Shown in pieces: positions 1 to 64,000 of a DNA stretch of 64,000 nt. Both the position numbers and the translations under genes were made by a program. The notes under the pieces were generated by a model. It saw only the letters and a program-made list of their open reading frames with translations. It made no database searches and was not told the DNA's origin. This DNA comes from Gammaproteobacteria bacterium (lineage in GTDB: Bacteria > Pseudomonadota > Gammaproteobacteria > SZUA-229), in the NCBI GenBank assembly GCA_026195255.1, contig JAPHSS010000001.1, positions 1-64,000 of the forward strand. The letters run 5' to 3'. Every line of letters begins with the position of its first letter. Position 1 is the stretch's first letter.

Positions 1-89
1 CGCCGCTTCGTTTTAGCCACATACAGTGCGACGGAACTAATTTATAACGTTAGGTGATTTTCATAAATAATCACCAGGAATCATAAAAC

Positions 90-332
90 ATGACAGATAA
101 TAAAAATGATAAGTACATTTCTTATACTAAAAGAGCATGGGCTATTTATACCCTGATAATCATAGCCATTATCGTTATATTAGTACTATTTGTGGCCCAG
201 GACAACGAAGAAATGTTTTTCTATACATTAATGCCTGCAGCGGCAGCTTATGTTTTCCGCCCTATGAATAAACCCTTTAGCAAACTTATTTTTAAGTTCA
301 CCGGGGTTTCTCATCCCACAGAAGATAAATAA
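90..332 (+). CDS. small two-segment membrane protein, unknown function
   Basis: I do not recognise this 80-residue protein. It has a charged N-terminus (about residues 1-15), a strongly hydrophobic segment rich in isoleucine and leucine (about 16-38), a short acidic link containing DNEE, and a second moderately hydrophobic stretch (about 43-57), ending in a basic and polar tail. It should sit in the inner membrane as a hairpin. The ATG follows an AGGA about 10 bases upstream. The next gene (glutathione reductase) converges on it, so it is a transcription unit of its own or the end of one that begins outside the window. Confidence 0.6.
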   Translation: MTDNKNDKYISYTKRAWAIYTLIIIAIIVILVLFVAQDNEEMFFYTLMPAAAAYVFRPMNKPFSKLIFKFTGVSHPTEDK

Positions 333-396
333 GCTGCAATAAAAATAAGTGGTTTAAACAAAAACCTTACGTAGCAATAATCGTATTAAAAGATAT

Positions 397-428
397 AGAT
401 TAACGAGATCGATAAATATCGTTAATCT
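397..428. repeat. perfect 10-bp inverted repeat between convergent genes
   Basis: AGATTAACGA (397-406) and TCGTTAATCT (419-428) are exact reverse complements around a 12-base loop. It lies between the stop of the small membrane protein and the stop of the convergent glutathione reductase gene, where a bidirectional terminator would be expected, but no clear T-run follows on either strand. A weaker GGGC/GCCC hairpin lies at about 458-470. Confidence 0.4.
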
Positions 429-529
429 CATATGAAAATTTTCATCTTATTCTTAGAGGGCATAACGCCCGTCAGGTTTTTGCCTATATAATTAGATACG
501 AATTAACTTAATTTCACTCACTTAAATCA

Positions 530-1885
530 TCAACGCATTGTCACTAGTTCTTCTGCACTGGATGGATGAATCGCAACCGTATCATCAAAATCTTTTTTGG
601 TTGCGCCCATTCGCATAGCGACAGCAAAACCCTGTAACATTTCATCACAACCCGGCCCTATAATATGACAGCCAACCACTTTTTCCTGGGCACCAATACA
701 CACTAATTTCATTGCAGTCGGAACTTCATGACTGGTCATAGAGTTATACATAGCCGTAAATCGAGTTTGATAAATTGTCACTCCGTCGCCATATTTTTTT
801 CGTGCTTCGCCTTCGGTTAACCCAACTGTAGCGATGGGAGGATGACTAAACACAACTGTTGAAATCATTTTATAATCAAGATGCCGATCTGTTTGATTAT
901 TATATAACCGATCTGCAAGTCGTCTGCCAGCTGCAATGGCTACCGGCGTTAATTGTGCTCTACCTGTTACATCACCTAAGGCGAATATATTATCTACATT
1001 GGTCTTTTGATACATATCAGTCATGATATATCCCTGGTCATCTAGCTCCAGGTTTACTGCGTCTAAATTCAAACCTTCTGTATTTGGGTGACGCCCAATG
1101 GCCCAGATTAATTCGTTATAAGCTGTGTTTTTATTTCCCTTGTCGTCACATAAAGATAAGGTGCCGTCTTTTTCTTTAATTATTTCTGTGATCTGTGTAC
1201 GAGGCATAATATTTATACCCTGGTCTAACATTTCTTCTAACAGGGTTTCACGCAACATGGCATCAAACGAACGCAGTAAATGCTCTTTACGAAGATACAT
1301 ACATACTTCACAGCCCAATGAGTTTAAAACCCCCGCCAGTTCGACAGCTATATAACCAGAACCAATAATGGCTACTTTTTCAGGGCATTCTTTTAACTCA
1401 AAAAAACCATCTGATGTAATGCCGTATTCAGCTCCGCTTACATCTGGCACTGTAGGCGTGGTTCCCGGAGAAACCATAATATGCTCTGCGGTATATTTTT
1501 TACCGTCTACATCAATGGTATGCTCATCTACAAAAGACGCAAAACCCGTTAATTCATCAATATTCGAGTCGCTCAGATAGTTGTGATACCAGTTATTAAT
1601 GCCTGATATGTAGTCTTCACGTTTATTTACCAGGTGCCCCCAGTCAAAACCTTTATTTTCAATATCAAAGCCATAATCTTTCGCATCTTTCAAGGAATGA
1701 GCCAGATTAGCACCAAGCCACATTATCTTTTTGGGTACACAGCCTACGTTTACACAGGTACCACCCATTTTGCCACTTTCGACAACAGCGCACTTCATAT
1801 TATACGCCGCCGCCCTCTCTGCCACCGATAAACCACCACTGCCGGCACCTATTGCTATTAAATCGTAATCGTATTTTTCTGACAT
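530..1885 (-). CDS. gor: glutathione-disulfide reductase (class I pyridine nucleotide-disulfide oxidoreductase)
   Basis: Cytosolic FAD enzyme that reduces glutathione disulfide with NADPH. It is full length at 451 residues. The FAD-binding GAGSGG lies at about 13-18, the redox-active pair C44 and C49 in [13 protein letters not shown], a second Rossmann motif [11 protein letters not shown] lies near 175, the FAD-contacting GD of ALGDVTG near 300, and the C-terminal HPSSAEE supplies the partner-subunit catalytic histidine and glutamate. The arginine just after the second nucleotide motif fits NADPH. Mycothione or trypanothione-type relatives are alternatives, but the overall pattern is closest to Gor. 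It stands alone, transcribed away from ubiA. Confidence 0.93.
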
Positions 1886-1961
1886 GATAAAACCTGTAGT
1901 GATCTATTAATTTAGGTCGGGTAATATACCAGCACATTCACTACTGGAACACCCCGGCTCA

Positions 1962-2870
1962 ATGTTGTTATTGAATAAACTCAAAACACTGAACTCATCA
2001 CCAAAATACCAACGGCTTCTGGATAGAATAGAGCAATATGCCCTGCTCATTCGTCTGGATCGGCCAATTGGCATCTATTTACTGCTCTGGCCTACCCTGT
2101 GGGCATTATGGATAGCTGCCGAAGGCATGCCAGATATACTTATTTTATGCGTTTTTATGGCAGGCGTCTTTTTAATGCGCTCTGCTGGTTGTGCGATTAA
2201 TGATTTTGCAGACCGTGATATTGACCCATTTGTAGAGCGCACCAAAGATCGGCCATTAGCTGCTGGCAGGGTGACAGCCAAAGAAACATTAATTGTTTTT
2301 GCTGTTCTGTCTATCACCGCGTTTGCTTTAGTTCTATTAATGAACTCATTAACTATATATATGAGTTTTGTGGGCATTATTCTGGCGGCTAGTTACCCTT
2401 TCGCTAAACGTTTTCATTATATGCCTCAGGTACACCTTGGAGCCGCTTTTGGCTGGGCAGCGCCCATGGCTTTCACTGCCCAGGCAAATGAAATAACCCC
2501 GGTGACCTGGTTAATTTTTATGGCAACGGTTTTATGGGCCACAGCTTATGACACGATGTATGCCATGGCGGACCGCGACGATGATTTAAAAATTGGTGTT
2601 AAATCGACGGCTATTTTATTTGGAGAAGCTGATAAATTAATTGTTGGTTTATTACAGGCGTTATTAATTTTTGATTTAATACTTATTGGCAGCAGTTCTA
2701 ATCTTGGGCTTTATTATTACTTAGGTTTAAGCGCTGCAACAGGGCTTGCTGTTTATCAGCAATATTTAATTAAAGACCGCGATAAACAAAAATGCATTAA
2801 GGCGTTTGTTAACAATAACTGGTTTGGGTTTTGTGTGTTTATGGGCTTGTTTGTTGATTATTGGGTGTAA
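1962..2870 (+). CDS. ubiA: 4-hydroxybenzoate polyprenyltransferase
   Basis: Inner-membrane enzyme that attaches the polyprenyl tail to 4-hydroxybenzoate in ubiquinone synthesis. The two aspartate motifs that bind the Mg-diphosphate are present: NDFADRDID at residues 80-88 and DRDDD at 204-208. The RPLA following the first motif is also typical, and about eight to nine hydrophobic segments fill the rest. At 302 residues it is slightly longer than the usual 285-290, because of an N-terminal polar extension before LIRLDRPIG, so a later start is possible, though no better start codon is obvious. Its partner UbiC lies at 49 kb and the tail synthase IspB at 60 kb. Confidence 0.93.
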   Translation: MLLLNKLKTLNSSPKYQRLLDRIEQYALLIRLDRPIGIYLLLWPTLWALWIAAEGMPDILILCVFMAGVFLMRSAGCAINDFADRDIDPFVERTKDRPLAAGRVTAKETLIVFAVLSITAFALVLLMNSLTIYMSFVGIILAASYPFAKRFHYMPQVHLGAAFGWAAPMAFTAQANEITPVTWLIFMATVLWATAYDTMYAMADRDDDLKIGVKSTAILFGEADKLIVGLLQALLIFDLILIGSSSNLGLYYYLGLSAATGLAVYQQYLIKDRDKQKCIKAFVNNNWFGFCVFMGLFVDYWV

Positions 2871-2876
2871 CTAATA

Positions 2877-2907
2877 GTCGTAAGTCGTTAGTCTTAAGTC
2901 GTTAGTC
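2877..2907. repeat. tandem heptamer array, left flank of S23 cassette
   Basis: Four heptamers in a row, GTCGTAA, GTCGTTA, GTCTTAA and GTCGTTA, plus a closing GTC. The units are the reverse complement (in register-shifted form) of the GACTTAC units at 3264-3310, so the two arrays face each other across the broken four-helix-bundle gene. It starts seven bases after the ubiA stop. Confidence 0.85.
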
Positions 2908-2925
2908 AAAAACAAAGGAGCTGTT

Positions 2926-3265
2926 ATGCGTTTTGAAGATATGGATGTCTGGAAGCGTTCGTCTCGATTGTCAGTTGAAATTTATCAACATCTTGTTGAC
3001 CTGAAAGATTTTGGATTTAAAGATCAGATAACCCGTGCTGGATTATCAATTCCTGGTGATTATACCTATCAGACTGGCAGAGCGATGAACGCCTTCGTAC
3101 AACTCCTGGTGGTTTCAATAAGGGGACAGGGCTCAAAAAGCGAGACCTTTCCCCGAGGGATAAGTGCCTTAGCAGTGTTGTATTGAGCAGAGTGCTAGAT
3201 GGAAGGAAGCAACAGAAGAATTGCCATACATGTTGACAGCCCTTATGAAATATTTAAAATTTTGA
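2926..3265 (+). pseudogene. disrupted S23-type four-helix-bundle protein (IVP/Avd-like family)
   Basis: The first 43 codons read MRFEDMDVWKRSSRLSVEIY and continue to about GLSIP, which is the standard opening of the roughly 120-residue four-helix-bundle family named after the 23S rRNA intervening-sequence protein. The family sequence then stops. The frame runs through a copy of a genome repeat (about 3099-3160) and ends at 3186. In another frame, positions 3182-3265 encode IEQSARWKEATEELPYMLTA and end in MKYLKF, which resembles the C-terminal helix of the same family, finishing at the TGA at 3263-3265. The middle of the gene has therefore been lost or replaced. A good AAGGAG ribosome site precedes the ATG. 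Inverted heptamer arrays frame the whole unit. Confidence 0.8.
3099..3160. repeat. right-end fragment of the 157-bp inverted-repeat element (copy 1)
   Basis: CAACTCCTGGTGGT followed by AAGGGGACAGGGCTC and the terminal GACCTTTCCCCGAGGGA match the right half of the full elements at 12523 and 24806. The final GATG is replaced by TAAG. Weak similarity may extend left to about 3066, but the left terminal arm is not recognisable. It sits inside the S23 pseudogene. Confidence 0.75.
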
Positions 3266-3310
3266 CTTACGACTTACGACTTACGACTTACGACTTACGA
3301 CTTAAGACTC
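3264..3310. repeat. tandem heptamer array, right flank of S23 cassette
   Basis: Five exact GACTTAC units (3264-3298), then GACTTAA and a partial GACTC. The first unit overlaps the TGA that ends the S23 remnant and the array contains the stop codon of the convergent rluE. The unit is the inverse of the left array at 2877-2907. Confidence 0.88.
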
Positions 3311-3843
3311 AAAACGTCCATCTCTCCCGGCTGCAAGCCTCCAATCGTCCATTCACCAATCTGATAACGAATCAAACGTAAAGTTGGGAATCCAACTGCG
3401 GCTGTCATTCTTCTTACCTGACGGTTTTTTCCTTCTGATATGCTTAACTCTAACCAACTTGTGGGTATATGTTTTCTGAATCTTACCGGTGGGTCTCTCG
3501 GCCACAGGTTTTCTGGTTCTGCAATAATTCTTGCCTGTGCGGGTTTTGTTTTGCCGTCTTTTAGTAATACGCCTTTTTTAAGTTTATCTATTGCTTCATC
3601 TGTGATTTCTTTATCTACCTGCGCCCAGTAGGTTTTTTCCATTTTATTTTTTGGGTCAGAAATTTTGTGCTGTAGTTTTCCATCATCGGTTAATAACAGC
3701 AAACCTTCAGAATCGTGATCTAATCTGCCCGCAGGATAGATATCTTTTATAGAAATATACTCAGCTAAACTCTGATGTTTTTCATGGGGGCTGAACTGAC
3801 AGATAACGCCGAAGGGTTTATTAAATAAAATCAGCTTACTCAT
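3295..3843 (-). CDS. rluE: 23S rRNA pseudouridine synthase, RluE-like
   Basis: RsuA-family pseudouridine synthase. The catalytic aspartate is D42 in GRLDHDSEG (39-47). The stretch WPRDPPVRFRKHIPTSWLEL followed by the basic EGKNRQVRRMT segment and the GFPTLRLIRY block match RluE, which modifies U2457 of 23S rRNA in E. coli. At 182 residues it lacks any N-terminal S4 domain, as expected for RluE. The stop codon and the last five residues (LSLKS) are encoded by the heptamer array, so the original C-terminus has probably been altered. It is 16 bases downstream of the exonuclease gene and probably co-transcribed with it. Confidence 0.88.
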   Translation of the reverse strand: MSKLILFNKPFGVICQFSPHEKHQSLAEYISIKDIYPAGRLDHDSEGLLLLTDDGKLQHKISDPKNKMEKTYWAQVDKEITDEAIDKLKKGVLLKDGKTKPAQARIIAEPENLWPRDPPVRFRKHIPTSWLELSISEGKNRQVRRMTAAVGFPTLRLIRYQIGEWTIGGLQPGEMDVLSLKS

Positions 3844-3859
3844 TTACTGAAACTCATGG

Positions 3860-4750
3860 TTAGTAAAGTTGTAACCATCGTTTTCTTCGTTGATCACTTA
3901 CATTTAACTGGTCAAATAGTTCGTGAAAAACATCTTCATCAGGAATGCCTTGCCAGAGTATGTGTTGCTCATGATCATCAAAAATGGCATCAGTCACTAT
4001 TTCTGTTAAGCGTTTATTAGTTGGTAAAATAGCCTGATGTTCTTCTACGAGGTTTTGAATTCTCGCTGAACCACGAAATTTCATATTCGAAATACTATCA
4101 ATATTTTCTAAAATATCTTCAATATTTTCATATTTATTTAACAAGTTAGATGCCATTTTATAGCCGACTCCCGGGATACCGGGAATGTTATCAACCTTGT
4201 CACCTGCGAGCGCCAGCATATCGGCAATTTTTTCTGGTTTTACACCAAATTGTTTTTCTATGCCTTTATGATTTAGCACATTTCCTCTGGCAAAATCCCA
4301 CCAGGCATCTCGCTCACCCAATACCAGTTGCGTTAAATCTTTATCTGCACTGACAATGGTTATATCAAAACCCTCTTTTCTCAAACGAGTTGCAAGGGTG
4401 CCGATGATGTCATCCGCTTCAAAACGATTACTACCAAACTCAGGAATACCCATGGCTCGACAAAACTGCCGACAGTAACGAAATTGAGCTTTTAATTCTT
4501 CAGGGGCAGGCGGACGGTTGGCTTTATATTCTGAGAATATTTCACGCCGGTAGGAATTTGTCTGGTGTGCGTCAAATGCACAGGCAATATACTCTGGCTG
4601 CTTCTGCTCAAACAGTTTGTATAAAAACTCGGTAAAGCCATACACCGCATTGCTGGGGTTTCCATCTGCATCGGTTATAGCATCGTCAAATACGTGCCAG
4701 CCACGGAAAATATAGATACTGGAGTCGATTAAATAGGCGCGTTTACTCAT
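3860..4750 (-). CDS. stand-alone 5'-3' exonuclease/flap nuclease (Pol I N-domain or ExoIX type)
   Basis: A 296-residue protein of the FEN/5'-3' exonuclease fold without any polymerase domain. The acidic metal-binding residues are visible: D9, then E111-D113-D114 in FEADDIIGTLA, D136 and D138 in SADKDLTQL, and D184 and D187 in GDKVDNIPG. The helix-three-turn-helix that grips DNA, GIPGVGYKMA, follows at 191-200. E. coli ExoIX (Xni) lacks some of these acidic residues, while they look complete here, so this is likely an active nuclease. It could remove RNA primers or process flaps. Confidence 0.85.
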   Translation of the reverse strand: MSKRAYLIDSSIYIFRGWHVFDDAITDADGNPSNAVYGFTEFLYKLFEQKQPEYIACAFDAHQTNSYRREIFSEYKANRPPAPEELKAQFRYCRQFCRAMGIPEFGSNRFEADDIIGTLATRLRKEGFDITIVSADKDLTQLVLGERDAWWDFARGNVLNHKGIEKQFGVKPEKIADMLALAGDKVDNIPGIPGVGYKMASNLLNKYENIEDILENIDSISNMKFRGSARIQNLVEEHQAILPTNKRLTEIVTDAIFDDHEQHILWQGIPDEDVFHELFDQLNVSDQRRKRWLQLY

Positions 4751-4911
4751 CAGCCTAGTTTAACCTGAATCACCGATATGTTCTTTAGAATTACGCTGTT
4801 TTCAAGGGAGGACACCTATAATTTAGATAAGGTCTGCAGTTTGGTTTCAACTGTGCATACCGTGTTATCGAAATTAGCCTGCTCTTCTTTAAGAACCCGT
4901 TATCTACAGAG

Positions 4912-4942
4912 AATTTGAGATAAACCTGCGACTGAGCGCAGG
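4912..4942 (-). terminator. putative terminator of the malic enzyme gene
   Basis: Read on the minus strand, CCTGCG-CTCAGT-CGCAGG forms a 6-bp GC-rich stem followed by TTTATCT. It starts 18 bases after the malic enzyme stop. The T-run is short and interrupted. Confidence 0.5.
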
Positions 4943-4959
4943 CTTATTTAAATATTAAA

Positions 4960-6189
4960 CTATTCGTGATGATGTTTTGCCACACCACTATCAATAGCGG
5001 CCTGCTTTACGGCTGCTGGCACACGTTCAATTAATCTTGGGTCTACTGGTTTGGGAATAATATATTCTGGCCCAAACTCTAAACTCACCAGCCCATAAGC
5101 GTTTAACACCGACTTGGGTACTGGATCTTTTGCCAGACTGCGAATTTCATTTACCGCAGCTATATGCATTTCCTGGGTAATGGTTGTGGCACCCGCATCC
5201 AGCGCGCCCCTGAATATATAGGGAAAACCTAAAACATTATTTACCTGATTTGGGTAATCACTTCTGCCCGTGGCCATTATTAAATCGTCGCGGGTACTCT
5301 TTGCCAGTTCCGGGTCAATTTCTGGCGTAGGATTCGACAGTGCAAAAACAATTGGCCTAGGCGCCATCGCCAGCACCATTTCAGGGGTCATCAAATTAGG
5401 CCCTGAAACGCCAATGAACACATCAGCATCTTTCATTGCATCTAGCGCTGTTCTGCGCTCAGTGCTTACCGCAAACTCGGCTTTATAAATATTTAAATCA
5501 TCCCGTCCGGTATGAATAACACCATTACGATCGAGCAACATCATATTTTCTTTGAGAACACCCAACCCCTGTAGTAAGCGCATTGATGCTATACCTGCAG
5601 CCCCGGCGCCCATGCAAACGATGCGAGCATCTTCTACTTTTTTATCCTGCAGCTCTAATGCATTAAGCAAACCTGCAGCAATAATAATCGCTGTGCCATG
5701 CTGGTCGTCGTGAAAAACAGGTATATCAAGCATGCTATCCAGAGTGCGCTCAATTTCAAAACACTCGGGAGCTTTTATATCTTCAAGATTAATACCACCA
5801 AAAGTTGGTGAAATACGCGCAACTGTATCTATGAAATCTTTAGGCATATCTGCATTAATTTCTATATCAAAAACATCAATATTCGAGAAGCGTTTGAATA
5901 AAACCGCCTTACCTTCCATTACAGGTTTACCGGCTAATGCACCGACATTACCTAAACCCAACACTGCACTACCATTTGTAATGACGCCAACAAGATTCCC
6001 CTTGGCTGTATAGTCATAAGCCATTTCTGGATTATCAGCAATCGCCCTTACCGGCTCAGCTACTCCGGGTGTATAAGCAAGTGACAAATCATCCTGCGTA
6101 TTACAGGGCTTGGTTATATCTGTGGCTATTTTTCCGGGAGAGGGATATCGATGATATTCGAGTGCGCGTTTTTTATCTTCTTCGTTCAT
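4960..6189 (-). CDS. maeB: malic enzyme, short NADP-type without phosphotransacetylase domain
   Basis: Oxidative decarboxylation of malate to pyruvate, giving NAD(P)H. The malic N-domain is recognisable by YTPGVAEP and GLGNVGALAGKPVMEGKA, with INLEDIKAPECFEIE and the metal-binding FHDDQHGTA motif. The nucleotide-binding fold starts at GAGAAGIA near 195, and SNPTPE lies near 290. The protein is 409 residues, so it stops where MaeB of E. coli continues into a phosphotransacetylase-like domain. It ends in HHHE. The gene has its own promoter space and stands alone between the exonuclease and the nuclease gene. The cofactor is inferred, not seen. Confidence 0.92.
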   Translation of the reverse strand: MNEEDKKRALEYHRYPSPGKIATDITKPCNTQDDLSLAYTPGVAEPVRAIADNPEMAYDYTAKGNLVGVITNGSAVLGLGNVGALAGKPVMEGKAVLFKRFSNIDVFDIEINADMPKDFIDTVARISPTFGGINLEDIKAPECFEIERTLDSMLDIPVFHDDQHGTAIIIAAGLLNALELQDKKVEDARIVCMGAGAAGIASMRLLQGLGVLKENMMLLDRNGVIHTGRDDLNIYKAEFAVSTERRTALDAMKDADVFIGVSGPNLMTPEMVLAMAPRPIVFALSNPTPEIDPELAKSTRDDLIMATGRSDYPNQVNNVLGFPYIFRGALDAGATTITQEMHIAAVNEIRSLAKDPVPKSVLNAYGLVSLEFGPEYIIPKPVDPRLIERVPAAVKQAAIDSGVAKHHHE

Positions 6190-6215
6190 TTTTATTAGGC
6201 CAGGTTATTATTTCT

Positions 6216-7037
6216 TTAGTGTAGCACTTTAATGTTATCTGGATGACGTAAGGTCATAATAAATCGAGCTTTATTCTGTTGCGTATTTTGAGCTTTTTTT
6301 ATGTGTAACCAGCCGCGCACCTGTATGTTTTTATTCGCTAAATTATTTAACATATACGCGTTAAAATTTACTAGATCTTTTTTATAAATATTAAGTTCAA
6401 CGCCGTCATCTAATAACAGGCTTATTTTATTGTTATACGCCCGGGCTTGAGTAACTTTTGCCTGCAGACGATGGAAACCCTCACTGTTATTATTTAACTG
6501 ATTAGTACGTATCAACTGATAACGCGGCATATTCCAGATGCCCCGCTTAGCGTTTATAGCCTGCGCTTCCTGCTGCTTATAACAGTCACTCATTGTGTCG
6601 TTTGGTGGCGTGGTAAAAGCTACACCATAACCCTGCTCTATTAACCATGCCTGGAGGTTTTTCCCATCGGGTAAAAACACATGCGCCAGCGTTCGATTAT
6701 ATCGATCAAATCGTTGTCGACCATAAGCCAGACTAACTCGCTGGTCTGAGCGATCTAACTGCTTTTGCAAAGCCACTCTGGCTTGCTTACCTTTGGTTTT
6801 AATATCCCTGTTTATCGTTTTATGCCTGCTGAAAACCTCTGGTGTATCTATGCCAATCAACCTGATCTTGCGACCATCTTCTAATTGCAGGGTATCACCA
6901 TCATAAACATAGTTAACTCTGACCGACTCATCTATATGTTGTGGCGCGCAAACCGATGCAAACACAACTGATATTTGCATATAAAAAAAGGCGCTGAAAA
7001 TCAGCGCCTTTTTTAATAAACGAACCTTAAGCTGCAA
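6216..7037 (-). CDS. secreted thermonuclease-like (SNase) protein
   Basis: Staphylococcal-nuclease fold: YVYDGDTLQLEDGRKIRLIG followed by IDTPE carries the calcium-binding aspartates and catalytic Arg region, and R-Y-N-R-TLAHV follows. A second, OB-like region covers the last 90 residues. I start it at TTG 7035-7037, which gives MQLKVRLLKKALIFSAFFYM and cleavage after VVFA, a textbook signal peptide, and begins five bases past the rpmE stop. An upstream in-frame ATG at 7079 would overlap rpmE by 38 bases; the internal ATG at 6980 would lose most of the signal peptide. The hydrophobic core of the signal peptide is encoded by the terminator hairpin of rpmE. Likely a periplasmic or extracellular nuclease. 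Confidence 0.82.
   Translation of the reverse strand: MQLKVRLLKKALIFSAFFYMQISVVFASVCAPQHIDESVRVNYVYDGDTLQLEDGRKIRLIGIDTPEVFSRHKTINRDIKTKGKQARVALQKQLDRSDQRVSLAYGRQRFDRYNRTLAHVFLPDGKNLQAWLIEQGYGVAFTTPPNDTMSDCYKQQEAQAINAKRGIWNMPRYQLIRTNQLNNNSEGFHRLQAKVTQARAYNNKISLLLDDGVELNIYKKDLVNFNAYMLNNLANKNIQVRGWLHIKKAQNTQQNKARFIMTLRHPDNIKVLH
6983..7014 (-). terminator. strong rpmE terminator, also coding for the nuclease signal peptide
   Basis: GGCGCTGA (6990-6997) pairs exactly with TCAGCGCC (7001-7008), with A-runs on the left and T-runs on the right, so it works in principle on both strands. On the minus strand it lies 28 bases after the rpmE stop and ends in seven T. The same bases are read as codons KKALIFSAFFY of the downstream nuclease. 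Confidence 0.88.
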
Positions 7038-7041
7038 AGGA

Positions 7042-7251
7042 TTACTTCTTGCCGCCAAAACGTTTATTGAATTTATCAATCTGACCTGCAGAGTCTAAAA
7101 TCTTCTGCTTACCAGTAAAGAATGGGTGACATTGAGAACACACCTCTATTGAAAGTGCTTCTTTTTTGTAAGTAGAGCGAGTGTCAAATTCATTGCCACA
7201 GCTGCATGTTACTTTAACGTCGTGATAATCTGGATGTATATCCGGTCTCAT
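7042..7251 (-). CDS. rpmE: 50S ribosomal protein L31, zinc-binding form
   Basis: 69 residues opening [20 protein letters not shown], with the zinc ligands C16, C18, C38 and C41 (CSCG and CSQC) that mark the zinc-requiring form of L31, followed by the conserved HPFFTGKQK and a basic tail. Paralogues without cysteines usually replace this form under zinc shortage; none is seen here. It has its own promoter and terminator, so it is a single-gene unit with possible read-through into the nuclease gene. Confidence 0.97.
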
Positions 7252-7291
7252 ATTGAGATCCTCATAGCCTTGCTACCGTAAAGAGCCGCGT

Positions 7292-7320
7292 ATACTACCC
7301 GCTTCAGGCAAAATCAGCAA
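7292..7320 (-). promoter_or_regulatory. sigma-70 type promoter of rpmE
   Basis: On the minus strand TTGCTG is separated by 17 bases from TAGTAT, followed by a GC-rich ACGCGGC start region. This is the arrangement seen in growth-rate-controlled ribosomal promoters. The boxes are 4 of 6 matches each. Confidence 0.55.
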
Positions 7321-7432
7321 GGGGTAATAACAGGCTTTTTCTGCTAATATTTACAAATCAAACAAAAACAGCGGTGTAATAGCTTATTAAGCGCCATTTG
7401 TTACATTATACAGCTTTAAAAAGGAGCATTGA

Positions 7433-7915
7433 GTGGGATTTTTCATCAAATTATTACTAAAAGCCGGTATTACACTGGGTGTTATGTTCATAGCTTACAA
7501 ATATATATTAACCGGAGGCAGCGGCGGCTTCCAAATTCCTGGAATGTCAAATGTAACTGAACAAGCCCAAAAAGGCGTTACTGAGCTCGGAAATGCTCTA
7601 CCAGAGGAGGATGTAACCGTTTATCAATGGGTTGATGATAAAGGTGTGACTCATTTCGGTGGCACTCCACCTACCGGGCAGGGCACTTATGATAAGAAAG
7701 AAATTCGTGCTAACACCAATCTTATAAGTGCTTATAAATCACCTGCAGTTGAGGATAAAAAGCCAGACCAAAGACCGCGTGTTTCAAAGGTCGGCAGTTT
7801 ATATTCTCCTGAAGGCGTTAAAAATTTGATGGATGATGCAAAAGGCGCTTCAGACCAGATAAACGATCGCGCAGCAGAGCAACAGAAAATGCTCGATGAC
7901 CTTATGGGTAACTAA
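7433..7915 (+). CDS. DUF4124 protein with N-terminal membrane anchor
   Basis: 160 residues starting at GTG, chosen because AAGGAG lies 6 bases upstream. Residues about 3-26 form one membrane segment, then comes a glycine-rich link, then a DUF4124 module at about 62-80 (VYQWVDDKGVTHFGGTPPT). That short beta module recurs at the start of many gammaproteobacterial envelope proteins and its function is unknown. The rest is polar and probably helical, with the periplasmic side favoured. A second DUF4124 protein lies at 13602. Confidence 0.75.
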   Translation: MGFFIKLLLKAGITLGVMFIAYKYILTGGSGGFQIPGMSNVTEQAQKGVTELGNALPEEDVTVYQWVDDKGVTHFGGTPPTGQGTYDKKEIRANTNLISAYKSPAVEDKKPDQRPRVSKVGSLYSPEGVKNLMDDAKGASDQINDRAAEQQKMLDDLMGN

Positions 7916-7986
7916 TCGCCTGAATTATTCTAAACACCTGAATTGATAACAATTAATATTTATTATTCAGGCAACTTTTTGCGGGA

Positions 7987-9150
7987 TCAGGAAAAAATAT
8001 TAATCAGATCATTTAAAAACAGATAACCCTGCGCGGTAGCCTGATAACCTGCTGGCCTTTTCTGTAACAGGCCGACTTTTATAGCCTGCTCACATTTAGA
8101 CGATATGAGACTGGCGCTTAAACCTGTATTTAGCTCAAAGGTCGATATATCAAAACCCTGCTTCAGACGTAGGGCATTAAGCATAAACTCAAATATAATC
8201 TGATCGGTTAATAAATTCTCCCCACCAGACGATTTATTCCCGGCACTCGCCTGCATATAATCTGCTGGTTTTCTAACTTGCCAGTAGCGACTTATTTCAC
8301 CCGTATCTGCACGGCTTACTTTGCCATGGGCACCCGCCCCCAGAGCAAGGTAATCACCAAATTGCCAGTAATTCAGGTTATGTGCGCACTGTCTGTTTAT
8401 TTGACTATTCTTTTGGGCATAAGCTGAAATTTCATATTGCAGGTAACCAGCATCAGCTAACAGCTGCTGGCCTTTCTGCTGCATCTCCCAGATATCATCA
8501 TCTTCTGGGGTAACAGGTGGATGACTGTAGAAAAAAGTATTCGGCTCTATTGTTAACTGATACCAGGAAATATGCTGCGGTGAAAGCTCAATTGCCTGCC
8601 GCAGATCTGATTTAGCTTGCTCAAGAGTCTGCCCTGGCAAAGCAAACATTAAATCCAGGTTTATATTTTCAAAACCTGCTTTTCTGGCGACCTCAACGGC
8701 ATTGAGTGCTTCATCAGCATTATGAATTCTACCCAGAGATTTAAGTTTTTGATCATCAAAACTTTGCACACCAATTGATAATCGATTGATACCCGCTTCA
8801 TAAAAACCATTAAACTTATTCTGCTCAACGGTTCCCGGATTGGCTTCCATGGTAACTTCCATATTTGGCAAGCAATTCAAATGACTACGTATAGTTGTCA
8901 TTATTTTGTTAATTGACTCTGCCGAGAAAAGACTGGGGGTTCCCCCGCCAATAAAAACAGAGACAATTCTGCGCCCCCATATACTCGGCAACTGAAACTC
9001 AAGATCCGTTATCAATGCCTCAACGTATTGTGTTTCAGGCAACCCCGATTCGAATGTATGGGAGTTAAAATCACAATAAGGGCATTTTTTTACGCACCAG
9101 GGCAGGTGTATATATAATGACAGGGGGGGTAATATAGTAAATTCAGGCAT
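7987..9150 (-). CDS. hemW: HemW, radical-SAM haem chaperone
   Basis: 387 residues of the HemN/HemW radical-SAM family. The iron-sulfur ligands are C19, C23 and C26 (CVKKCPYC). HemW lacks the fourth cysteine that true HemN carries directly after this motif, and here the next residues are DFN, so the call is HemW. FIGGGTPS (SAM-binding), LSIGVQSF and LMFALPGQT follow in the usual order, and the C-terminal HemN domain is complete. HemW binds haem and passes it to respiratory enzymes. The true coproporphyrinogen dehydrogenase HemN is at 19220. It is transcribed divergently from the next gene, with a 32-base gap. Confidence 0.93.
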   Translation of the reverse strand: MPEFTILPPLSLYIHLPWCVKKCPYCDFNSHTFESGLPETQYVEALITDLEFQLPSIWGRRIVSVFIGGGTPSLFSAESINKIMTTIRSHLNCLPNMEVTMEANPGTVEQNKFNGFYEAGINRLSIGVQSFDDQKLKSLGRIHNADEALNAVEVARKAGFENINLDLMFALPGQTLEQAKSDLRQAIELSPQHISWYQLTIEPNTFFYSHPPVTPEDDDIWEMQQKGQQLLADAGYLQYEISAYAQKNSQINRQCAHNLNYWQFGDYLALGAGAHGKVSRADTGEISRYWQVRKPADYMQASAGNKSSGGENLLTDQIIFEFMLNALRLKQGFDISTFELNTGLSASLISSKCEQAIKVGLLQKRPAGYQATAQGYLFLNDLINIFS

Positions 9151-9182
9151 TTAATAATTTTACATGAAGATGAACAGAAAAT

Positions 9183-9581
9183 ATGGTGAATAACAAACTA
9201 TTACTCCGGGTGATTTTAAAATTGCTCACCACGGTGTCATTATTATGGTTAGCTTATGTTTTTACAGCGGGTTTTTTTACCTCTCCAGATTCAGCTGAAT
9301 CATTTTCTAAAATCGATTTATCCTTATTGAAAAACAATCAACCGACTTATTTTAAAATTAACCGACGTGAACTGCTGGTTATAAAAAATCAGGACGAGCA
9401 TATTGTGTTTTGGGCTCAGGATCCAGTTTATGGCTGTCGTCTTGAATATGACAATTTAGTTATAAAACCTGTTTGTATTGATATTGAATACACACTGGAT
9501 GGATACAATAAAAACAAACAGCAAAAGTTAATGAAACCCGATTATAAAATTAACTCTCAAAAAGAATTAATTATTTTTTAG
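9183..9581 (+). CDS. anchored Rieske-like protein lacking cluster ligands (tentative)
   Basis: 132 residues with one N-terminal membrane anchor (about 7-30), then a small beta-rich domain. The spacing of ELLVIKNQDEHIVFWAQDPVYGCRLEY, PVCIDIEYTLDGY and PDYKI looks like a family of small Rieske-fold proteins that end in a C-x-G-x-x-Y-DLAG block. Only single cysteines remain here and no histidine ligand is visible, so no 2Fe-2S cluster is expected. This family resemblance is from memory and weak; the safe description is an anchored periplasmic protein of unknown function. It is divergent from hemW. Confidence 0.5.
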   Translation: MVNNKLLLRVILKLLTTVSLLWLAYVFTAGFFTSPDSAESFSKIDLSLLKNNQPTYFKINRRELLVIKNQDEHIVFWAQDPVYGCRLEYDNLVIKPVCIDIEYTLDGYNKNKQQKLMKPDYKINSQKELIIF

Positions 9582-9660
9582 CTATATAGCGAAAGTATAT
9601 TTACACAGCCTATGCACTCAAAAATAACACAAAAAAGTATTACGAATCATTCAGCAACTT

Positions 9661-10938
9661 TCAGTCTATTATCTTTTTTTCATGTTTAGCCAATAACTTT
9701 ATTAAGATGATTGCAGGCAGGCCAAGTGCTGCCGTATAAAAGAAAAATGATACGTAACCCTGGCTTTCCACAATCGTTCCTGAAAAACCACCTATAAACT
9801 TGGCCGGTAACAACATCAATGAACTAAACAGGGCATACTGTGTAGCAGTATACGCTTTATTAGTTAAGCCCGACAAATATGCTATAAAGGCTGATCCTGC
9901 TATACCTGCACTTAAATTATCGGCGGCAATAACCAGAGAAAGAAACACGGTATCGGGCGGGTTCAATGCTACTAACACAAATAATAAATTAGTAACCACA
10001 ACTAATATAGCGCCAATCATTAATACCGGAATCACTTTATAACGCACCACGAGTGCGCCACCGAATAATGCACCAAGAATCGTAACAATTGGCCCAATAG
10101 TTTTGGTAACCAGACCAATTTGTAAATCAGTGTATCCGACATCTACATATAATGGGTTGGCCATAATCCCCATTGAAATATCACTAATTCTAAATAAACC
10201 AATAAAAAGCAGAACAACTATTGCAAACTGGCCGTTCCGATTAAAAAATTCTGTGAATGGACATATGACGGCGCCAATAATCCAGGCATAAATGCCTTTT
10301 GCTCGACTGGACAAATGTGTTGCATTTTGAAGAAAATCAACCACACGTTTTTCCTGTTTCCAGGTATCAGCAGAAACGCTTCTCTCAGGTTCAGCAATCA
10401 GTATCGTTGTTACAACACCGACTAACATAACCATAGATAACACCGTGTATGCCATTGGCCATGAATAATAATGCGCAATAAGAAATGAGCCACCGCCAGC
10501 CAATAACATTCCCAAACGGTAACCCATTTGATATGTTCCAGACATCGCGCCTTGTGATTCAACAGGCATTGCCTCTATACGCCAGGCATCAATTGCAATA
10601 TCCTGAGTTGCCGATGAAAACGCCACGAGTAATGCTGCCCATACAAGTAAACTCAAATGAGTTGTTGGGTTACTAAAAGACATAACTAGTAAACCCGTAA
10701 TCACGCCTGATTGGGCGAGTAACATCCAGCTTCGTCGCTGCCCTAATAACGAATTTAATACTGGCAGTCGTAAACGGTCGACTAATGGAGACCATGTGAA
10801 TTTAAGCCCATACAGTAAGGCAACCCAACTGATATAACCTATTGTGCTTTTATTAATGCCACTACGCGCTAGCCATGCTGATAATGTTCCAAAAACAAGC
10901 AATAAGGGTAATCCTGCAGAAAACCCGAGAAACAACAT
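9661..10938 (-). CDS. ampG: AmpG-like muropeptide permease (MFS)
   Basis: 425 residues, about 12 membrane segments, opening MLFLGFSAGLPLLLVFGTLS, with DIAIDAWRIE and GYRLGMLLAGGG typical of AmpG, which imports GlcNAc-anhydromuropeptides for cell-wall recycling. The reading frame stays open upstream of this ATG and encodes a sequence ending FLKYKHPRVIA that looks like the normal family N-terminus, yet it contains no ATG, GTG or TTG before a stop next to the xth terminus. Either the start is ATG 10936-10938 with a shortened N-terminus, or a rare codon such as ATT is used. It follows xth on the same strand and is probably co-transcribed. Confidence 0.88.
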   Translation of the reverse strand: MLFLGFSAGLPLLLVFGTLSAWLARSGINKSTIGYISWVALLYGLKFTWSPLVDRLRLPVLNSLLGQRRSWMLLAQSGVITGLLVMSFSNPTTHLSLLVWAALLVAFSSATQDIAIDAWRIEAMPVESQGAMSGTYQMGYRLGMLLAGGGSFLIAHYYSWPMAYTVLSMVMLVGVVTTILIAEPERSVSADTWKQEKRVVDFLQNATHLSSRAKGIYAWIIGAVICPFTEFFNRNGQFAIVVLLFIGLFRISDISMGIMANPLYVDVGYTDLQIGLVTKTIGPIVTILGALFGGALVVRYKVIPVLMIGAILVVVTNLLFVLVALNPPDTVFLSLVIAADNLSAGIAGSAFIAYLSGLTNKAYTATQYALFSSLMLLPAKFIGGFSGTIVESQGYVSFFFYTAALGLPAIILIKLLAKHEKKIID

Positions 10939-11021
10939 AGCAATGACGCGGGGGTGCTTATATTTTAAAAATGCGCTTGCCCATGAATTATTTTTAGTTT
11001 GTTGTTGGTTTTTAATATTAA

Positions 11022-11798
11022 CTATTCCAGTACAAATTCATAATCAATAATCAAAGGCGCGTGATCTGAAAAACTTTCATCTTTATATATCTGTGCTGCT
11101 TTGACCGACTCTTTTAATTTAGGTGTAATGATCTGATAATCAATTCGCCAACCCGTATTATTAGCTCTGGCCTGCCCCCGACTGCTCCACCAGGTATATT
11201 CATGCGGTTTCTGATTAACCACTCGAAAAGCATCAACATAACCCACTTCATCAAACAGTTTTGTCATCCAGTCCCTTTCTTCTGGCAAGAAGCCCGAATT
11301 TTTCTGATTATTACGCCAGTTTTTAAGATCTATTTGCTTGTGAGCCACATTCCAGTCGCCACATATAACAAACTCTCGGCGTTTACGTCTTAATTTTTGT
11401 AGATAGGGCATGAAACGCTGCATGAAATCCAGCTTAATCGCCAGGCGCTCATCCGATGAAGAGCCGGAGTGCATATACAAAGATATAACGCTTATTTTAT
11501 CGAATTCTACCTCTATATAGCGGCCCTCTTCATCAACATCATGCATGCCAATGCCTATATGCACCTTTTTGGGTTTTTTCTTACTGTAGACAGCAACGCC
11601 ACTATAGCCTTTTTTTACCGCATCATGATAGTGACAATGATAACCCTGTGGGTGAAATTGCTCATCTTCCAGCTGATGAACCTGTGCTTTGGTTTCCTGT
11701 ATACAGACGACGTCTGCATTTTGTTTCTTCAACCACTCGAAAAAACCTTTTCTTGCAGCGGCTCGAATTCCGTTGGTGTTAACTGATATAATACGCAT
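11022..11798 (-). CDS. xth: exodeoxyribonuclease III / AP endonuclease
   Basis: 258 residues of the exonuclease III family of DNA repair enzymes that cut at abasic sites. NTNGIRAA at the N-terminus, the metal-binding E in IQETKAQ, LYMHSG, the CGDWNVAH block with catalytic Asp and Asn, WRIDYQI and the final SDHAPL with the catalytic His are all present. The closest group is the Pseudomonas Crc/ExoA-like type; some members have lost activity, but the catalytic residues look complete here. It is divergent from pyrE with 63 bases between the starts, an arrangement common in gammaproteobacteria. Confidence 0.92.
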   Translation of the reverse strand: MRIISVNTNGIRAAARKGFFEWLKKQNADVVCIQETKAQVHQLEDEQFHPQGYHCHYHDAVKKGYSGVAVYSKKKPKKVHIGIGMHDVDEEGRYIEVEFDKISVISLYMHSGSSSDERLAIKLDFMQRFMPYLQKLRRKRREFVICGDWNVAHKQIDLKNWRNNQKNSGFLPEERDWMTKLFDEVGYVDAFRVVNQKPHEYTWWSSRGQARANNTGWRIDYQIITPKLKESVKAAQIYKDESFSDHAPLIIDYEFVLE

Positions 11799-11861
11799 GA
11801 TTACAAATTTAAATTAAGTCGGCTGAACATATTACATGTTGCTGATTAAACAGGGTAGGTT

Positions 11862-12503
11862 ATGAAAGATTATCAGAAAAACTTTATTGAACTGGCTTTA
11901 CATTATGACGTGTTAAAGTTTGGCGACTTTAAACTTAAATCTGGTCGTCAGAGCCCCTACTTCTTTAATGCCGGTTTATTTAACACGGGCAAAGCACTGG
12001 CTGAAATGGGCCGTTGTTATGCCCAGGCTATTGTAGATAAGGGCATTGAATATGATATTTTATTTGGCCCGGCTTATAAAGGCATACCACTGGTTGCGGT
12101 AACCGCCATGGCATTACAGATTGATCATGGGCTGGATGTAGCCTACGCATTTAACCGCAAAGAGGCCAAGAATCATGGTGAAGGTGGCTCAATTGTTGGT
12201 TCAAAGATCGAGGGTCGCGTATTAATTTTAGATGACGTTATTACTGCGGGCACCGCCATTCGAGAAGCCATTGATATTATCGACCATAATAATGGCACTG
12301 CAATTGGCGTTTTAATTGCCCTTGATCGTCAGGAAAAGGGCAGCGGTGACCGCTCTGCTGTACAGGAACTGCATGATGATTACGGCCTGGATGTGTTTAG
12401 CATTATAGGCATGGAGCATTTGATTCAATATCTTGAGGATCAGGGTAATGAAGAAATGCTCGATGCAATGCGTTTTTACCGTACTGAGTTTGGTGTAAGT
12501 TAG
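11862..12503 (+). CDS. pyrE: orotate phosphoribosyltransferase
   Basis: 213 residues, the usual length. It converts orotate and PRPP to OMP in pyrimidine synthesis. [26 protein letters not shown] and [13 protein letters not shown] are family blocks, and the PRPP-binding loop [16 protein letters not shown] lies near 120-135. An AGGT precedes the ATG. A 157-bp inverted-repeat element begins 20 bases after the stop, so no ordinary terminator is seen, although the hairpin arms of that element could stop transcription. Confidence 0.96.
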
Positions 12504-12522
12504 CGTTCACACTGCTCTTGCC

Positions 12523-12679
12523 CATCTCCATCGGGGAGAGACCCCCGTTTTTTGGAGCTCTGAGCCCTTACTGATATCATCAAGAGTTTTACGGAGTCGA
12601 CTTTCTACACTTTCAACTCCTGGTGGTATGGGTTAAGGGGACAGGGCTCAAAAAGCGAGACCTTTCCTCGAGGGAGATG
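12523..12679. repeat. 157-bp inverted-repeat (MITE-like) element, copy 2
   Basis: The element opens with CATCTCCATCGGGGA and closes with GAGGGAGATG; the outer 45 bases of the two ends are imperfect inverted repeats. In this copy the pairing extends to GCCCATCTCC (12520-12529) and GGAGATGGGC (12673-12682). It aligns without gaps to the copy at 24806-24962, which is also exactly 157 bp. The central block ATCAAGAGTTTTACGGAGTC is identical in both. No ORF and no clear target duplication. Confidence 0.88.
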
Positions 12680-12709
12680 GGCCTGAGCTTAATAAAAACT
12701 TACCAGGGA

Positions 12710-13468
12710 TCAACCAATTAATAACTTTAAGCCTATTAATATTGTCACTACTTCAAAAGTTGTTTTGATTAATTTATTGCCTTTAATAATTGCCATATGG
12801 GCTCCAAAGTAACCGCCTATTAATGAGCCGGCAAGTAAAGCGGGTATCCATAACCAGTGAATATCGCCTAATAAGCCTAGCGTAATCGCGCCACTTGCAT
12901 TCCAGAAAATACCAACCAGTATTAAGGTATAGGCGACCGCGGTTTTATAATCCAGGCCAAACCAGCGCACTAACCAGAGCGTCACAAATAATCCGGTTCC
13001 TGACGTCAGCGAACCATTTAACACACCCAGTACAAAAATAAGCAGACCGCCAATCAGCATGCCTTTGTTATGCCTGTTTTTTAACTCTAATGTCTGGCCT
13101 AGCTGTGGAGAAAAATATGAATAGATACCCAGCCCCATGGTTAACACACCCAGAGCTATTTGCGCCAGTCGATCTGGGATTTGCAGAATTATACTGGCCC
13201 CCAAAATGACACCCGGTAAGCCAGTACCCAGTATAAACAGGGCAAAACGCCTTTCCAGGCGACTGGATTTAAGATGTCTGATGGTTGCCCCTACCCCCAG
13301 AGCAACGCTTGCCACTTTATGGGTGGCCAGGGCAAGCCCAAAAGGTAAACCTAGAAAAATTAATGCGGGTAGTTGAATCAATCCGGCTCCACCACCTGCC
13401 AGTGCAGAGAAGAAATTGGCCAGTAGTGAAACAACAAAAAGCAGTATTTGCTCTGAAATATCTATCAT
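12710..13468 (-). CDS. TSUP (TauE/SafE) family membrane transporter
   Basis: 252 residues with about eight membrane segments. The two glycine-rich repeats that define the family are visible: ALAGGGAGLIQLPALIFLGL near 22-42 and VLGVLNGSLTSGTGLFVTLW near 145-165. Members move sulfur-containing or organic anions such as sulfite, sulfoacetate or taurine, but the substrate cannot be read from the sequence. It stands alone next to the 157-bp element and is transcribed toward it. Confidence 0.85.
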   Translation of the reverse strand: MIDISEQILLFVVSLLANFFSALAGGGAGLIQLPALIFLGLPFGLALATHKVASVALGVGATIRHLKSSRLERRFALFILGTGLPGVILGASIILQIPDRLAQIALGVLTMGLGIYSYFSPQLGQTLELKNRHNKGMLIGGLLIFVLGVLNGSLTSGTGLFVTLWLVRWFGLDYKTAVAYTLILVGIFWNASGAITLGLLGDIHWLWIPALLAGSLIGGYFGAHMAIIKGNKLIKTTFEVVTILIGLKLLIG

Positions 13469-13601
13469 GAAACTTAATATTACATATAAAACGTACTATT
13501 TCTTCTAAAATACTGATCTATAGCAGAAAATTATAAAATTGCGTTTATACTTACAGGTAGATGCGCGTGCGCCTGAATACTGATTGAAGATATAAAATTT
13601 C

Positions 13602-14276
13602 ATGTTTAAAACGATACCCAATCTAAAAAACTTATTACTTAGCGGAATGATTGCCATCTTTCTACTTTTACCCTGTGCTTATGCAGGCCTGAATAAATGG
13701 GTAGATGAAAAAGGGCAAGTTCATTACGGTGACCGCGTGCCTTCTGAATACCTTGCTAAAGAGCACTCGCAACTCAATGAACAGGGTGTAATTTTACGTA
13801 CTTCGAAAGCGCTTAAAACAGAAGAGGAGTTATCGGCTGAAGAGAGCAATCGTAAAATCAAGGCGGCTGAGGATAAAAAACGACTCATTAAAGCACGTAA
13901 ACAGGCTTTACGTGACAGGGTTTTACTGGACACGTTCACCAGAGAAAGTGATTTATCTCTGGCTCGTGACGCCCGTATCGAAGCAATTGACTCACAGATA
14001 TCTCTTGCAGAGACACTGATTAAAAACGATGAGAAAAAACTAGCTGGCGTAAAAGGGCGTATTGATAAAATAGAGAAATCAGGCCGCGTTGCCCCGGAAA
14101 ATCTGCATAAAGAAGTATTATCTGTTGGTCGTCAAATTCAAAATAATTATGCTTTCATTGAAGACAAAACAAATGAACGTAATGAAATTCTAGAAACATT
14201 TAAACAGGATATCAGCCGTTTTCGTCAGTTAAAAAAAGAGAGAAGTAAAGCCCTGGAAAAGCAACGAGGTCAATAG
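13602..14276 (+). CDS. secreted DUF4124 protein with long coiled coil
   Basis: 224 residues: signal peptide (about 1-28, hydrophobic run LLLSGMIAIFLLLPCAYA, cleavage after AYA), then a DUF4124 module (LNKWVDEKGQVHYGDRVPSE, about 30-50), then roughly 150 residues of charged helix rich in K, E, R and L that should form a coiled coil. Probably periplasmic. The DUF4124 module matches that of the protein at 7433, but the C-terminal parts are unrelated. Function unknown. Confidence 0.8.
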   Translation: MFKTIPNLKNLLLSGMIAIFLLLPCAYAGLNKWVDEKGQVHYGDRVPSEYLAKEHSQLNEQGVILRTSKALKTEEELSAEESNRKIKAAEDKKRLIKARKQALRDRVLLDTFTRESDLSLARDARIEAIDSQISLAETLIKNDEKKLAGVKGRIDKIEKSGRVAPENLHKEVLSVGRQIQNNYAFIEDKTNERNEILETFKQDISRFRQLKKERSKALEKQRGQ

Positions 14277-14310
14277 TTAAAATTCATTGCTTAATTTTAA
14301 TACAGAGCAT

Positions 14311-15531
14311 TTAAGTTAAATCCATTTCTCCTATAACAACCTGATTACGGCCTTTTGTCTTTGCTTTATATAACGCTTTATCTGCTGCTTTAAATAAACC
14401 CAACGCAGTGGCGTTATCATCTGGAATAACCGATGCTATACCAATGCTAACTGTTACATTATCACCCAAGGGTGATGTTGCATGGGTTAACCCAGCCTGA
14501 TGAAGCTGTTGTTGCATTTGTTTGGCTAAAGTCAGCGCACCATCAATATTTATATTAGGCAGCATAACGACAAACTCTTCTCCTCCAATGCGCGCAATTA
14601 CATCAGTTGAACGATGCAGGCTAGATTCCAGTATATGTGAAACTCTTTTTAGACAAACATCACCTTCAGCATGTCCGTATGTATCGTTATATAATTTGAA
14701 ATAATCTATATCGATTACCATAAGTGTTAGAACTTTCTTCTCTCTCGACTCCCGCTTCCATTCAAACTCTAGCTGCATTTCAAAATAACGTCGATTATGC
14801 AAACCCGTTAACGCATCTTCCAGGGTCAGTGTTTCAAGTTTTTCATTGGCATTTTGAAGCTGTTGATTTGATTCCGACAGAGTATTAACCATTTGTGAAT
14901 TTTCATATTGTAACTTCATACTTTCAGTCAAGTTAAGATCCATTCGACGCATAGAAGCAACAACACCAATCGAATAAAGCACAAACATGTACAATAATAT
15001 TGTGCCTCGATCACCTAACATAATAGAAATGTATATTGCATAGGGAATAGTTGATACCGCCTGAAAACAAAGCATAATTCGTTGCATAACGCCTAGTAGT
15101 GGAATAGCGGCGGCACCAACACCAATTAGCACAATAAATATAAATACCTGTGATATTGCATCCAGCGGTATTCCAATAATAAAACCACCCGCACCCCAGG
15201 CAATACCAGCCATTACTGTGCTCACATAGAAACGGTTATACCAGTGTCGAATATCATCGACCTGACCAGCCTTATAAAAATGACAGAATCGTCGGGTATT
15301 CCAGGTACGAAAAAGCGTGATCGCAACAAAAACCGCCCACCAGCTAAAGCCGGCTACACCATTGTTCGACTCTAGAGAAAGGTAAGCGAGTATTGCCGAT
15401 GCGAATATTGATACTAACCAGCTTTGAGTCTGGTTTTGATATAGCATTATAACTTTTTCCCGAAACATCCATTGTTCAATTCCAGGTTCAGTTGCAGCTT
15501 GCTTTGCTTTATTTATTTTTATTCCAAACAT
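14311..15531 (-). CDS. membrane diguanylate cyclase (GGDEF)
   Basis: 406 residues. Residues about 35-195 form five to six membrane segments with no known input-domain name, followed by a short coiled coil (205-235) and a GGDEF domain. The catalytic signature is GGEEF at 316-320, and an RSTD inhibitory site lies five residues before it (307-310), so the enzyme should make c-di-GMP and be subject to product inhibition. The membrane module resembles that of the hybrid kinase at 49572 (shared AWG-x-x-GF, P-x-D and MGD-type positions). It is 10 bases from comF on the same strand and may be co-transcribed with it. Confidence 0.9.
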   Translation of the reverse strand: MFGIKINKAKQAATEPGIEQWMFREKVIMLYQNQTQSWLVSIFASAILAYLSLESNNGVAGFSWWAVFVAITLFRTWNTRRFCHFYKAGQVDDIRHWYNRFYVSTVMAGIAWGAGGFIIGIPLDAISQVFIFIVLIGVGAAAIPLLGVMQRIMLCFQAVSTIPYAIYISIMLGDRGTILLYMFVLYSIGVVASMRRMDLNLTESMKLQYENSQMVNTLSESNQQLQNANEKLETLTLEDALTGLHNRRYFEMQLEFEWKRESREKKVLTLMVIDIDYFKLYNDTYGHAEGDVCLKRVSHILESSLHRSTDVIARIGGEEFVVMLPNINIDGALTLAKQMQQQLHQAGLTHATSPLGDNVTVSIGIASVIPDDNATALGLFKAADKALYKAKTKGRNQVVIGEMDLT

Positions 15532-15540
15532 ATATATCTT

Positions 15541-16275
15541 CTAGTTAATCTTTTCGGCTCTTGCCAGACTCCATACATCAACTCGCAATACGCCTGCCCG
15601 TTTAAGTTCTCTGCTTAACTCGGACACACTGGAACCGGTTGTCACCACGTCATCAAAAATCACCACATGCTGGTAATTTTTTCTATTTATAAATTCAAAT
15701 GCATTTTTTATATTCTGCTGCCTATGCCGTGCGCTCTTACCCGTCTGATGTTCAGTATCTCTAATACGTAAACATGACTTTAAATCTAATGGCAGTTGCA
15801 GCGCTTTTGCGATGGGCTGAATAAGTAATTGAGACTGGTTAAAGCCTCTCTGCTTTAAACGTCTGTTATGCAACGGCATGGGGATAATGGCATCTGGCCT
15901 GGCTTCTTCGTAGATATAACGGGGGAGATTTGCCTGCATTAAAGCCGATAACAAGGCTGCATAGTTTAGCTTAGCATTAAATTTTAACTGCTGGATCATC
16001 CATTCGAGTGGTTGTGCATAAACAAATGGACTCCAACTAGTATCATAGACTGGCGGCGTTTTGATGCACTGCATACAAATATCGGCCAGGCTTTCTGCGG
16101 TTAAACCGGCTGTAATTCCAGCCGTAGTTAAAGGCACTGCACAAATACGGCAGGCAGGCTCATTGATATGAATATCGGCGGCACACGCTACACACAACTG
16201 ACCCTCAAACTGAAGGTTTCGGGTGTTACCGCAGAGCTGACAGTATGGTGGGTAGAAAAAATCCAGTATTTTCAT
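15541..16275 (-). CDS. comF: ComF family phosphoribosyltransferase-like protein
   Basis: 244 residues from ATG 16273-16275; an in-frame TTG lies one codon earlier. An N-terminal zinc-ribbon with paired cysteines (CQLCG, CVACA, CRICA, CMQC) is followed by a phosphoribosyltransferase fold with MPLHNRRLKQRGFNQSQLL and the PRPP loop VVIFDDVVTTGSSVSE. ComF/GntX proteins take part in DNA uptake or use of external DNA, with an unknown exact reaction. It is transcribed away from bioB. This neighbourhood (comF divergent from bio genes) is common in gammaproteobacteria. Confidence 0.9.
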   Translation of the reverse strand: MKILDFFYPPYCQLCGNTRNLQFEGQLCVACAADIHINEPACRICAVPLTTAGITAGLTAESLADICMQCIKTPPVYDTSWSPFVYAQPLEWMIQQLKFNAKLNYAALLSALMQANLPRYIYEEARPDAIIPMPLHNRRLKQRGFNQSQLLIQPIAKALQLPLDLKSCLRIRDTEHQTGKSARHRQQNIKNAFEFINRKNYQHVVIFDDVVTTGSSVSELSRELKRAGVLRVDVWSLARAEKIN

Positions 16276-16391
16276 CAAATATCCCTATATCCCTGTTTAT
16301 CCTTTTCTGGCTATCCCTTGTCCGGTCTATCCCTTTTCAGGCGTAAATCAGGTATTATATCGCCTCCTTGCAATATATAGATTTACACGCC

Positions 16392-17393
16392 ATGACTCAA
16401 GTTAACACCCAAATTCGCCACGACTGGTCACTTCAGGAAATTAAAGACCTGTTAGAAAAGCCGTTTAATGACCTGTTATTTGAAGCCCACAGCCTGCATC
16501 GCCAGTTTCACGCTCAAAATGAAGTGCAAATCAGTAGCCTGTTAAGCATTAAAACCGGTGCCTGTCCGGAAGATTGCGGTTACTGCTCACAAAGTGCTAA
16601 ATATAATACCGAGCTAGAACGAGAGCGTTTATTACCTCTGGATGAGGTGATTGAGAAAGCCAAAATTGCTAAATCAAATGGCTCAAGTCGTTTCTGCATG
16701 GGGGCTGCCTGGCGTAACCCGACGGATAAAAATCTCGATAAAGTCATTGAGATGATTACAGCTGTTAAAGAAGTCGGCATGCAAACCTGCGTTACATTAG
16801 GCATGCTTTCAGATCAACAGAGCCAGCGCCTGAAAGATGCGGGTCTGGATTACTATAATCATAATCTGGATACGTCACCTGAGTTTTATGGCAATGTTAT
16901 TACGACTCGAACCTTTCAGGACCGTCTGGATACATTGCAACACGTACGTGAGAAAGGCATCAATGTGTGCAGTGGCGGTATTCTTGGAATGGGTGAAACC
17001 GAAACAGACCGTGCTTCTATGTTGCAACAATTAGCTAATATGCCACAACACCCGGAAAGTGTGCCCATCAATATGTTAGTTCAAATTGAGGGAACCCCTT
17101 TATTCGGTGCAAACGGCATAGATGGTATTGAGTTCGTGCGCAGTATTGCTGCAGCAAGAATAGTCATGCCTGAGTCTCAGGTTCGCTTATCTGCGGGTCG
17201 CCATGAAATGAGTGACGAGATGCAGGCAATGTGTTTCTTTGCCGGCGCAAACTCTATTTTCTACGGTGATAAATTACTCACCACAGAAAACTGCGAAACA
17301 AATGATGACATGGCTCTATTTAAAAGACTGGGCATAAAACCAGGCGCTGTTAAAGAAAGTGAATTATTAAAAGCTGAAGCTTGTCATTCTTAA
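16392..17393 (+). CDS. bioB: biotin synthase
   Basis: 333 residues from ATG 16392; an upstream in-frame ATG at 16368 adds only MQYIDLHA and fits the family less well. Radical-SAM enzyme that inserts sulfur into dethiobiotin. The 4Fe-4S ligands are C58, C62 and C65 (CPEDCGYC), and the 2Fe-2S ligands are the conserved cysteines in FCMGAA, QTCVTLG and NVCSGGILG, with the arginine in RLSAGR. It is the first gene of a short biotin cluster with bioF. No BioC, BioD or BioH is seen in the window. Confidence 0.97.
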
Positions 17394-17448
17394 AACTGGA
17401 CAGATGATTTAATTACACCTGTCACCAGCTTAAACTAATACCTGTATC

Positions 17449-17514
17449 GGTTTCACTCTGGCAAAAGTGAAACCAAACATTTTAATTTCATGGTTAACTA
17501 CCTGATTAACCATG
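17449..17514. promoter_or_regulatory. two perfect hairpins between bioB and bioF
   Basis: GGTTTCACT (17449-17457) pairs with AGTGAAACC (17466-17474), and CATGGTTAA (17489-17497) pairs with TTAACCATG (17506-17514); both stems are 9 bp without mismatch. The first is followed by an A/T-rich stretch containing TTTT, so it may be a terminator or attenuator. The second resembles a protein-binding palindrome more than a terminator. Confidence 0.5.
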
Positions 17515-17559
17515 TGGCTAACCTAAAGCTCACAAGCTGGTTAAAATCAAATATTAATA

Positions 17560-18714
17560 ATGAAAAACCTTAAGCTGGATTTACAAACCCGCAAACAACA
17601 GGGCTTATATAGAAGCCGTAAAATTTTACAAAGCCCTCAAGGCCGCGAGATCATTCTCAATGACAAAGCGGTTTTAAACTTTTGTAGTAATGACTATCTC
17701 GGTCTTGCAAACCACCCTGAGGTTGTCCATTCTTTTACTAAAGCCGCTAAACAGTTTGGTGTTGGCAGTGGCGCAGCACATCTGGTTAATGGTCACTGCT
17801 TATCTCATCATGCATTAGAAGAAGAACTAGCTGATTTCACCGGTTACCCGCGTGCATTGTTATTTTCAACGGGTTATATGGCTAATTTGGGTGTCGCGCA
17901 AAGTTTATGCTCAAAAAATGACAGCATCATAGAAGACAAACTTAATCATGCCTCATTACTCGATGCCGCCAGTATTAGCCATGCGCAACTAAAACGTTAT
18001 CCACATAAAGATTACAACGGTCTACTGAAAAAACTATTAAGTTGTAAATCAGGTGAAAAGTTAGTTAGTTCTGACAGTGTATTTAGTATGGATGGTGATG
18101 AAGCCGATATCGAGTTGATGACAAAATATTGCCAGACTAACGATGCACGTTTAATGATAGATGATGCACACGGTTTTGGTGTGTTGGGTGACAACGGACA
18201 AGGCTCTTTAAGTCATCAAAAAATATCAACATCGGATGTTGATATTTATATGGCAACTCTAGGTAAAGCATTAGGCACGGCGGGCGCTTTTATTGCAGGT
18301 TCAGATGAATTAATCGAAACACTTATTCAAACAGCGCGTTGTTATATTTACACAACCGCTATGCCCGCAGCGGTAGCCGAAGCAACTCGCACCAGCCTGC
18401 AATTATTAAGCAAAGAAAACTGGCGCCAGCAATCATTAAATAGCAATATTAATTATTTCAAAGAATTAATAAACCAAACAGAGCTAAATCTACTTGAGTC
18501 AAAAACAGCCATACAACCTGTAATTATTGGCGACTCCAAAACGGCTACAAATATTAGCCAAAAAATGCTTATGAAGGGTTTTCATATTGTTGCGATTCGG
18601 CCACCCACCGTTCCTAAAAATACAGCACGATTACGAATCACCTTAAGAGCCGATCATTCTGAGCAGGATATTGAGCGATTGGTTGATGCACTTATCACAT
18701 CGACCTTGCGATAA
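17560..18714 (+). CDS. bioF: 8-amino-7-oxononanoate synthase
   Basis: 384 residues of the alpha-oxoamine synthase family, PLP-dependent. It condenses pimeloyl-ACP (or CoA) with alanine in biotin synthesis. FCSNDYLGLANHP near 41, the substrate-pocket GSGAAHLVNGHC at 69-80, DDAHGFGVLG at 201-210 with D-x-A-H contacting PLP, and the lysine K236 in TLGKALGTAGAF are all present. Paralogues Kbl and HemA-type ALA synthase are excluded by the gene context. It is 166 bases from bioB with hairpins between the two. Confidence 0.95.
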   Translation: MKNLKLDLQTRKQQGLYRSRKILQSPQGREIILNDKAVLNFCSNDYLGLANHPEVVHSFTKAAKQFGVGSGAAHLVNGHCLSHHALEEELADFTGYPRALLFSTGYMANLGVAQSLCSKNDSIIEDKLNHASLLDAASISHAQLKRYPHKDYNGLLKKLLSCKSGEKLVSSDSVFSMDGDEADIELMTKYCQTNDARLMIDDAHGFGVLGDNGQGSLSHQKISTSDVDIYMATLGKALGTAGAFIAGSDELIETLIQTARCYIYTTAMPAAVAEATRTSLQLLSKENWRQQSLNSNINYFKELINQTELNLLESKTAIQPVIIGDSKTATNISQKMLMKGFHIVAIRPPTVPKNTARLRITLRADHSEQDIERLVDALITSTLR

Positions 18715-19219
18715 ACTAACGTTAAAAACAAACTATTACTTATAATGTTTTTTTCATCAAAAATGCAGACAGATAAAAGAGGCTATGTGTAATGCACTTA
18801 ACATCTCCCGCATCAATGTTTGCTAGATCGAGTTTATCGCTTTCAGGCTTTACTGCATTGGGCCGTCAGTCAGTATTATTCGTAGGTTATCGGTAGAAAG
18901 CACAAATGACAGTGCCAGCAATTGCATTCTGATGTTTTTAAATTCATTAATATTTTTCAGTGATTTTAATGCCGCTAGCGAAGCACCTTGTGCTTTACAA
19001 GTGCTAATCCAACTTAAAAAATCTAAATATTTATAATAAATTCAATAAGTTAACTATATTTACAGTTTTATTTAACAACTTATTCAAACTCTAACTGTCT
19101 ACAACCACATATAACCTCTATGACTTACACCGTAACTGCTTTAGATCAATGAAACTGTCATAAATTGAAGTTATGATCAAACATCAGTAATAACAGGGCC
19201 CCCCAGGGCAAACAATAAT
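18715..19219. other. 505-bp non-coding gap between bioF and hemN
   Basis: No convincing ORF, RNA gene or repeat shared with the rest of the window. An imperfect hairpin AGCACCTTGT/ACAAGTGCT lies around 18980-19005. The last 100 bases contain GATCAA half-sites (near 19143 and 19174) that resemble parts of an FNR box, but no pair has the correct 4-base spacing. AT content rises toward hemN, so its promoter is likely in the final 150 bases. Confidence 0.5.
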
Positions 19220-20602
19220 ATGGCAGATATAGAATTCGATACCCAGCTTATACAGAAATATGATATTGCTGGCCCAAGGTATACTTCTTACCCTACAGCT
19301 GTTCAATTTACCGATGATTTCACCGAACAGAACTATCGCCAGCAGGCCGCAAAATCAAATCTTTCCGGGCGTGATTTATCGCTTTATTTTCACCTGCCAT
19401 TTTGTGACACCATCTGTTACTACTGCGCATGTAATAAAGTAATAACCAAGGACCGTAGCAAGGCCGACCCTTACCTGGATTTATTACATAAAGAAATTGC
19501 TATGCAGGGCCAGCTATTTGACTCATCTCGTAAAGTAAACCAGTTACACTGGGGTGGCGGTACACCTACTTTTATTAGTCACCAGCAAATGGCCGAGCTC
19601 ATGCAGGTGACTCGAAAACACTTCAATTTACATGATGATGATAGCGGTGAATATTCAATTGAAATCGACCCCCGTGAAGTGACCCGTGAGAGCATTAAGT
19701 TACTTCGCGAAATTGGTTTTAATAGAATGAGTTTAGGTGTGCAGGATTTTGATACTGCTGTGCAAAAAGCTGTTAACCGCATTCAATCAGAAGAGCAAAC
19801 TTTAAACGCTATAAATAGTGCGAGGGAGTTTGGCTTTAAATCGATTAGTACCGACTTAATTTACGGACTACCGCTGCAAACTGAAAAAAGTTTTTCCGCT
19901 ACTTTGAATCGTATAATTGATATTAGCCCGGATAGAATTTCATTATTCAACTATGCACATATGCCCACTCTGTTTAAACCCCAACGCCGTATCAATGAAG
20001 ACGATATGCCATCGGCAAAAATTAAATTAAACATTTTAAAACAAAGTATCGAGCAACTCACAAATGCGGGTTATGTTTATATCGGCATGGACCACTTTGC
20101 AAAACCCGATGACGAACTCTGTATCGCTCAACAACAGGGCAAACTTTACCGTAATTTTCAGGGTTATGCGACGCATGCGGACTGTGACCTGGTGGGAATG
20201 GGCATTACATCTATCGGCACTATAGATAATAGCTTTGCACAAAATGTTAAATCACTAGATGAATATCAGCAGTTAATTGGTGCAGGTAAGTTAGCGATTT
20301 TTCGTGGTGTTGAAATCGATCATGATGACTTATTACGACGGGCGGTCATTATGCAGCTCATTTGTCATTTTAATTTGAATTTTTCTGATATAGAGTCTAA
20401 ATTCAGTATAGATTTTAAAGTGTATTTTGCTGCTGAAATTAAACGCCTGGCGGTAATGTGTGATGACGGATTAATTGAGATGAACGAACAGTCAATAACA
20501 GTTACCCCTAAGGGTCGATTGTTAATACGTAATGTCTGCATGGTTTTTGACCGTTACCTAAACGAAAAACAAACTAACCAAAGATTTTCGAAAGCAATTT
20601 AA
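19220..20602 (+). CDS. hemN: oxygen-independent coproporphyrinogen III dehydrogenase
   Basis: 460 residues, full length. Radical-SAM enzyme of anaerobic haem synthesis. The N-terminal GPRYTSYPTAVQF that lies over the active site and the four-cysteine motif C62-x3-C66-x2-C69-x-C71 (CDTICYYCAC) separate it from HemW. HWGGGTPTF, EIDPREVT, RMSLGVQDF and YGLPLQT follow in the usual order, and the C-terminal HemN domain with GMDHFAKPDDEL is complete. A 505-base gap upstream probably holds a regulated promoter. The following deacylase gene starts 38 bases downstream. Confidence 0.96.
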   Translation: MADIEFDTQLIQKYDIAGPRYTSYPTAVQFTDDFTEQNYRQQAAKSNLSGRDLSLYFHLPFCDTICYYCACNKVITKDRSKADPYLDLLHKEIAMQGQLFDSSRKVNQLHWGGGTPTFISHQQMAELMQVTRKHFNLHDDDSGEYSIEIDPREVTRESIKLLREIGFNRMSLGVQDFDTAVQKAVNRIQSEEQTLNAINSAREFGFKSISTDLIYGLPLQTEKSFSATLNRIIDISPDRISLFNYAHMPTLFKPQRRINEDDMPSAKIKLNILKQSIEQLTNAGYVYIGMDHFAKPDDELCIAQQQGKLYRNFQGYATHADCDLVGMGITSIGTIDNSFAQNVKSLDEYQQLIGAGKLAIFRGVEIDHDDLLRRAVIMQLICHFNLNFSDIESKFSIDFKVYFAAEIKRLAVMCDDGLIEMNEQSITVTPKGRLLIRNVCMVFDRYLNEKQTNQRFSKAI

Positions 20603-20640
20603 GCCCAGGCTCATGTGAATTAATACCCAGGAAAAAATTT

Positions 20641-21102
20641 ATGCCGTCACAATTATTAAAGCAGTTTCTCGATGAAAATGATATTAAGTACGTTTCTATA
20701 ATGCACTCTATGGCATTTACGGCAGTTGAAGTTGCTAAAAGCGCTCACATTCGAAGCCGTGAATTAGCAAAGACCGTTATTTTAAATGTAGACGGTGAAC
20801 TGGCCATGGCCGTTGTCCCCGCTAACTATAAAGTTAACCTGGATATTTTACGGCAAACATTAAATACAGATAATATATCTTTAGCAAACGAATCGGAATT
20901 TACACCGCGCTTTAAAGACTGCGAAGTAGGCGCTATGCCGCCATTTGGTTGCTTATATGATATGGATGTATATATAGCAGAAAGCCTGTCTGAAGATGAT
21001 ACGATTGCTTTCAATGCTGGCTCACATTTAGAAGCTATTAAAATGAAATATAAAGATTATGAAAACCTGGTTAAACCCAGATTTATTTTTCTTGATAATT
21101 GA
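20641..21102 (+). CDS. YbaK/ProX-like aminoacyl-tRNA deacylase
   Basis: 153 residues of the YbaK/EbsC fold, which removes wrongly attached amino acids from tRNA (Cys- or Ala-tRNA-Pro in studied members). The single lysine in the block RELAKTVILNVDGELAMAVVP fits the catalytic lysine, and GAMPPFG followed by AFNAGSHLEAIKM matches the substrate-pocket glycine and histidine region. AGGA lies about 8 bases before the ATG. It follows hemN closely and may be in the same transcript. Which tRNA it edits cannot be told. Confidence 0.85.
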   Translation: MPSQLLKQFLDENDIKYVSIMHSMAFTAVEVAKSAHIRSRELAKTVILNVDGELAMAVVPANYKVNLDILRQTLNTDNISLANESEFTPRFKDCEVGAMPPFGCLYDMDVYIAESLSEDDTIAFNAGSHLEAIKMKYKDYENLVKPRFIFLDN

Positions 21103-21215
21103 CAGGTTCATCATTCTTTTTTTACAATTAAACTGATTTTATTTGTTAATTAAGACTACTATTTAACTGGAAACCCATTACCTAACTCTCGAAAATATCA
21201 ATGCAGGTAAACATA

Positions 21216-21419
21216 ATGTCTCAACATCGTAGTAATGAAAAAATGGATAATCGCCCAAACCATACCCAACGCACCAGTCGCGGGTATGAAATTAATGGCC
21301 AATGGTACTTTGAACTCAGAGGTGGCGGACAAAAAGGGCCTTATGATAATGAGCTTGCCATGCAGGCCGATTTAAATGAATTCATTCACTTACATGAACA
21401 AATGGATCAACAGAACTAA
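21216..21419 (+). CDS. DUF6316-type small protein, copy 1
   Basis: 67 residues from ATG 21216 (an in-frame ATG at 21201 is less likely, because the paralogue 200 bases downstream is also 67 residues). The core reads GYEINGQWYFELRGGGQKGP followed by Y, an acidic/amide helix and an end rich in H, Q and E. The pattern G-x-W-[FY]-F-x-x-R-x-G-x-[QK]-x-GP-[FY] suggests a small beta-sheet plus helix, reminiscent of a GYF-like fold. I match it to DUF6316 from memory. Function unknown. Confidence 0.7.
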   Translation: MSQHRSNEKMDNRPNHTQRTSRGYEINGQWYFELRGGGQKGPYDNELAMQADLNEFIHLHEQMDQQN

Positions 21420-21631
21420 TTACCCACCGTGTTTCATATAAACATTTTATAAGTCTGAATTCTCATTTAAATCAGTTGCTTAAATCACCTCACCCCACAA
21501 ACGAGTTAGACCACTCGTCGAGTCTACATCTTTTATAATTGAATTAAGTCATTTCTGAATTATGCTTAAGCCATACCCATGTACACATGGCCCTTGCAGT
21601 CGAATTATAAATGATGAAAATGAGATAAATA

Positions 21632-21835
21632 ATGCCGAAATATAGATCAGGTGAAAGTCGTACGATTCCGTTTCGAAATGAACGTTATTTTTGTGCCAAT
21701 GGTGTGTGGTTTTTTGAAACTAGAGGTGGGAAACAGGAAGGCCCCTATTTAACTAAAAGTGAAATGGAAGGCGAACTATTACTGTATATTCGCGAGCAGA
21801 AACTGTTAAATCAAACATTAAGAGAGCCTTCTTAA
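21632..21835 (+). CDS. DUF6316-type small protein, copy 2
   Basis: 67 residues: MPKYRSGESRTIPFRNERYF, then NGVWFFETRGGKQEGPYLTK and EMEGELLLYIREQ. It shares the W-F-F-E-TRGG-x-Q-x-GPY core with the gene at 21216, so the two are tandem paralogues, although they have diverged outside this core. The 212-base gap between them has no ORF. The stop is only six bases from the convergent MazG-like gene. Function unknown. Confidence 0.72.
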   Translation: MPKYRSGESRTIPFRNERYFCANGVWFFETRGGKQEGPYLTKSEMEGELLLYIREQKLLNQTLREPS

Positions 21836-21841
21836 TTAAGC

Positions 21842-22171
21842 TTAATCTCTAAACTCAGAAACTCTTATACGCCCGTTAATCATTTTCGATTCACGTTTCA
21901 TTATTTTGCTCATTTTTTGCCAAAAAGCCTGGTTTAAATCAAAATTTTGGGCAATAGCTGTGCCCATTAATAAAATCATTAAATCGGCACATTCTTCAGA
22001 TAACTCTTCAAGCGACTTTCCTTTGCTGGCACAGGCGGATATTTCACCTAATTCTTCTACCATTAAGGCAATTCGATACATCAACTCTTCACCGCCGGTA
22101 TTTTTAAAATCGTGCTTATCATGAAAGGCCTGAACTTCTGCTAACATCTCGCCATAGGAGTCTTTATTCAT
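21842..22171 (-). CDS. MazG-like nucleotide pyrophosphohydrolase
   Basis: 109 residues, all-alpha NTP pyrophosphohydrolase type. The metal-binding pattern is visible as EELGEI (E-x-x-E, near 39-44) and EECADLMILLMG (E-x-x-D, near 58-69). Such small proteins hydrolyse (d)NTPs to monophosphates and pyrophosphate, often for housekeeping of damaged nucleotides; a single MazG-like domain suggests a dimer or tetramer. The substrate cannot be inferred. It converges on the DUF6316 gene. Confidence 0.8.
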   Translation of the reverse strand: MNKDSYGEMLAEVQAFHDKHDFKNTGGEELMYRIALMVEELGEISACASKGKSLEELSEECADLMILLMGTAIAQNFDLNQAFWQKMSKIMKRESKMINGRIRVSEFRD

Positions 22172-22373
22172 ATCTGTATCTCTTTAAAATTGTTTCGCTA
22201 GTTTCTGACAAAACACACTAGTAAACAAGCCAAATTGGCGCATACTTTACTAAACAGATTCTGATATTGCCGTTGTTATTACTAATAACTTATATATAAC
22301 AATTAAGATTCTCAATATCAGCTTATGTTATCTCTCCCATGTCACGCACTGGTCACTTGTAGAGGAGAAAACA

Positions 22374-22706
22374 ATGAACGTCGCTGAAAATAATCTAACT
22401 GAAATACAAATTGATGAAAATGGTCTGCTTAAAAACCCAGAAGACTGGAACCGTGAAGTTGCACTCGTCATCGCACACGACCTGAATATTGATTTATTAA
22501 CTGCTGATCACTGGAAAGTCATTGATGCAATGCAATTACACTTTGATCGCTTTGGTGTTGCGCCAGCAATGCACAACATTTGTCACACCAATCACAAACG
22601 AGAACAGTGGGTACATGATTTATTTGGCACCTGCCTTAACGCCTGGCGTGTGGCTGGTTTACCTGACCCGGGTGAAGAAGCTAAAGCGTATTTAAACGAT
22701 ATGTGA
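22374..22706 (+). CDS. DsrC/TusE-like protein without the C-terminal cysteine (RspA-like)
   Basis: 110 residues of the DsrC/TusE fold: an N-terminal IQIDENGLLKNPEDWNREVA and a helical core up to AWRVAGLPDP. In TusE and DsrC the chain ends LPKP-x-x-C-[VI] with an essential penultimate cysteine. Here the end is GLPDPGEEAKAYLNDM, and the only cysteines are C70 and C87. C87 lies near, though not clearly at, the DsrC position of the second cysteine. It can therefore not act as TusE in tRNA thiolation by the known mechanism. The literature names cysteine-less DsrC relatives RspA and suggests regulation. A strong GAGGAG ribosome site precedes the ATG. Confidence 0.8.
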   Translation: MNVAENNLTEIQIDENGLLKNPEDWNREVALVIAHDLNIDLLTADHWKVIDAMQLHFDRFGVAPAMHNICHTNHKREQWVHDLFGTCLNAWRVAGLPDPGEEAKAYLNDM

Positions 22707-22726
22707 AAATCAGGGGATAGTACTTT

Positions 22727-22824
22727 CCACAGAGGCCGCAGCGGTTTTTTGTGTGCCTGCGGCGCACATTAGGCAAGCTCAATTTTTTATATTTTTCTCT
22801 GTACCCCCTGTGCCTCTGTGGCAA
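22727..22824. repeat. imperfect inverted repeat with CCTCTGTGGC motif
   Basis: CCACAGAGGC (22727-22736) is the exact reverse complement of GCCTCTGTGG (22812-22821). Nested inside is GCCGCAG (22735-22741) with CTGCGGC (22757-22763). The 13-mer GCCTCTGTGGCAA recurs at 25834-25846, and a similar CTCTGTGGC lies near 61884. This is a scattered non-coding repeat; no gene is seen between the dsrC-like gene and fetB. Confidence 0.6.
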
Positions 22825-22851
22825 AAATATCTTTTCACCACACAGCGCTTT

Positions 22852-23643
22852 TTATTTTAACAATTGTTTAAAACACAGTCGTTCGCGCTCATCAAATAAT
22901 CGTTTTGAAATTAACCATAAAACGGAAATTACACCGAGCCCTGTGCCGGCGGTAATCATAAACATAATTAATATTTGATATTTAACGGCTTCAACGGGTG
23001 CAGCGCCGGCCAGAATCTGACCGGTCATCATGCCGGGTAAACTGACCAGACCTGCTGCAGCCATTGAGTTAATTATCGGAATCATACCCGCTCGCATAGC
23101 TTCACGTTTTATATCCGCTATTGATTCATCTGCTGTTTGACCCAGCATTAAACGCTGTTCAATAACAGGGCGTTGTTGCCAGGCATTTTGTAAAAGCCGA
23201 TCCATCCCCAGGGCTATGCCGGTCATGGTATTGCCCAGTAGCATTCCTAAGAGTGGAATCGCATATTGAGGTGAATACCAGGGATCAGCCTGTATCACTG
23301 CAAATAAACACAACAAAGTAATTAAAAAGGATGAGACAAATAATGATCCCGTACTAACACCAAAACCCCACCAGCCTTTTAACTTGCGTTTCTGGCGCGA
23401 CAATATTTCCCAACCGGCAACTGAAATCATAATAACGGAGATTAATAAAATAAACGCTATAGATGTACTGGCAAAAAGGCTTTTTAACACCAGACCAACT
23501 AATAGTAACTGCACCGTAGTTCGCGCAGCAGCGATATATAACTGCCGGGTAATTCCCAGCCTCATTGAGGCACTGAGCACGCCTAATAGTAAAACCAGAA
23601 TAGCGGCCAGTGCCAGATCAAAAACACTCAATTCAATCAACAT
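22852..23643 (-). CDS. fetB: FetB-like ABC permease (UPF0014)
   Basis: 263 residues from ATG 23641-23643, which overlaps the fetA stop and has AAGGGGAG well placed upstream; an in-frame TTG 18 bases earlier is less likely. About seven membrane segments. The family blocks AARTTVQLLLVGLVLK, GMLLGNTMTGIALG and SLPGMMTGQILAGAAP are present. With FetA it forms an ABC system that in E. coli is linked to iron export and oxidative-stress resistance. The substrate here is inferred only from homology. Last gene of a two-gene unit. Confidence 0.87.
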   Translation of the reverse strand: MLIELSVFDLALAAILVLLLGVLSASMRLGITRQLYIAAARTTVQLLLVGLVLKSLFASTSIAFILLISVIMISVAGWEILSRQKRKLKGWWGFGVSTGSLFVSSFLITLLCLFAVIQADPWYSPQYAIPLLGMLLGNTMTGIALGMDRLLQNAWQQRPVIEQRLMLGQTADESIADIKREAMRAGMIPIINSMAAAGLVSLPGMMTGQILAGAAPVEAVKYQILIMFMITAGTGLGVISVLWLISKRLFDERERLCFKQLLK

Positions 23644-24229
23644 TAAGCATCTCCCCTTCAACCATTACATAACGATTCACAGAAACTCGCTTCAATTGCT
23701 CAAGATCATGTCCAACCCATATCGCACAAGCCGATTTGTCTTTTAAATATAACTTCACAAATTCTTCAAATAACTGTGTATTGTATTTATCCAGATTGGC
23801 TGTTGGTTCATCCAGCAATAAAACTTCAGGCTCATTTTGCAATAATCGCAACAGGCCTAAACGCTGTTTTTCTCCGCTTGATAAACGTGCAATACTCCAT
23901 TGCATACAATCTCTGGAAAAACCCAGGGCTGCCAGATCATCTTCTGATAACGCTTCAAAGTGCTCAGCAACCGTATCAAACCACCAGCTGGTTTCCGTCG
24001 ACAATAGCGCTACTTTCTGTCGCCATAGGTGGGCCGCTATGCTTTGTTGATTGAGTTCGTCCAGAATAATATTACCTTCGTGCGCTTCAAGATCTGCAAG
24101 CGCCCTGAGAAAAAGTGATTTGCCAGAACCCGACGCACCACTTAAACCTGTAATTTCAGTTGCTTTCACCTGCAAACTGATAGGACCACAATGTAAAAAG
24201 GTTAAATCTTTTATATTTAGTAAATGCAC
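23633..24229 (-). CDS. fetA: FetA-like ABC ATPase
   Basis: 198 residues, a compact ABC ATPase. Walker A is GASGSGKS (about 31-38), the signature is LSSGEKQR (about 116-123), Walker B is VLLLDEPTANLD and the switch histidine is in VGHDLEQ. It overlaps fetB by 11 bases, which implies translational coupling. The start overlaps the 5' end of the divergent FimV-like reading frame, so the ATG used for that gene must lie further in. Confidence 0.87.
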   Translation of the reverse strand: MHLLNIKDLTFLHCGPISLQVKATEITGLSGASGSGKSLFLRALADLEAHEGNIILDELNQQSIAAHLWRQKVALLSTETSWWFDTVAEHFEALSEDDLAALGFSRDCMQWSIARLSSGEKQRLGLLRLLQNEPEVLLLDEPTANLDKYNTQLFEEFVKLYLKDKSACAIWVGHDLEQLKRVSVNRYVMVEGEMLNVD

Positions 24230-24268
24230 AATCGTATTAGATGCTTTTTATTGTCTATAATGTTCTGT

Positions 24269-24643
24269 ATGAAGATTTGCACTATGTTACTACTCTCCAT
24301 TGTTTTTAGCGGATTTTTCACATATAGCTCTGCTAGCCAGTCAAAACGTGTTGAGGTTTATTCAATTAGCGAAAATTTCTGGGATGTCACCCCGGGAGAA
24401 ACCCTGGGTGATATTGTAAAGCAATTGCTTCCTGATAACCCGGGTTTGCGGGAAAAGTTGCTTTATCAAATTGTTGAGCTCAACCCGGATGCATTTAGTC
24501 AGAGTAACCCGGATAACCTTAAAGCCAATGTAAGATTGTGGTTACCAAATAATGCACCGGCTATGCGACAGGTGAAGGACAAAAAATTATTTAACGTTAA
24601 GTCTTATAGTTGGGGACAGGTGTATACGCCTCGGCGTGATTGA
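24269..24643 (+). CDS. secreted FimV/LysM-like small protein
   Basis: 124 residues from ATG 24269, chosen because it gives a clean signal peptide (KICTMLLLSIVFSGFFTYSS, cleavage after SSA) and clears the divergent fetA start; upstream in-frame ATGs at 24224 and 24260 exist. The mature part has the pattern V-x-PGETLGDIVKQLLPDNP, LLYQIVELNPDAF and NLKANVRLWLPN, which resembles the LysM-like region of the polar protein FimV and suggests peptidoglycan binding. Unlike FimV it has no membrane segment or TPR part. The role is unknown. Confidence 0.68.
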   Translation: MKICTMLLLSIVFSGFFTYSSASQSKRVEVYSISENFWDVTPGETLGDIVKQLLPDNPGLREKLLYQIVELNPDAFSQSNPDNLKANVRLWLPNNAPAMRQVKDKKLFNVKSYSWGQVYTPRRD

Positions 24644-24731
24644 TTAGTCGCTTATTTTTTTTACTTGCTTTCGCATGGGAACACAGCCGGTTGATCTGTT
24701 GTTTTAAATCATTATTTATTTTAGGTATGCA

Positions 24732-24753
24732 TTCCCACGGAGGACCGTGGGAA
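24732..24753. repeat. REP-like palindrome, copy A
   Basis: TTCCCACGG (24732-24740) pairs perfectly with CCGTGGGAA (24745-24753) around AGGA, and the right flank continues CGAGAT. The core GGGAACGAGAT is shared with the palindrome at 37898-37928. Short GC-rich palindromes of this kind are typical REP sequences moved by RAYT transposases; no RAYT gene is in the window. Confidence 0.7.
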
Positions 24754-24805
24754 CGAGATGAATGGTAGATTGTTATTTGCTGAAAGAGATTGCACTGTTC
24801 AGGAG

Positions 24806-24962
24806 CATCTCCATCGGGGATAGACCGCTGCTTTTTAGCGCTCTGTCCCCTGCTTGATACCATCAAGAGTTTTACGGAGTCGGTTCACGCCACTATCAGC
24901 TCATAGTGGTACGGGTTTAGGGGACAGGGCTCAAAAAACGAGACCTTTCCCCGAGGGAGATG
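24806..24962. repeat. 157-bp inverted-repeat (MITE-like) element, copy 3
   Basis: It begins CATCTCCATCGGGGA and ends GAGGGAGATG, the same length as copy 2 and alignable to it end to end without gaps. The two outer arms (about 46 bases) are imperfect inverted repeats sharing CTCTGTCCCCT and AGGGGACAGGG. The copies differ mostly in bases 77-100. It sits between the FimV-like gene and radC and contains no ORF of its own. Confidence 0.88.
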
Positions 24963-25021
24963 TTCATTAACAGGGCACATCTTTTATGTGCATTCACTCC
25001 AGGTAGTTTTCTGCATTGCGT

Positions 25022-25693
25022 TTAGAGCAGGCCTCTTTCTGCGAAAGAGATTACATCGTCGCCTACTACAAAGTGATCCAGCACTCTGATATCCACTAAA
25101 CCTAAGGCTTCTTTCAGGCGTTGGGTAATTCTTTCATCAGACTGGCTTGGTTCTGCAACGCCTGAGGGATGATTATGCGCAAATATGACCGCAGCAGCAT
25201 TATACTCAAGGGCTTTTTTTACGACTTCTCTCGGGTAGACACTCGCCCCATCAATTGTGCCACGAAACATTTCATCAAACCGAATCACCCGATGACGTTG
25301 ATCGAGAAATAATACGGCGAACACTTCATGTGTATAGTCACGTAGTTTGCTGCTTAAAAATTGTCTTGTTTCCTGCGGACTGGTTAAACTATCCCCCCGC
25401 TTCAAACCTTCATTTAAGTAACGACGCGCCATTTCCAGCACCGCCTGTAACTGGGCGTATTTCGCAGTGCCTAAACCGTGGTGCTGGCAGAAAGACTGCT
25501 GGTCAGCCTTAAGCAGCTGCCTTAGGCCGCTAAAACCTTCTAGTAAGTCATTTGATAAGTCGACCGCTGTTTTGCCACGAATACCTGTGCGCAGAAAAAT
25601 TGCGAGCAATTCCGCATCTGTAAGAGATTGACTACCATTAGCCAGGAGTTTTTCACGGGGTCGCTCGGCGAGCGGCCAGTCGGTAATTGACAT
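25022..25693 (-). CDS. radC: RadC family JAMM-domain protein
   Basis: 223 residues: an N-terminal helix-hairpin-helix part ([20 protein letters not shown]) and a C-terminal JAB1/MPN-type domain with the metal motif HNHPSG-x3-PS-x2-D and a conserved upstream glutamate. The old DNA-repair assignment has not held up and its biochemical role is unknown. It lies next to coaBC and dut, the usual gammaproteobacterial setting (radC divergent from coaBC-dut). The gap to coaBC is 181 bases. Confidence 0.93.
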
Positions 25694-25874
25694 AGAGACA
25701 TCCTTTTATCTATGGAACTTCCGAGTCTACGCTTTCGTACGAAACTTGCCAATGTTTAGATGACTAAAACAACAGGCAATCGCAGATTCCGCTTTATGTC
25801 CTCAACTTATTATTTATACTCTGTGTGCATAGCGCCTCTGTGGCAATCTTATTTTTAGGTTAAAATGCGCAACA

Positions 25875-27119
25875 ATGAACGCATCACTACATAATAAAAA
25901 TATCATCCTTGGGGTTTGCGGAGGCATAGCAGCATATAAAAGTGCTGATTTAGTGCGTCGCCTACAAGATGCCGGTGCGCAGGTACGTGTCATCATGACC
26001 TCGGCAGCTATGGAATTTATCACCCCGCTGACTTTTCAGGCATTATCCGGCTACCCGGTTCACACTGATTTACTGGATACTGAAGCTGAAGCCGCCATGG
26101 GACATATTGAGCTGGCCCGCTGGGCCGATTTAGTATTAATTGCACCGGCTACGGCTAACAGCCTTGCGCGACTAGCATCTGGTCGGGCTGATGATTTGCT
26201 TTGTGCTGTGTGTCTTGCAAGTAAAGCTAAAATAGCTGTTGCTCCAGCAATGAATCACGTTATGTGGTCAGCCGATACAACTCAAAATAACCTACATAGC
26301 CTTTCTGAATCAGGTGTAGAAATATTTGGCCCCGACGCCGGCCTTCAGGCCTGTGGTGAAGTGGGTGAAGGTCGCCTGCTAGACACAGAACAGCTGGTTC
26401 ATGCCTGTTCAAATTTATTTAGCAGAGGATTATTACAGGGCCTTAAAATAATGATCACCGCAGGGCCCACTTTTGAACCGATCGACCCGGTGCGGTATAT
26501 AGGTAACCGCAGCTCTGGCCGTATGGGTTTTGCCATAGCCGAGGCAGCCATTGAACAGGGGGCCATCGTCAGTCTTATCGCAGGCCCGGTACATTTAACT
26601 ACGCCTCAACACTGCCAACGTACCGATGTTGAAACTGCGCTACAAATGCATCAGGCCGTCATGAGCCAGATCGCGGAACAGGATGTGTTTATTGCTACGG
26701 CAGCCGTGGCTGACTATCGACCACATCAAGTGCAGCTGCAAAAAATTAAAAAAACCACTGACAAGCTAAATATTTCTTTAAGCCCTAACCCGGACATTTT
26801 AAAAGAAGTGGCCGCACTGAGTAAGCCGCCATTTACCTTAGGTTTTGCCGCTGAAACAGAAAACGTAAAAGACCACGCTCTATTAAAATTAAAAAACAAA
26901 AAACTTAATATGATTGCCGCCAATCGGGTTGCCCATATGGTAACCACACATGAAGAAAGCCAGACGAAACAAGACAGCGGCTTTAATAGTGAATACAATG
27001 CACTACAGGTGCTCTGGAAGGATGGTGAACTTATATTAGAGCACGCCCGAAAAACACAACTCGCCAGACAGTTATTAACCATATTAGCAAACAGATATTA
27101 TGAAAAAACTTCAACTTAA
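25875..27119 (+). CDS. coaBC: bifunctional phosphopantothenoylcysteine decarboxylase/synthetase
   Basis: 414 residues. The N-terminal flavoprotein CoaC opens [20 protein letters not shown], has the [20 protein letters not shown] block, the PAMNHVMW substrate motif and the catalytic cysteine in [10 protein letters not shown]. The C-terminal CoaB starts at [20 protein letters not shown], with AAVADYRP and the lysine loop [10 protein letters not shown]. Together they add cysteine to phosphopantothenate and decarboxylate the product on the way to coenzyme A. It overlaps dut by 20 bases. Confidence 0.96.
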
Positions 27120-27555
27120 AATACTCGACCCACGTATTGGCTCTCAAATTCCATTACCTGAATATGCAACCAGTGGCTCAGCTGGCATGGACTTACGCGC
27201 CTGTATTGATGGCCCGTTAACGCTTAAAGCTGGTGATACGGAGTTAATTCCTACCGGCATTGCAATTCACATTGCTGACCCGGGCTTTGCTGCTACTATT
27301 TTACCCCGCTCAGGTTTAGGACATAAACATGGTATTGTTTTAGGCAATCTGGTCGGTTTAATTGATTCAGATTATCAGGGGCAATTATTTGTTTCCTGCT
27401 GGAATCGCGGTAACACCGAATTCACCATAGATACGGGTGATCGCATCGCACAATTAGTCATCTTACCTGTAGCACAAGTCGAATTTGAAACAGTAAACGA
27501 GTTTAGTGATAGTGATCGTGGTGATGGTGGTTTTGGCCATTCAGGTCATAAATAA
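27100..27555 (+). CDS. dut: dUTP diphosphatase
   Basis: 151 residues, the standard trimeric all-beta dUTPase. The five motifs are in order: [31 protein letters not shown] with the catalytic aspartate, [11 protein letters not shown], and the flexible C-terminal [10 protein letters not shown] arm that closes over the active site. It keeps dUTP low and supplies dUMP. The start lies inside the last codons of coaBC, so the two are translationally coupled. Confidence 0.97.
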
Positions 27556-27598
27556 TATTTAAAATTTTGATACATACGGTCCCTGGAAGAATTTGTTT

Positions 27599-28975
27599 AT
27601 GAGTAATATCAACCCAGCTATTTTTAAGATGTATGACATCCGTGGCATTGTTGCAACCGATTTAACCGCCGACACAGTGCGCCTGGTAGGCCAGGCATTT
27701 GCTACCGAATGCAACAGACAAAATATAAAAGAAGTTTGCATCGGTCGAGATGGCCGTTTACACAGTAAAGAATTATCAATCGCTTTAACTGAGGGTTTAA
27801 ATGCAGGCGGCTGTGACGTTATTGATATTGGTATGGTGCCGACTCCGGTTTTATACTTTTCAACACACCATTTAAATACCGGTACCGGCATAATGGTTAC
27901 CGGTAGCCACAATCCGCCTGAATACAACGGCCTGAAAATGTCGATGGGTGGAAAAACACTTTACGGCGATGACATTACCGAACTTTACAACTTAATTGAA
28001 TCTGCTAATTTTAATAAAGGCAGCGGCAGTTATCGCGAAGAGGCTCTACTTGATACTTATTTAGAACGTATTGTATCTGACATCAAACTTGCCCGCCCAA
28101 TGAAAATTGCTGTCGACTGTGGTAATGGTGTAGCCGGTGTTATTGCAACTAAATTATTTAAAAAATTAGGCTGTGAAGTCACTGAGTTATTTTGTGATGT
28201 GGACGGCACATTTCCTAACCACCACCCCGACCCGAGCAAACTTGAAAATCTAAAAGATATTTGTGCCTCCATAAAAGATCACAACCTTGAGTTAGGTCTT
28301 GCCTTTGACGGTGATGGCGATCGAGTCGGGGTTATTGATGACAAACAAAATGTGATCTGGCCTGATCGCCAGATGATTTTATACTCAGAAGATGTTTTAT
28401 CTCGCGTTCCCGGCGCATTAATTATTTATGACATTAAATCCAGCTATAATCTGGGCAAAGAAATTATCAAGATGGGCGGCAAGGAATTAATGTGGAAAAC
28501 GGGCCACTCTTTAATTAAAGCCAAAATGAAAGAAACCGGCGCCGCACTTGCTGGCGAAATGTCAGGACATATATTTTTCAAAGAACGCTGGTACGGTTTC
28601 GATGATGGTTTATATAGTGCTGCACGTATGCTTGAAATTTTAAGCAATAAAAAAGGCTCATCATCGGATATATTTAACGCATTGCCTGATAGCTATAATA
28701 CGCCTGAAATTCAAATTAATTTTAATGAAGGTGAACACCACATTTTCATGGAAAAATTTAAAAACACTGCCCGATTTGAAAATGCTGATATATCCACGAT
28801 TGATGGCATGCGTGTAACATGGAACAAAGGCTGGGGGTTAATTCGCCCCTCCAACACAACGCCCTGTTTAGTATTACGTTTTGAAGCAGAAGATGAAAAC
28901 TCGCTGTTAGAGGTTCAGGAAAATTTCCGTAAACAAATATTGGCCACTGACAGTTCTATCAATTTAAATTTTTAA
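27599..28975 (+). CDS. algC: phosphomannomutase/phosphoglucomutase (AlgC-like)
   Basis: 458 residues from ATG 27599 (the ATG two codons earlier is a possible start). Alpha-D-phosphohexomutase: MYDIRGIV near the N-terminus, the phosphoserine loop TGSHNPPEYNGLKM near 102-115, the Mg loop DGDGDRVGV near 238, a sugar-binding GEMSGHIFF, and the C-terminal phosphate-binding RPSNTTPCLVLRFE. It supplies mannose-1-P or glucose-1-P for envelope polysaccharides. coaBC-dut-algC-argB is a well-known order in Pseudomonas and relatives, which supports this assignment over GlmM. Confidence 0.94.
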   Translation: MSNINPAIFKMYDIRGIVATDLTADTVRLVGQAFATECNRQNIKEVCIGRDGRLHSKELSIALTEGLNAGGCDVIDIGMVPTPVLYFSTHHLNTGTGIMVTGSHNPPEYNGLKMSMGGKTLYGDDITELYNLIESANFNKGSGSYREEALLDTYLERIVSDIKLARPMKIAVDCGNGVAGVIATKLFKKLGCEVTELFCDVDGTFPNHHPDPSKLENLKDICASIKDHNLELGLAFDGDGDRVGVIDDKQNVIWPDRQMILYSEDVLSRVPGALIIYDIKSSYNLGKEIIKMGGKELMWKTGHSLIKAKMKETGAALAGEMSGHIFFKERWYGFDDGLYSAARMLEILSNKKGSSSDIFNALPDSYNTPEIQINFNEGEHHIFMEKFKNTARFENADISTIDGMRVTWNKGWGLIRPSNTTPCLVLRFEAEDENSLLEVQENFRKQILATDSSINLNF

Positions 28976-29051
28976 ATACTCCGACACTAAAATTAATTCT
29001 ATAGTCTCTATAAATTAATTTACTGTCGGGCAACTTAACAACCCGTTATAA

Positions 29052-29942
<891 letters not shown>

Positions 29943-30069
29943 TTTTTTCTATTAACTTTTATATTTTTCTTGTTAGTTCGTTACACTTTTTTATTATTGT
30001 GGTTTTCGACTGATAGAGAATTAGCAAGTTCTTTTCTTTATGGGAACTTTAATTTTATAGTTTCTACTG

Positions 30070-30973
30070 TTAGAGTTCTTGCAAGCTCCTTTCTTTATGG
30101 GAACATGAATTCTGTGATGTCGCCGCGCTGGCGAGTTACTTTCTTTTCTACAGCAAAAAGAAAGTAACCAAAGAAATGCCGTCCTTTAGTCGCTTGTTCT
30201 CATCAAAAAACGATGATAATTCCCAAAAATTGTAATGAAGTCTTCCAGTAACTTATTGGCCTGTTAGTTCAAGACTCAGTTACCGGGTCGCCCCGGTAAG
30301 CCGTCCAGGCTTATCGTGACTCAAAATCACATCCCTGTGATTTTGCCCCTATTTATATACAATTTTCGGCAAGCTCCAGAGGAGAGGTAAATCAAAACCG
30401 ATATAAACTGTTTATTCAAAAGAAAATCAATCTTGTCGTTCCTGTGAAGGCAGATATCAAGTGACTGTGCATACACAATTATGAATCCAGCATGAAAGTA
30501 ACAATCAGCCTACTCAATCTGTTTGTGCTTCTATTCTATTTATTTCATCCATTACACAAGCTGGTGAAATCACACGGATGTGATTTTGAGTTCTGTTAAG
30601 CCTGGATGGCGCATCAGAACGACCCGGCAACAGAGAAATGAACTAACAGGTTAATGTGCTATTGGAAAATTTCATTACACATCGGGGAAATCTATCTCAT
30701 TAGCTTTTTAATGAGAACAAGTGAATAAAGGGCGGCGTTCTTTTGGTTACTTTTCTTACGCTGTTGAACTAAAACGCCTGGAGCGTTTTAGAATATGCTC
30801 TGCATAACCCGAAGGGTGAAAACCAGGGATGGTTTTCATAGAGAAAAGTAACTCGCCAGCGCGGCGACACCACAGAAATCTAATTCCCATGAAGACTAGA
30901 GCGAGCTAATAACTAAAAAGTGACACCACAGAATTCAAATTCCCATAAAGAAAGGAGCTTGCAAGAACTCTAA
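30070..30973. repeat. 904-bp non-coding inverted-repeat element
   Basis: The outermost 34 bases (30070-30103) are an exact reverse complement of 30940-30973. Inside, both arms carry GTCGCCGCGCTGGCGAGTTAC, then a hairpin-rich part, AAAGTAACCAAA, a TTGTTCTCAT block and AAATCACATCC, so the match continues in diverged form for about 300 bases per arm. Partial extra copies of the tip unit lie just outside the left arm (about 30014-30050) and inside the right arm (about 30870-30915). Nested stems include GTTACTTTCTTTT with its complement (30135-30147, 30156-30168). I see no credible gene; a 65-codon frame at 29970-30167 is made of the repeat. Confidence 0.85.
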
Positions 30974-31001
30974 AATTTGGAAATAAAAAAAATAAAAAAA
31001 A

Positions 31002-32000
31002 TTAAATTTTACTAGCGTGATCCTTATCAATCAAAACCAGAGACAACTCTTCAATGGCGCGTTCAAAACCAGGCTTCTCCATTAATACCCGGTTACAACA
31101 GGCCTCAGCCTCAACAAAATCACCCTTCTCTCGATAAATACGACACATACCAATCAGTGCAAATGCATCAAAACCTAAATCCAGGCTACGTTCATAAAGT
31201 TCTCGCGCTTTATCTGATTCATCTTTACTCATCCAGGCATCACCTAAACGACTAAGAATATTTTGATTGTAGGGCTCTTTATCTAAAATTTGACCCCACA
31301 GATCAATCGCTTCTTCAATATGACCGGCACCACGTTGACAGTTGCCTAAACCATATAAGGCATATGAATTATCCGGTTCTAATTCTGTTGCTTTGCGATA
31401 ATACTTTTCAGCATTAGGGTAATCACTTCTACGCTGATAAATATTGCCAACCATTGTGAGTACGGCAACATAATTTTCATCTAACGCTAACAGGGTTTCA
31501 AAATACCCCAATGCTTTATCATCTTCACGATTTTTATAGTATAAGTTACCCAAGCCCATTAATGCATAACGGTCCTGTGGCTGAATTTTAATTGAATCAA
31601 TGTATATCTGCTCTGCCTTTTCCACCATGTCCATGCTTTTATAAGCATCGGCCAGGCGTACCATGACATGCACATCACCGCGGTTAATTTCTAAATAGCG
31701 GGCCCAGAACTCAACTGCTTTTTCTGATTGACGCAAACCTCTGAAACAATCACCGATGCCGCGAAGAGCAAATACATTAGATTCATCAGATTTTAATAAT
31801 CGGGTATAAAAACCAATCGCTTTATTAAAATCATTTGATAGTCTAAATAAATCACCTAAGCCTACCAGTACGTAGCTATTTGCGGGTTCAATCTCAAGCG
31901 CTTCCATAAACACTTTTTCAGCGTCGTTAAAACGTCGCTGTCTCATCAGCTTCTTGCCCGTTTTTGATAAATTCAGAACTTCAGTATTTGGTTGCTGCAC
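31002..32000 (-). CDS. tetratricopeptide-repeat protein
   Basis: 332 residues made almost wholly of about eight to nine 34-residue TPR units (A-x-x-x-G-x-x-Y or F and A-x-x-x-Y-x-x-A-[LI]-x-L-x-P spacing is visible throughout, for example YALMGLGNLYY and KALGYFETLLALDENY). There is no signal peptide or membrane segment, so it should be a cytosolic scaffold. Nothing shows the partner. It lies downstream of the transhydrogenase operon on the same strand, but a 12-bp hairpin separates the two and I treat it as a separate unit. Confidence 0.85.
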   Translation of the reverse strand: MQQPNTEVLNLSKTGKKLMRQRRFNDAEKVFMEALEIEPANSYVLVGLGDLFRLSNDFNKAIGFYTRLLKSDESNVFALRGIGDCFRGLRQSEKAVEFWARYLEINRGDVHVMVRLADAYKSMDMVEKAEQIYIDSIKIQPQDRYALMGLGNLYYKNREDDKALGYFETLLALDENYVAVLTMVGNIYQRRSDYPNAEKYYRKATELEPDNSYALYGLGNCQRGAGHIEEAIDLWGQILDKEPYNQNILSRLGDAWMSKDESDKARELYERSLDLGFDAFALIGMCRIYREKGDFVEAEACCNRVLMEKPGFERAIEELSLVLIDKDHASKI

Positions 32001-32090
32001 GATTATCTCTTAATAATTCAATTAAATTTTTAACATTTGTATACTGAGTATATACGAAGAAATATACTTTATTTTTACTAATCTATATTA

Positions 32091-32116
32091 TTCAGGCTGG
32101 ATTTATCCAGCCTGAA
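32091..32116 (-). terminator. 12-bp hairpin after pntB
   Basis: TTCAGGCTGGAT (32091-32102) pairs perfectly with ATCCAGCCTGAA (32105-32116) with a two-base gap between, six bases after the pntB stop on the minus strand. No T-run follows (TAATATAG), so it may protect the mRNA 3' end as much as terminate. Confidence 0.55.
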
Positions 32117-32122
32117 CATGCC

Positions 32123-33532
32123 TTACATCTCTTTAATGCCTGAAATTAACTCACCAACGGCTTTCTGTCCATCACCATATAACATACGTGTGTTGTCTGC
32201 ATAGAACAGGTGATTTTCTATTCCTGAGAAACCTGAACCTTTACCACGTTTGATTACGATGCAGTTTTTAGCCATATCAGCATCCAGTATAGGCATGCCG
32301 TATATCGGGCTATCCGGGTTAGTACGTGCAACCGGGTTAACAACATCATTTGCACCAATGACCAATGCCACATCGGCGGTTGGGAACTCAGGATTAACCT
32401 CGTCCAGGTCCAGTATTTTATCGTAATCTATACCGGCTTCCGCTAATAACACGTTCATATGCCCTGGCATACGACCTGCTACCGGGTGAATAGCAAACAT
32501 CACTTTCACACCACGTGCTTCTAATATTTTAGTTAATTCAGATACTTTATGCTGAGCCTGCGCAACCGCCATACCGTAACCCGGTACAATAATTACTTTT
32601 TCAGCATATGCCATCATAATTGCCGCATCAGTACCCTGAATTTCTTTCATGCTGCCTTCGATATCTTCTTCAGCGGCCGCACCGCCATCAGAACCAAAGC
32701 TGGCAAATAGAATATTACTAATTGGTCGATTCATGGCTTTAGCCATTAACTGGGTTAACAAGGTACCCGCTGAACCAACCACGGTACCGGCAATAATCAT
32801 CGCCGCGTTTTCTAGCACATAACCCTCAAAAGCAACGGCCAGACCGGTTAATGCATTAAACAGTGAAATAACCACTGGCATATCGGCCCCACCTATTGGT
32901 ATCGTAAACAGCACACCGAAAACGAGCGCCAATATAAAGAACAATAAAACCAGCTGTATACTGACATCACCACTGAAGCCAATTATTGCACCGGCAATCA
33001 CCGTCAACACAAATAAGCCTGAATTAATGACCATGTGCATTGGCAATCGAATCGTTTTCTTCATTAACCCCTGTAATTTGGCAAATGCGATGGCCGAACC
33101 AGAGAATGAAACTGCGCCAATTAAGGCACCGAGCACAGCTAACACCTGGGCAGTACTACTTAACTCATGCGCTGAGCCGCCACCATGTCCACCGGCCATT
33201 TTCACTAATTCCACAGCCGCAATTGCGGCCGCTGCGCCACCACCCATACCATTATAGATAGCGATCATCTGCGGCATATCCGTCATCTGAACACGCTTAG
33301 CAGTAATATACGCAATTGCCGAACCTATACCGATGGCAATAATAATCAACACTACATTACTTGTATGTGTAAATACGCCCGGTTCAAAAAAGGCAACTAA
33401 TGACGCGGCAATCATACCGATACCTGCCCAGACAATACCGCCTGTAGCCGTTACCGGGGAACTCATTTTTTTCAGACCCATTATAAATAAAACGGCCGCA
33501 ACGAAATAAACTACCTGAATAAAAATATCCAT
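32123..33532 (-). CDS. pntB: NAD(P) transhydrogenase subunit beta
   Basis: 469 residues. The first about 260 residues carry eight or so membrane segments of the proton channel (domain II), followed by the NADP-binding domain III with VPGYGMAVAQAQHKVSELTK, VKMFAIHPVAGRMPGHMNVL and the KRGKGSGFSGIENHLFY block. With the two alpha subunits it uses the proton gradient to reduce NADP with NADH. It overlaps pntAB by one base. A hairpin follows its stop. Confidence 0.96.
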   Translation of the reverse strand: MDIFIQVVYFVAAVLFIMGLKKMSSPVTATGGIVWAGIGMIAASLVAFFEPGVFTHTSNVVLIIIAIGIGSAIAYITAKRVQMTDMPQMIAIYNGMGGGAAAAIAAVELVKMAGGHGGGSAHELSSTAQVLAVLGALIGAVSFSGSAIAFAKLQGLMKKTIRLPMHMVINSGLFVLTVIAGAIIGFSGDVSIQLVLLFFILALVFGVLFTIPIGGADMPVVISLFNALTGLAVAFEGYVLENAAMIIAGTVVGSAGTLLTQLMAKAMNRPISNILFASFGSDGGAAAEEDIEGSMKEIQGTDAAIMMAYAEKVIIVPGYGMAVAQAQHKVSELTKILEARGVKVMFAIHPVAGRMPGHMNVLLAEAGIDYDKILDLDEVNPEFPTADVALVIGANDVVNPVARTNPDSPIYGMPILDADMAKNCIVIKRGKGSGFSGIENHLFYADNTRMLYGDGQKAVGELISGIKEM

Positions 33533-33834
33533 TACGCTTCGCCCTTTTTATCTTTTGGGTTAAACATTTCAAGCATACGCACCGTGGCTACGTAACCACC
33601 CACCGCATTACCTGCAGCTAATGCCACCGCAATAAAACCAATAACCTGCTCTAATGTTGATTCTGCACCGCCCATAACAACAATGGCACCCACCAGCACA
33701 ATCCCGTGGATGAAATTAGATCCAGACATCATAGGAGTGTGCAAGATAACGGGAACACGGCTAATCACTTCGTAACCGGTAAATGCCGATAACATAAATA
33801 TGTAGAGGGCTGTGAAGCCACCAATTTCTATCAT
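33532..33834 (-). CDS. pntAB: NAD(P) transhydrogenase subunit alpha part 2
   Basis: 100 residues with about three membrane segments, matching the C-terminal membrane portion of the alpha subunit in the three-subunit form of the enzyme: GYEVISRVPVILHTPMMSGSN followed by FIHGIVLVGA is diagnostic. In E. coli this part is fused to the soluble domain I; here it is a separate gene, as in Rhodospirillum and many other proteobacteria. It overlaps both neighbours by 1-4 bases, which implies strict co-translation. Confidence 0.95.
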   Translation of the reverse strand: MIEIGGFTALYIFMLSAFTGYEVISRVPVILHTPMMSGSNFIHGIVLVGAIVVMGGAESTLEQVIGFIAVALAAGNAVGGYVATVRMLEMFNPKDKKGEA

Positions 33835-34958
33835 GAGTTAGCCCCTTCTTTATAACGTTCTGCTTTAATTTCGCCATCATGAGTTAAAGCGGTATTTTTT
33901 ATTACCTCGTCTTCCCAATCTAGTTCAAGCTCACCTTCATTGATAAAAGGCGACAATAAATTAAAGCAGTTTTTAGCGTACATTTCACTCGCATGAATCG
34001 GCACCTGTGAAGCCACATTCAATGGCCCTAAAATCGTCACGCGGCCTTCAAAGTCAACTGTTTCACCGGGTTTAGTTAATTCACAGTTACCGCCACCTTC
34101 AGAAGCCAGATCAACAATAACTGAACCCACTTTCATATTCGCGACCACAGCAGCACTAATAATTTTTGGTGATGGTCGACCAGGGATGGCTGCCGTTGTA
34201 ACGATGACATCTGACATAGCAATATGTTTATCTAATACATCCTGCTGTTGCTGTTTTTCATCATCGGTTAACTCACGGGCGTAACCACCTTCTCCGTCAG
34301 CACTTACACCGGTATCAACAAACTTTGCGCCTAATGACTCACACTGCTCTTTAGTTGCTGAGCGTACGTCATAAGCTTCTACTATTGCACCTAAACGTTT
34401 TGCGGTTGCAATCGCCTGTAAACCGGCAACACCTGCACCAATAACCAGCACTCTGGCCGGGCGTATAGTGCCTGCTGCGGTGGTTAACATAGGGAAAAAC
34501 ACAGAGGCTTTATCGGCCCCCATAATCACACCTTTATAACCTGCGATGCCTGCCTGAGATGATAAAGCATCCATCGACTGGGCACGCGTAATACGAGGCA
34601 CCAGCTCCATGGCCAGGCTTGTCACCTTTTTATCACACATGGTTTTGATGAGATCCTGATTTTTATGTGGCGCCATAAAGCTGGTAATCACACAACCATC
34701 TTTCATCATGTTTAATTCATCAGGCGTAGGCGGTTGAACTTTAAAGATCACATCAGCGTCTTTATATAATTCTTCTGCTGATTCAATTAAGGTCACACCT
34801 TCAAACTGATCATCTGAAAAATGCGCAGATGCCGCAGCACCTTTTTGCATGCGCACTTCAACACCCAGTTCTAATAATTTTTTAGCTACCACTGGATCAC
34901 AGGCGATGCGGCGTTCACCCGCTGCGATTTCATTTGGTATTGCCAGACGTATTGGCAT
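33831..34958 (-). CDS. pntAA: NAD(P) transhydrogenase subunit alpha part 1
   Basis: 375 residues, the soluble NAD(H)-binding domain I, related to alanine dehydrogenase: IPNEIAAGERRIACDP at the start, SSQAGIAGYKGVIMGA, then the Rossmann motif VIGAGVAGLQAIATAKRLGA near 170-190 with YDVRSATKEQ, and TTAAIPGRPSPKII. First gene of the pntAA-pntAB-pntB unit. An AGGAG lies about 9 bases before the ATG. The promoter should be in the 212-base gap to hemH, which is transcribed in the other direction. Confidence 0.95.
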   Translation of the reverse strand: MPIRLAIPNEIAAGERRIACDPVVAKKLLELGVEVRMQKGAAASAHFSDDQFEGVTLIESAEELYKDADVIFKVQPPTPDELNMMKDGCVITSFMAPHKNQDLIKTMCDKKVTSLAMELVPRITRAQSMDALSSQAGIAGYKGVIMGADKASVFFPMLTTAAGTIRPARVLVIGAGVAGLQAIATAKRLGAIVEAYDVRSATKEQCESLGAKFVDTGVSADGEGGYARELTDDEKQQQQDVLDKHIAMSDVIVTTAAIPGRPSPKIISAAVVANMKVGSVIVDLASEGGGNCELTKPGETVDFEGRVTILGPLNVASQVPIHASEMYAKNCFNLLSPFINEGELELDWEDEVIKNTALTHDGEIKAERYKEGANS

Positions 34959-35170
34959 TCTTAAACTCCTGCTTTTGCAGTGTAATTTTATGTTTCAAAC
35001 AGTTTTTTATAGCTGAGCTATAGTTAGTTCAGTAAAAAATCTAATCAAAACACTTGTAAGGTCGAAAATTAGCGGGCTATTATACAACTAGAAGCTCCGG
35101 GCTTGAACGCATAAAAGCTAAAAATGCGCCAAAATAATCATAAAACTAACTATTTTATAAGTTGTAATGA

Positions 35171-36286
35171 ATGTCACGCTATCTAAATCATCCAAACTAC
35201 ACTCATGGTTCTAAAGAGCGCCTGGGTGTTTTACTCGTAAATTTAGGGTCTCCATCAGCCCCGACAGAAAAAGCCGTGCGTAAATACCTGGCTGAATTTT
35301 TATGGGACCCTCGTGTTGTCGAAACACCTCGACCGCTATGGTGGCTTATTCTTAATGGGTTTATTCTTCGCTTCAGACCGCGAAAAACCGCCGCCATGTA
35401 TAAAAAAATATGGACCGAAGAAGGCTCGCCTTTAATTAGTATTTCCAAACAACAGGCGCAAAAAGTAGAGAAGAAGTTGCAAAGCAAAATACGCGGCGGG
35501 GTTATTGTTGATGTTGCAATGCGTTATGGAAAACCCTCTATTTCCGAGTGTTTACAGGGCTTAAGGGCAGCAGGTGCAAAAAGATTCATCATTTTGCCTA
35601 TGTATCCCCAGTATTCTGCCACCACAACGGCTTCGGTTTTTGATGCGGTTACACGGGAATTACAAAATTGGCGGTGGTTGCCAGATATGCGTTTTATTAA
35701 CAGTTATCATGATCAGCCGGCTTATATAGATGCGCTCGCAAAAACCATTATTAACCACTGGAGTAACCGTGACAGGAAACCAGATATGCTGGTTTTTTCT
35801 TTTCATGGCATCCCGAAAAGTTATGTTGAAAATGGTGATCCTTATTTTTGCCACTGTCAGAAGACAGCCAGACTCGTGGCAGAAAAGTTACTTCTGAAGA
35901 ACACTAAATGGAAAGTCACTTTTCAATCACGAGTGGGTCGTGAAGAGTGGCTACAGCCCTATACTGACATCACCATGAAACAGCTTGCTCATCAAGGGGT
36001 TAAAGCAGTGGATGTGGTCTGCCCCGGCTTCTCTGCTGATTGCCTGGAAACCCTTGAAGAAATCAATATAGAAAATCGTGAGTTATTTCTTAATCGCGGC
36101 GGGGTTGAGTTTGATTACATTCCCTGTCTCAATGCAAATGATTTTCATATTAATGCACTGAGTGAGTTAATTGTTCAACATAGTTTTGGCTGGCCAGAAA
36201 CCATGCCTGGCTGGGATGCCGGTTTACAGGCGGTTGAAGCCAACAAAACCTGTGAGAGAGCTATAAAAATGGGCTCAAACCGATAA
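35171..36286 (+). CDS. hemH: ferrochelatase
   Basis: 371 residues. It inserts Fe2+ into protoporphyrin IX as the last step of haem synthesis. GVLLVNLGSPSAPTEKAVRKYLAEFL near the start, the metal-site histidine in VFSFHGIPKSY near 215, DPYFCHCQKT, and the catalytic glutamate in CPGFSADCLETLEEI near 290 are all clear. The protein has no obvious membrane anchor. The next gene begins 20 bases after its stop, so the two are likely one transcript. Confidence 0.96.
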   Translation: MSRYLNHPNYTHGSKERLGVLLVNLGSPSAPTEKAVRKYLAEFLWDPRVVETPRPLWWLILNGFILRFRPRKTAAMYKKIWTEEGSPLISISKQQAQKVEKKLQSKIRGGVIVDVAMRYGKPSISECLQGLRAAGAKRFIILPMYPQYSATTTASVFDAVTRELQNWRWLPDMRFINSYHDQPAYIDALAKTIINHWSNRDRKPDMLVFSFHGIPKSYVENGDPYFCHCQKTARLVAEKLLLKNTKWKVTFQSRVGREEWLQPYTDITMKQLAHQGVKAVDVVCPGFSADCLETLEEINIENRELFLNRGGVEFDYIPCLNANDFHINALSELIVQHSFGWPETMPGWDAGLQAVEANKTCERAIKMGSNR

Positions 36287-36306
36287 CCACAAAACCCCTC
36301 ATCGCG

Positions 36307-36801
36307 GTGAGTAAATGTTTGCTCGGTGAGAGAGTCCGCTATGATGCAAAAATCAAACAATACCCTGACCTGATTAAATTCATTTCTCAGCATTTTGATG
36401 TTAAAACCGTTTGCCCCGAGGTCGAAATTGGCCTGAGCGTACCCCGTCCAGCAGTACAGCTCTATGGCACTCTCGATGATATAGAGGTGCGCGGGCGAGA
36501 TGACCCTTCAATTGACATCACCGCTAACATCAACAAATATTGTCATCAGTATCCGCCAGAGTTAAATGCCATTCACGGTTATATTTTTAAAAGTAAATCA
36601 CCCAGTTGCGGAATCAGAGACATACCCCTGTTTAACCACCAGGGTCAAATAACTAATTCGACAATGGGTGTTTTTGCGCAGGCAATACTACAGCATTACC
36701 CGAACCTGCCGATAACAGATGAACAGGGTTTATTAAATCCAGCAGATTGTGAACACTTTTTACACCAGGTGAAGCTGTATCAACAAAAACAGATATGTTA
36801 A
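36307..36801 (+). CDS. DUF523 family protein
   Basis: 164 residues from GTG 36307, giving MSKCLLGERVRYD. Family members normally begin with a short strand of the type P-[KL]-I-[GA]-V-S-[AK]-CLLGE. The bases just upstream do encode KPLIAV in frame, but without any ATG, GTG or TTG, so either the strand is lost or a rare codon (ATA/ATC) is used. VCPEVEIGLSVPRPAVQL and FKSKSPSCG, with conserved cysteines, are typical. Function unknown; metal binding is often guessed. It overlaps the next gene by 7 bases. Confidence 0.8.
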   Translation: MSKCLLGERVRYDAKIKQYPDLIKFISQHFDVKTVCPEVEIGLSVPRPAVQLYGTLDDIEVRGRDDPSIDITANINKYCHQYPPELNAIHGYIFKSKSPSCGIRDIPLFNHQGQITNSTMGVFAQAILQHYPNLPITDEQGLLNPADCEHFLHQVKLYQQKQIC

Positions 36802-37601
36802 AAAATTCAATAATAACTTTTCTAACTTGTGCATTAATTTACCTGCCGCTGCTGTGTTTTGCTGGTGATCGCGAAGATGGCCTGGAGGCATTCAAAAAAG
36901 GTGATTACAAATTAGCCCTACGTTTCTGGACACCTCTGGCTGAATCAGGTGATCGGGAAATTCAATACAACCTCGGTGTTATGTATAACGATGGTCGAGG
37001 TGTTGAAAAAAATATTGAGTTAGCAATTAAGTGGTTAACAATGGCGGCACAACAAGATGACGCTGACGCTCAGTTTCGTCTCGGTAAACTTTATACAAAT
37101 GGTAAAGAAATTAAAGAGGATTTAAATCTCGCTGAGAGCTGGTTAAGAAAAGCAGCACTTAAGAATCATGGTGCCGCCTGTTATTATCTCGCGCAATTTT
37201 ATTCTCATGGCAGGGGACTGAAAAAAGATGATACGTTAGCTTTACGCTGGTATTACCGGGGTGCGGAAAATAACAATATATCTTCTATGTATAATCTGGG
37301 TTACATACATGAAATGGGTCAGGGCGTAGATAAAAATCTGGGTGAAGCATTTCGTTGGTACGATAAAGCGGCGAGGAAAGGCGCGGTTGATGCTCAAGCC
37401 AATTTAGGACGTTTATATTTTAATGGTCAGGGCACTAAACAGGATAAAATCATGGCCTATGTCTGGTTTAAGCTTGCTGCAATGCAGAACAATGAAAATG
37501 CAGATAAAAACGCTCGATTCACTTTTAATAAACTAACTAAGAGTGATCAACAACAGGCAGTTGCCCTGTTTGAAGAATATAAAAAAAAATTCATTAAATA
37601 A
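36795..37601 (+). CDS. periplasmic Sel1-repeat protein
   Basis: 268 residues: a signal peptide (about 1-23, cleavage after CFA), then five to six Sel1-like repeats of about 36 residues (A-x-x-x-LG-x-[ML]-Y-x-x-G-x-G-V-x-[KQ]-[ND] spacing, for example YNLGVMYNDGRGVEKNIELA and YNLGYIHEMGQGVDKN) and a charged tail. Such proteins usually act as protein-protein scaffolds in the envelope. The partner is unknown. It is the third gene of the hemH unit by position. Confidence 0.86.
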   Translation: MLKNSIITFLTCALIYLPLLCFAGDREDGLEAFKKGDYKLALRFWTPLAESGDREIQYNLGVMYNDGRGVEKNIELAIKWLTMAAQQDDADAQFRLGKLYTNGKEIKEDLNLAESWLRKAALKNHGAACYYLAQFYSHGRGLKKDDTLALRWYYRGAENNNISSMYNLGYIHEMGQGVDKNLGEAFRWYDKAARKGAVDAQANLGRLYFNGQGTKQDKIMAYVWFKLAAMQNNENADKNARFTFNKLTKSDQQQAVALFEEYKKKFIK

Positions 37602-37606
37602 TGTAT

Positions 37607-37790
37607 TGAAAAGTCAAAAGCAGGGGAAACCGCAAATAAACGCAAATGGTCACTTTAATACATCCATGTAGCCGTGACATTAGTGCATCCATGCACGTCA
37701 ACGCAAATATTAATTTTTAACTATAACTCATCAATTCAGCTGGTTTTTTAGTGCGGGTGTTCAGTTATACAACCTGAAAAGTCAAAAGCA
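37607..37790. repeat. 16-bp direct repeat pair
   Basis: TGAAAAGTCAAAAGCA occurs at 37607-37622 and again at 37775-37790, both followed by a purine-rich stretch and then AAACGCA-like bases. Between them is a GTGCAT/ATGCAC hairpin (37683-37696). The rest of the 427-base gap before fbp holds only the REP-like palindrome and the terminator. Confidence 0.6.
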
Positions 37791-37897
37791 AAAGAAAACG
37801 CACTAAAATGTAGGGAACATTTTGACCGCACGTTAGTGCGGCCCTGAAAGGGCGAAGCGCAGGAGCGCGTAGTAAATGAACGTAAATATTAAATTTA

Positions 37898-37928
37898 TCT
37901 CGTTCCCACGCGTAGCATGGGAACGAGA
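37898..37928. repeat. REP-like palindrome, copy B
   Basis: TCTCGTTCCCA (37898-37908) pairs perfectly with TGGGAACGAGA (37918-37928). It shares the GGGAACGAGA arm with the copy at 24732-24757, though the inner loop differs. Confidence 0.72.
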
Positions 37929-37951
37929 TAATAATGTTTTTAAAATTACAT

Positions 37952-37989
37952 AAAAAAAGCCCCACTCCTTCATGGACTGGGGCTTTTTT
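37952..37989 (-). terminator. fbp terminator
   Basis: AGCCCCA (37958-37964) and TGGGGCT (37978-37984), preceded by seven A and followed by six T, form a bidirectional rho-independent terminator. On the minus strand it lies about 40 bases after the fbp stop. Confidence 0.85.
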
Positions 37990-38028
37990 ATCCGGGGCTT
38001 CGACTCCCTATGATCGATTAATTGATCA

Positions 38029-39048
38029 TTAAGCAGCCTTTTCACCCTTTAAATGGTATTCCTCAACCTTTCTAACTTCAGCTGCTGAACCTAATACAAC
38101 AGGCACACGCTGGTGAAGACCCGTGGATTCAACTTCCATTATGCGACCTTTACCCGTTGATGCCATACCACCAGCCTGCTCAATAATGAAAGCCATTGGG
38201 TTTGCTTCATACATTAAACGTAACTTGCCGGCTTTTGAAGGATCACGATTATCGTATGGGTACATGAAAATACCACCACGAATAAGAATACGATAAACCT
38301 CGGCCACCATCGAAGCTACCCAACGCATATTGTAACGTTTGCCTAATGGGCCATCTTCACCCAGCTGACAATCTTCAATGTAACGTTTCATTGACTCATC
38401 CCAGAAACGACGGTTTGCCATGTTAATGGCGTACTCAGTTGTCTCTTCAGGAATAGATACACCTTCAGTCGTTAATACAAACTCGCCAATTGTGTTATCA
38501 AGTGTAAACATATTTACACCTTTACCAGTGGTCAGTACGAAAACGGTTGCTGGACCGTAAACAACAAAACCGGCTGCTTTCTGCTGATCGCCACTTTGCA
38601 GGTAATCATCTAACGTAGGTGTTTCTTTGCAGCCAAAGGGTGCTTTTAGTACAGAGAAAATCGTACCCACAGAAATGTTCACATCAATGTTTGATGAACC
38701 GTCCAGGGGATCAAACATCAATAAGTACTCACCGCGTTCTTTTGAAGGCACATCGATGGGATCATCAATCTCTTCAGAACCCATACCTGCAACCAGGCCG
38801 CTCACGCTAAGGTGATCAGCCATGATGTCATTAGTAATGATATCCAGTTCTTTCTGAGTTTCGCCCTGAACGTTTTCAGAACCTGCAACGCCCAATACGC
38901 CTGAAAGTTCACCACGACTAACTGTAGCCGCAATCTCTTTACATGTAATACTTACTTCGTGAATTAATTCAATAAGATCATAAGGAAGATCTTCACCTGC
39001 ACGTTTCTCATGTAACAGAAACTGCTTTAATTTCATACCTGTGGTCAT
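38029..39048 (-). CDS. fbp: fructose-1,6-bisphosphatase class I
   Basis: 339 residues. It removes the 1-phosphate of fructose-1,6-bisphosphate in gluconeogenesis and, where present, the Calvin cycle. The metal-binding GSEEIDDP and FDPLDGSSNIDVNISVGTIF near 90-130, YGPATVFVLTTGKGVNMFTL, the fructose-binding YEANPMAFIIEQAGG and the C-terminal RVPVVLGSAAEV are standard. It stands alone with a strong terminator; the upstream 518 bases are non-coding. No other Calvin-cycle gene is in the window. Confidence 0.95.
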   Translation of the reverse strand: MTTGMKLKQFLLHEKRAGEDLPYDLIELIHEVSITCKEIAATVSRGELSGVLGVAGSENVQGETQKELDIITNDIMADHLSVSGLVAGMGSEEIDDPIDVPSKERGEYLLMFDPLDGSSNIDVNISVGTIFSVLKAPFGCKETPTLDDYLQSGDQQKAAGFVVYGPATVFVLTTGKGVNMFTLDNTIGEFVLTTEGVSIPEETTEYAINMANRRFWDESMKRYIEDCQLGEDGPLGKRYNMRWVASMVAEVYRILIRGGIFMYPYDNRDPSKAGKLRLMYEANPMAFIIEQAGGMASTGKGRIMEVESTGLHQRVPVVLGSAAEVRKVEEYHLKGEKAA

Positions 39049-39566
39049 AATTTAGACTCCTATAGATGTCTTGAATACTAGACCAGATAGGTGCTCTTAT
39101 CGGATACAACCTGGGGGGAGCTATATAACTGGCCAACTAAAATTTGGTGGCGTATATTAACATATTATTATTTTATGTATATGTGATTATAACTTATGGC
39201 ACCAATAAGCCCCTAAACAGGGCAACTCACAGCGAATTCATACTACTAAAACCCAGTATAGACCCTGTTTCAGTGACTTATAAGCGCCGCTAATACCGTT
39301 TAGCCGAAAAGCCGAAACTGGGACAGGTTAACTTATAGACAAACACTAGAAGCATATTTCATTTGACTCGAAATTAACCAAACCCTAATATAGATAGCAT
39401 AATTGATGGCGCTCTTTTCAGTTACACTCTCATTGATAAAGAGATTTATTTTTTTGATAAGTCTTAATAAAAATTCCCTGTGAACAACTAAAACACACAA
39501 ACAGCCTCCATTTTTGAGATCTGCTTTTTACTTTTTTAATGACACACTTATACAACAAGATAAATA
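39049..39566. other. 518-bp non-coding gap upstream of fbp
   Basis: It must hold the fbp promoter and that of the small membrane gene at 39567. The only structure I see is a stem CCTGTTTCAG (39264-39273) with CTGGGACAGG (39318-39327), which closes with two G-T (wobble) pairs; CCCAG at 39252-39256 could compete for the same partner. No ORF is supported. Confidence 0.45.
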
Positions 39567-39806
39567 ATGAAAAAACTACTATTTAAAATACCAACATCAA
39601 CGCTGATTATTGCTACCGTTTTGCTTGGACTGGCGCCCTTTGTGCCGGAACCTCATTTATGGGAAAAATTAAAAATGTTGAGCGATGGCAGCTTAACTAA
39701 AGCCATCGATATTTTCGATTTATTTATGCATGGCACGCCCTTAATTTTATTAATTAGCAAACTCACTTTCATGGCGCTAGATAATCAGCAAAAAATAGAA
39801 AAATAA
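39567..39806 (+). CDS. small conserved-looking membrane protein, unknown function
   Basis: 79 residues, probably two membrane segments (about 11-30 and 55-72) with an acidic link, PFVPEPHLWEKLKMLSDGSL, between them. I recall similar small proteins labelled RND transporter in databases, but the chain is far too short to be one and the label should not be copied. The gene converges on priA with 36 bases between the stops. Function unknown. Confidence 0.6.
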   Translation: MKKLLFKIPTSTLIIATVLLGLAPFVPEPHLWEKLKMLSDGSLTKAIDIFDLFMHGTPLILLISKLTFMALDNQQKIEK

Positions 39807-39842
39807 TATTTTATATTTTTTTCGTTTTTACAAGCCTAAGCA

Positions 39843-42062
39843 TCAAAACATATCCTGTGGATCAACATCAATCGACCACCTGACTTTATTTGCTGTTTTT
39901 AACTTATGAATACCTGGTACCCAATGCCGCAAAATGGCATGTAGTTTTTTTCTTTCATCTGAAAGCAAAATCAACTGCCAGCGATAACGTCCCGCGCGTC
40001 GCTCCATTGGCGCCGGTATAGGGCCAAACAGTTCTACTCCTTCATAATTCAAAGCCTGTCTGCATTCATTTAAAAACACTATACCCTGTTCTTTATATAT
40101 TGATTCGCAGCGCACAATAACCATATAACTAAACGGCGGGAAATTGGCCTGCTTGCGCTCAATTAATGCGGTTTTTGCAAACCCCGCATAACCACTTTCT
40201 AACAAGATGTGTAATAACGGATGCTCAGGATGATGCGTTTGTATAATGACCTCACCTGCTCTTTTGCCCCTTCCGGCACGACCTGAAACCTGGATTATTA
40301 ATTGCGCCATATGTTCTGTGCCACGAAAATCTGCACTAAACAAACCCTGATCTGCATTTAGAATTCCCACCAGTGTTACATTCGGAAAGTCATGCCCTTT
40401 AGCCAGCATTTGAGTTCCAATCAGTATTCTGGCTTCTCCTGATCTTGCCTGGTTTAACTTTCTATCTAACTCGCCTTTAAGTCTTGTTGTGTCTTTATCT
40501 ATTCGACTAATAACAACGGATGGAAATTTTTCAGTTAGTGCAACCTCAATTCTTTCTGTGCCCGCTCCGGGTATATACAAACTCTCATGATTACACTGGG
40601 GGCACTGGGTTGGTGCTTTTTTTTCATAACCACAGTGATGGCAACGCAAACGCTGATTATGATGATGCAAAGTCATGTTCGCATCGCAACGTTGGCATTC
40701 TGTTGTCCAGCCGCATTCATGACACATTAATAAGGGTGCATAACCGCGTCGATTTAAAAACAGTAAAACCTGTCCGTCATTATTTAAATGTTCTTCAATT
40801 TTATTAAATAACGTATCTGATATTCCATCTTCCATCGGTCGACGACAAACATCCAACAGGCTAACTTTAGGTGGTGTTGCACCGGCAGCGCCTCGCTCTG
40901 TTAGTGTTAATAAAGAAAACTGACCTCGCGCTACATTTTCAAGACTTTCAAATGATGGTGTTGCCGAACCCAGGAGAACAGGAATATTTTTATTCTTCGC
41001 TCTGACAAGGGACAGGTCTCTTGCGTGATAACGAAAACCTTCCTGTTGTTTAAATGAGGCATCATGCTCTTCATCCAGGATAATCAAACCTAAATCAGGC
41101 ATAGGTGTATATAAAGCCGAACGCGTACCAATTACCACCCGCGCAATGCCCTTACTCGCCAGCACCCAGGCACTGTGCCTTTGTGTATCATTTAAACCCG
41201 AATGAAGGCTGGCTATGGTTGTGTTTAATCGCTGCGTAAACCGCTGAGTTAACTGTGGCGTTAAACTAATTTCGGGAACCAGCACCAAAACCTGGAGATT
41301 TTGCGCAAGCGCATGCTCTATAACGTCTAAATAGACTTCTGTTTTGCCACTGCCGGTAATGCCTTGCAACAAAAACGCCTGATATGTGTTTAAGGCCTGA
41401 ACAACCTCTTTTGCAGCACCAGCCTGTTGAGCATTTAAGTTAAAGCCATGGCTTGATTTATCTTTTATTTGATCAGGCGAAGTTATAACAGCCGTCTGTA
41501 CTTTCTGCCTCACTTCTACCAGACATTTTTCTATTAACACCTTTACTGGCGTGCGCCAGTTATCCCAGACTTCATTTAACTGGTCTGAATTAAGCCCATC
41601 TGCCAATGAATTTTGTAAGTAAGATAATAAAGCAGCCTGTTTTGGTGCTCGACTCAGACTTTCTATTTCTAGACTTTTGCCTGCTTCGGTTAAATGCCAG
41701 TAATTTTCTGACTTTAGTTCTGCCGGTGCGCCTTCTCTTATCCGCCTGGGCAATGCACTAAAAATCACCTCTCCCAGCGGGTAATGGTAGTAACTGGCTG
41801 ACCATTTAAGTAATTTTATTAAGTCCGCTGATAAAACGGGTTTTACATCAATAATCTCAATAAGTGGTTTCAACTTTGATAAGGGTAATGTAGATTCGTC
41901 GACCACCGATAACACCAAACCAACCAATTGATTTCGGCCAAATTGCACCTTTACCCGACAACCCTCTAGCGGGATCTGACCAGGCTCTACTGGAATCAAA
42001 TAATCAAACAGACTATAAATGGGAACGGGCACAGCGATGCGTGCAATTAAAGGCTTAGACAT
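39843..42062 (-). CDS. priA: primosomal replication helicase PriA
   Basis: 739 residues. It restarts stalled forks by loading the replicative helicase. The N-terminal DNA-binding part opens IARIAVPVPIYSLFDYLIP; Walker A is GITGSGKTEVYL near 230; the DEEHDASFKQQ box follows; the zinc module has eight cysteines (CHEC, CQRC, CHHC, CPQC) around 440-485; the C-terminal helicase motif QVSGRAGRG is intact. The start lies at the edge of the AT-rich DnaA-box region at 42.1-42.7 kb. Confidence 0.96.
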   Translation of the reverse strand: MSKPLIARIAVPVPIYSLFDYLIPVEPGQIPLEGCRVKVQFGRNQLVGLVLSVVDESTLPLSKLKPLIEIIDVKPVLSADLIKLLKWSASYYHYPLGEVIFSALPRRIREGAPAELKSENYWHLTEAGKSLEIESLSRAPKQAALLSYLQNSLADGLNSDQLNEVWDNWRTPVKVLIEKCLVEVRQKVQTAVITSPDQIKDKSSHGFNLNAQQAGAAKEVVQALNTYQAFLLQGITGSGKTEVYLDVIEHALAQNLQVLVLVPEISLTPQLTQRFTQRLNTTIASLHSGLNDTQRHSAWVLASKGIARVVIGTRSALYTPMPDLGLIILDEEHDASFKQQEGFRYHARDLSLVRAKNKNIPVLLGSATPSFESLENVARGQFSLLTLTERGAAGATPPKVSLLDVCRRPMEDGISDTLFNKIEEHLNNDGQVLLFLNRRGYAPLLMCHECGWTTECQRCDANMTLHHHNQRLRCHHCGYEKKAPTQCPQCNHESLYIPGAGTERIEVALTEKFPSVVISRIDKDTTRLKGELDRKLNQARSGEARILIGTQMLAKGHDFPNVTLVGILNADQGLFSADFRGTEHMAQLIIQVSGRAGRGKRAGEVIIQTHHPEHPLLHILLESGYAGFAKTALIERKQANFPPFSYMVIVRCESIYKEQGIVFLNECRQALNYEGVELFGPIPAPMERRAGRYRWQLILLSDERKKLHAILRHWVPGIHKLKTANKVRWSIDVDPQDMF

Positions 42063-42794
42063 ATGTGTATTGTGCCAGTGAATGGTAACAAATTGGAGAA
42101 TTGCATTTTAAAAAATAATCTTTGACAAATTCAAATATTACAGATTTATTAACTTTTCCACAGAAACTGTGGATAACTCTGTGGAGAACCTACAATTTAA
42201 ACTCAAAACAGCTGATTCTAGCGATATGTTGAACATTTTGGTTGTTTTTTGACCACTTATAAATCATATAAAATACAACAACTTACACGCATAAAAAATT
42301 AAAACACTATATATACAGTAGTTTGAGTTTATTCATGGTAATGATTAACAGCTATGTGTATAAGTATTTACTTGAATGGCTTATTTGTAGAATATTAGAT
42401 GATTATTTAGCATATTTAATTAATATTTAATGAATGAAGTTAAAGTATTACATTAATCTAATACGTGTAACTCATTGTATTTTAAAGGGTTAAAAACTTA
42501 TCCCCTTTTCCTGTGGATAAGTCTGTTGATAAGGGCTTGAAATCTTATCTAATTCTCGTGTTTTATACCCTATGTAACAGATTGTTCATAATTTGATCAC
42601 AACAAAAAAGACTTAAAAAACAATATCTTATAGTTTAATGGGTCGATTTGGTTAAAAAGTAAGCAGGACTTATTCCCGATATAGCTTATATGTGCATAAC
42701 GCACATAAAGAACCATATAAATTCAATACCTAACTGCATAAATCTAACTCACTATCAGTTAAGTTTCAAAAAGCAGATATCAGGCAAATGAGGC
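42063..42794. other. candidate replication origin or DnaA-binding locus
   Basis: 732 AT-rich bases without a gene. Five 9-mers match TTWTNCACA: 42154-42162 (plus), 42168-42176, 42355-42363, 42512-42520 and 42691-42699 (all minus); two more have one mismatch (42180-42188, 42524-42532). Two boxes are the perfect TTATCCACA and one is TTATACACA. A very AT-rich run at 42395-42435 could serve as an unwinding element. A TATGTGC/GCACATA hairpin overlaps the last box. dnaA is not in the window, so the region could also be a secondary DnaA-titrating site. Confidence 0.6.
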
Positions 42795-43184
42795 CTATTT
42801 ACTCTTTATCTGTACACCCACTGACTGATTATCTATCACTATCTGCTTTAATCTAGCGGCAATCGTCATCACTTTGTCCATCCAGAACAGCGCCTTATCT
42901 TCTGTTAGTTCCTGCTCAAGTGTTTCACTAAAAAGCGCTATCCACACTTCAAGGTCATCCTGTTTTATGCCAAGGGGGAAATGCTTGCCAATCATGTCAA
43001 TTTTAGGCGGATTATCCAGCTTGCCACCCATACTGATCCACCAGAAACCAGCTATTCGTTTTTCATGCTCTTCTATATCCTCTAGATGGTCAAAAAAATG
43101 CCCTAACTGTTGGTTTGCCATTGTTTTTTTATAAAACGAATGAATTACGGCTTCTATTTCTTCATAAGAGGGTATGTTTGACAT
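42795..43184 (-). CDS. group III truncated haemoglobin-like protein
   Basis: 129 residues, single globin domain. YEEIEAVIHSFYKKTMANQQ followed by LGHFFDHL, HEKRIAGFWWISMGG and, in the proximal region, IGKHFPLGI fit the truncated-globin group III pattern, with H in KHFPL as the likely haem ligand. These proteins bind oxygen or NO; roles in micro-oxic respiration or NO defence are proposed. It lies at the right edge of the DnaA-box region and is divergent from the kinase gene at 43258. Confidence 0.85.
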   Translation of the reverse strand: MSNIPSYEEIEAVIHSFYKKTMANQQLGHFFDHLEDIEEHEKRIAGFWWISMGGKLDNPPKIDMIGKHFPLGIKQDDLEVWIALFSETLEQELTEDKALFWMDKVMTIAARLKQIVIDNQSVGVQIKSK

Positions 43185-43257
43185 ATTTACTTCTATTGAG
43201 CAACTGGATAACCTGCGTATGCTAACACCTATATTAAAATTAATCAGTTGAACTCAT

Positions 43258-44133
43258 ATGAACAGTTGGCAATACATCTCGAAAAGCATAAGCCAGCAGA
43301 CTGGCTCTGACTTTCAAATCGACTCTCACATCTCAGTGGGGGGCGGCTGTATTAATGAAGCTTATCGAGTAAGTAATGGTAAATCAGAGTATTTCGTAAA
43401 AACCAATCACCTCAAACATGGCGATATGTTTGAAACAGAAGCGCTTTCACTAAAAGAAATGTTTGACCAGAACACGGTGCGAGTACCCGAACCCGTATGT
43501 TATGGGCAAACAGACACTATAACTTTTCTTGTGCTTGAATACCTGCCACTCACCGGGCGATTTGACGCCACTTTACTTGGCCAGCAACTTGCGGCAATGC
43601 ACCAGGTAACACAGCCACAATTTGGCTGGCAAAGGGATAATACAATTGGCTCGACACCACAGCGGAATCGACTTACCAGCAACTGGATTGAGTTCTGGCG
43701 TCAACAACGATTATTGCCCCAGCTAAAGCTGGCACAAAAGAATGGTTATGGCGCTGCTCTGAACCCTTTAATGGACAAACTACTGCAAAATTTTGACTGC
43801 TTATACGATAGTTATACTCCTCAACCCAGCCTGTTACATGGTGATCTATGGGGTGGTAATGCCTCTGCACTAGCAGATGCTACACCGGTTATATTTGACC
43901 CTGCACTCTATTATGGTGACCGCGAGGCCGATATTGCCATGACGCAACTATTCGGCGGTTTTCCCGCGGATTTCTATTCTGCCTATAACGATATATCACC
44001 TCTGGATGAGGGTTTTGCGGTACGCAAAACCTTTTATAATTTATATCACATACTTAATCATCTGAATTTATTTGGTGAAGGCTATCTCAATCAGGCCATA
44101 TCAATGGCTGAACGGGTTTTAGCCGAAATCTAA
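43258..44133 (+). CDS. fructosamine kinase / ketosamine-3-kinase family protein
   Basis: 291 residues of the aminoglycoside-phosphotransferase fold, fructosamine-3-kinase branch. SVGGGCINEAYRV near 26-39, the ATP lysine in YFVKTN, LVLEYLPL as the hinge, the catalytic loop LHGDLWGGN and the metal loop VIFDPALYYGDREADIAMTQ are all intact. Bacterial members repair or recycle glycated amines; the substrate is not known here. Its start is 73 bases from the globin start in the other direction. Confidence 0.9.
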   Translation: MNSWQYISKSISQQTGSDFQIDSHISVGGGCINEAYRVSNGKSEYFVKTNHLKHGDMFETEALSLKEMFDQNTVRVPEPVCYGQTDTITFLVLEYLPLTGRFDATLLGQQLAAMHQVTQPQFGWQRDNTIGSTPQRNRLTSNWIEFWRQQRLLPQLKLAQKNGYGAALNPLMDKLLQNFDCLYDSYTPQPSLLHGDLWGGNASALADATPVIFDPALYYGDREADIAMTQLFGGFPADFYSAYNDISPLDEGFAVRKTFYNLYHILNHLNLFGEGYLNQAISMAERVLAEI

Positions 44134-44238
44134 ATTTTTCATGTGCCATTAAAATAAATACTTTTCAGTGCTAGTTAACTGGTAACCCCCCCTATCTACA
44201 TGTAAAATTCGCCATCTGATTTTATACCGGCCAGCACA

Positions 44239-45999
44239 TTGAAAAATACTATCCAGACTCTGCTAACTCAGGCACTAAGCGGCTTAAAAACCAGTGGTGT
44301 AATAAGCGCTGAGATATCACCCGAGATTCAGATTACTCGCACTAAAGACAAGTCACACGGTGATTTTGCCTGTAATCTTGCGTTGATGCTGGCGAAACCT
44401 GCAGCAAAAAATCCACGGGAAATCGCACAATTATTAGTTGATTCACTGCCTGATAGTAATGATTTAGATAAAGTAGTTATAGCTGGCCCGGGCTTTATTA
44501 ATTTCTTTGTAAAACAGAGTAATACCCTGTCAGTCATAAATACCATCAATACCCAGGCCGAAACCTACGGTCTAAGTAATATTGGCGCGGGTCGTAAAGT
44601 ACAAATTGAATTTGTTTCTGCCAATCCTACCGGGCCTCTTCATGTTGGTCATGGTCGCGGCGCAGCATATGGTGCTAGTGTTGCTTCATTACTTAAGGCA
44701 ACAGGTTTTAGTGTGCACCGTGAATACTACGTAAACGATGCTGGCCGCCAAATGGACATACTCTGTACAAGTGTGTGGTTACGTTACCTTGAACGTTGCG
44801 GCGTTGAGATCGTTTTTCCAAGTAATGGCTATCAGGGTGAATATGTAAAAGACATAGCTGAGCAGCTTTTCGCTCAACATGATAAAAATTTAATGCATCC
44901 GCTAAAGGCTGTTTATGAAGACATTCCCGAAGATGAACCCGCAGGCGGTGACAAAGAAATTCATATAGACGCCCTTATTAACAGGGCCCAAACACTTCTC
45001 GGCGAAGAGTCATACAGACAGGTTTTTGATTTAGGTTTAAATATCATTACAGCAGATATTAAAGATGACCTGAAAGAGTTCGGTGTTGAATTTGATGAAT
45101 GGTTCTCAGAGAGAAGCCTGGCGGGTAAAGGTTTAATAAAACAAGCTATTGAGCGTTTACAGAAAGCACATCATGTTTATGAAAAAGACGGTGCGCTGTG
45201 GTTCAAATCAACTGATTTTGGCGATGAAAAAGACAGGGTGGTTGTACGCGATAACGGTCAGAGCACTTATTTTGCATCTGACATTGCTTACCATATGGAT
45301 AAACTCGATCGAGGTTATGAGCGGGTGATTGATATCTGGGGTGCAGACCATCACGGTTATATCCCACGTGTTAAAGCGGCATTAAAAGCATTGGGAAATG
45401 ATGTTGAAAAACTCGACGTTTTATTAGTTCAGTTCGCCATTCTTTACCGAGGTGGCGAGCGAGTTCCTATGTCAACCCGCTCCGGCTCATTTGTTACATT
45501 ACGCGAATTGCGCTCTGAAGTTGGTAATGATGCGGCACGCTTTTTTTATGTATTACGTAAATGTGAACAACATATGGACTTTGACCTGGATTTAGCTAAA
45601 TCTCAAAGTAGTGATAACCCCGTATATTACATCCAGTATGCTCATGCTCGAATCTGTAGAGTGTTTCGTCAGTTAAAAGAGAAACAGTTCACTTATGATG
45701 AAAAAATGGGAAGCGAAAACCTGGCACTGTTAACCGAAGAACATGAAACTTCACTTGTGACGGCTTTGGCGAAATACCCTGAAATTGTTGAAAAAGCAGC
45801 ACTTAACGAAGAGCCTCATTTAGTTGCTCATTTCTTAAGAGAACTGGCTAATGAGCTTCATACTTATTACAATGCACATCAGTTTATAGTTGAAGATGAA
45901 GCTATTCGAAATACACGCCTGACATTAATCAAAGCAACACGTCACGTTTTACATAATGGGCTTAATTTATTAGGCGTTAGTGCACCGGAAAGTATGTAA
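44239..45999 (+). CDS. argS: arginyl-tRNA synthetase
   Basis: 586 residues, class I synthetase. The start is TTG; no ATG is better placed. The N-terminal Add-1 domain covers about 1-110, the HIGH motif is HVGHGRG near 132, and the KMSKS equivalent PMSTRSG is near 410, where the key lysine is replaced, as is usual in ArgRS. ILYRGGERV, YVLRKCEQHMDFDLDLA, the QYAHARI block and the DALR anticodon domain follow. Its stop overlaps the start of the FtsN-like gene (TAATG). Confidence 0.96.
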   Translation: MKNTIQTLLTQALSGLKTSGVISAEISPEIQITRTKDKSHGDFACNLALMLAKPAAKNPREIAQLLVDSLPDSNDLDKVVIAGPGFINFFVKQSNTLSVINTINTQAETYGLSNIGAGRKVQIEFVSANPTGPLHVGHGRGAAYGASVASLLKATGFSVHREYYVNDAGRQMDILCTSVWLRYLERCGVEIVFPSNGYQGEYVKDIAEQLFAQHDKNLMHPLKAVYEDIPEDEPAGGDKEIHIDALINRAQTLLGEESYRQVFDLGLNIITADIKDDLKEFGVEFDEWFSERSLAGKGLIKQAIERLQKAHHVYEKDGALWFKSTDFGDEKDRVVVRDNGQSTYFASDIAYHMDKLDRGYERVIDIWGADHHGYIPRVKAALKALGNDVEKLDVLLVQFAILYRGGERVPMSTRSGSFVTLRELRSEVGNDAARFFYVLRKCEQHMDFDLDLAKSQSSDNPVYYIQYAHARICRVFRQLKEKQFTYDEKMGSENLALLTEEHETSLVTALAKYPEIVEKAALNEEPHLVAHFLRELANELHTYYNAHQFIVEDEAIRNTRLTLIKATRHVLHNGLNLLGVSAPESM

Positions 46000-46622
46000 T
46001 GTCAGCTTCGCGTGATTTAAAGGGACGTCATATGTCTAATAAAAAACCCGTGCCCGGATATGTCTGGATGCTTGCGGGACTGGCCATTGGTTTATTTGCT
46101 TCTTTTCTTATGTATCTCGACAAACAGCCTGCTGAAGAAGTCAGCTTTACCGAAGCGGTAAAGCATGAATTGAAAAAAGCCCGTCAGCAACAAAAAGAAG
46201 ATATCGAATCAGCAAATGAAAACGATTCACAAGTCGCGACGACCAATAGCGAAAATAAAAAACCCCGCTTTGAGTTTTATACCATACTCTCTGAACTAGA
46301 AGTCTTTGTGCCTGAACCAGAAGTTGAAAACACTAACACTAAAAACCAGCCGTCAAATACCAGATCCGTTGAAGCCAGCTCAGTTTCAAATAAAAAATAT
46401 TTACTTCAAGCTGGCTCATTCAAGAATCAGCAAGATGCAGAACGCCTAAAAGCGAGCCTGGCCTTGCTTGGAGTACAGTCTTCGATACAGAGCGTAAATA
46501 TCAATCGTGATAACTGGCATCGCGTACGTATAGGGCCCTTTAGCAACCCTACACGACTACGTGAAACACTAAGCACTTTAAAACAAAATAATATACACGC
46601 CATGACGATGGAGTTAAAATGA
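45999..46622 (+). CDS. ftsN: FtsN-like SPOR-domain cell-division protein
   Basis: 207 residues: a short basic cytosolic N-terminus, one membrane segment (about 25-46, YVWMLAGLAIGLFASFLMYL), a charged linker, and a C-terminal SPOR domain (about 130-207: YLLQAGSFKNQQDAERLKAS, then WHRVRIGPFSNPTRLRE) that binds denuded peptidoglycan at the septum. Position right after argS is classic for FtsN. The ATG overlaps the argS stop by one base; an internal ATG at 46032 would also work. hslVU, which often follows, is absent. Confidence 0.85.
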   Translation: MSASRDLKGRHMSNKKPVPGYVWMLAGLAIGLFASFLMYLDKQPAEEVSFTEAVKHELKKARQQQKEDIESANENDSQVATTNSENKKPRFEFYTILSELEVFVPEPEVENTNTKNQPSNTRSVEASSVSNKKYLLQAGSFKNQQDAERLKASLALLGVQSSIQSVNINRDNWHRVRIGPFSNPTRLRETLSTLKQNNIHAMTMELK

Positions 46623-46769
46623 CCTCGCTAATCACTAATCTTTTCATGATACAAAACTTGTATAAATTTAAGTAGAAATAGCTAATAGAATAAAACCTGC
46701 GCAGACAGGTTGCAAATATCATAAATACTGAAATAGTTCAGTAATGTTGTAGTAAAGACGGAAGAGTTA

Positions 46770-47165
46770 ATGTTGAATTTGTTTGAAAACGCGTGGATGA
46801 AAAAATACAAAGATGAATGGAATAAAGACCCATATTTAGCAAAGTCCCTTAGCGAAATACGTTTTTCTTCAATTATAGGTTATGGGTTCCCCGATGAAGA
46901 TAAACCTCGTGCCTGCATTGTTATAAAAAACGGTTATGTTATTGAGGCCGGGAATTATAATAACCAGAAACTAAACTGGGATTTACGCGCTAAAGAGGGC
47001 CACTGGAAAGAATGGATAAAGCGAGAAGTGGGATCTACTGGTTTAGGCCTGGCCTATACCACTGGAAAGTTAAAATTTGTTGAAGGCGATTATAAATCAA
47101 TGATTAAAAATCCCACTATGTCATCTCCTTTTATAAAAAGTTTCTCTGCAATGGGTCGAGTATAA
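46770..47165 (+). CDS. SCP2-like (sterol carrier fold) protein, tentative
   Basis: 131 residues, no signal peptide. The pattern of a W-x-x-D-x-x-L helix, IGYGFPDEDKPRACIVIKNG, a strand AGNYNNQKLNWDLRA, W-x-x-W, and the end KLKFVEGDYKSMIKNP with PFIKSFSAMGRV looks like small SCP2-fold proteins that bind lipids. The family call is from general resemblance. Its role is unknown; it could bind a quinone precursor or fatty acid. It lies 60 bases before the two-component pair on the same strand, and they may share a transcript. Confidence 0.6.
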   Translation: MLNLFENAWMKKYKDEWNKDPYLAKSLSEIRFSSIIGYGFPDEDKPRACIVIKNGYVIEAGNYNNQKLNWDLRAKEGHWKEWIKREVGSTGLGLAYTTGKLKFVEGDYKSMIKNPTMSSPFIKSFSAMGRV

Positions 47166-47225
47166 TTAAATACTGATGCAGATTTAATATTAAGGTTACA
47201 TAATTAATTAACAGGTCACCTCTCT

Positions 47226-48149
47226 GTGCATAAGAGTCTGGAAAAAAATTTACCTTTTTTAATCGAAGAATTTTCCAGCAGTGGCACGCCCATCGATAAT
47301 CGATGGCGATCTATTCTACAACGTTTTTTTTCTGACTGTACGCTTACGCCGACCTCAATTCCCATTTCAAAATGTCTTATTAATGACAGGCATAATGTGC
47401 TGGAAGTCCCGTCGATCTTACTAAAACATGGATATATACTTAATAGCTCTAATACCCGCTTCAATAATGATGATATAGATCTCGCTAACTCATTACTAAA
47501 ACTCACCAAACAGTTTATTACAATTGAAGAAGCGTTTGAGAAAGGCGCAACAGAAGAACGCCAACGTATCGCTCGAGATCTACATGATGATGTTGCAGCA
47601 CGCATGCTGACTCTTATTCACTCTGTGAAAGATGAACAGACTATTGCATTATCACGAAGCATTCTAAAATCTTTGAGAAATTCTATATATACGCTTGACA
47701 ATAAGTCAACAGCGTCGATACTAGATGCAATCACTGATGTAAGATCGGAAATACAGGTGCGCCTAAATTCTATTGGTATGCAGCTGATATGGCATCAGAG
47801 TGAGAACTTGCAAGGCTTGAGTTTCACACCAAGACAACATATAAACTTAAACCGCATGTTACATGAAATAACAACTAATATTATCAGGCATGCTAATGCA
47901 CAGTTCATGGAAATTATTATAAACCTGGATGATCAACAAATATCTGTTGAAGTGAGTGATAACGGACAAGGTTTTGATCTACAAAACTGTATACCTGGCA
48001 AAGGCCTAAACAACATAAAAACAAGAGCCCAGGAACTAAATGGAAGCGCAAGCTGGTTTAATCTTAATGACCCGAAAACAGGTGAGAACAGAGGCAGCTG
48101 CGTAAGAATTAATTTTTTGATATCTGATAACACTGAAAGCCCTAAATAA
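47226..48149 (+). CDS. soluble histidine kinase, NarL/LuxR-partner (HisKA_3) type
   Basis: 307 residues, GTG start. No membrane segment. The first 100 residues are an unnamed input region; then comes the HisKA_3 dimerisation helix EERQRIARDLHDDVAARMLT with the phosphorylated H120, and an HATPase domain with HEITTNIIRHANA (N box), VEVSDNGQGFD and GKGLNNIKTRAQELNG (G boxes). It is followed at 48238 by a matching response regulator, so the two form a pair. The signal is unknown; because it is cytosolic it must be internal or passed on by another protein. Confidence 0.87.
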   Translation: MHKSLEKNLPFLIEEFSSSGTPIDNRWRSILQRFFSDCTLTPTSIPISKCLINDRHNVLEVPSILLKHGYILNSSNTRFNNDDIDLANSLLKLTKQFITIEEAFEKGATEERQRIARDLHDDVAARMLTLIHSVKDEQTIALSRSILKSLRNSIYTLDNKSTASILDAITDVRSEIQVRLNSIGMQLIWHQSENLQGLSFTPRQHINLNRMLHEITTNIIRHANAQFMEIIINLDDQQISVEVSDNGQGFDLQNCIPGKGLNNIKTRAQELNGSASWFNLNDPKTGENRGSCVRINFLISDNTESPK

Positions 48150-48237
48150 CAATTTGGTATCTGGTTAACAAAAATTTTATTTATAAATACTAAACTAACT
48201 TATTAAACAGTCTATTGGCTAACTTAGGTTCATTTAT

Positions 48238-48873
48238 ATGCAAAACGTACTCATTTTAGAAGATCATCCAGAAACACGCGAATGGTTAACAAGCATCATT
48301 CGACAGGCATTTGTCGAAGTAGAGCTTTTTGAAGCCTCCAGTCTGGCGCAAGCAAGAAAAATCATTAATGAGAACAAGCTGGATCTTGCATTAATAGACT
48401 TAAATTTACCTGATGGGAATGGCGTAGAAATCATAAGTGAAATTACGCAAAAATCGCCTGATACATATTGTGTTGTGGCGACTATTTTTGATGATGACAA
48501 TTATCTGTTTCCTGCCCTTGAAGCTGGTGCGCAAGGTTATTTATTAAAAGAACAAACCACAGATGAATTTATTCAAAACCTGCAAGGCATTATAAAAGGT
48601 GAACCGCCAATTTCACCTGCTATTGCTCGAAAAATGATTAATCACTTTCACAGTGAAATACAACCTTCAGACAAGCAGGATTTATCTAGCCGTGAAAAAG
48701 AAATACTTAGTGCTATTGCAAAAGGCTTAAGCCGAAATGAAGCGGCCGAAATACTCGGCATAACCTCTAACACCGTTGCCAGTCACTTAAAGAGTATTTA
48801 CGGAAAGTTAAATGTATCAAATCGTGCGCAGGCTACTCTTGAAGCCTTACGTCTTGGCTTAGTAAAGCCCTGA
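48238..48873 (+). CDS. NarL/LuxR-type response regulator
   Basis: 211 residues. Receiver domain with acidic D9, phospho-acceptor D54 in LIDLNLPDG, T in VVATIF and the lysine in LLKEQ; a linker; and a LuxR-type helix-turn-helix at about 145-205 (LSSREKEILSAIAKGLSRNE, then LGITSNTVASHLKSIYGKLN). It should bind DNA as a dimer after phosphorylation by the kinase just upstream. No target operator can be recognised. Confidence 0.92.
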   Translation: MQNVLILEDHPETREWLTSIIRQAFVEVELFEASSLAQARKIINENKLDLALIDLNLPDGNGVEIISEITQKSPDTYCVVATIFDDDNYLFPALEAGAQGYLLKEQTTDEFIQNLQGIIKGEPPISPAIARKMINHFHSEIQPSDKQDLSSREKEILSAIAKGLSRNEAAEILGITSNTVASHLKSIYGKLNVSNRAQATLEALRLGLVKP

Positions 48874-48978
48874 CATCAGCTACACCTAAGAGCGTTACCC
48901 AGTTACATGAGTGAAATAACTGGCGTTGCCTGAAATTCTGTTAAGCCAGGCGACTTAAATTTAAAAAAATTAGAAACC

Positions 48979-49521
48979 TTATCCAAATAAGTTTGGCAAA
49001 AAGAACTCACTCACCAGAATCTCTTCATTTTTTAATATAAATACTGAACGACGCCCCCAAATTGCTTCTTTTTTTAGGCCGCCAGTCCATCTATGGTATT
49101 TATGTGTGGCTTGCAGCGAAGTAATTTCCATTGGTTTTCGTTGCATTTTTTTATCTGCAAACAACACTTCTCCCAGAGACTTATTACCAAGCTTAACAAT
49201 ACCTCGTAGTGGCCCACGCATACTGGAGAGGGGTATTATTGTGCGTGCATAAACTACAGGCTGACTACCACAGAGCAATAAAACTTCACGTATTATCGCC
49301 TGGCTTCTAGGTTTTAGTTTAAGCGCCTTAATTTCATCTGGCGTAGGTGTCGCACTCTTTACAGATAAAACCTTAACTGAAAATAATTCATCACAATTAT
49401 TAATTAAACGTGCGGTTAATGACCCCGCATCAAACAGCCAGTCTTTAACATTGGCATTAAGATCTTTGGTAATACAGCGTTTCTGAGTACACCAGGATAA
49501 ACGGGTATGATGACCTGACAT
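48979..49521 (-). CDS. ubiC: chorismate lyase
   Basis: 180 residues. It splits chorismate into 4-hydroxybenzoate and pyruvate, the first committed ubiquinone step. The weakly conserved family is recognised by the REVLLLCGSQPVVYARTIIP block, LR in MRGPLRGIVKLGNKSLGEVL with the product-binding arginine, and the C-terminal AIWGRRSVFILKNEEILVSE followed by FFLP. UbiA, its usual operon partner, is 46 kb away here. It lies convergent to the response regulator. Confidence 0.87.
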   Translation of the reverse strand: MSGHHTRLSWCTQKRCITKDLNANVKDWLFDAGSLTARLINNCDELFSVKVLSVKSATPTPDEIKALKLKPRSQAIIREVLLLCGSQPVVYARTIIPLSSMRGPLRGIVKLGNKSLGEVLFADKKMQRKPMEITSLQATHKYHRWTGGLKKEAIWGRRSVFILKNEEILVSEFFLPNLFG

Positions 49522-49571
49522 TTAATTTCAATTAATAATTTTAGATTTTTTGATTTTACACCACCAGAAAT

Positions 49572-51443
49572 TTATAGCCACTTTGCCAGCGTTTCTTTTA
49601 ATGCATTTAGATTCACCGGTTTTGATACATAATCATCCATACCTGCAGCCAAACACTTATCCTTATCACCTTCCATTGCATTCGCAGTCATCGCAATAAC
49701 AGGTAGACGGCTTAAGCTGGTTTCAGCTTCTATGTCGCGCAGTACTTTCGTTGCTTCATAACCATCCATTACAGGCATCTGGCAATCCATTAATACCAAA
49801 TCAAAGTCATGTTGCGATTTTAAGCGATTAATCGCCTCTTCACCATTGTTAACAACTTCAAATGTCAAACCTACCTTTTCTAGCATTTTCCTGGCTATAA
49901 TTTGATTGACTGGATTATCTTCAACTAGCAAAGCCTTACCTTCCAGTATTTCGGTTACTTCGGCAACATTGTGTTGAGGATTTTCAATTTCTATATTCGA
50001 TGGTATTTCAAATGTTATTTCTACCCAGAAACTTGAACCTTTATTTTCTTCACTATTAACACCTAGTCTGCCGCGCATCATAGTAACCAATTGTCTGACA
50101 ATTGCCAGGCCAAGCCCCGTGCCACCATATTTTCGAGTTGTAGAGCCATCAGCCTGGGTAAAAGAATTGAATAATTTACGCTGCGAGTCTTGCGCGATTC
50201 CTATGCCTGTATCATTAATTTCAAGCCTTAAACGAACTGACTTTTCAGTTTTCTCAAGAAGAATAACTTTTATCGTTACCGTTCCCTGCTCTGTAAACTT
50301 AATTGCATTTGTCAAAAGATTAGCGAGTACCTGCCTGATTCTCACTGAGTCTCCCTTAATAATTAAGGGAACTTCGGCATCAATATCTGTTAAAAGCTCT
50401 ACATTTCGCTCATCTGCTTTTTGCTTCAGCAATATAGTTAGCTCTTTAATTAAATTTCGTAAATCAAACGCTATATATTCAAGCTTAAGTTTACCAGCTT
50501 CTATTTTTGAAAAATCAAGAATATCATTTAACAATGAGAGTAACGCTTCACCGGAATTATATGCTATAGCTACATATTCCAACTGACTTTCTGTTAGCTT
50601 TGAACCTTGTAGTAATTGCAAAGTACCTAGAATGCCATTCATTGGCGTTCTAATTTCATGACTCATATTTGCAAGAAATTCACTTTTTGTTTTACTTGCT
50701 GCCTCTGCCGCTTCTTTTGCTTTTTGTAATTCTTTTTCTACTCGTTTTCTTTGCTCAATTTCTGTTGATAATTCTTCATTTAAATCCTCTGATTCATTAC
50801 GTGCCTGACTCATGAATTTAATTAACGACTCATTATGAAATCGCACTTCCAATGAAGTCATGACGCTCTGGTTTATTCGCGAACCAATACTTGCCATTAC
50901 CAGCATATAAAAAATAGTCGTCAATGAGAGTAAGATGTACTCATCTCCCATAACGAGAAAACGAATAATTATTGGAAAAATAACCAGAAATAGATAAAGA
51001 TAATAAAGCCTTAATATGGGCGACATTACAGACACACTGCCTGAGGCAATACCGGCTACTACAAACCCCATAATTAACTGGTATGAAGAATCAACAGGAA
51101 ATAACAGGAATCCCGCCATTCCCCAGCCAAATGCAGTCAGTAAAATGGCAACAAGATACCATTTTCCAAAAATATCATAAACCAAAGCGTTATCTTTATC
51201 TTTCTGAATATATGACATTACAACTCTGACTAGAGTCATTAGCGACATAAATACGAGCCAGAAGATAATTAAACTATGTGATACATCAGGCCATAGGATA
51301 ATAGCCAGAAATATTGCCAATATCTGACTTACAATGTTACTAAGTACAGCATTTTTCTCAACTAATCTGATCTGTTCGCGCCAGATCTTATCTCGATTTT
51401 TACTTTTATCGAATAAATCGTCTTTATCTATACTTCCTGGCAT
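49572..51443 (-). CDS. membrane hybrid histidine kinase with receiver domain
   Basis: 623 residues. Residues about 35-190 form five to six membrane segments, followed by a coiled coil (215-250), a HisKA domain with H262 in [10 protein letters not shown], a HATPase domain (N, G1, F and G2 boxes, [20 protein letters not shown] and GGTGLGLAI) and a receiver with D553 in [13 protein letters not shown]. There is no Hpt domain, so a separate phosphotransfer protein must exist. The membrane part resembles that of the diguanylate cyclase at 14311. No partner gene is adjacent. Confidence 0.92.
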
Positions 51444-51612
51444 TTACGCTTCCTGAAAATCACACAATTATTTATAAACATATATTGAAAATAGACGAGT
51501 AAAGGTCTAATAGCTACTCGAAGTAAGAGTTTTTTGAAATGTTTTTATCTTCAACTCTCCAGGCAGAACTGTGTAGTTTTCTAATATGTAAATTCAATTA
51601 TCACTTAAACTC

Positions 51613-53730
51613 TTAACCAATATTGACATATTGCTGAGCAACCCCAACCCAACGATCAATCAGTGCTTTTACCTTTTCAGGTGAGTCTGCCATTATTTTT
51701 GCTGATGCAAGCTTCACATCACCCAGCATGTATTCATCACGCACGATATCTGCAATTCTCAACTGTAATAAGCCTGTTTGACGAGTCCCCAGCACTTCAC
51801 CCGGCCCACGTAACTGCAAGTCTTTTCTTGAAATTTCAAATCCACTATTAGTTTTTCGCATAATAGCCAGTCTTTCTTTTGCGTGTTCAGTTAACGGGCT
51901 TTTAAACATCAACACACAATGGCTTGCCTGCTCTCCTCGGCCTACTCTGCCTCTTAACTGGTGTAACTGTGATAAACCTAAACGCTCTGAATTTTCAATA
52001 ATCATTAAGCTGGCATTGGGAACATCAACCCCCACCTCAATTACCGTTGTTGCTACTAACAGCTGGGTTAGGCCATTTTTGAAATCACGCATTAATATTT
52101 CTTTTTCTTCAGATTTCAATCGGCCGTGTATCAATCCGACTTTAATATCTGGCAGCACTTTTTGTAATGTCTCTGCCGTATCCTGTGCAGCCTGACACTG
52201 TAAAGTTTCAGACTCTTCTACAAGGGTACATACCCAGTATGCCTGCTTACCTTCAGCACAGGCTTTATGTATTCGTTGTAAAATTTCTTCCCGCCTTTCC
52301 TGTTGTATTACTACTGTGGTTATTGGTTTTCGACCTGGAGGTAACTCGTCTATTACTGAATAATCAAGATCTGCATAAGCCGTCATTGCTAAACTGCGTG
52401 GAATGGGGGTTGCCGTCATGATTAATTGATGAGCCAATGTATCAGACTCGTTTTCAATCGTAATTTTTGCTTTTTTTGCTAATGCCATACGTTGCTGCAC
52501 ACCAAAGCGATGTTGCTCATCTGTAACTGCTAATGCCAGGCATTTATACTCCACATCATTCTGGAACAATGCATGCGTACCCACAATTACCTGCGCTTCA
52601 CCAGCTATTATCTGTGACAAAACCTGAGATCTTTTTTTACCCTTTATCTGTCCTGACAACCAAACAACCTTAATGCCTAATGGCTCGAACCAGCTTGTGA
52701 AATTTTTAAAATGCTGTTCTGCTAAAATTTCTGTTGGAGCCATAATTGCAGCCTGCCATCCAGACTCTATCGCCTTCAAACAGGCCAGTGCCGCAACTAC
52801 GGTTTTGCCTGATCCGACATCACCCTGCAGCAGACGCATCATGGGTATTCCTGATTCCATATCCTGTAATATTTGCTGATTAACCTTCTGTTGAGCAACA
52901 GTTAATTCAAATGGCAGTGATTTTATAAACTTAAATAACAGGTGATTATCACTATGTAATTTCGATGCTGATTTGTGCCTGTTTTTTTCTCTTAACACCT
53001 GCAAACTTAAGTGTTGCGCTATTAATTCTTCAAAAATTAAGCGCAATTGAGAACCATGCTGTGCAGCAAACAATTGATTTACGTTAGCACCTGTGGGAGG
53101 CCGGTGAACATACTTTAAGGCATCGGAAAGAGAGTAATAGTCATCTAACTTAAGCAAACTTTCGTTTAGATAATCAGGTAGTAAAGATTTGTTATTTAGT
53201 AATTCAAGGCACTGTTCAGAAAGACGCCTTAATAAAATTTGACTCACACCATCAGTTGTATGATAAACAGGCGTCAAAGAGTTTTCCATCTCAGCGTTAT
53301 TTGTATCATTTAACAGGGTGTACTCAGGATGAACTATTTCAAGTGATGAGGCACCATAACGCACATCACCAAAGCATCTTAATTTCACTCCTTCAACCAG
53401 CTTTTCCTGCTGTTGTTTATTAAAGTAAAAAAAACGCAACAGCAAACTACCCGTAGCATCACTGACCTGAACCAGTAACATGCGCCTGCTTTTACCTTTA
53501 CGGCTAAAAGCAATGCTTGCATGATTAACAGTGACTTCAATAAGGCATGACTGACCGTGTCGTAACGCAGCAACAGGGATAACCTGTGTTCTATCTTCGT
53601 ATCTGTAGGGAAGGTGAAATAGAACATCCTGAATATTATTTAATCCAAGCTTGCTTAACTTTTCCTGAACTTTCGGGCCAACGCCTTTAAGTTTAATCAG
53701 ACTGCTAGAATGGGTGAGTGGTTTTTCCAA
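51613..53730 (-). CDS. recG: ATP-dependent DNA helicase RecG
   Basis: 705 residues. It reverses stalled forks and moves Holliday junctions. The N-terminal wedge domain has the OB-type strand RTQVIPVAALRHGQSCLIEV; Walker A is LLQGDVGSGKTVVAALACL near 310, DEQHRFG is the Walker B box, TATPIPRSL motif III, and QLRGRVGRG motif VI. The C-terminal RDEYMLGDVKLA region is present. The start is TTG 53728-53730, as no in-frame ATG is near and the family begins here. Last gene of the gmk-rpoZ-spoT-ridA-recG operon. Confidence 0.96.
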   Translation of the reverse strand: MEKPLTHSSSLIKLKGVGPKVQEKLSKLGLNNIQDVLFHLPYRYEDRTQVIPVAALRHGQSCLIEVTVNHASIAFSRKGKSRRMLLVQVSDATGSLLLRFFYFNKQQQEKLVEGVKLRCFGDVRYGASSLEIVHPEYTLLNDTNNAEMENSLTPVYHTTDGVSQILLRRLSEQCLELLNNKSLLPDYLNESLLKLDDYYSLSDALKYVHRPPTGANVNQLFAAQHGSQLRLIFEELIAQHLSLQVLREKNRHKSASKLHSDNHLLFKFIKSLPFELTVAQQKVNQQILQDMESGIPMMRLLQGDVGSGKTVVAALACLKAIESGWQAAIMAPTEILAEQHFKNFTSWFEPLGIKVVWLSGQIKGKKRSQVLSQIIAGEAQVIVGTHALFQNDVEYKCLALAVTDEQHRFGVQQRMALAKKAKITIENESDTLAHQLIMTATPIPRSLAMTAYADLDYSVIDELPPGRKPITTVVIQQERREEILQRIHKACAEGKQAYWVCTLVEESETLQCQAAQDTAETLQKVLPDIKVGLIHGRLKSEEKEILMRDFKNGLTQLLVATTVIEVGVDVPNASLMIIENSERLGLSQLHQLRGRVGRGEQASHCVLMFKSPLTEHAKERLAIMRKTNSGFEISRKDLQLRGPGEVLGTRQTGLLQLRIADIVRDEYMLGDVKLASAKIMADSPEKVKALIDRWVGVAQQYVNIG

Positions 53731-53791
53731 AGTTAGGCATGCCTATGACGAGCCAATTTAATTGTGACTAGCTTTTATCTGAAACGCTACG

Positions 53792-54172
53792 TTACAATTC
53801 TAAAATGGCGTCCATTTCTACTGCTACAGATTTAGGTAATTCTTTAACACCTATCGCAGCACGTGCCGGATAGGGTTCTGAAAAATACTGCGCCATTACC
53901 TGATTAACCGTTGGAAAATTACTTAAGTCAGTTAGAAATATATTTAATTTAACTACATTTTCAAAGCTACCGCCGGCGGCGCTAATAATTGCCTGTAAAT
54001 TTTTAAACACGAGATGTATTTGCTCTTCAACTGAGCCTTCTAACACTTCCATCGTTTCAGGTATCAAGGGAATTTGACCTGACACATACACCGTATTATT
54101 TACTTTCACTGCCTGTGAGTAGGTGCCTATTGCCTGCGGCGCTTTATCAGTAGAAATTATTTCTTTTTTCAT
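53792..54172 (-). CDS. ridA: RidA enamine/imine deaminase
   Basis: 126 residues, YjgF/YER057c/UK114 family. It hydrolyses reactive 2-aminoacrylate made by PLP enzymes. The motif region [20 protein letters not shown] near the N-terminus, [20 protein letters not shown] and the active-site arginine in [13 protein letters not shown] with a glutamate near the end (VEMDAILE) are complete. The gene lies between spoT and recG, as in many gammaproteobacteria. Confidence 0.95.
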
Positions 54173-54200
54173 CGTTTATTTTTCTCGAAAATTATTATAC

Positions 54201-56381
54201 TTATTGCACTCGAATGATTCTCATCACAGAATTAACACGCCTTAAACGACGTAAAATTTTTGCCAGATGATTGCGCCCGGTAACGGAAATAAGAAAATAA
54301 ATATTGGTTGATATTCCGTCTTTATCTTCTACTTCAACGTGTTCTATATTCGCTGATTCATCAGAAATAATAGTAGCTAACCGCGCCAGAACACCGCGCT
54401 CGTTTTGAACGTGTAAATTCAGCTGACATTGATATTCACCACTTGGATCAGCCGCCCACTTAACATCAATCATGTTCTCGCTTTGCAAACGTTCATTCAC
54501 TATGTTCTTACAACTAATCTGGTGTATTACAAGCCCTCTACCCTTACTTAATTTACCAACAATTTGATCACCAGGTATTGGATAACAACACTTGCCATAA
54601 GAAACAACCATGCCCTCTGTTCCCTGAATGGCCAGCGGAACACGACCCGACAATTGTTCTGATTCGGTTTTTGACTCATCTATATTATCCGGGAACAGGC
54701 CTCTTGCAACCAGCCCTGCAGGTCGATTACCCATACCAATATCTTCAAGCAACTGGTTTAAGGATGCGAAACCGTATTCATCAAGTAAAGACTGGTAACT
54801 CTCCTGCGGCATTTCTTCTAAGGTAATATTTTTTTCCAGTAACATTCGCGACAATAATCGGCGCCCCTGAGCCACCGCATCTTCTGAACGAATGCTTTTT
54901 AAATAATTGCGAATATTACTGCGTGCTTTTGCTGTGACGACAAAGTCCAGCCAGCCAGGGTTAGGGTGTGCACCTTCAGATGTAATAACTTCAATTGTTT
55001 GTCCGCTATATAACGGCGTATCTAAAGGCGCAAAACGATGATCTACTTTACTTGCTACACAAGTATTGCCTACATCTGTATGTACCGAGTAGGCAAAATC
55101 AATAGGCGTTGAATTTTTAGGTAACTTAACTATGTCGCCATTTGGTGTATAAACATATAATTCGTCAGGGAATAGATCAACTTTTACATTCTCTAAAAAC
55201 TCTACCGAATCACCCGCGTTTTGTTGCATTTCCAGCAAGCCGGTTAACCATTCACGGGTTCTTCCACCGACATCTATTTCATTACCTGAATTTTCTTTAT
55301 ACAGCCAATGTGCTGCAATTCCCGTTTCCGCAAAATTATCCATTTCACTGGTGCGAATTTGAATTTCAATGGGTATTGCATGGGGACCGAATAAAACTGT
55401 ATGTAATGATTGATAACCATTTTCTTTTGGAATGGCGATGTAATCTTTAAACTTACCGGGTATTGGTTTAAATAAGTTATGAACAGCACCCAGTACCCTG
55501 TAACAATCATCTACACTATCAACAACAACACGCATTCCATATACATCAAAAATATTTTTATATGGAAGGTTTTTCTCGCGCATCTTTTTATACAGGCTAT
55601 ACGGATGTTTTTTTCTCGAATGAACTTTAGCTTCTATATTTAATTCATCTAATCTTAAAGTTAAACCATTATGAATTTTTTGAATAACTTCTTTTCTATG
55701 CCCCGCTTCTTTCAACATGGCATGTTCTAATATACGATAACGCATAGGATACATGGCTCGAAAACCAAGATCTTCCAGCTCAAGTCGTAATGTATTAATG
55801 CCTAAGCGTCGTGCCAATGGCACATAGATATCAAGTGTTTCATTAGCAATACGGCGACGCTTATCTGGACGCATTACTCCCAGCGTTCGCATGTTATGCA
55901 GCCTGTCTGCGAGTTTAATTAGTATGACGCGAATATCTCGTGCCATAGCCATTAATACTTTTTGAATATTAATAGCCTGTTGTTCTTTTTTGTTTTTAAA
56001 TTTAAATTCGGTTAGCTTACTGACACCATCGACTAACTCGGCAACATCTTCACCAAATTTTTCTGCGACTTCTTCTTTGGTTGCCGGGGTATCTTCTATA
56101 ACATCATGTAAAATTGCAGCACAGATGCTTTTAGAATCCATGTGCATTTCTGCAAGAATTCGCGCTACCGCGATAGGATGATAAATATAAGGTTCGCCGG
56201 TTTGACGAAATTGACCTTCATGAGACTGCGCACCAAACAAATATGCCTGATACACATCCCGAACCTGTTCTGGGTTCATATAGTCTTCGACTATACGACA
56301 CAAATCAGATATTAAAAACCGCGATGGATCTCCGTATAAATCCGATACATCTATTTCAGTTTGATCAGGATTTATTGCCAT
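54201..56381 (-). CDS. spoT: bifunctional (p)ppGpp synthetase/hydrolase
   Basis: 726 residues. HD hydrolase domain with AAILHDVIEDTPATKEEV near 75; synthetase domain with the GKFKDYIAIPKENGYQSLHT block, whose KxKD pattern fits bifunctional SpoT/Rel rather than RelA (ExDD); TGS domain (LPKNSTPIDFAYSVHTDVGN near 400); a zinc-finger-type region with CC in YGKCCYPIPGD; and a C-terminal ACT domain. The HD residues appear intact, so both activities are expected. An AGGAAA precedes the ATG. It lies 24 bases from rpoZ. Confidence 0.96.
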   Translation of the reverse strand: MAINPDQTEIDVSDLYGDPSRFLISDLCRIVEDYMNPEQVRDVYQAYLFGAQSHEGQFRQTGEPYIYHPIAVARILAEMHMDSKSICAAILHDVIEDTPATKEEVAEKFGEDVAELVDGVSKLTEFKFKNKKEQQAINIQKVLMAMARDIRVILIKLADRLHNMRTLGVMRPDKRRRIANETLDIYVPLARRLGINTLRLELEDLGFRAMYPMRYRILEHAMLKEAGHRKEVIQKIHNGLTLRLDELNIEAKVHSRKKHPYSLYKKMREKNLPYKNIFDVYGMRVVVDSVDDCYRVLGAVHNLFKPIPGKFKDYIAIPKENGYQSLHTVLFGPHAIPIEIQIRTSEMDNFAETGIAAHWLYKENSGNEIDVGGRTREWLTGLLEMQQNAGDSVEFLENVKVDLFPDELYVYTPNGDIVKLPKNSTPIDFAYSVHTDVGNTCVASKVDHRFAPLDTPLYSGQTIEVITSEGAHPNPGWLDFVVTAKARSNIRNYLKSIRSEDAVAQGRRLLSRMLLEKNITLEEMPQESYQSLLDEYGFASLNQLLEDIGMGNRPAGLVARGLFPDNIDESKTESEQLSGRVPLAIQGTEGMVVSYGKCCYPIPGDQIVGKLSKGRGLVIHQISCKNIVNERLQSENMIDVKWAADPSGEYQCQLNLHVQNERGVLARLATIISDESANIEHVEVEDKDGISTNIYFLISVTGRNHLAKILRRLRRVNSVMRIIRVQ

Positions 56382-56405
56382 ATTAATTATTTCCTGAAAA
56401 CAGGA

Positions 56406-56666
56406 TTACATTTCCTTGCTAATTTCATCTGCAGAAATAGCCGCTGGCCTCATATTAAGTTCTTCAGATTTTTCATTTAAAATTTCAGGACCAACCAGGC
56501 CTTCAGATATTTCACGTAATGCAAGTACTGTAGGTTTATCATTATCTATATCAATCAACGCATCGGCGCCCATCGCAATTTGACGTGCGCGCTTTGCTGC
56601 AACTAACACAAGGTGAAAACGGTTATCTACATACGGAAGACAATCTTCTACTGTTAAACGTGCCAT
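56406..56666 (-). CDS. rpoZ: RNA polymerase omega subunit
   Basis: 86 residues: [20 protein letters not shown], then the AAKRARQI helix and [10 protein letters not shown], which are typical of omega. The protein assists polymerase assembly and forms part of a ppGpp-binding site, which suits its place between gmk and spoT. AGAGGA lies 8 bases before the ATG. Confidence 0.97.
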
Positions 56667-56679
56667 TCTTTCTATTCCT

Positions 56680-57297
<618 letters not shown>

Positions 57298-57321
57298 TCA
57301 CCTCTAATATATTTTTCATAG

Positions 57322-57395
57322 CCCATCGCGAACTAAAGCCACACCATTACAGGTTAATATTACCCTGTAATGGCGTAGCTTTAGCTCACGTTGGG
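57322..57395 (-). promoter_or_regulatory. 74-base long hairpin between amrS and gmk
   Basis: The inner stem CCATTACAGG (57344-57353) and CCTGTAATGG (57364-57373) is perfect. An outer stem of 18 bases (57322-57339 with 57378-57395) has three non-Watson-Crick positions; read as minus-strand RNA two of them become G-U pairs, leaving one mismatch. Both neighbours are transcribed on the minus strand, so the RNA would be the amrS 3' end or the gmk leader. Confidence 0.6.
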
Positions 57396-57435
57396 TCTGG
57401 CAAACTGGATTAGTATAAGAATACCCTATTTAGGC

Positions 57436-58524
57436 TTATTTATCACTGATAAAAACAGGTAATCGACGCGCGCCCCATTTACCAGGGGCCGCTTCAAAGA
57501 CACCTGGCAGGGGTTTTCCGCAAGCCTCGCAGCAACCATTAACATCCAGCCCCCAGACGCCCAGCTCATACCAGTCTCGCTCTATCAAGATATGCCCGCA
57601 AGTGGCACAATAACTACTGCTGCCCTCTGTATCGTGCACATTTCCGGTATACACATAATGTAACCCTGTTTTCATTGCAATTTGCCGCGCCCTAATTAAT
57701 GTCGATGCAGGCGTTGATGGAATATCGGTCATTTTCCAGTCGGGATGAAATGCACTAAAGTGCAAAGGCACATCTGGCCCAAGATGACTCATAATCCACT
57801 CACACATTTCATGCAATTCTTTGTCAGAGTCATTCTTCCCCGGAATTAACAGTGTCGTTATCTCGAACCAGACCTTTGTTTCCTGCTTTAGATAAATCAA
57901 TGTTTCTAACACGGGTTGTAGATGCGCTCCTGTGAGCTTGAAATAAAACTCTTCAGTAAATGCCTTCAAGTCAATATTGGCAGCATCTATTGCATCAAAG
58001 AACTCAACTCTGGGTTTTTCACATATATAACCCGCTGTGACTGCCACGGTTTTTATGTCTAATTCATGGCAGGCAGCCGCCACGTCAATCGCATATTCAT
58101 GAAAAATCACCGGGTCGTTGTAAGTAAAGGCAACACTTCGACAATTATTTTGCTTTGCCTGCTCAGCAATAACCTCCGGGCTGGCTTTTGACGCCATTTT
58201 TTCCATTTCACGTGACTTTGTCATATCCCAGTTCTGGCAAAATTTACACGCCAGATTGCAACCTGCTGTGCCGAAGGACAAGACAGGTGTACCTGGTAGA
58301 AAATGATTTAATGGTTTCTTTTCTATCGGGTCAATACAAAAACCACTGGAAAGCCCATACGAGGTAAGCACAATTTGATTCTGCTGATTGGCACGCACAA
58401 AACACAAACCTCTCTGGCCTTCTTTTAATTTACAAAATCGAGGACATAAATCACATTGCACACGCCCATCATCCAGCTTATGCCAGTAGTTTGTTGGTAC
58501 CGTAAAATTATCGGGATTTTTCAT
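57436..58524 (-). CDS. amrS: AmmeMemoRadiSam system radical-SAM protein
   Basis: 362 residues from ATG 58522-58524, which has GAGGTGA well placed; a GTG lies one codon earlier. The radical-SAM motif is CNLACKFC near 85-92. An N-terminal cysteine cluster (CDLCPRFC and GLC, about 20-42) and a C-terminal four-cysteine ribbon (CATC, CEAC, about 311-338) suggest extra metal sites. GYICEKP and NIDLKAF are typical of this branch, which is related to activating enzymes. It is divergent from amrB with a 67-base gap. The reaction is not known to me. Confidence 0.9.
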   Translation of the reverse strand: MKNPDNFTVPTNYWHKLDDGRVQCDLCPRFCKLKEGQRGLCFVRANQQNQIVLTSYGLSSGFCIDPIEKKPLNHFLPGTPVLSFGTAGCNLACKFCQNWDMTKSREMEKMASKASPEVIAEQAKQNNCRSVAFTYNDPVIFHEYAIDVAAACHELDIKTVAVTAGYICEKPRVEFFDAIDAANIDLKAFTEEFYFKLTGAHLQPVLETLIYLKQETKVWFEITTLLIPGKNDSDKELHEMCEWIMSHLGPDVPLHFSAFHPDWKMTDIPSTPASTLIRARQIAMKTGLHYVYTGNVHDTEGSSSYCATCGHILIERDWYELGVWGLDVNGCCEACGKPLPGVFEAAPGKWGARRLPVFISDK

Positions 58525-58591
58525 CACAAATCACCTCACCTATGTTATAAATACAAGAAGACTGTTAAACCAAAAACTCGGTCGGCATGTT

Positions 58592-59392
58592 ATGAAAAAT
58601 GTAAATTATCGCACTCGTCCCGCTGCCGTTGCCGGTATGTTTTATGCTGCAGATTCAGAACAGCTTTCAGCCGACGTTACGCACTACCTAAGACAAGCAC
58701 AAAACCACCTAAATATCTCCCCTAAAGCCATAATAGCACCACATGCAGGACATATATACTCTGCACCTGTAGCGGCTAGTGCATATAAATTACTTGAGCC
58801 TGAGGCTGACAAAATTAAGCAGGTTATCCTGCTCGGGCCATCACATCGAGTTGCCTTTAGGGGCATTGCTACTCCCGATACAGACTTTTTTGAAACCCCG
58901 TTAGGTAAAATCAAAATCAATAAACGGAACTGCGAAAAAGCAGAGACATTAGATTTCGTTCAGCCCAGCCAGTTAGCTCATGCAGAAGAGCATTCGCTTG
59001 AGGTACATCTGCCGTTTTTACAGGTTTTATTAAATGATTTTGAGTTAACGCCCTTTGTTGTAGGTGACTGTGAGCGTGATGACGTAGCCAAACTATTAGA
59101 GCTATTTTGGGGCAGTGATGAGACGCTATTTATTATTAGCACAGACCTCAGTCATTTTCATGACTATGCAACTGCAACTCATCGAGATCGCTTAACGTCT
59201 AATGCCATTGAATCAATACAACCTGAACAGATAAGTTATGAAGATGCCTGCGGGCGCGCACCGTTAAATGGTTTGCTTACCCTGGCCAGACATCACCGCT
59301 TAAATATTAAATTACTCGATTTAAGAAACTCAGGTGATACTGCTGGCGATAAAAACCGCGTGGTAGGTTATGGCGCTTATGCCGTTTACTAA
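58592..59392 (+). CDS. amrB: AmmeMemoRadiSam system protein B (Memo-like)
   Basis: 266 residues, MEMO1 family, a fold related to non-haem iron dioxygenases. The likely metal ligands are H51 in APHAGHIYS, H85 in LGPSHRV and the cysteine in DACGRAPL, the same trio described as metal-binding in human MEMO1. RPAAVAGMFYAAD opens the protein and the VVGYGAYAVY end is standard. It overlaps the AMMECR1 gene, which shows that they are translated together. Confidence 0.92.
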   Translation: MKNVNYRTRPAAVAGMFYAADSEQLSADVTHYLRQAQNHLNISPKAIIAPHAGHIYSAPVAASAYKLLEPEADKIKQVILLGPSHRVAFRGIATPDTDFFETPLGKIKINKRNCEKAETLDFVQPSQLAHAEEHSLEVHLPFLQVLLNDFELTPFVVGDCERDDVAKLLELFWGSDETLFIISTDLSHFHDYATATHRDRLTSNAIESIQPEQISYEDACGRAPLNGLLTLARHHRLNIKLLDLRNSGDTAGDKNRVVGYGAYAVY

Positions 59393-59945
59393 TCTCACCA
59401 CTGAAGATAAAAACATTTTGCTGGAAACCGCAAAAAAATCGATAATTTATGGGTTACAACATCATTGTGCTTTACCGGTTAAGTTAAGTGACTTCAGCAA
59501 CCTTTTGCAGACTATTGGCGCGACGTTTGTAACTCTGAATAAAAACGCAAAACTACGCGGCTGTATTGGCACACTAGAGGCTCACCAGCCATTAATAACA
59601 GATGTCTCAGAACATGCTTTTGCGGCTGCGTTTGAAGACCCCAGATTTCCTGCCGTATCCGAACATGAAATAGAACAGCTAGAGATATCCATTTCAATTT
59701 TAACTACACCAGCAGCCATTGTTTTCAAATCTGAAAAAGATTTATTAAGCCAGTTAAGACCAGGGGTCGATGGACTGATTTTTCAGGCCGGTTATCATAA
59801 AGCAACTTTTTTACCGGTCGTTTGGGAGCAGCTAAAAAAACCTGAAGATTTTTTAAATCACCTAAAGATCAAGGCGGGGCTTAATGTTAATGACTGGCCT
59901 GATGATGTGCGTATTTCTCGCTATGAAACCATTCACATTGAGTAG
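59379..59945 (+). CDS. amrA: AmmeMemoRadiSam system protein A (AMMECR1-like)
   Basis: 188 residues from ATG 59379; the ATG at 59370 adds only MAL and is the alternative. The signature LRGCIGTLEAHQPL with the invariant cysteine is near 54-68, and FEDPRFPAVSEHE, LEISISILT and the PGVDGLIFQAGYHKATFLPV end are typical of AMMECR1. It overlaps amrB by 14 bases. AMMECR1 is found in most domains of life with no agreed biochemistry. It converges on ispB with 24 bases between the stops. Confidence 0.93.
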   Translation: MPFTNLTTEDKNILLETAKKSIIYGLQHHCALPVKLSDFSNLLQTIGATFVTLNKNAKLRGCIGTLEAHQPLITDVSEHAFAAAFEDPRFPAVSEHEIEQLEISISILTTPAAIVFKSEKDLLSQLRPGVDGLIFQAGYHKATFLPVVWEQLKKPEDFLNHLKIKAGLNVNDWPDDVRISRYETIHIE

Positions 59946-59969
59946 ACTATTAACAGCAACCTCAATAGT

Positions 59970-60938
59970 TTAAAAAGATCGATCTACTGAGTACTTCGCC
60001 AGATCCTGCAGTGCTTGCTTGTACTCAGTCTCTGGTAGATGAGCCAGTTGCAGTATCGCCAACTCAGCTTCTTTTTTTGCCGTTTTTTCGGTGTATTCAA
60101 TGGCTCCGGTTTCTTTTATGGCCTGCATCACGGGCTCTAAATAGTCCAGACCACCATCTTCGATAGCTTTACGCACCACATCTGACTGCGCTTTAGTACC
60201 ATTGCGCATAGCATAAATTAATGGCAGCGTTGGTTTGCCTTCCGCCAGGTCATCACCTACATTTTTACCCATTTCTTCACTCGATGAACTGTAGTCAAGC
60301 ACATCATCAATGAGCTGAAAAGCCGTACCCAAATGCATTCCATATGATGCCATGGCTTTTTCTTCGTCTGCAGAACGCCCACATAATACCGCGCCCAGAC
60401 GCGTCGCCGCTTCAAATAACTTGGCGGTTTTAGCGTGAATCACATCTAGATAACGCTGCTCGGTTGTGTCTGCATCATGACAGTTCATTAACTGCATAAC
60501 TTCACCTTCTGCAATTACATTAGTTGTTGCAGCGAGTATTTTCATCACTTTCATGCTGCCGACATCAACCATCATTTCAAAAGCACGAGAATAGAGAAAG
60601 TCACCAACCAGCACACTGGCGGCATTACCGAATAAGGCATTAGCTGTTTCTTTACCACGACGCAAGTCAGATTCGTCCACCACGTCATCGTGTAACAGGG
60701 TCGCCGTGTGAATAAACTCAATTATCGCCGCTAATGTATGATGGTGAGTTCCCTCATAACCGTATGCACGTGACGCCATCAAACTTAAAATAGGCCGTAA
60801 ACGCTTGCCACCGGAGTTCAAAATATAATGACTAAGCTGATTAACCAGTACAACCTCGGATGACAGTCGAGCCTGTATCACGTCATCAACCGCTTTCATG
60901 TCATCTGCTACAAGGGCTTTTATATTGTCTACTTGCAT
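59970..60938 (-). CDS. ispB: polyprenyl diphosphate synthase (octaprenyl type)
   Basis: 322 residues. It builds the long isoprenoid tail of ubiquinone. The first aspartate-rich motif is LLHDDVVDESDLRRG near 84-98 and the second QLIDDVLDYS near 210-219. GGKRLRPILSLMASRAYG, LVGDFLYSRAF and the KPTLPLIYA block are also typical. The small residues before the first motif fit a long-chain product, but the exact length cannot be read. It is divergent from rplU-rpmA-obgE, the usual gammaproteobacterial setting. Confidence 0.95.
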   Translation of the reverse strand: MQVDNIKALVADDMKAVDDVIQARLSSEVVLVNQLSHYILNSGGKRLRPILSLMASRAYGYEGTHHHTLAAIIEFIHTATLLHDDVVDESDLRRGKETANALFGNAASVLVGDFLYSRAFEMMVDVGSMKVMKILAATTNVIAEGEVMQLMNCHDADTTEQRYLDVIHAKTAKLFEAATRLGAVLCGRSADEEKAMASYGMHLGTAFQLIDDVLDYSSSSEEMGKNVGDDLAEGKPTLPLIYAMRNGTKAQSDVVRKAIEDGGLDYLEPVMQAIKETGAIEYTEKTAKKEAELAILQLAHLPETEYKQALQDLAKYSVDRSF

Positions 60939-61084
60939 TTTCTATCGTGTACTTGCTCTATAATGAAGTTGCGAATTATGGTGTATCAGCCCCCAAGTCT
61001 CAAGCTACAACTGTCAAGGAGCGGGTTTGAAGGTATTATTTCAAACTTTTTTCAATAAAAAGCCCTTTTAATGCAACTTTTAGC

Positions 61085-61113
61085 TTGTTAGTTGGCCGTC
61101 AAATCGCTACAAT
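61085..61113 (+). promoter_or_regulatory. sigma-70 promoter of rplU-rpmA
   Basis: TTGTTA (61085-61090) and TACAAT (61108-61113) with a 17-base spacer. The start region TCGGGCCC is GC-rich, as in stringently controlled ribosomal promoters, which would link it to the (p)ppGpp made by SpoT. Confidence 0.65.
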
Positions 61114-61168
61114 TCGGGCCCTTTCTGAAAACAGAAAACTTAACACGCAAATTTAGGAGTTGTCCGGT

Positions 61169-61480
61169 ATGTACGCTGTAGTTAAAACCGGTGGTAAACA
61201 ATATAAGGTTACTGAAGGTGAATATCTGAAAGTTGAAAAACTAGAGGGTGCCGAGGGTGACTCAATTGAAATTGATCAGGTACTTATGATCGCTGATGGC
61301 GACAAACTGAAAATTGGTAGCCCAATGCTGGATGGTGGCAAGGTAACTTGCAAAATACTGTCTCATGGTCGCGCCAAAAAAGTTCACATCATGAAGTTCC
61401 GTCGTCGTAAACATCATCAAAAATGCACAGGCCATCGTCAGTACTTTACTGAAATTGAAGTAACTAGCATAGCTGGTTAA
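61169..61480 (+). CDS. rplU: 50S ribosomal protein L21
   Basis: 103 residues from ATG 61169, the exact length of E. coli L21; an in-frame TTG nine bases earlier overlaps the AGGAG ribosome site and is not used. [20 protein letters not shown] opens the protein, and the basic [20 protein letters not shown] stretch binds 23S rRNA. It is followed after 23 bases by rpmA. Confidence 0.98.
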
Positions 61481-61503
61481 ACCTGTAACAAGAGGATTCT
61501 AAA

Positions 61504-61761
61504 ATGGCACATAAGAAAGCCGCCGGTAGTACGCGTAACGGACGCGAGTCGGAAAGTAAACGCTTAGGCGTTAAAATGTATGGTGGTCAGGCTGCATTAG
61601 CTGGCAACATTCTAGTTCGTCAACGTGGTACTGAGTTTCACCCAGGCACTAACGTAGGCATGGGTCGTGATCACACTCTTTTTGCTAAAGCAGAAGGCAA
61701 AGTGTTATTTGAAGTTAAAGGCCCCAAAAACCGTCGCACAGTGAGCGTGGTTGCTGCGTAA
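61504..61761 (+). CDS. rpmA: 50S ribosomal protein L27
   Basis: 85 residues beginning [20 protein letters not shown], the flexible end that reaches into the peptidyl-transferase centre. There is no Firmicutes-type N-terminal leader peptide. [15 protein letters not shown] and [12 protein letters not shown] are typical. AGAGGA precedes the ATG. A strong terminator follows. Confidence 0.98.
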
Positions 61762-61788
61762 AGACTTAACGTCTTATAGCAAACCTTA

Positions 61789-61827
61789 AAACCCTGCTCT
61801 TGTTTACTCAATAGCAGGGTTTTTTTA
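61789..61827 (+). terminator. rho-independent terminator after rpmA
   Basis: AACCCTGCT (61790-61798) pairs perfectly with AGCAGGGTT (61813-61821), followed by six T. It separates the L21-L27 unit from obgE, so obgE needs read-through or its own promoter in the next 115 bases. Confidence 0.88.
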
Positions 61828-61936
61828 TGCACAAATAACTTTGGCGCAGAGACATAGAGCTGATAAATTATATAATACTCTGTGGCACTTGTTGCGGCAT
61901 CAGACCCACCTGTAAAAACTAGCCATCGAGGGCTAA

Positions 61937-63013
<1,077 letters not shown>

Positions 63014-63044
63014 ATCGCAAGCTGCAAAATATAATTAACCCCAT

Positions 63045-64000
63045 ATGAAAACACGCCAACAACTCGCCGACTCTAAACGCTGGGTTATTAAAATAGGAAG
63101 CTCGCTGGTCACTGATGATGGCCGCGGACTTGACGCACCCGCTATTAAAGGCTGGACCGAGCAAATTGCCCAACTGCGCCAGCAAGGTAAAGAGATATTA
63201 CTGGTTTCCTCTGGCGCTGTAGCCGAAGGCATGGCGCGCCTGAAATGGGATAAGCGCCCTAAGGCATTACACGAACTACAGGCCGCCGCCGCAGTAGGCC
63301 AAATGGGCCTTGTACAGGCATATGAATCACGCTTTCAGAAACATGGCATTCTTAGCGCGCAGATACTACTCACACATGAAGATTTATCCGATAGACGTCG
63401 TTATTTAAATGCGCGAAGCACGCTGCGCTCTTTACTCGACCTGGGCGTCATTCCTATTATTAATGAAAACGATACCGTCGCTACCGATGAGATACGCTTT
63501 GGTGACAACGACACACTGGCCGCTCTGGTTGCCAACCTTGTTGAGGCAGACGCTTTAATTATTCTCACCGACCAGGACGGCTTATACAGCGAAGACCCTC
63601 GCTTAAACTCAAACGCCCGGTTTATCTCGAGCGGACAGGCAAATGACCATCGATTGCATAAAATGGCGAGCAGCAGTGGCGGCGTTTTAGGACAGGGTGG
63701 CATGAGCACCAAATTAGGCGCTGCTCAACGTGCTGCAAAATCAGGCACTGCGACCTTAATTACCAGCGGTCGTAGCGACAATGCGCTCCTGTGCATTGCA
63801 AATGCTCAGGAGAAAGGCACCCTGCTGTTGCCCGATGCTGAACCCATGGCAGCCCGCAAACAATGGCTGGCGGGTCAGCTGAAAGTCAGTGGACAACTAA
63901 TCCTCGATGAAGGTGCCAGTAAAGTTTTACAAAAATCAGGAAAAAGCCTGCTTGCCGTGGGCGTGACCGCTGTAAATGGCAATTTCATTCGTGGCGAAAT
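63045..64000 (+). CDS. proB: glutamate 5-kinase, 3' end beyond the window
   Basis: At least 318 codons from ATG 63045, running off the right edge. It starts [20 protein letters not shown]; the amino-acid-kinase features are [50 protein letters not shown] and [12 protein letters not shown], then [16 protein letters not shown] domain starts near residue 280 ([16 protein letters not shown]). First step of proline synthesis. It follows obgE by 31 bases, a common order. Confidence 0.95.

Follow-up and report, generated by a model that had tools for sequence, protein, structure and literature searches.

The priA–globin intergenic region

The window, the 64,000-nucleotide stretch of gammaproteobacterial DNA analysed here, belongs to a 121-kb contig (C8) of a 3.56-Mb genome in 70 contigs. 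Between the start of priA (42062) and the stop of a globin-like open reading frame (42795) lies a non-coding gap of 732 bp with a GC content of 28%. priA (39843–42062, minus strand), which encodes primosomal protein N′ (NF004067, 963 bits), is a conserved neighbour of the locus. The other flank is formed by the globin-like frame (42795–43184, minus strand), a neighbour with no part in the mechanism proposed below; it has no NCBIfam match, and its name is that of the first-pass annotation.

A motif scan of the gap found five exact TTWTNCACA DnaA boxes, at 42154 (plus strand) and at 42168, 42355, 42512 and 42691 (all minus strand), and two one-mismatch boxes, at 42180 and 42524 (both minus strand). 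These are the positions given in the first-pass annotation, which had also remarked that six of the seven point the same way; all six are on the minus strand. Dinucleotide-preserving shuffles of the gap (n = 5,000) contained 0.21 exact boxes on average and never as many as five, and 296 kb of the host genome (contigs C8, C2 and C5) holds no second 732-bp segment with five exact boxes. Two features had been missed in the earlier annotation: a further degenerate box, TTATCCCCT, at 42498 (plus strand), which makes up, together with the boxes at 42512 and 42524, a second triplet spaced 14/12 like the first, and paired Fis-like and IHF-like sites. The two box triplets form a 54-nt direct repeat, with copies 344 bp apart. 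The AT-rich stretch at 42395–42435, previously suggested to unwind, is present, but it bears no marks of an unwinding element and is poorly conserved in congeners. A block between the modules described below, AAACACTATATATACAGTAGTTT (42301–42326), is strongly conserved in congeners. The gap has no Rfam match, and an RNA element was rejected as an explanation.

Two modules with one layout

Each triplet is followed by the same series of sites. The core of module A (42154–42188, plus strand) consists of box I (42154–42162, plus), box II (42168–42176, minus) and box III (42180–42188, minus), at offsets of 14 and 12 bp. A Fis-like site, GGTTGTTTTTTGACC (42240–42254, plus strand, one mismatch), lies at core +86, and an IHF-like site, ATACAACAACTTA (42273–42285, plus strand), lies at core +119; the latter has two mismatches here and one in two relatives. 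A fourth DnaA box, TTATACACA (42355–42363, minus strand), is found at core +201. The core of module B (42498–42532, plus strand) begins 344 bp after core A and repeats the 14/12 offsets, with the degenerate box I at 42498–42506 (plus), box II at 42512–42520 (minus) and box III, TTATCAACA, at 42524–42532 (minus). Its Fis-like site, GTTCATAATTTGATC (42584–42598, plus strand), is a perfect consensus at core +86; its IHF-like site, AAACAATATCTTA (42618–42630, plus strand, core +120), has one mismatch, and the corresponding site in two congeners matches the consensus perfectly. The fourth box of this module, TTATGCACA (42691–42699, minus strand), is at core +193.

The comparison of this gap across relatives envisaged in the first-pass annotation revealed no loss of boxes: in four relatives all core and fourth boxes are kept at nearly identical distances in otherwise diverged surrounding DNA, so that every box and spacing is retained. 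The host genome carries a second module on contig C2 (from C2:62563), beside kdkA (3-deoxy-D-manno-octulosonic acid kinase), with a near-perfect core, a perfect Fis consensus at +85, a perfect IHF consensus at +120 and a DnaA box at +212. A Fis-like gene is located 10 kb from this module.

Recurrence of the module in proteobacteria

With PriA as the query, 80 gammaproteobacterial contigs were collected, yielding 1.05 Mb of priA-flanking DNA. The 14/12 geometry gave 25 strict matches in these flanks, compared with one match for 288 other geometries together. With looser limits, the triplet was found at 42 of the 80 priA loci, always in the same orientation and at the priA start; the carriers include Lysobacter, Luteimonas, Dyella, Luteibacter, several methanotroph groups, Thioalkalivibrio and Cycloclasticus. 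Among the 80, no triplet was found beside priA on Vibrio, Aeromonas, Shewanella or Ferrimonas contigs. A related pattern search matched 80 of 96 relatives' genomes, and its reversed-pattern control none.

In a set of 101 distinct triplets, 71 IHF-consensus matches fall at +119 to +121 on one strand, compared with an average of about 1.3 for a 5-bp bin; exact DnaA boxes gather at +200 to +206, near +203. The distance from the IHF site to box IV peaks at 81–85, with minor groups near 72–73 and 92–95, about one helical turn either way, and a Fis consensus precedes the IHF site by 33–35 bp in about 64 of 104 modules. An independent class-wide search, in which the gap between core and IHF site was left free over 31 lengths, matched 104 of 377 genomes (reversed-pattern control, 0), and 122 of its 128 matches fell at six adjacent lengths, 118–123. 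A phylum-wide draw matched 67 of 397 genomes, six of them outside the Gammaproteobacteria. At the level of sequence, the layout seen in the window recurs in more than 100 other proteobacterial genomes examined. Some genomes (G130, G275 and G419) contain four or five modules of the DARS (DnaA-reactivating sequence) type, exceeding the two known in E. coli.

Tandem pairs of modules were found at 21 distinct loci, mostly in the window's family, on the same strand throughout and spaced by 272 to 368 bp. The distances within pairs tend towards multiples of 10.5 bp, a tendency that is only suggestive (Rayleigh p about 0.02, seven spacing classes). Because a strict-box double-core pattern in the 260–320 bp range occurs in only 2 of 370 genomes of the class, tandem doubling is mainly a trait of the window's family rather than a general rule.

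Location of the replication origin

The first-pass annotation had offered the cluster as a candidate oriC. GC skew was followed over three contigs of the host genome and 400 kb of one congener. The cumulative skew declines along the whole of contig C8 and does not turn at 42 kb. The genes dnaA, dnaN, recF and gyrB are on contig C5, and the other side is taken up by rpmH, rnpA, yidC and mnmE (names assigned by inspection, except for DnaA, which is a profile match), with mnmG further along; the priA-side cluster is therefore next to neither dnaA/dnaN nor mnmG. Three perfect boxes, TTATCCACA, occupy the dnaA–dnaN gap (C5:62274–62517), about 3 kb from the skew minimum of that contig, and the dnaA–rpmH gap has no exact DnaA box. 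The congener G004 has dnaA and the homologous priA-side cluster on one contig: its skew minimum (450,693) falls within the region of the dnaA–dnaN box cluster, and the priA-side cluster (305,815–306,361), at a distance of 145 kb, lies where the skew changes smoothly.

The real oriC is likely to be the dnaA–dnaN gap on contig C5. Placing oriC in the priA–globin gap fails because the skew does not turn there and a standard dnaA–dnaN box cluster lies on another contig. A main or secondary origin displaced from dnaA might be read into a box density at least that of the dnaA–dnaN gap and into the AT-rich surroundings, but the course of the skew in both genomes makes it highly improbable. Clusters of DnaA boxes alone are open to being mistaken for origins.

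Probable assignment to the DARS type

DARS sites are DNA switches for recharging DnaA, the replication initiator, and set the timing of new replication rounds in bacteria. To our knowledge, how they are built and how they work has been established essentially in E. coli alone, where two DARS sites are known. The DARS core is defined by three boxes, equally spaced in DARS1 and DARS2, with box I opposed to boxes II and III (PMC5742627). ADP-DnaA molecules on boxes I and II make head-to-head contact (PMC8682772; PMC10380432). DnaA gives up its ADP on DARS cores, and activation of DARS2 by IHF and Fis depends on spacing (PMC4245941). The window locus has the three-box core with box I opposed to boxes II and III, the 14 and 12 bp spacing of DARS1 and DARS2, an intergenic position away from oriC and predicted IHF and Fis sites at fixed distances, as in the DARS2 type. 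Sequence makes a strong case for its membership of the DARS family, and we consider it probable that the priA–globin gap is a tandem pair of IHF/Fis-regulated DARS-type modules, turning ADP-DnaA back into ATP-DnaA. Several points count against this assignment: two positions of module A's IHF-like site depart from the consensus, module B has a degenerate box I, the order of sites is unlike that in E. coli DARS2, and the Fis-like protein of the host scores 98.6 bits against a cut-off of 99.

Two other functions would also draw on clustered boxes. The first-pass annotation had named a DnaA-titration site as the alternative to an origin. The broader reading, of a regulatory DnaA-binding site remote from the origin, is borne out; titration itself is less likely than a DARS-type site, since the core geometry is exactly that of DARS. 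A datA-like or titration locus, at which DnaA and IHF would hydrolyse ATP-DnaA or the boxes merely soak up DnaA, shares the anatomy of DnaA boxes plus an IHF site, and many clustered boxes necessarily titrate some DnaA. However, the 14/12 triplet is absent from E. coli datA but present twice in the window locus, an opposed pair of boxes I and II is named as a hallmark of DARS (PMC10380432), and pure titration has no need of fixed Fis and IHF distances; we regard this function as unlikely. Somewhat less likely still is a DnaA-controlled promoter region of priA, in which the boxes would affect transcription only. The core does lie upstream of priA at the 42 of 80 named loci, and promoter-like sequence abuts core A, but the module also occurs away from priA (as at C2:62563), some genomes hold four to five copies, module B is equally conserved at 430–640 bp from priA, and Fis, IHF and box IV reach more than 200 bp away from the promoter. 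An added transcriptional role on priA is possible for the DARS-type pair, as core A adjoins promoter-like sequence of that gene.

Protein partners and proposed mechanism

The host genome encodes Hda (254 bits) and IHF alpha (164 bits), both over their cut-offs, and a 97-aa Fis-like protein just below its own, whose gene is beside a dusB-like gene. Aligned with E. coli DnaA, the host protein is identical at 285 positions, among them K178, R227, D269, R285, L290, R334 and the DNA-contact residues that were checked; the E. coli residues that handle nucleotide and bind the box are retained.

We propose that ADP-DnaA binds the core, where boxes I and II would bring about head-to-head contact. A bend made by IHF, aided by Fis, would draw the DnaA on the fourth box towards the core. 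DnaA contacts would then expel ADP, and apo-DnaA would take up ATP. The recharged ATP-DnaA may serve the following round of initiation, at the likely oriC in the dnaA–dnaN gap. Two modules on one helix face could provide a higher dose or cooperation between the pair. The anatomy, conservation and fixed spacing of the modules are observed, as are the partner genes; we infer from them the release of ADP and the folding of box IV by IHF. The fixed distances between core, IHF site and box IV suggest a concrete, testable folded structure, and a signature for IHF/Fis-linked DARS modules across proteobacteria allows tests of how widely DnaA recharging is conserved, how many sites serve it and where on the chromosome they lie, for example in methanotrophs and xanthomonads.

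Comparison with E. coli DARS and datA

According to reviews, DARS1- and DARS2-like sequences are conserved in many proteobacteria (PMC10380432), and the spacing of the DARS2 core, IBS and FBS is conserved in species proximal to E. coli (PMC5742627). In a limited literature search we found no description of a priA-linked DARS, of the fixed-distance layout of core, Fis site, IHF site and box IV, or of tandem doubling. When E. coli genomes were searched with the core by BLAST, most matches were to plasmids, the core being too short and degenerate for such a search. The E. coli loci were compared by direct reading instead (DARS1, NC_000913.3 813107; DARS2 core, 2969135).

E. coli datA resembles the window locus in having DnaA boxes and an IHF site; it differs in its opposite biochemical effect and in having no 14/12 triplet, for which reason identity with datA was rejected. 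DARS2, upstream of mutH, has the same core offsets and orientations as the window modules and extra DnaA boxes beyond. Its IHF-like sites, at +93 and +109, are displaced from +120 by about one helical turn. The order of sites is core–IHF–Fis in DARS2, whereas it is core–Fis–IHF in the window, its fourth box has the orientation opposite to that in the window modules and, unlike the window pair, it is without a second full core. In E. coli MG1655, a degenerate 14/12 triplet 316 bp after the DARS2 core recalls the tandem pairs.

DARS1, in the bioD–uvrB gap, shares the three-box core with identical 14/12 offsets and orientations. It is a single module that is active without IHF in vitro (PMC5742627), whereas the window locus is doubled, with Fis-like and IHF-like sites. 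DARS1 retains an IHF remnant with two mismatches at +121, and, from a reading of the matches, enterobacterial genomes with a near-identical DARS1 core have an IHF consensus at the spacing of the window modules. We tentatively suggest, as a possibility that falls short of an even chance, an ancestral gammaproteobacterial DARS of four parts in fixed helical geometry (core, Fis at +86, IHF at +120 and box IV at about +203), of which E. coli DARS1 would be a decayed copy and the locus of the window's family a phased tandem duplicate upstream of priA, the pair acting as one looped unit.
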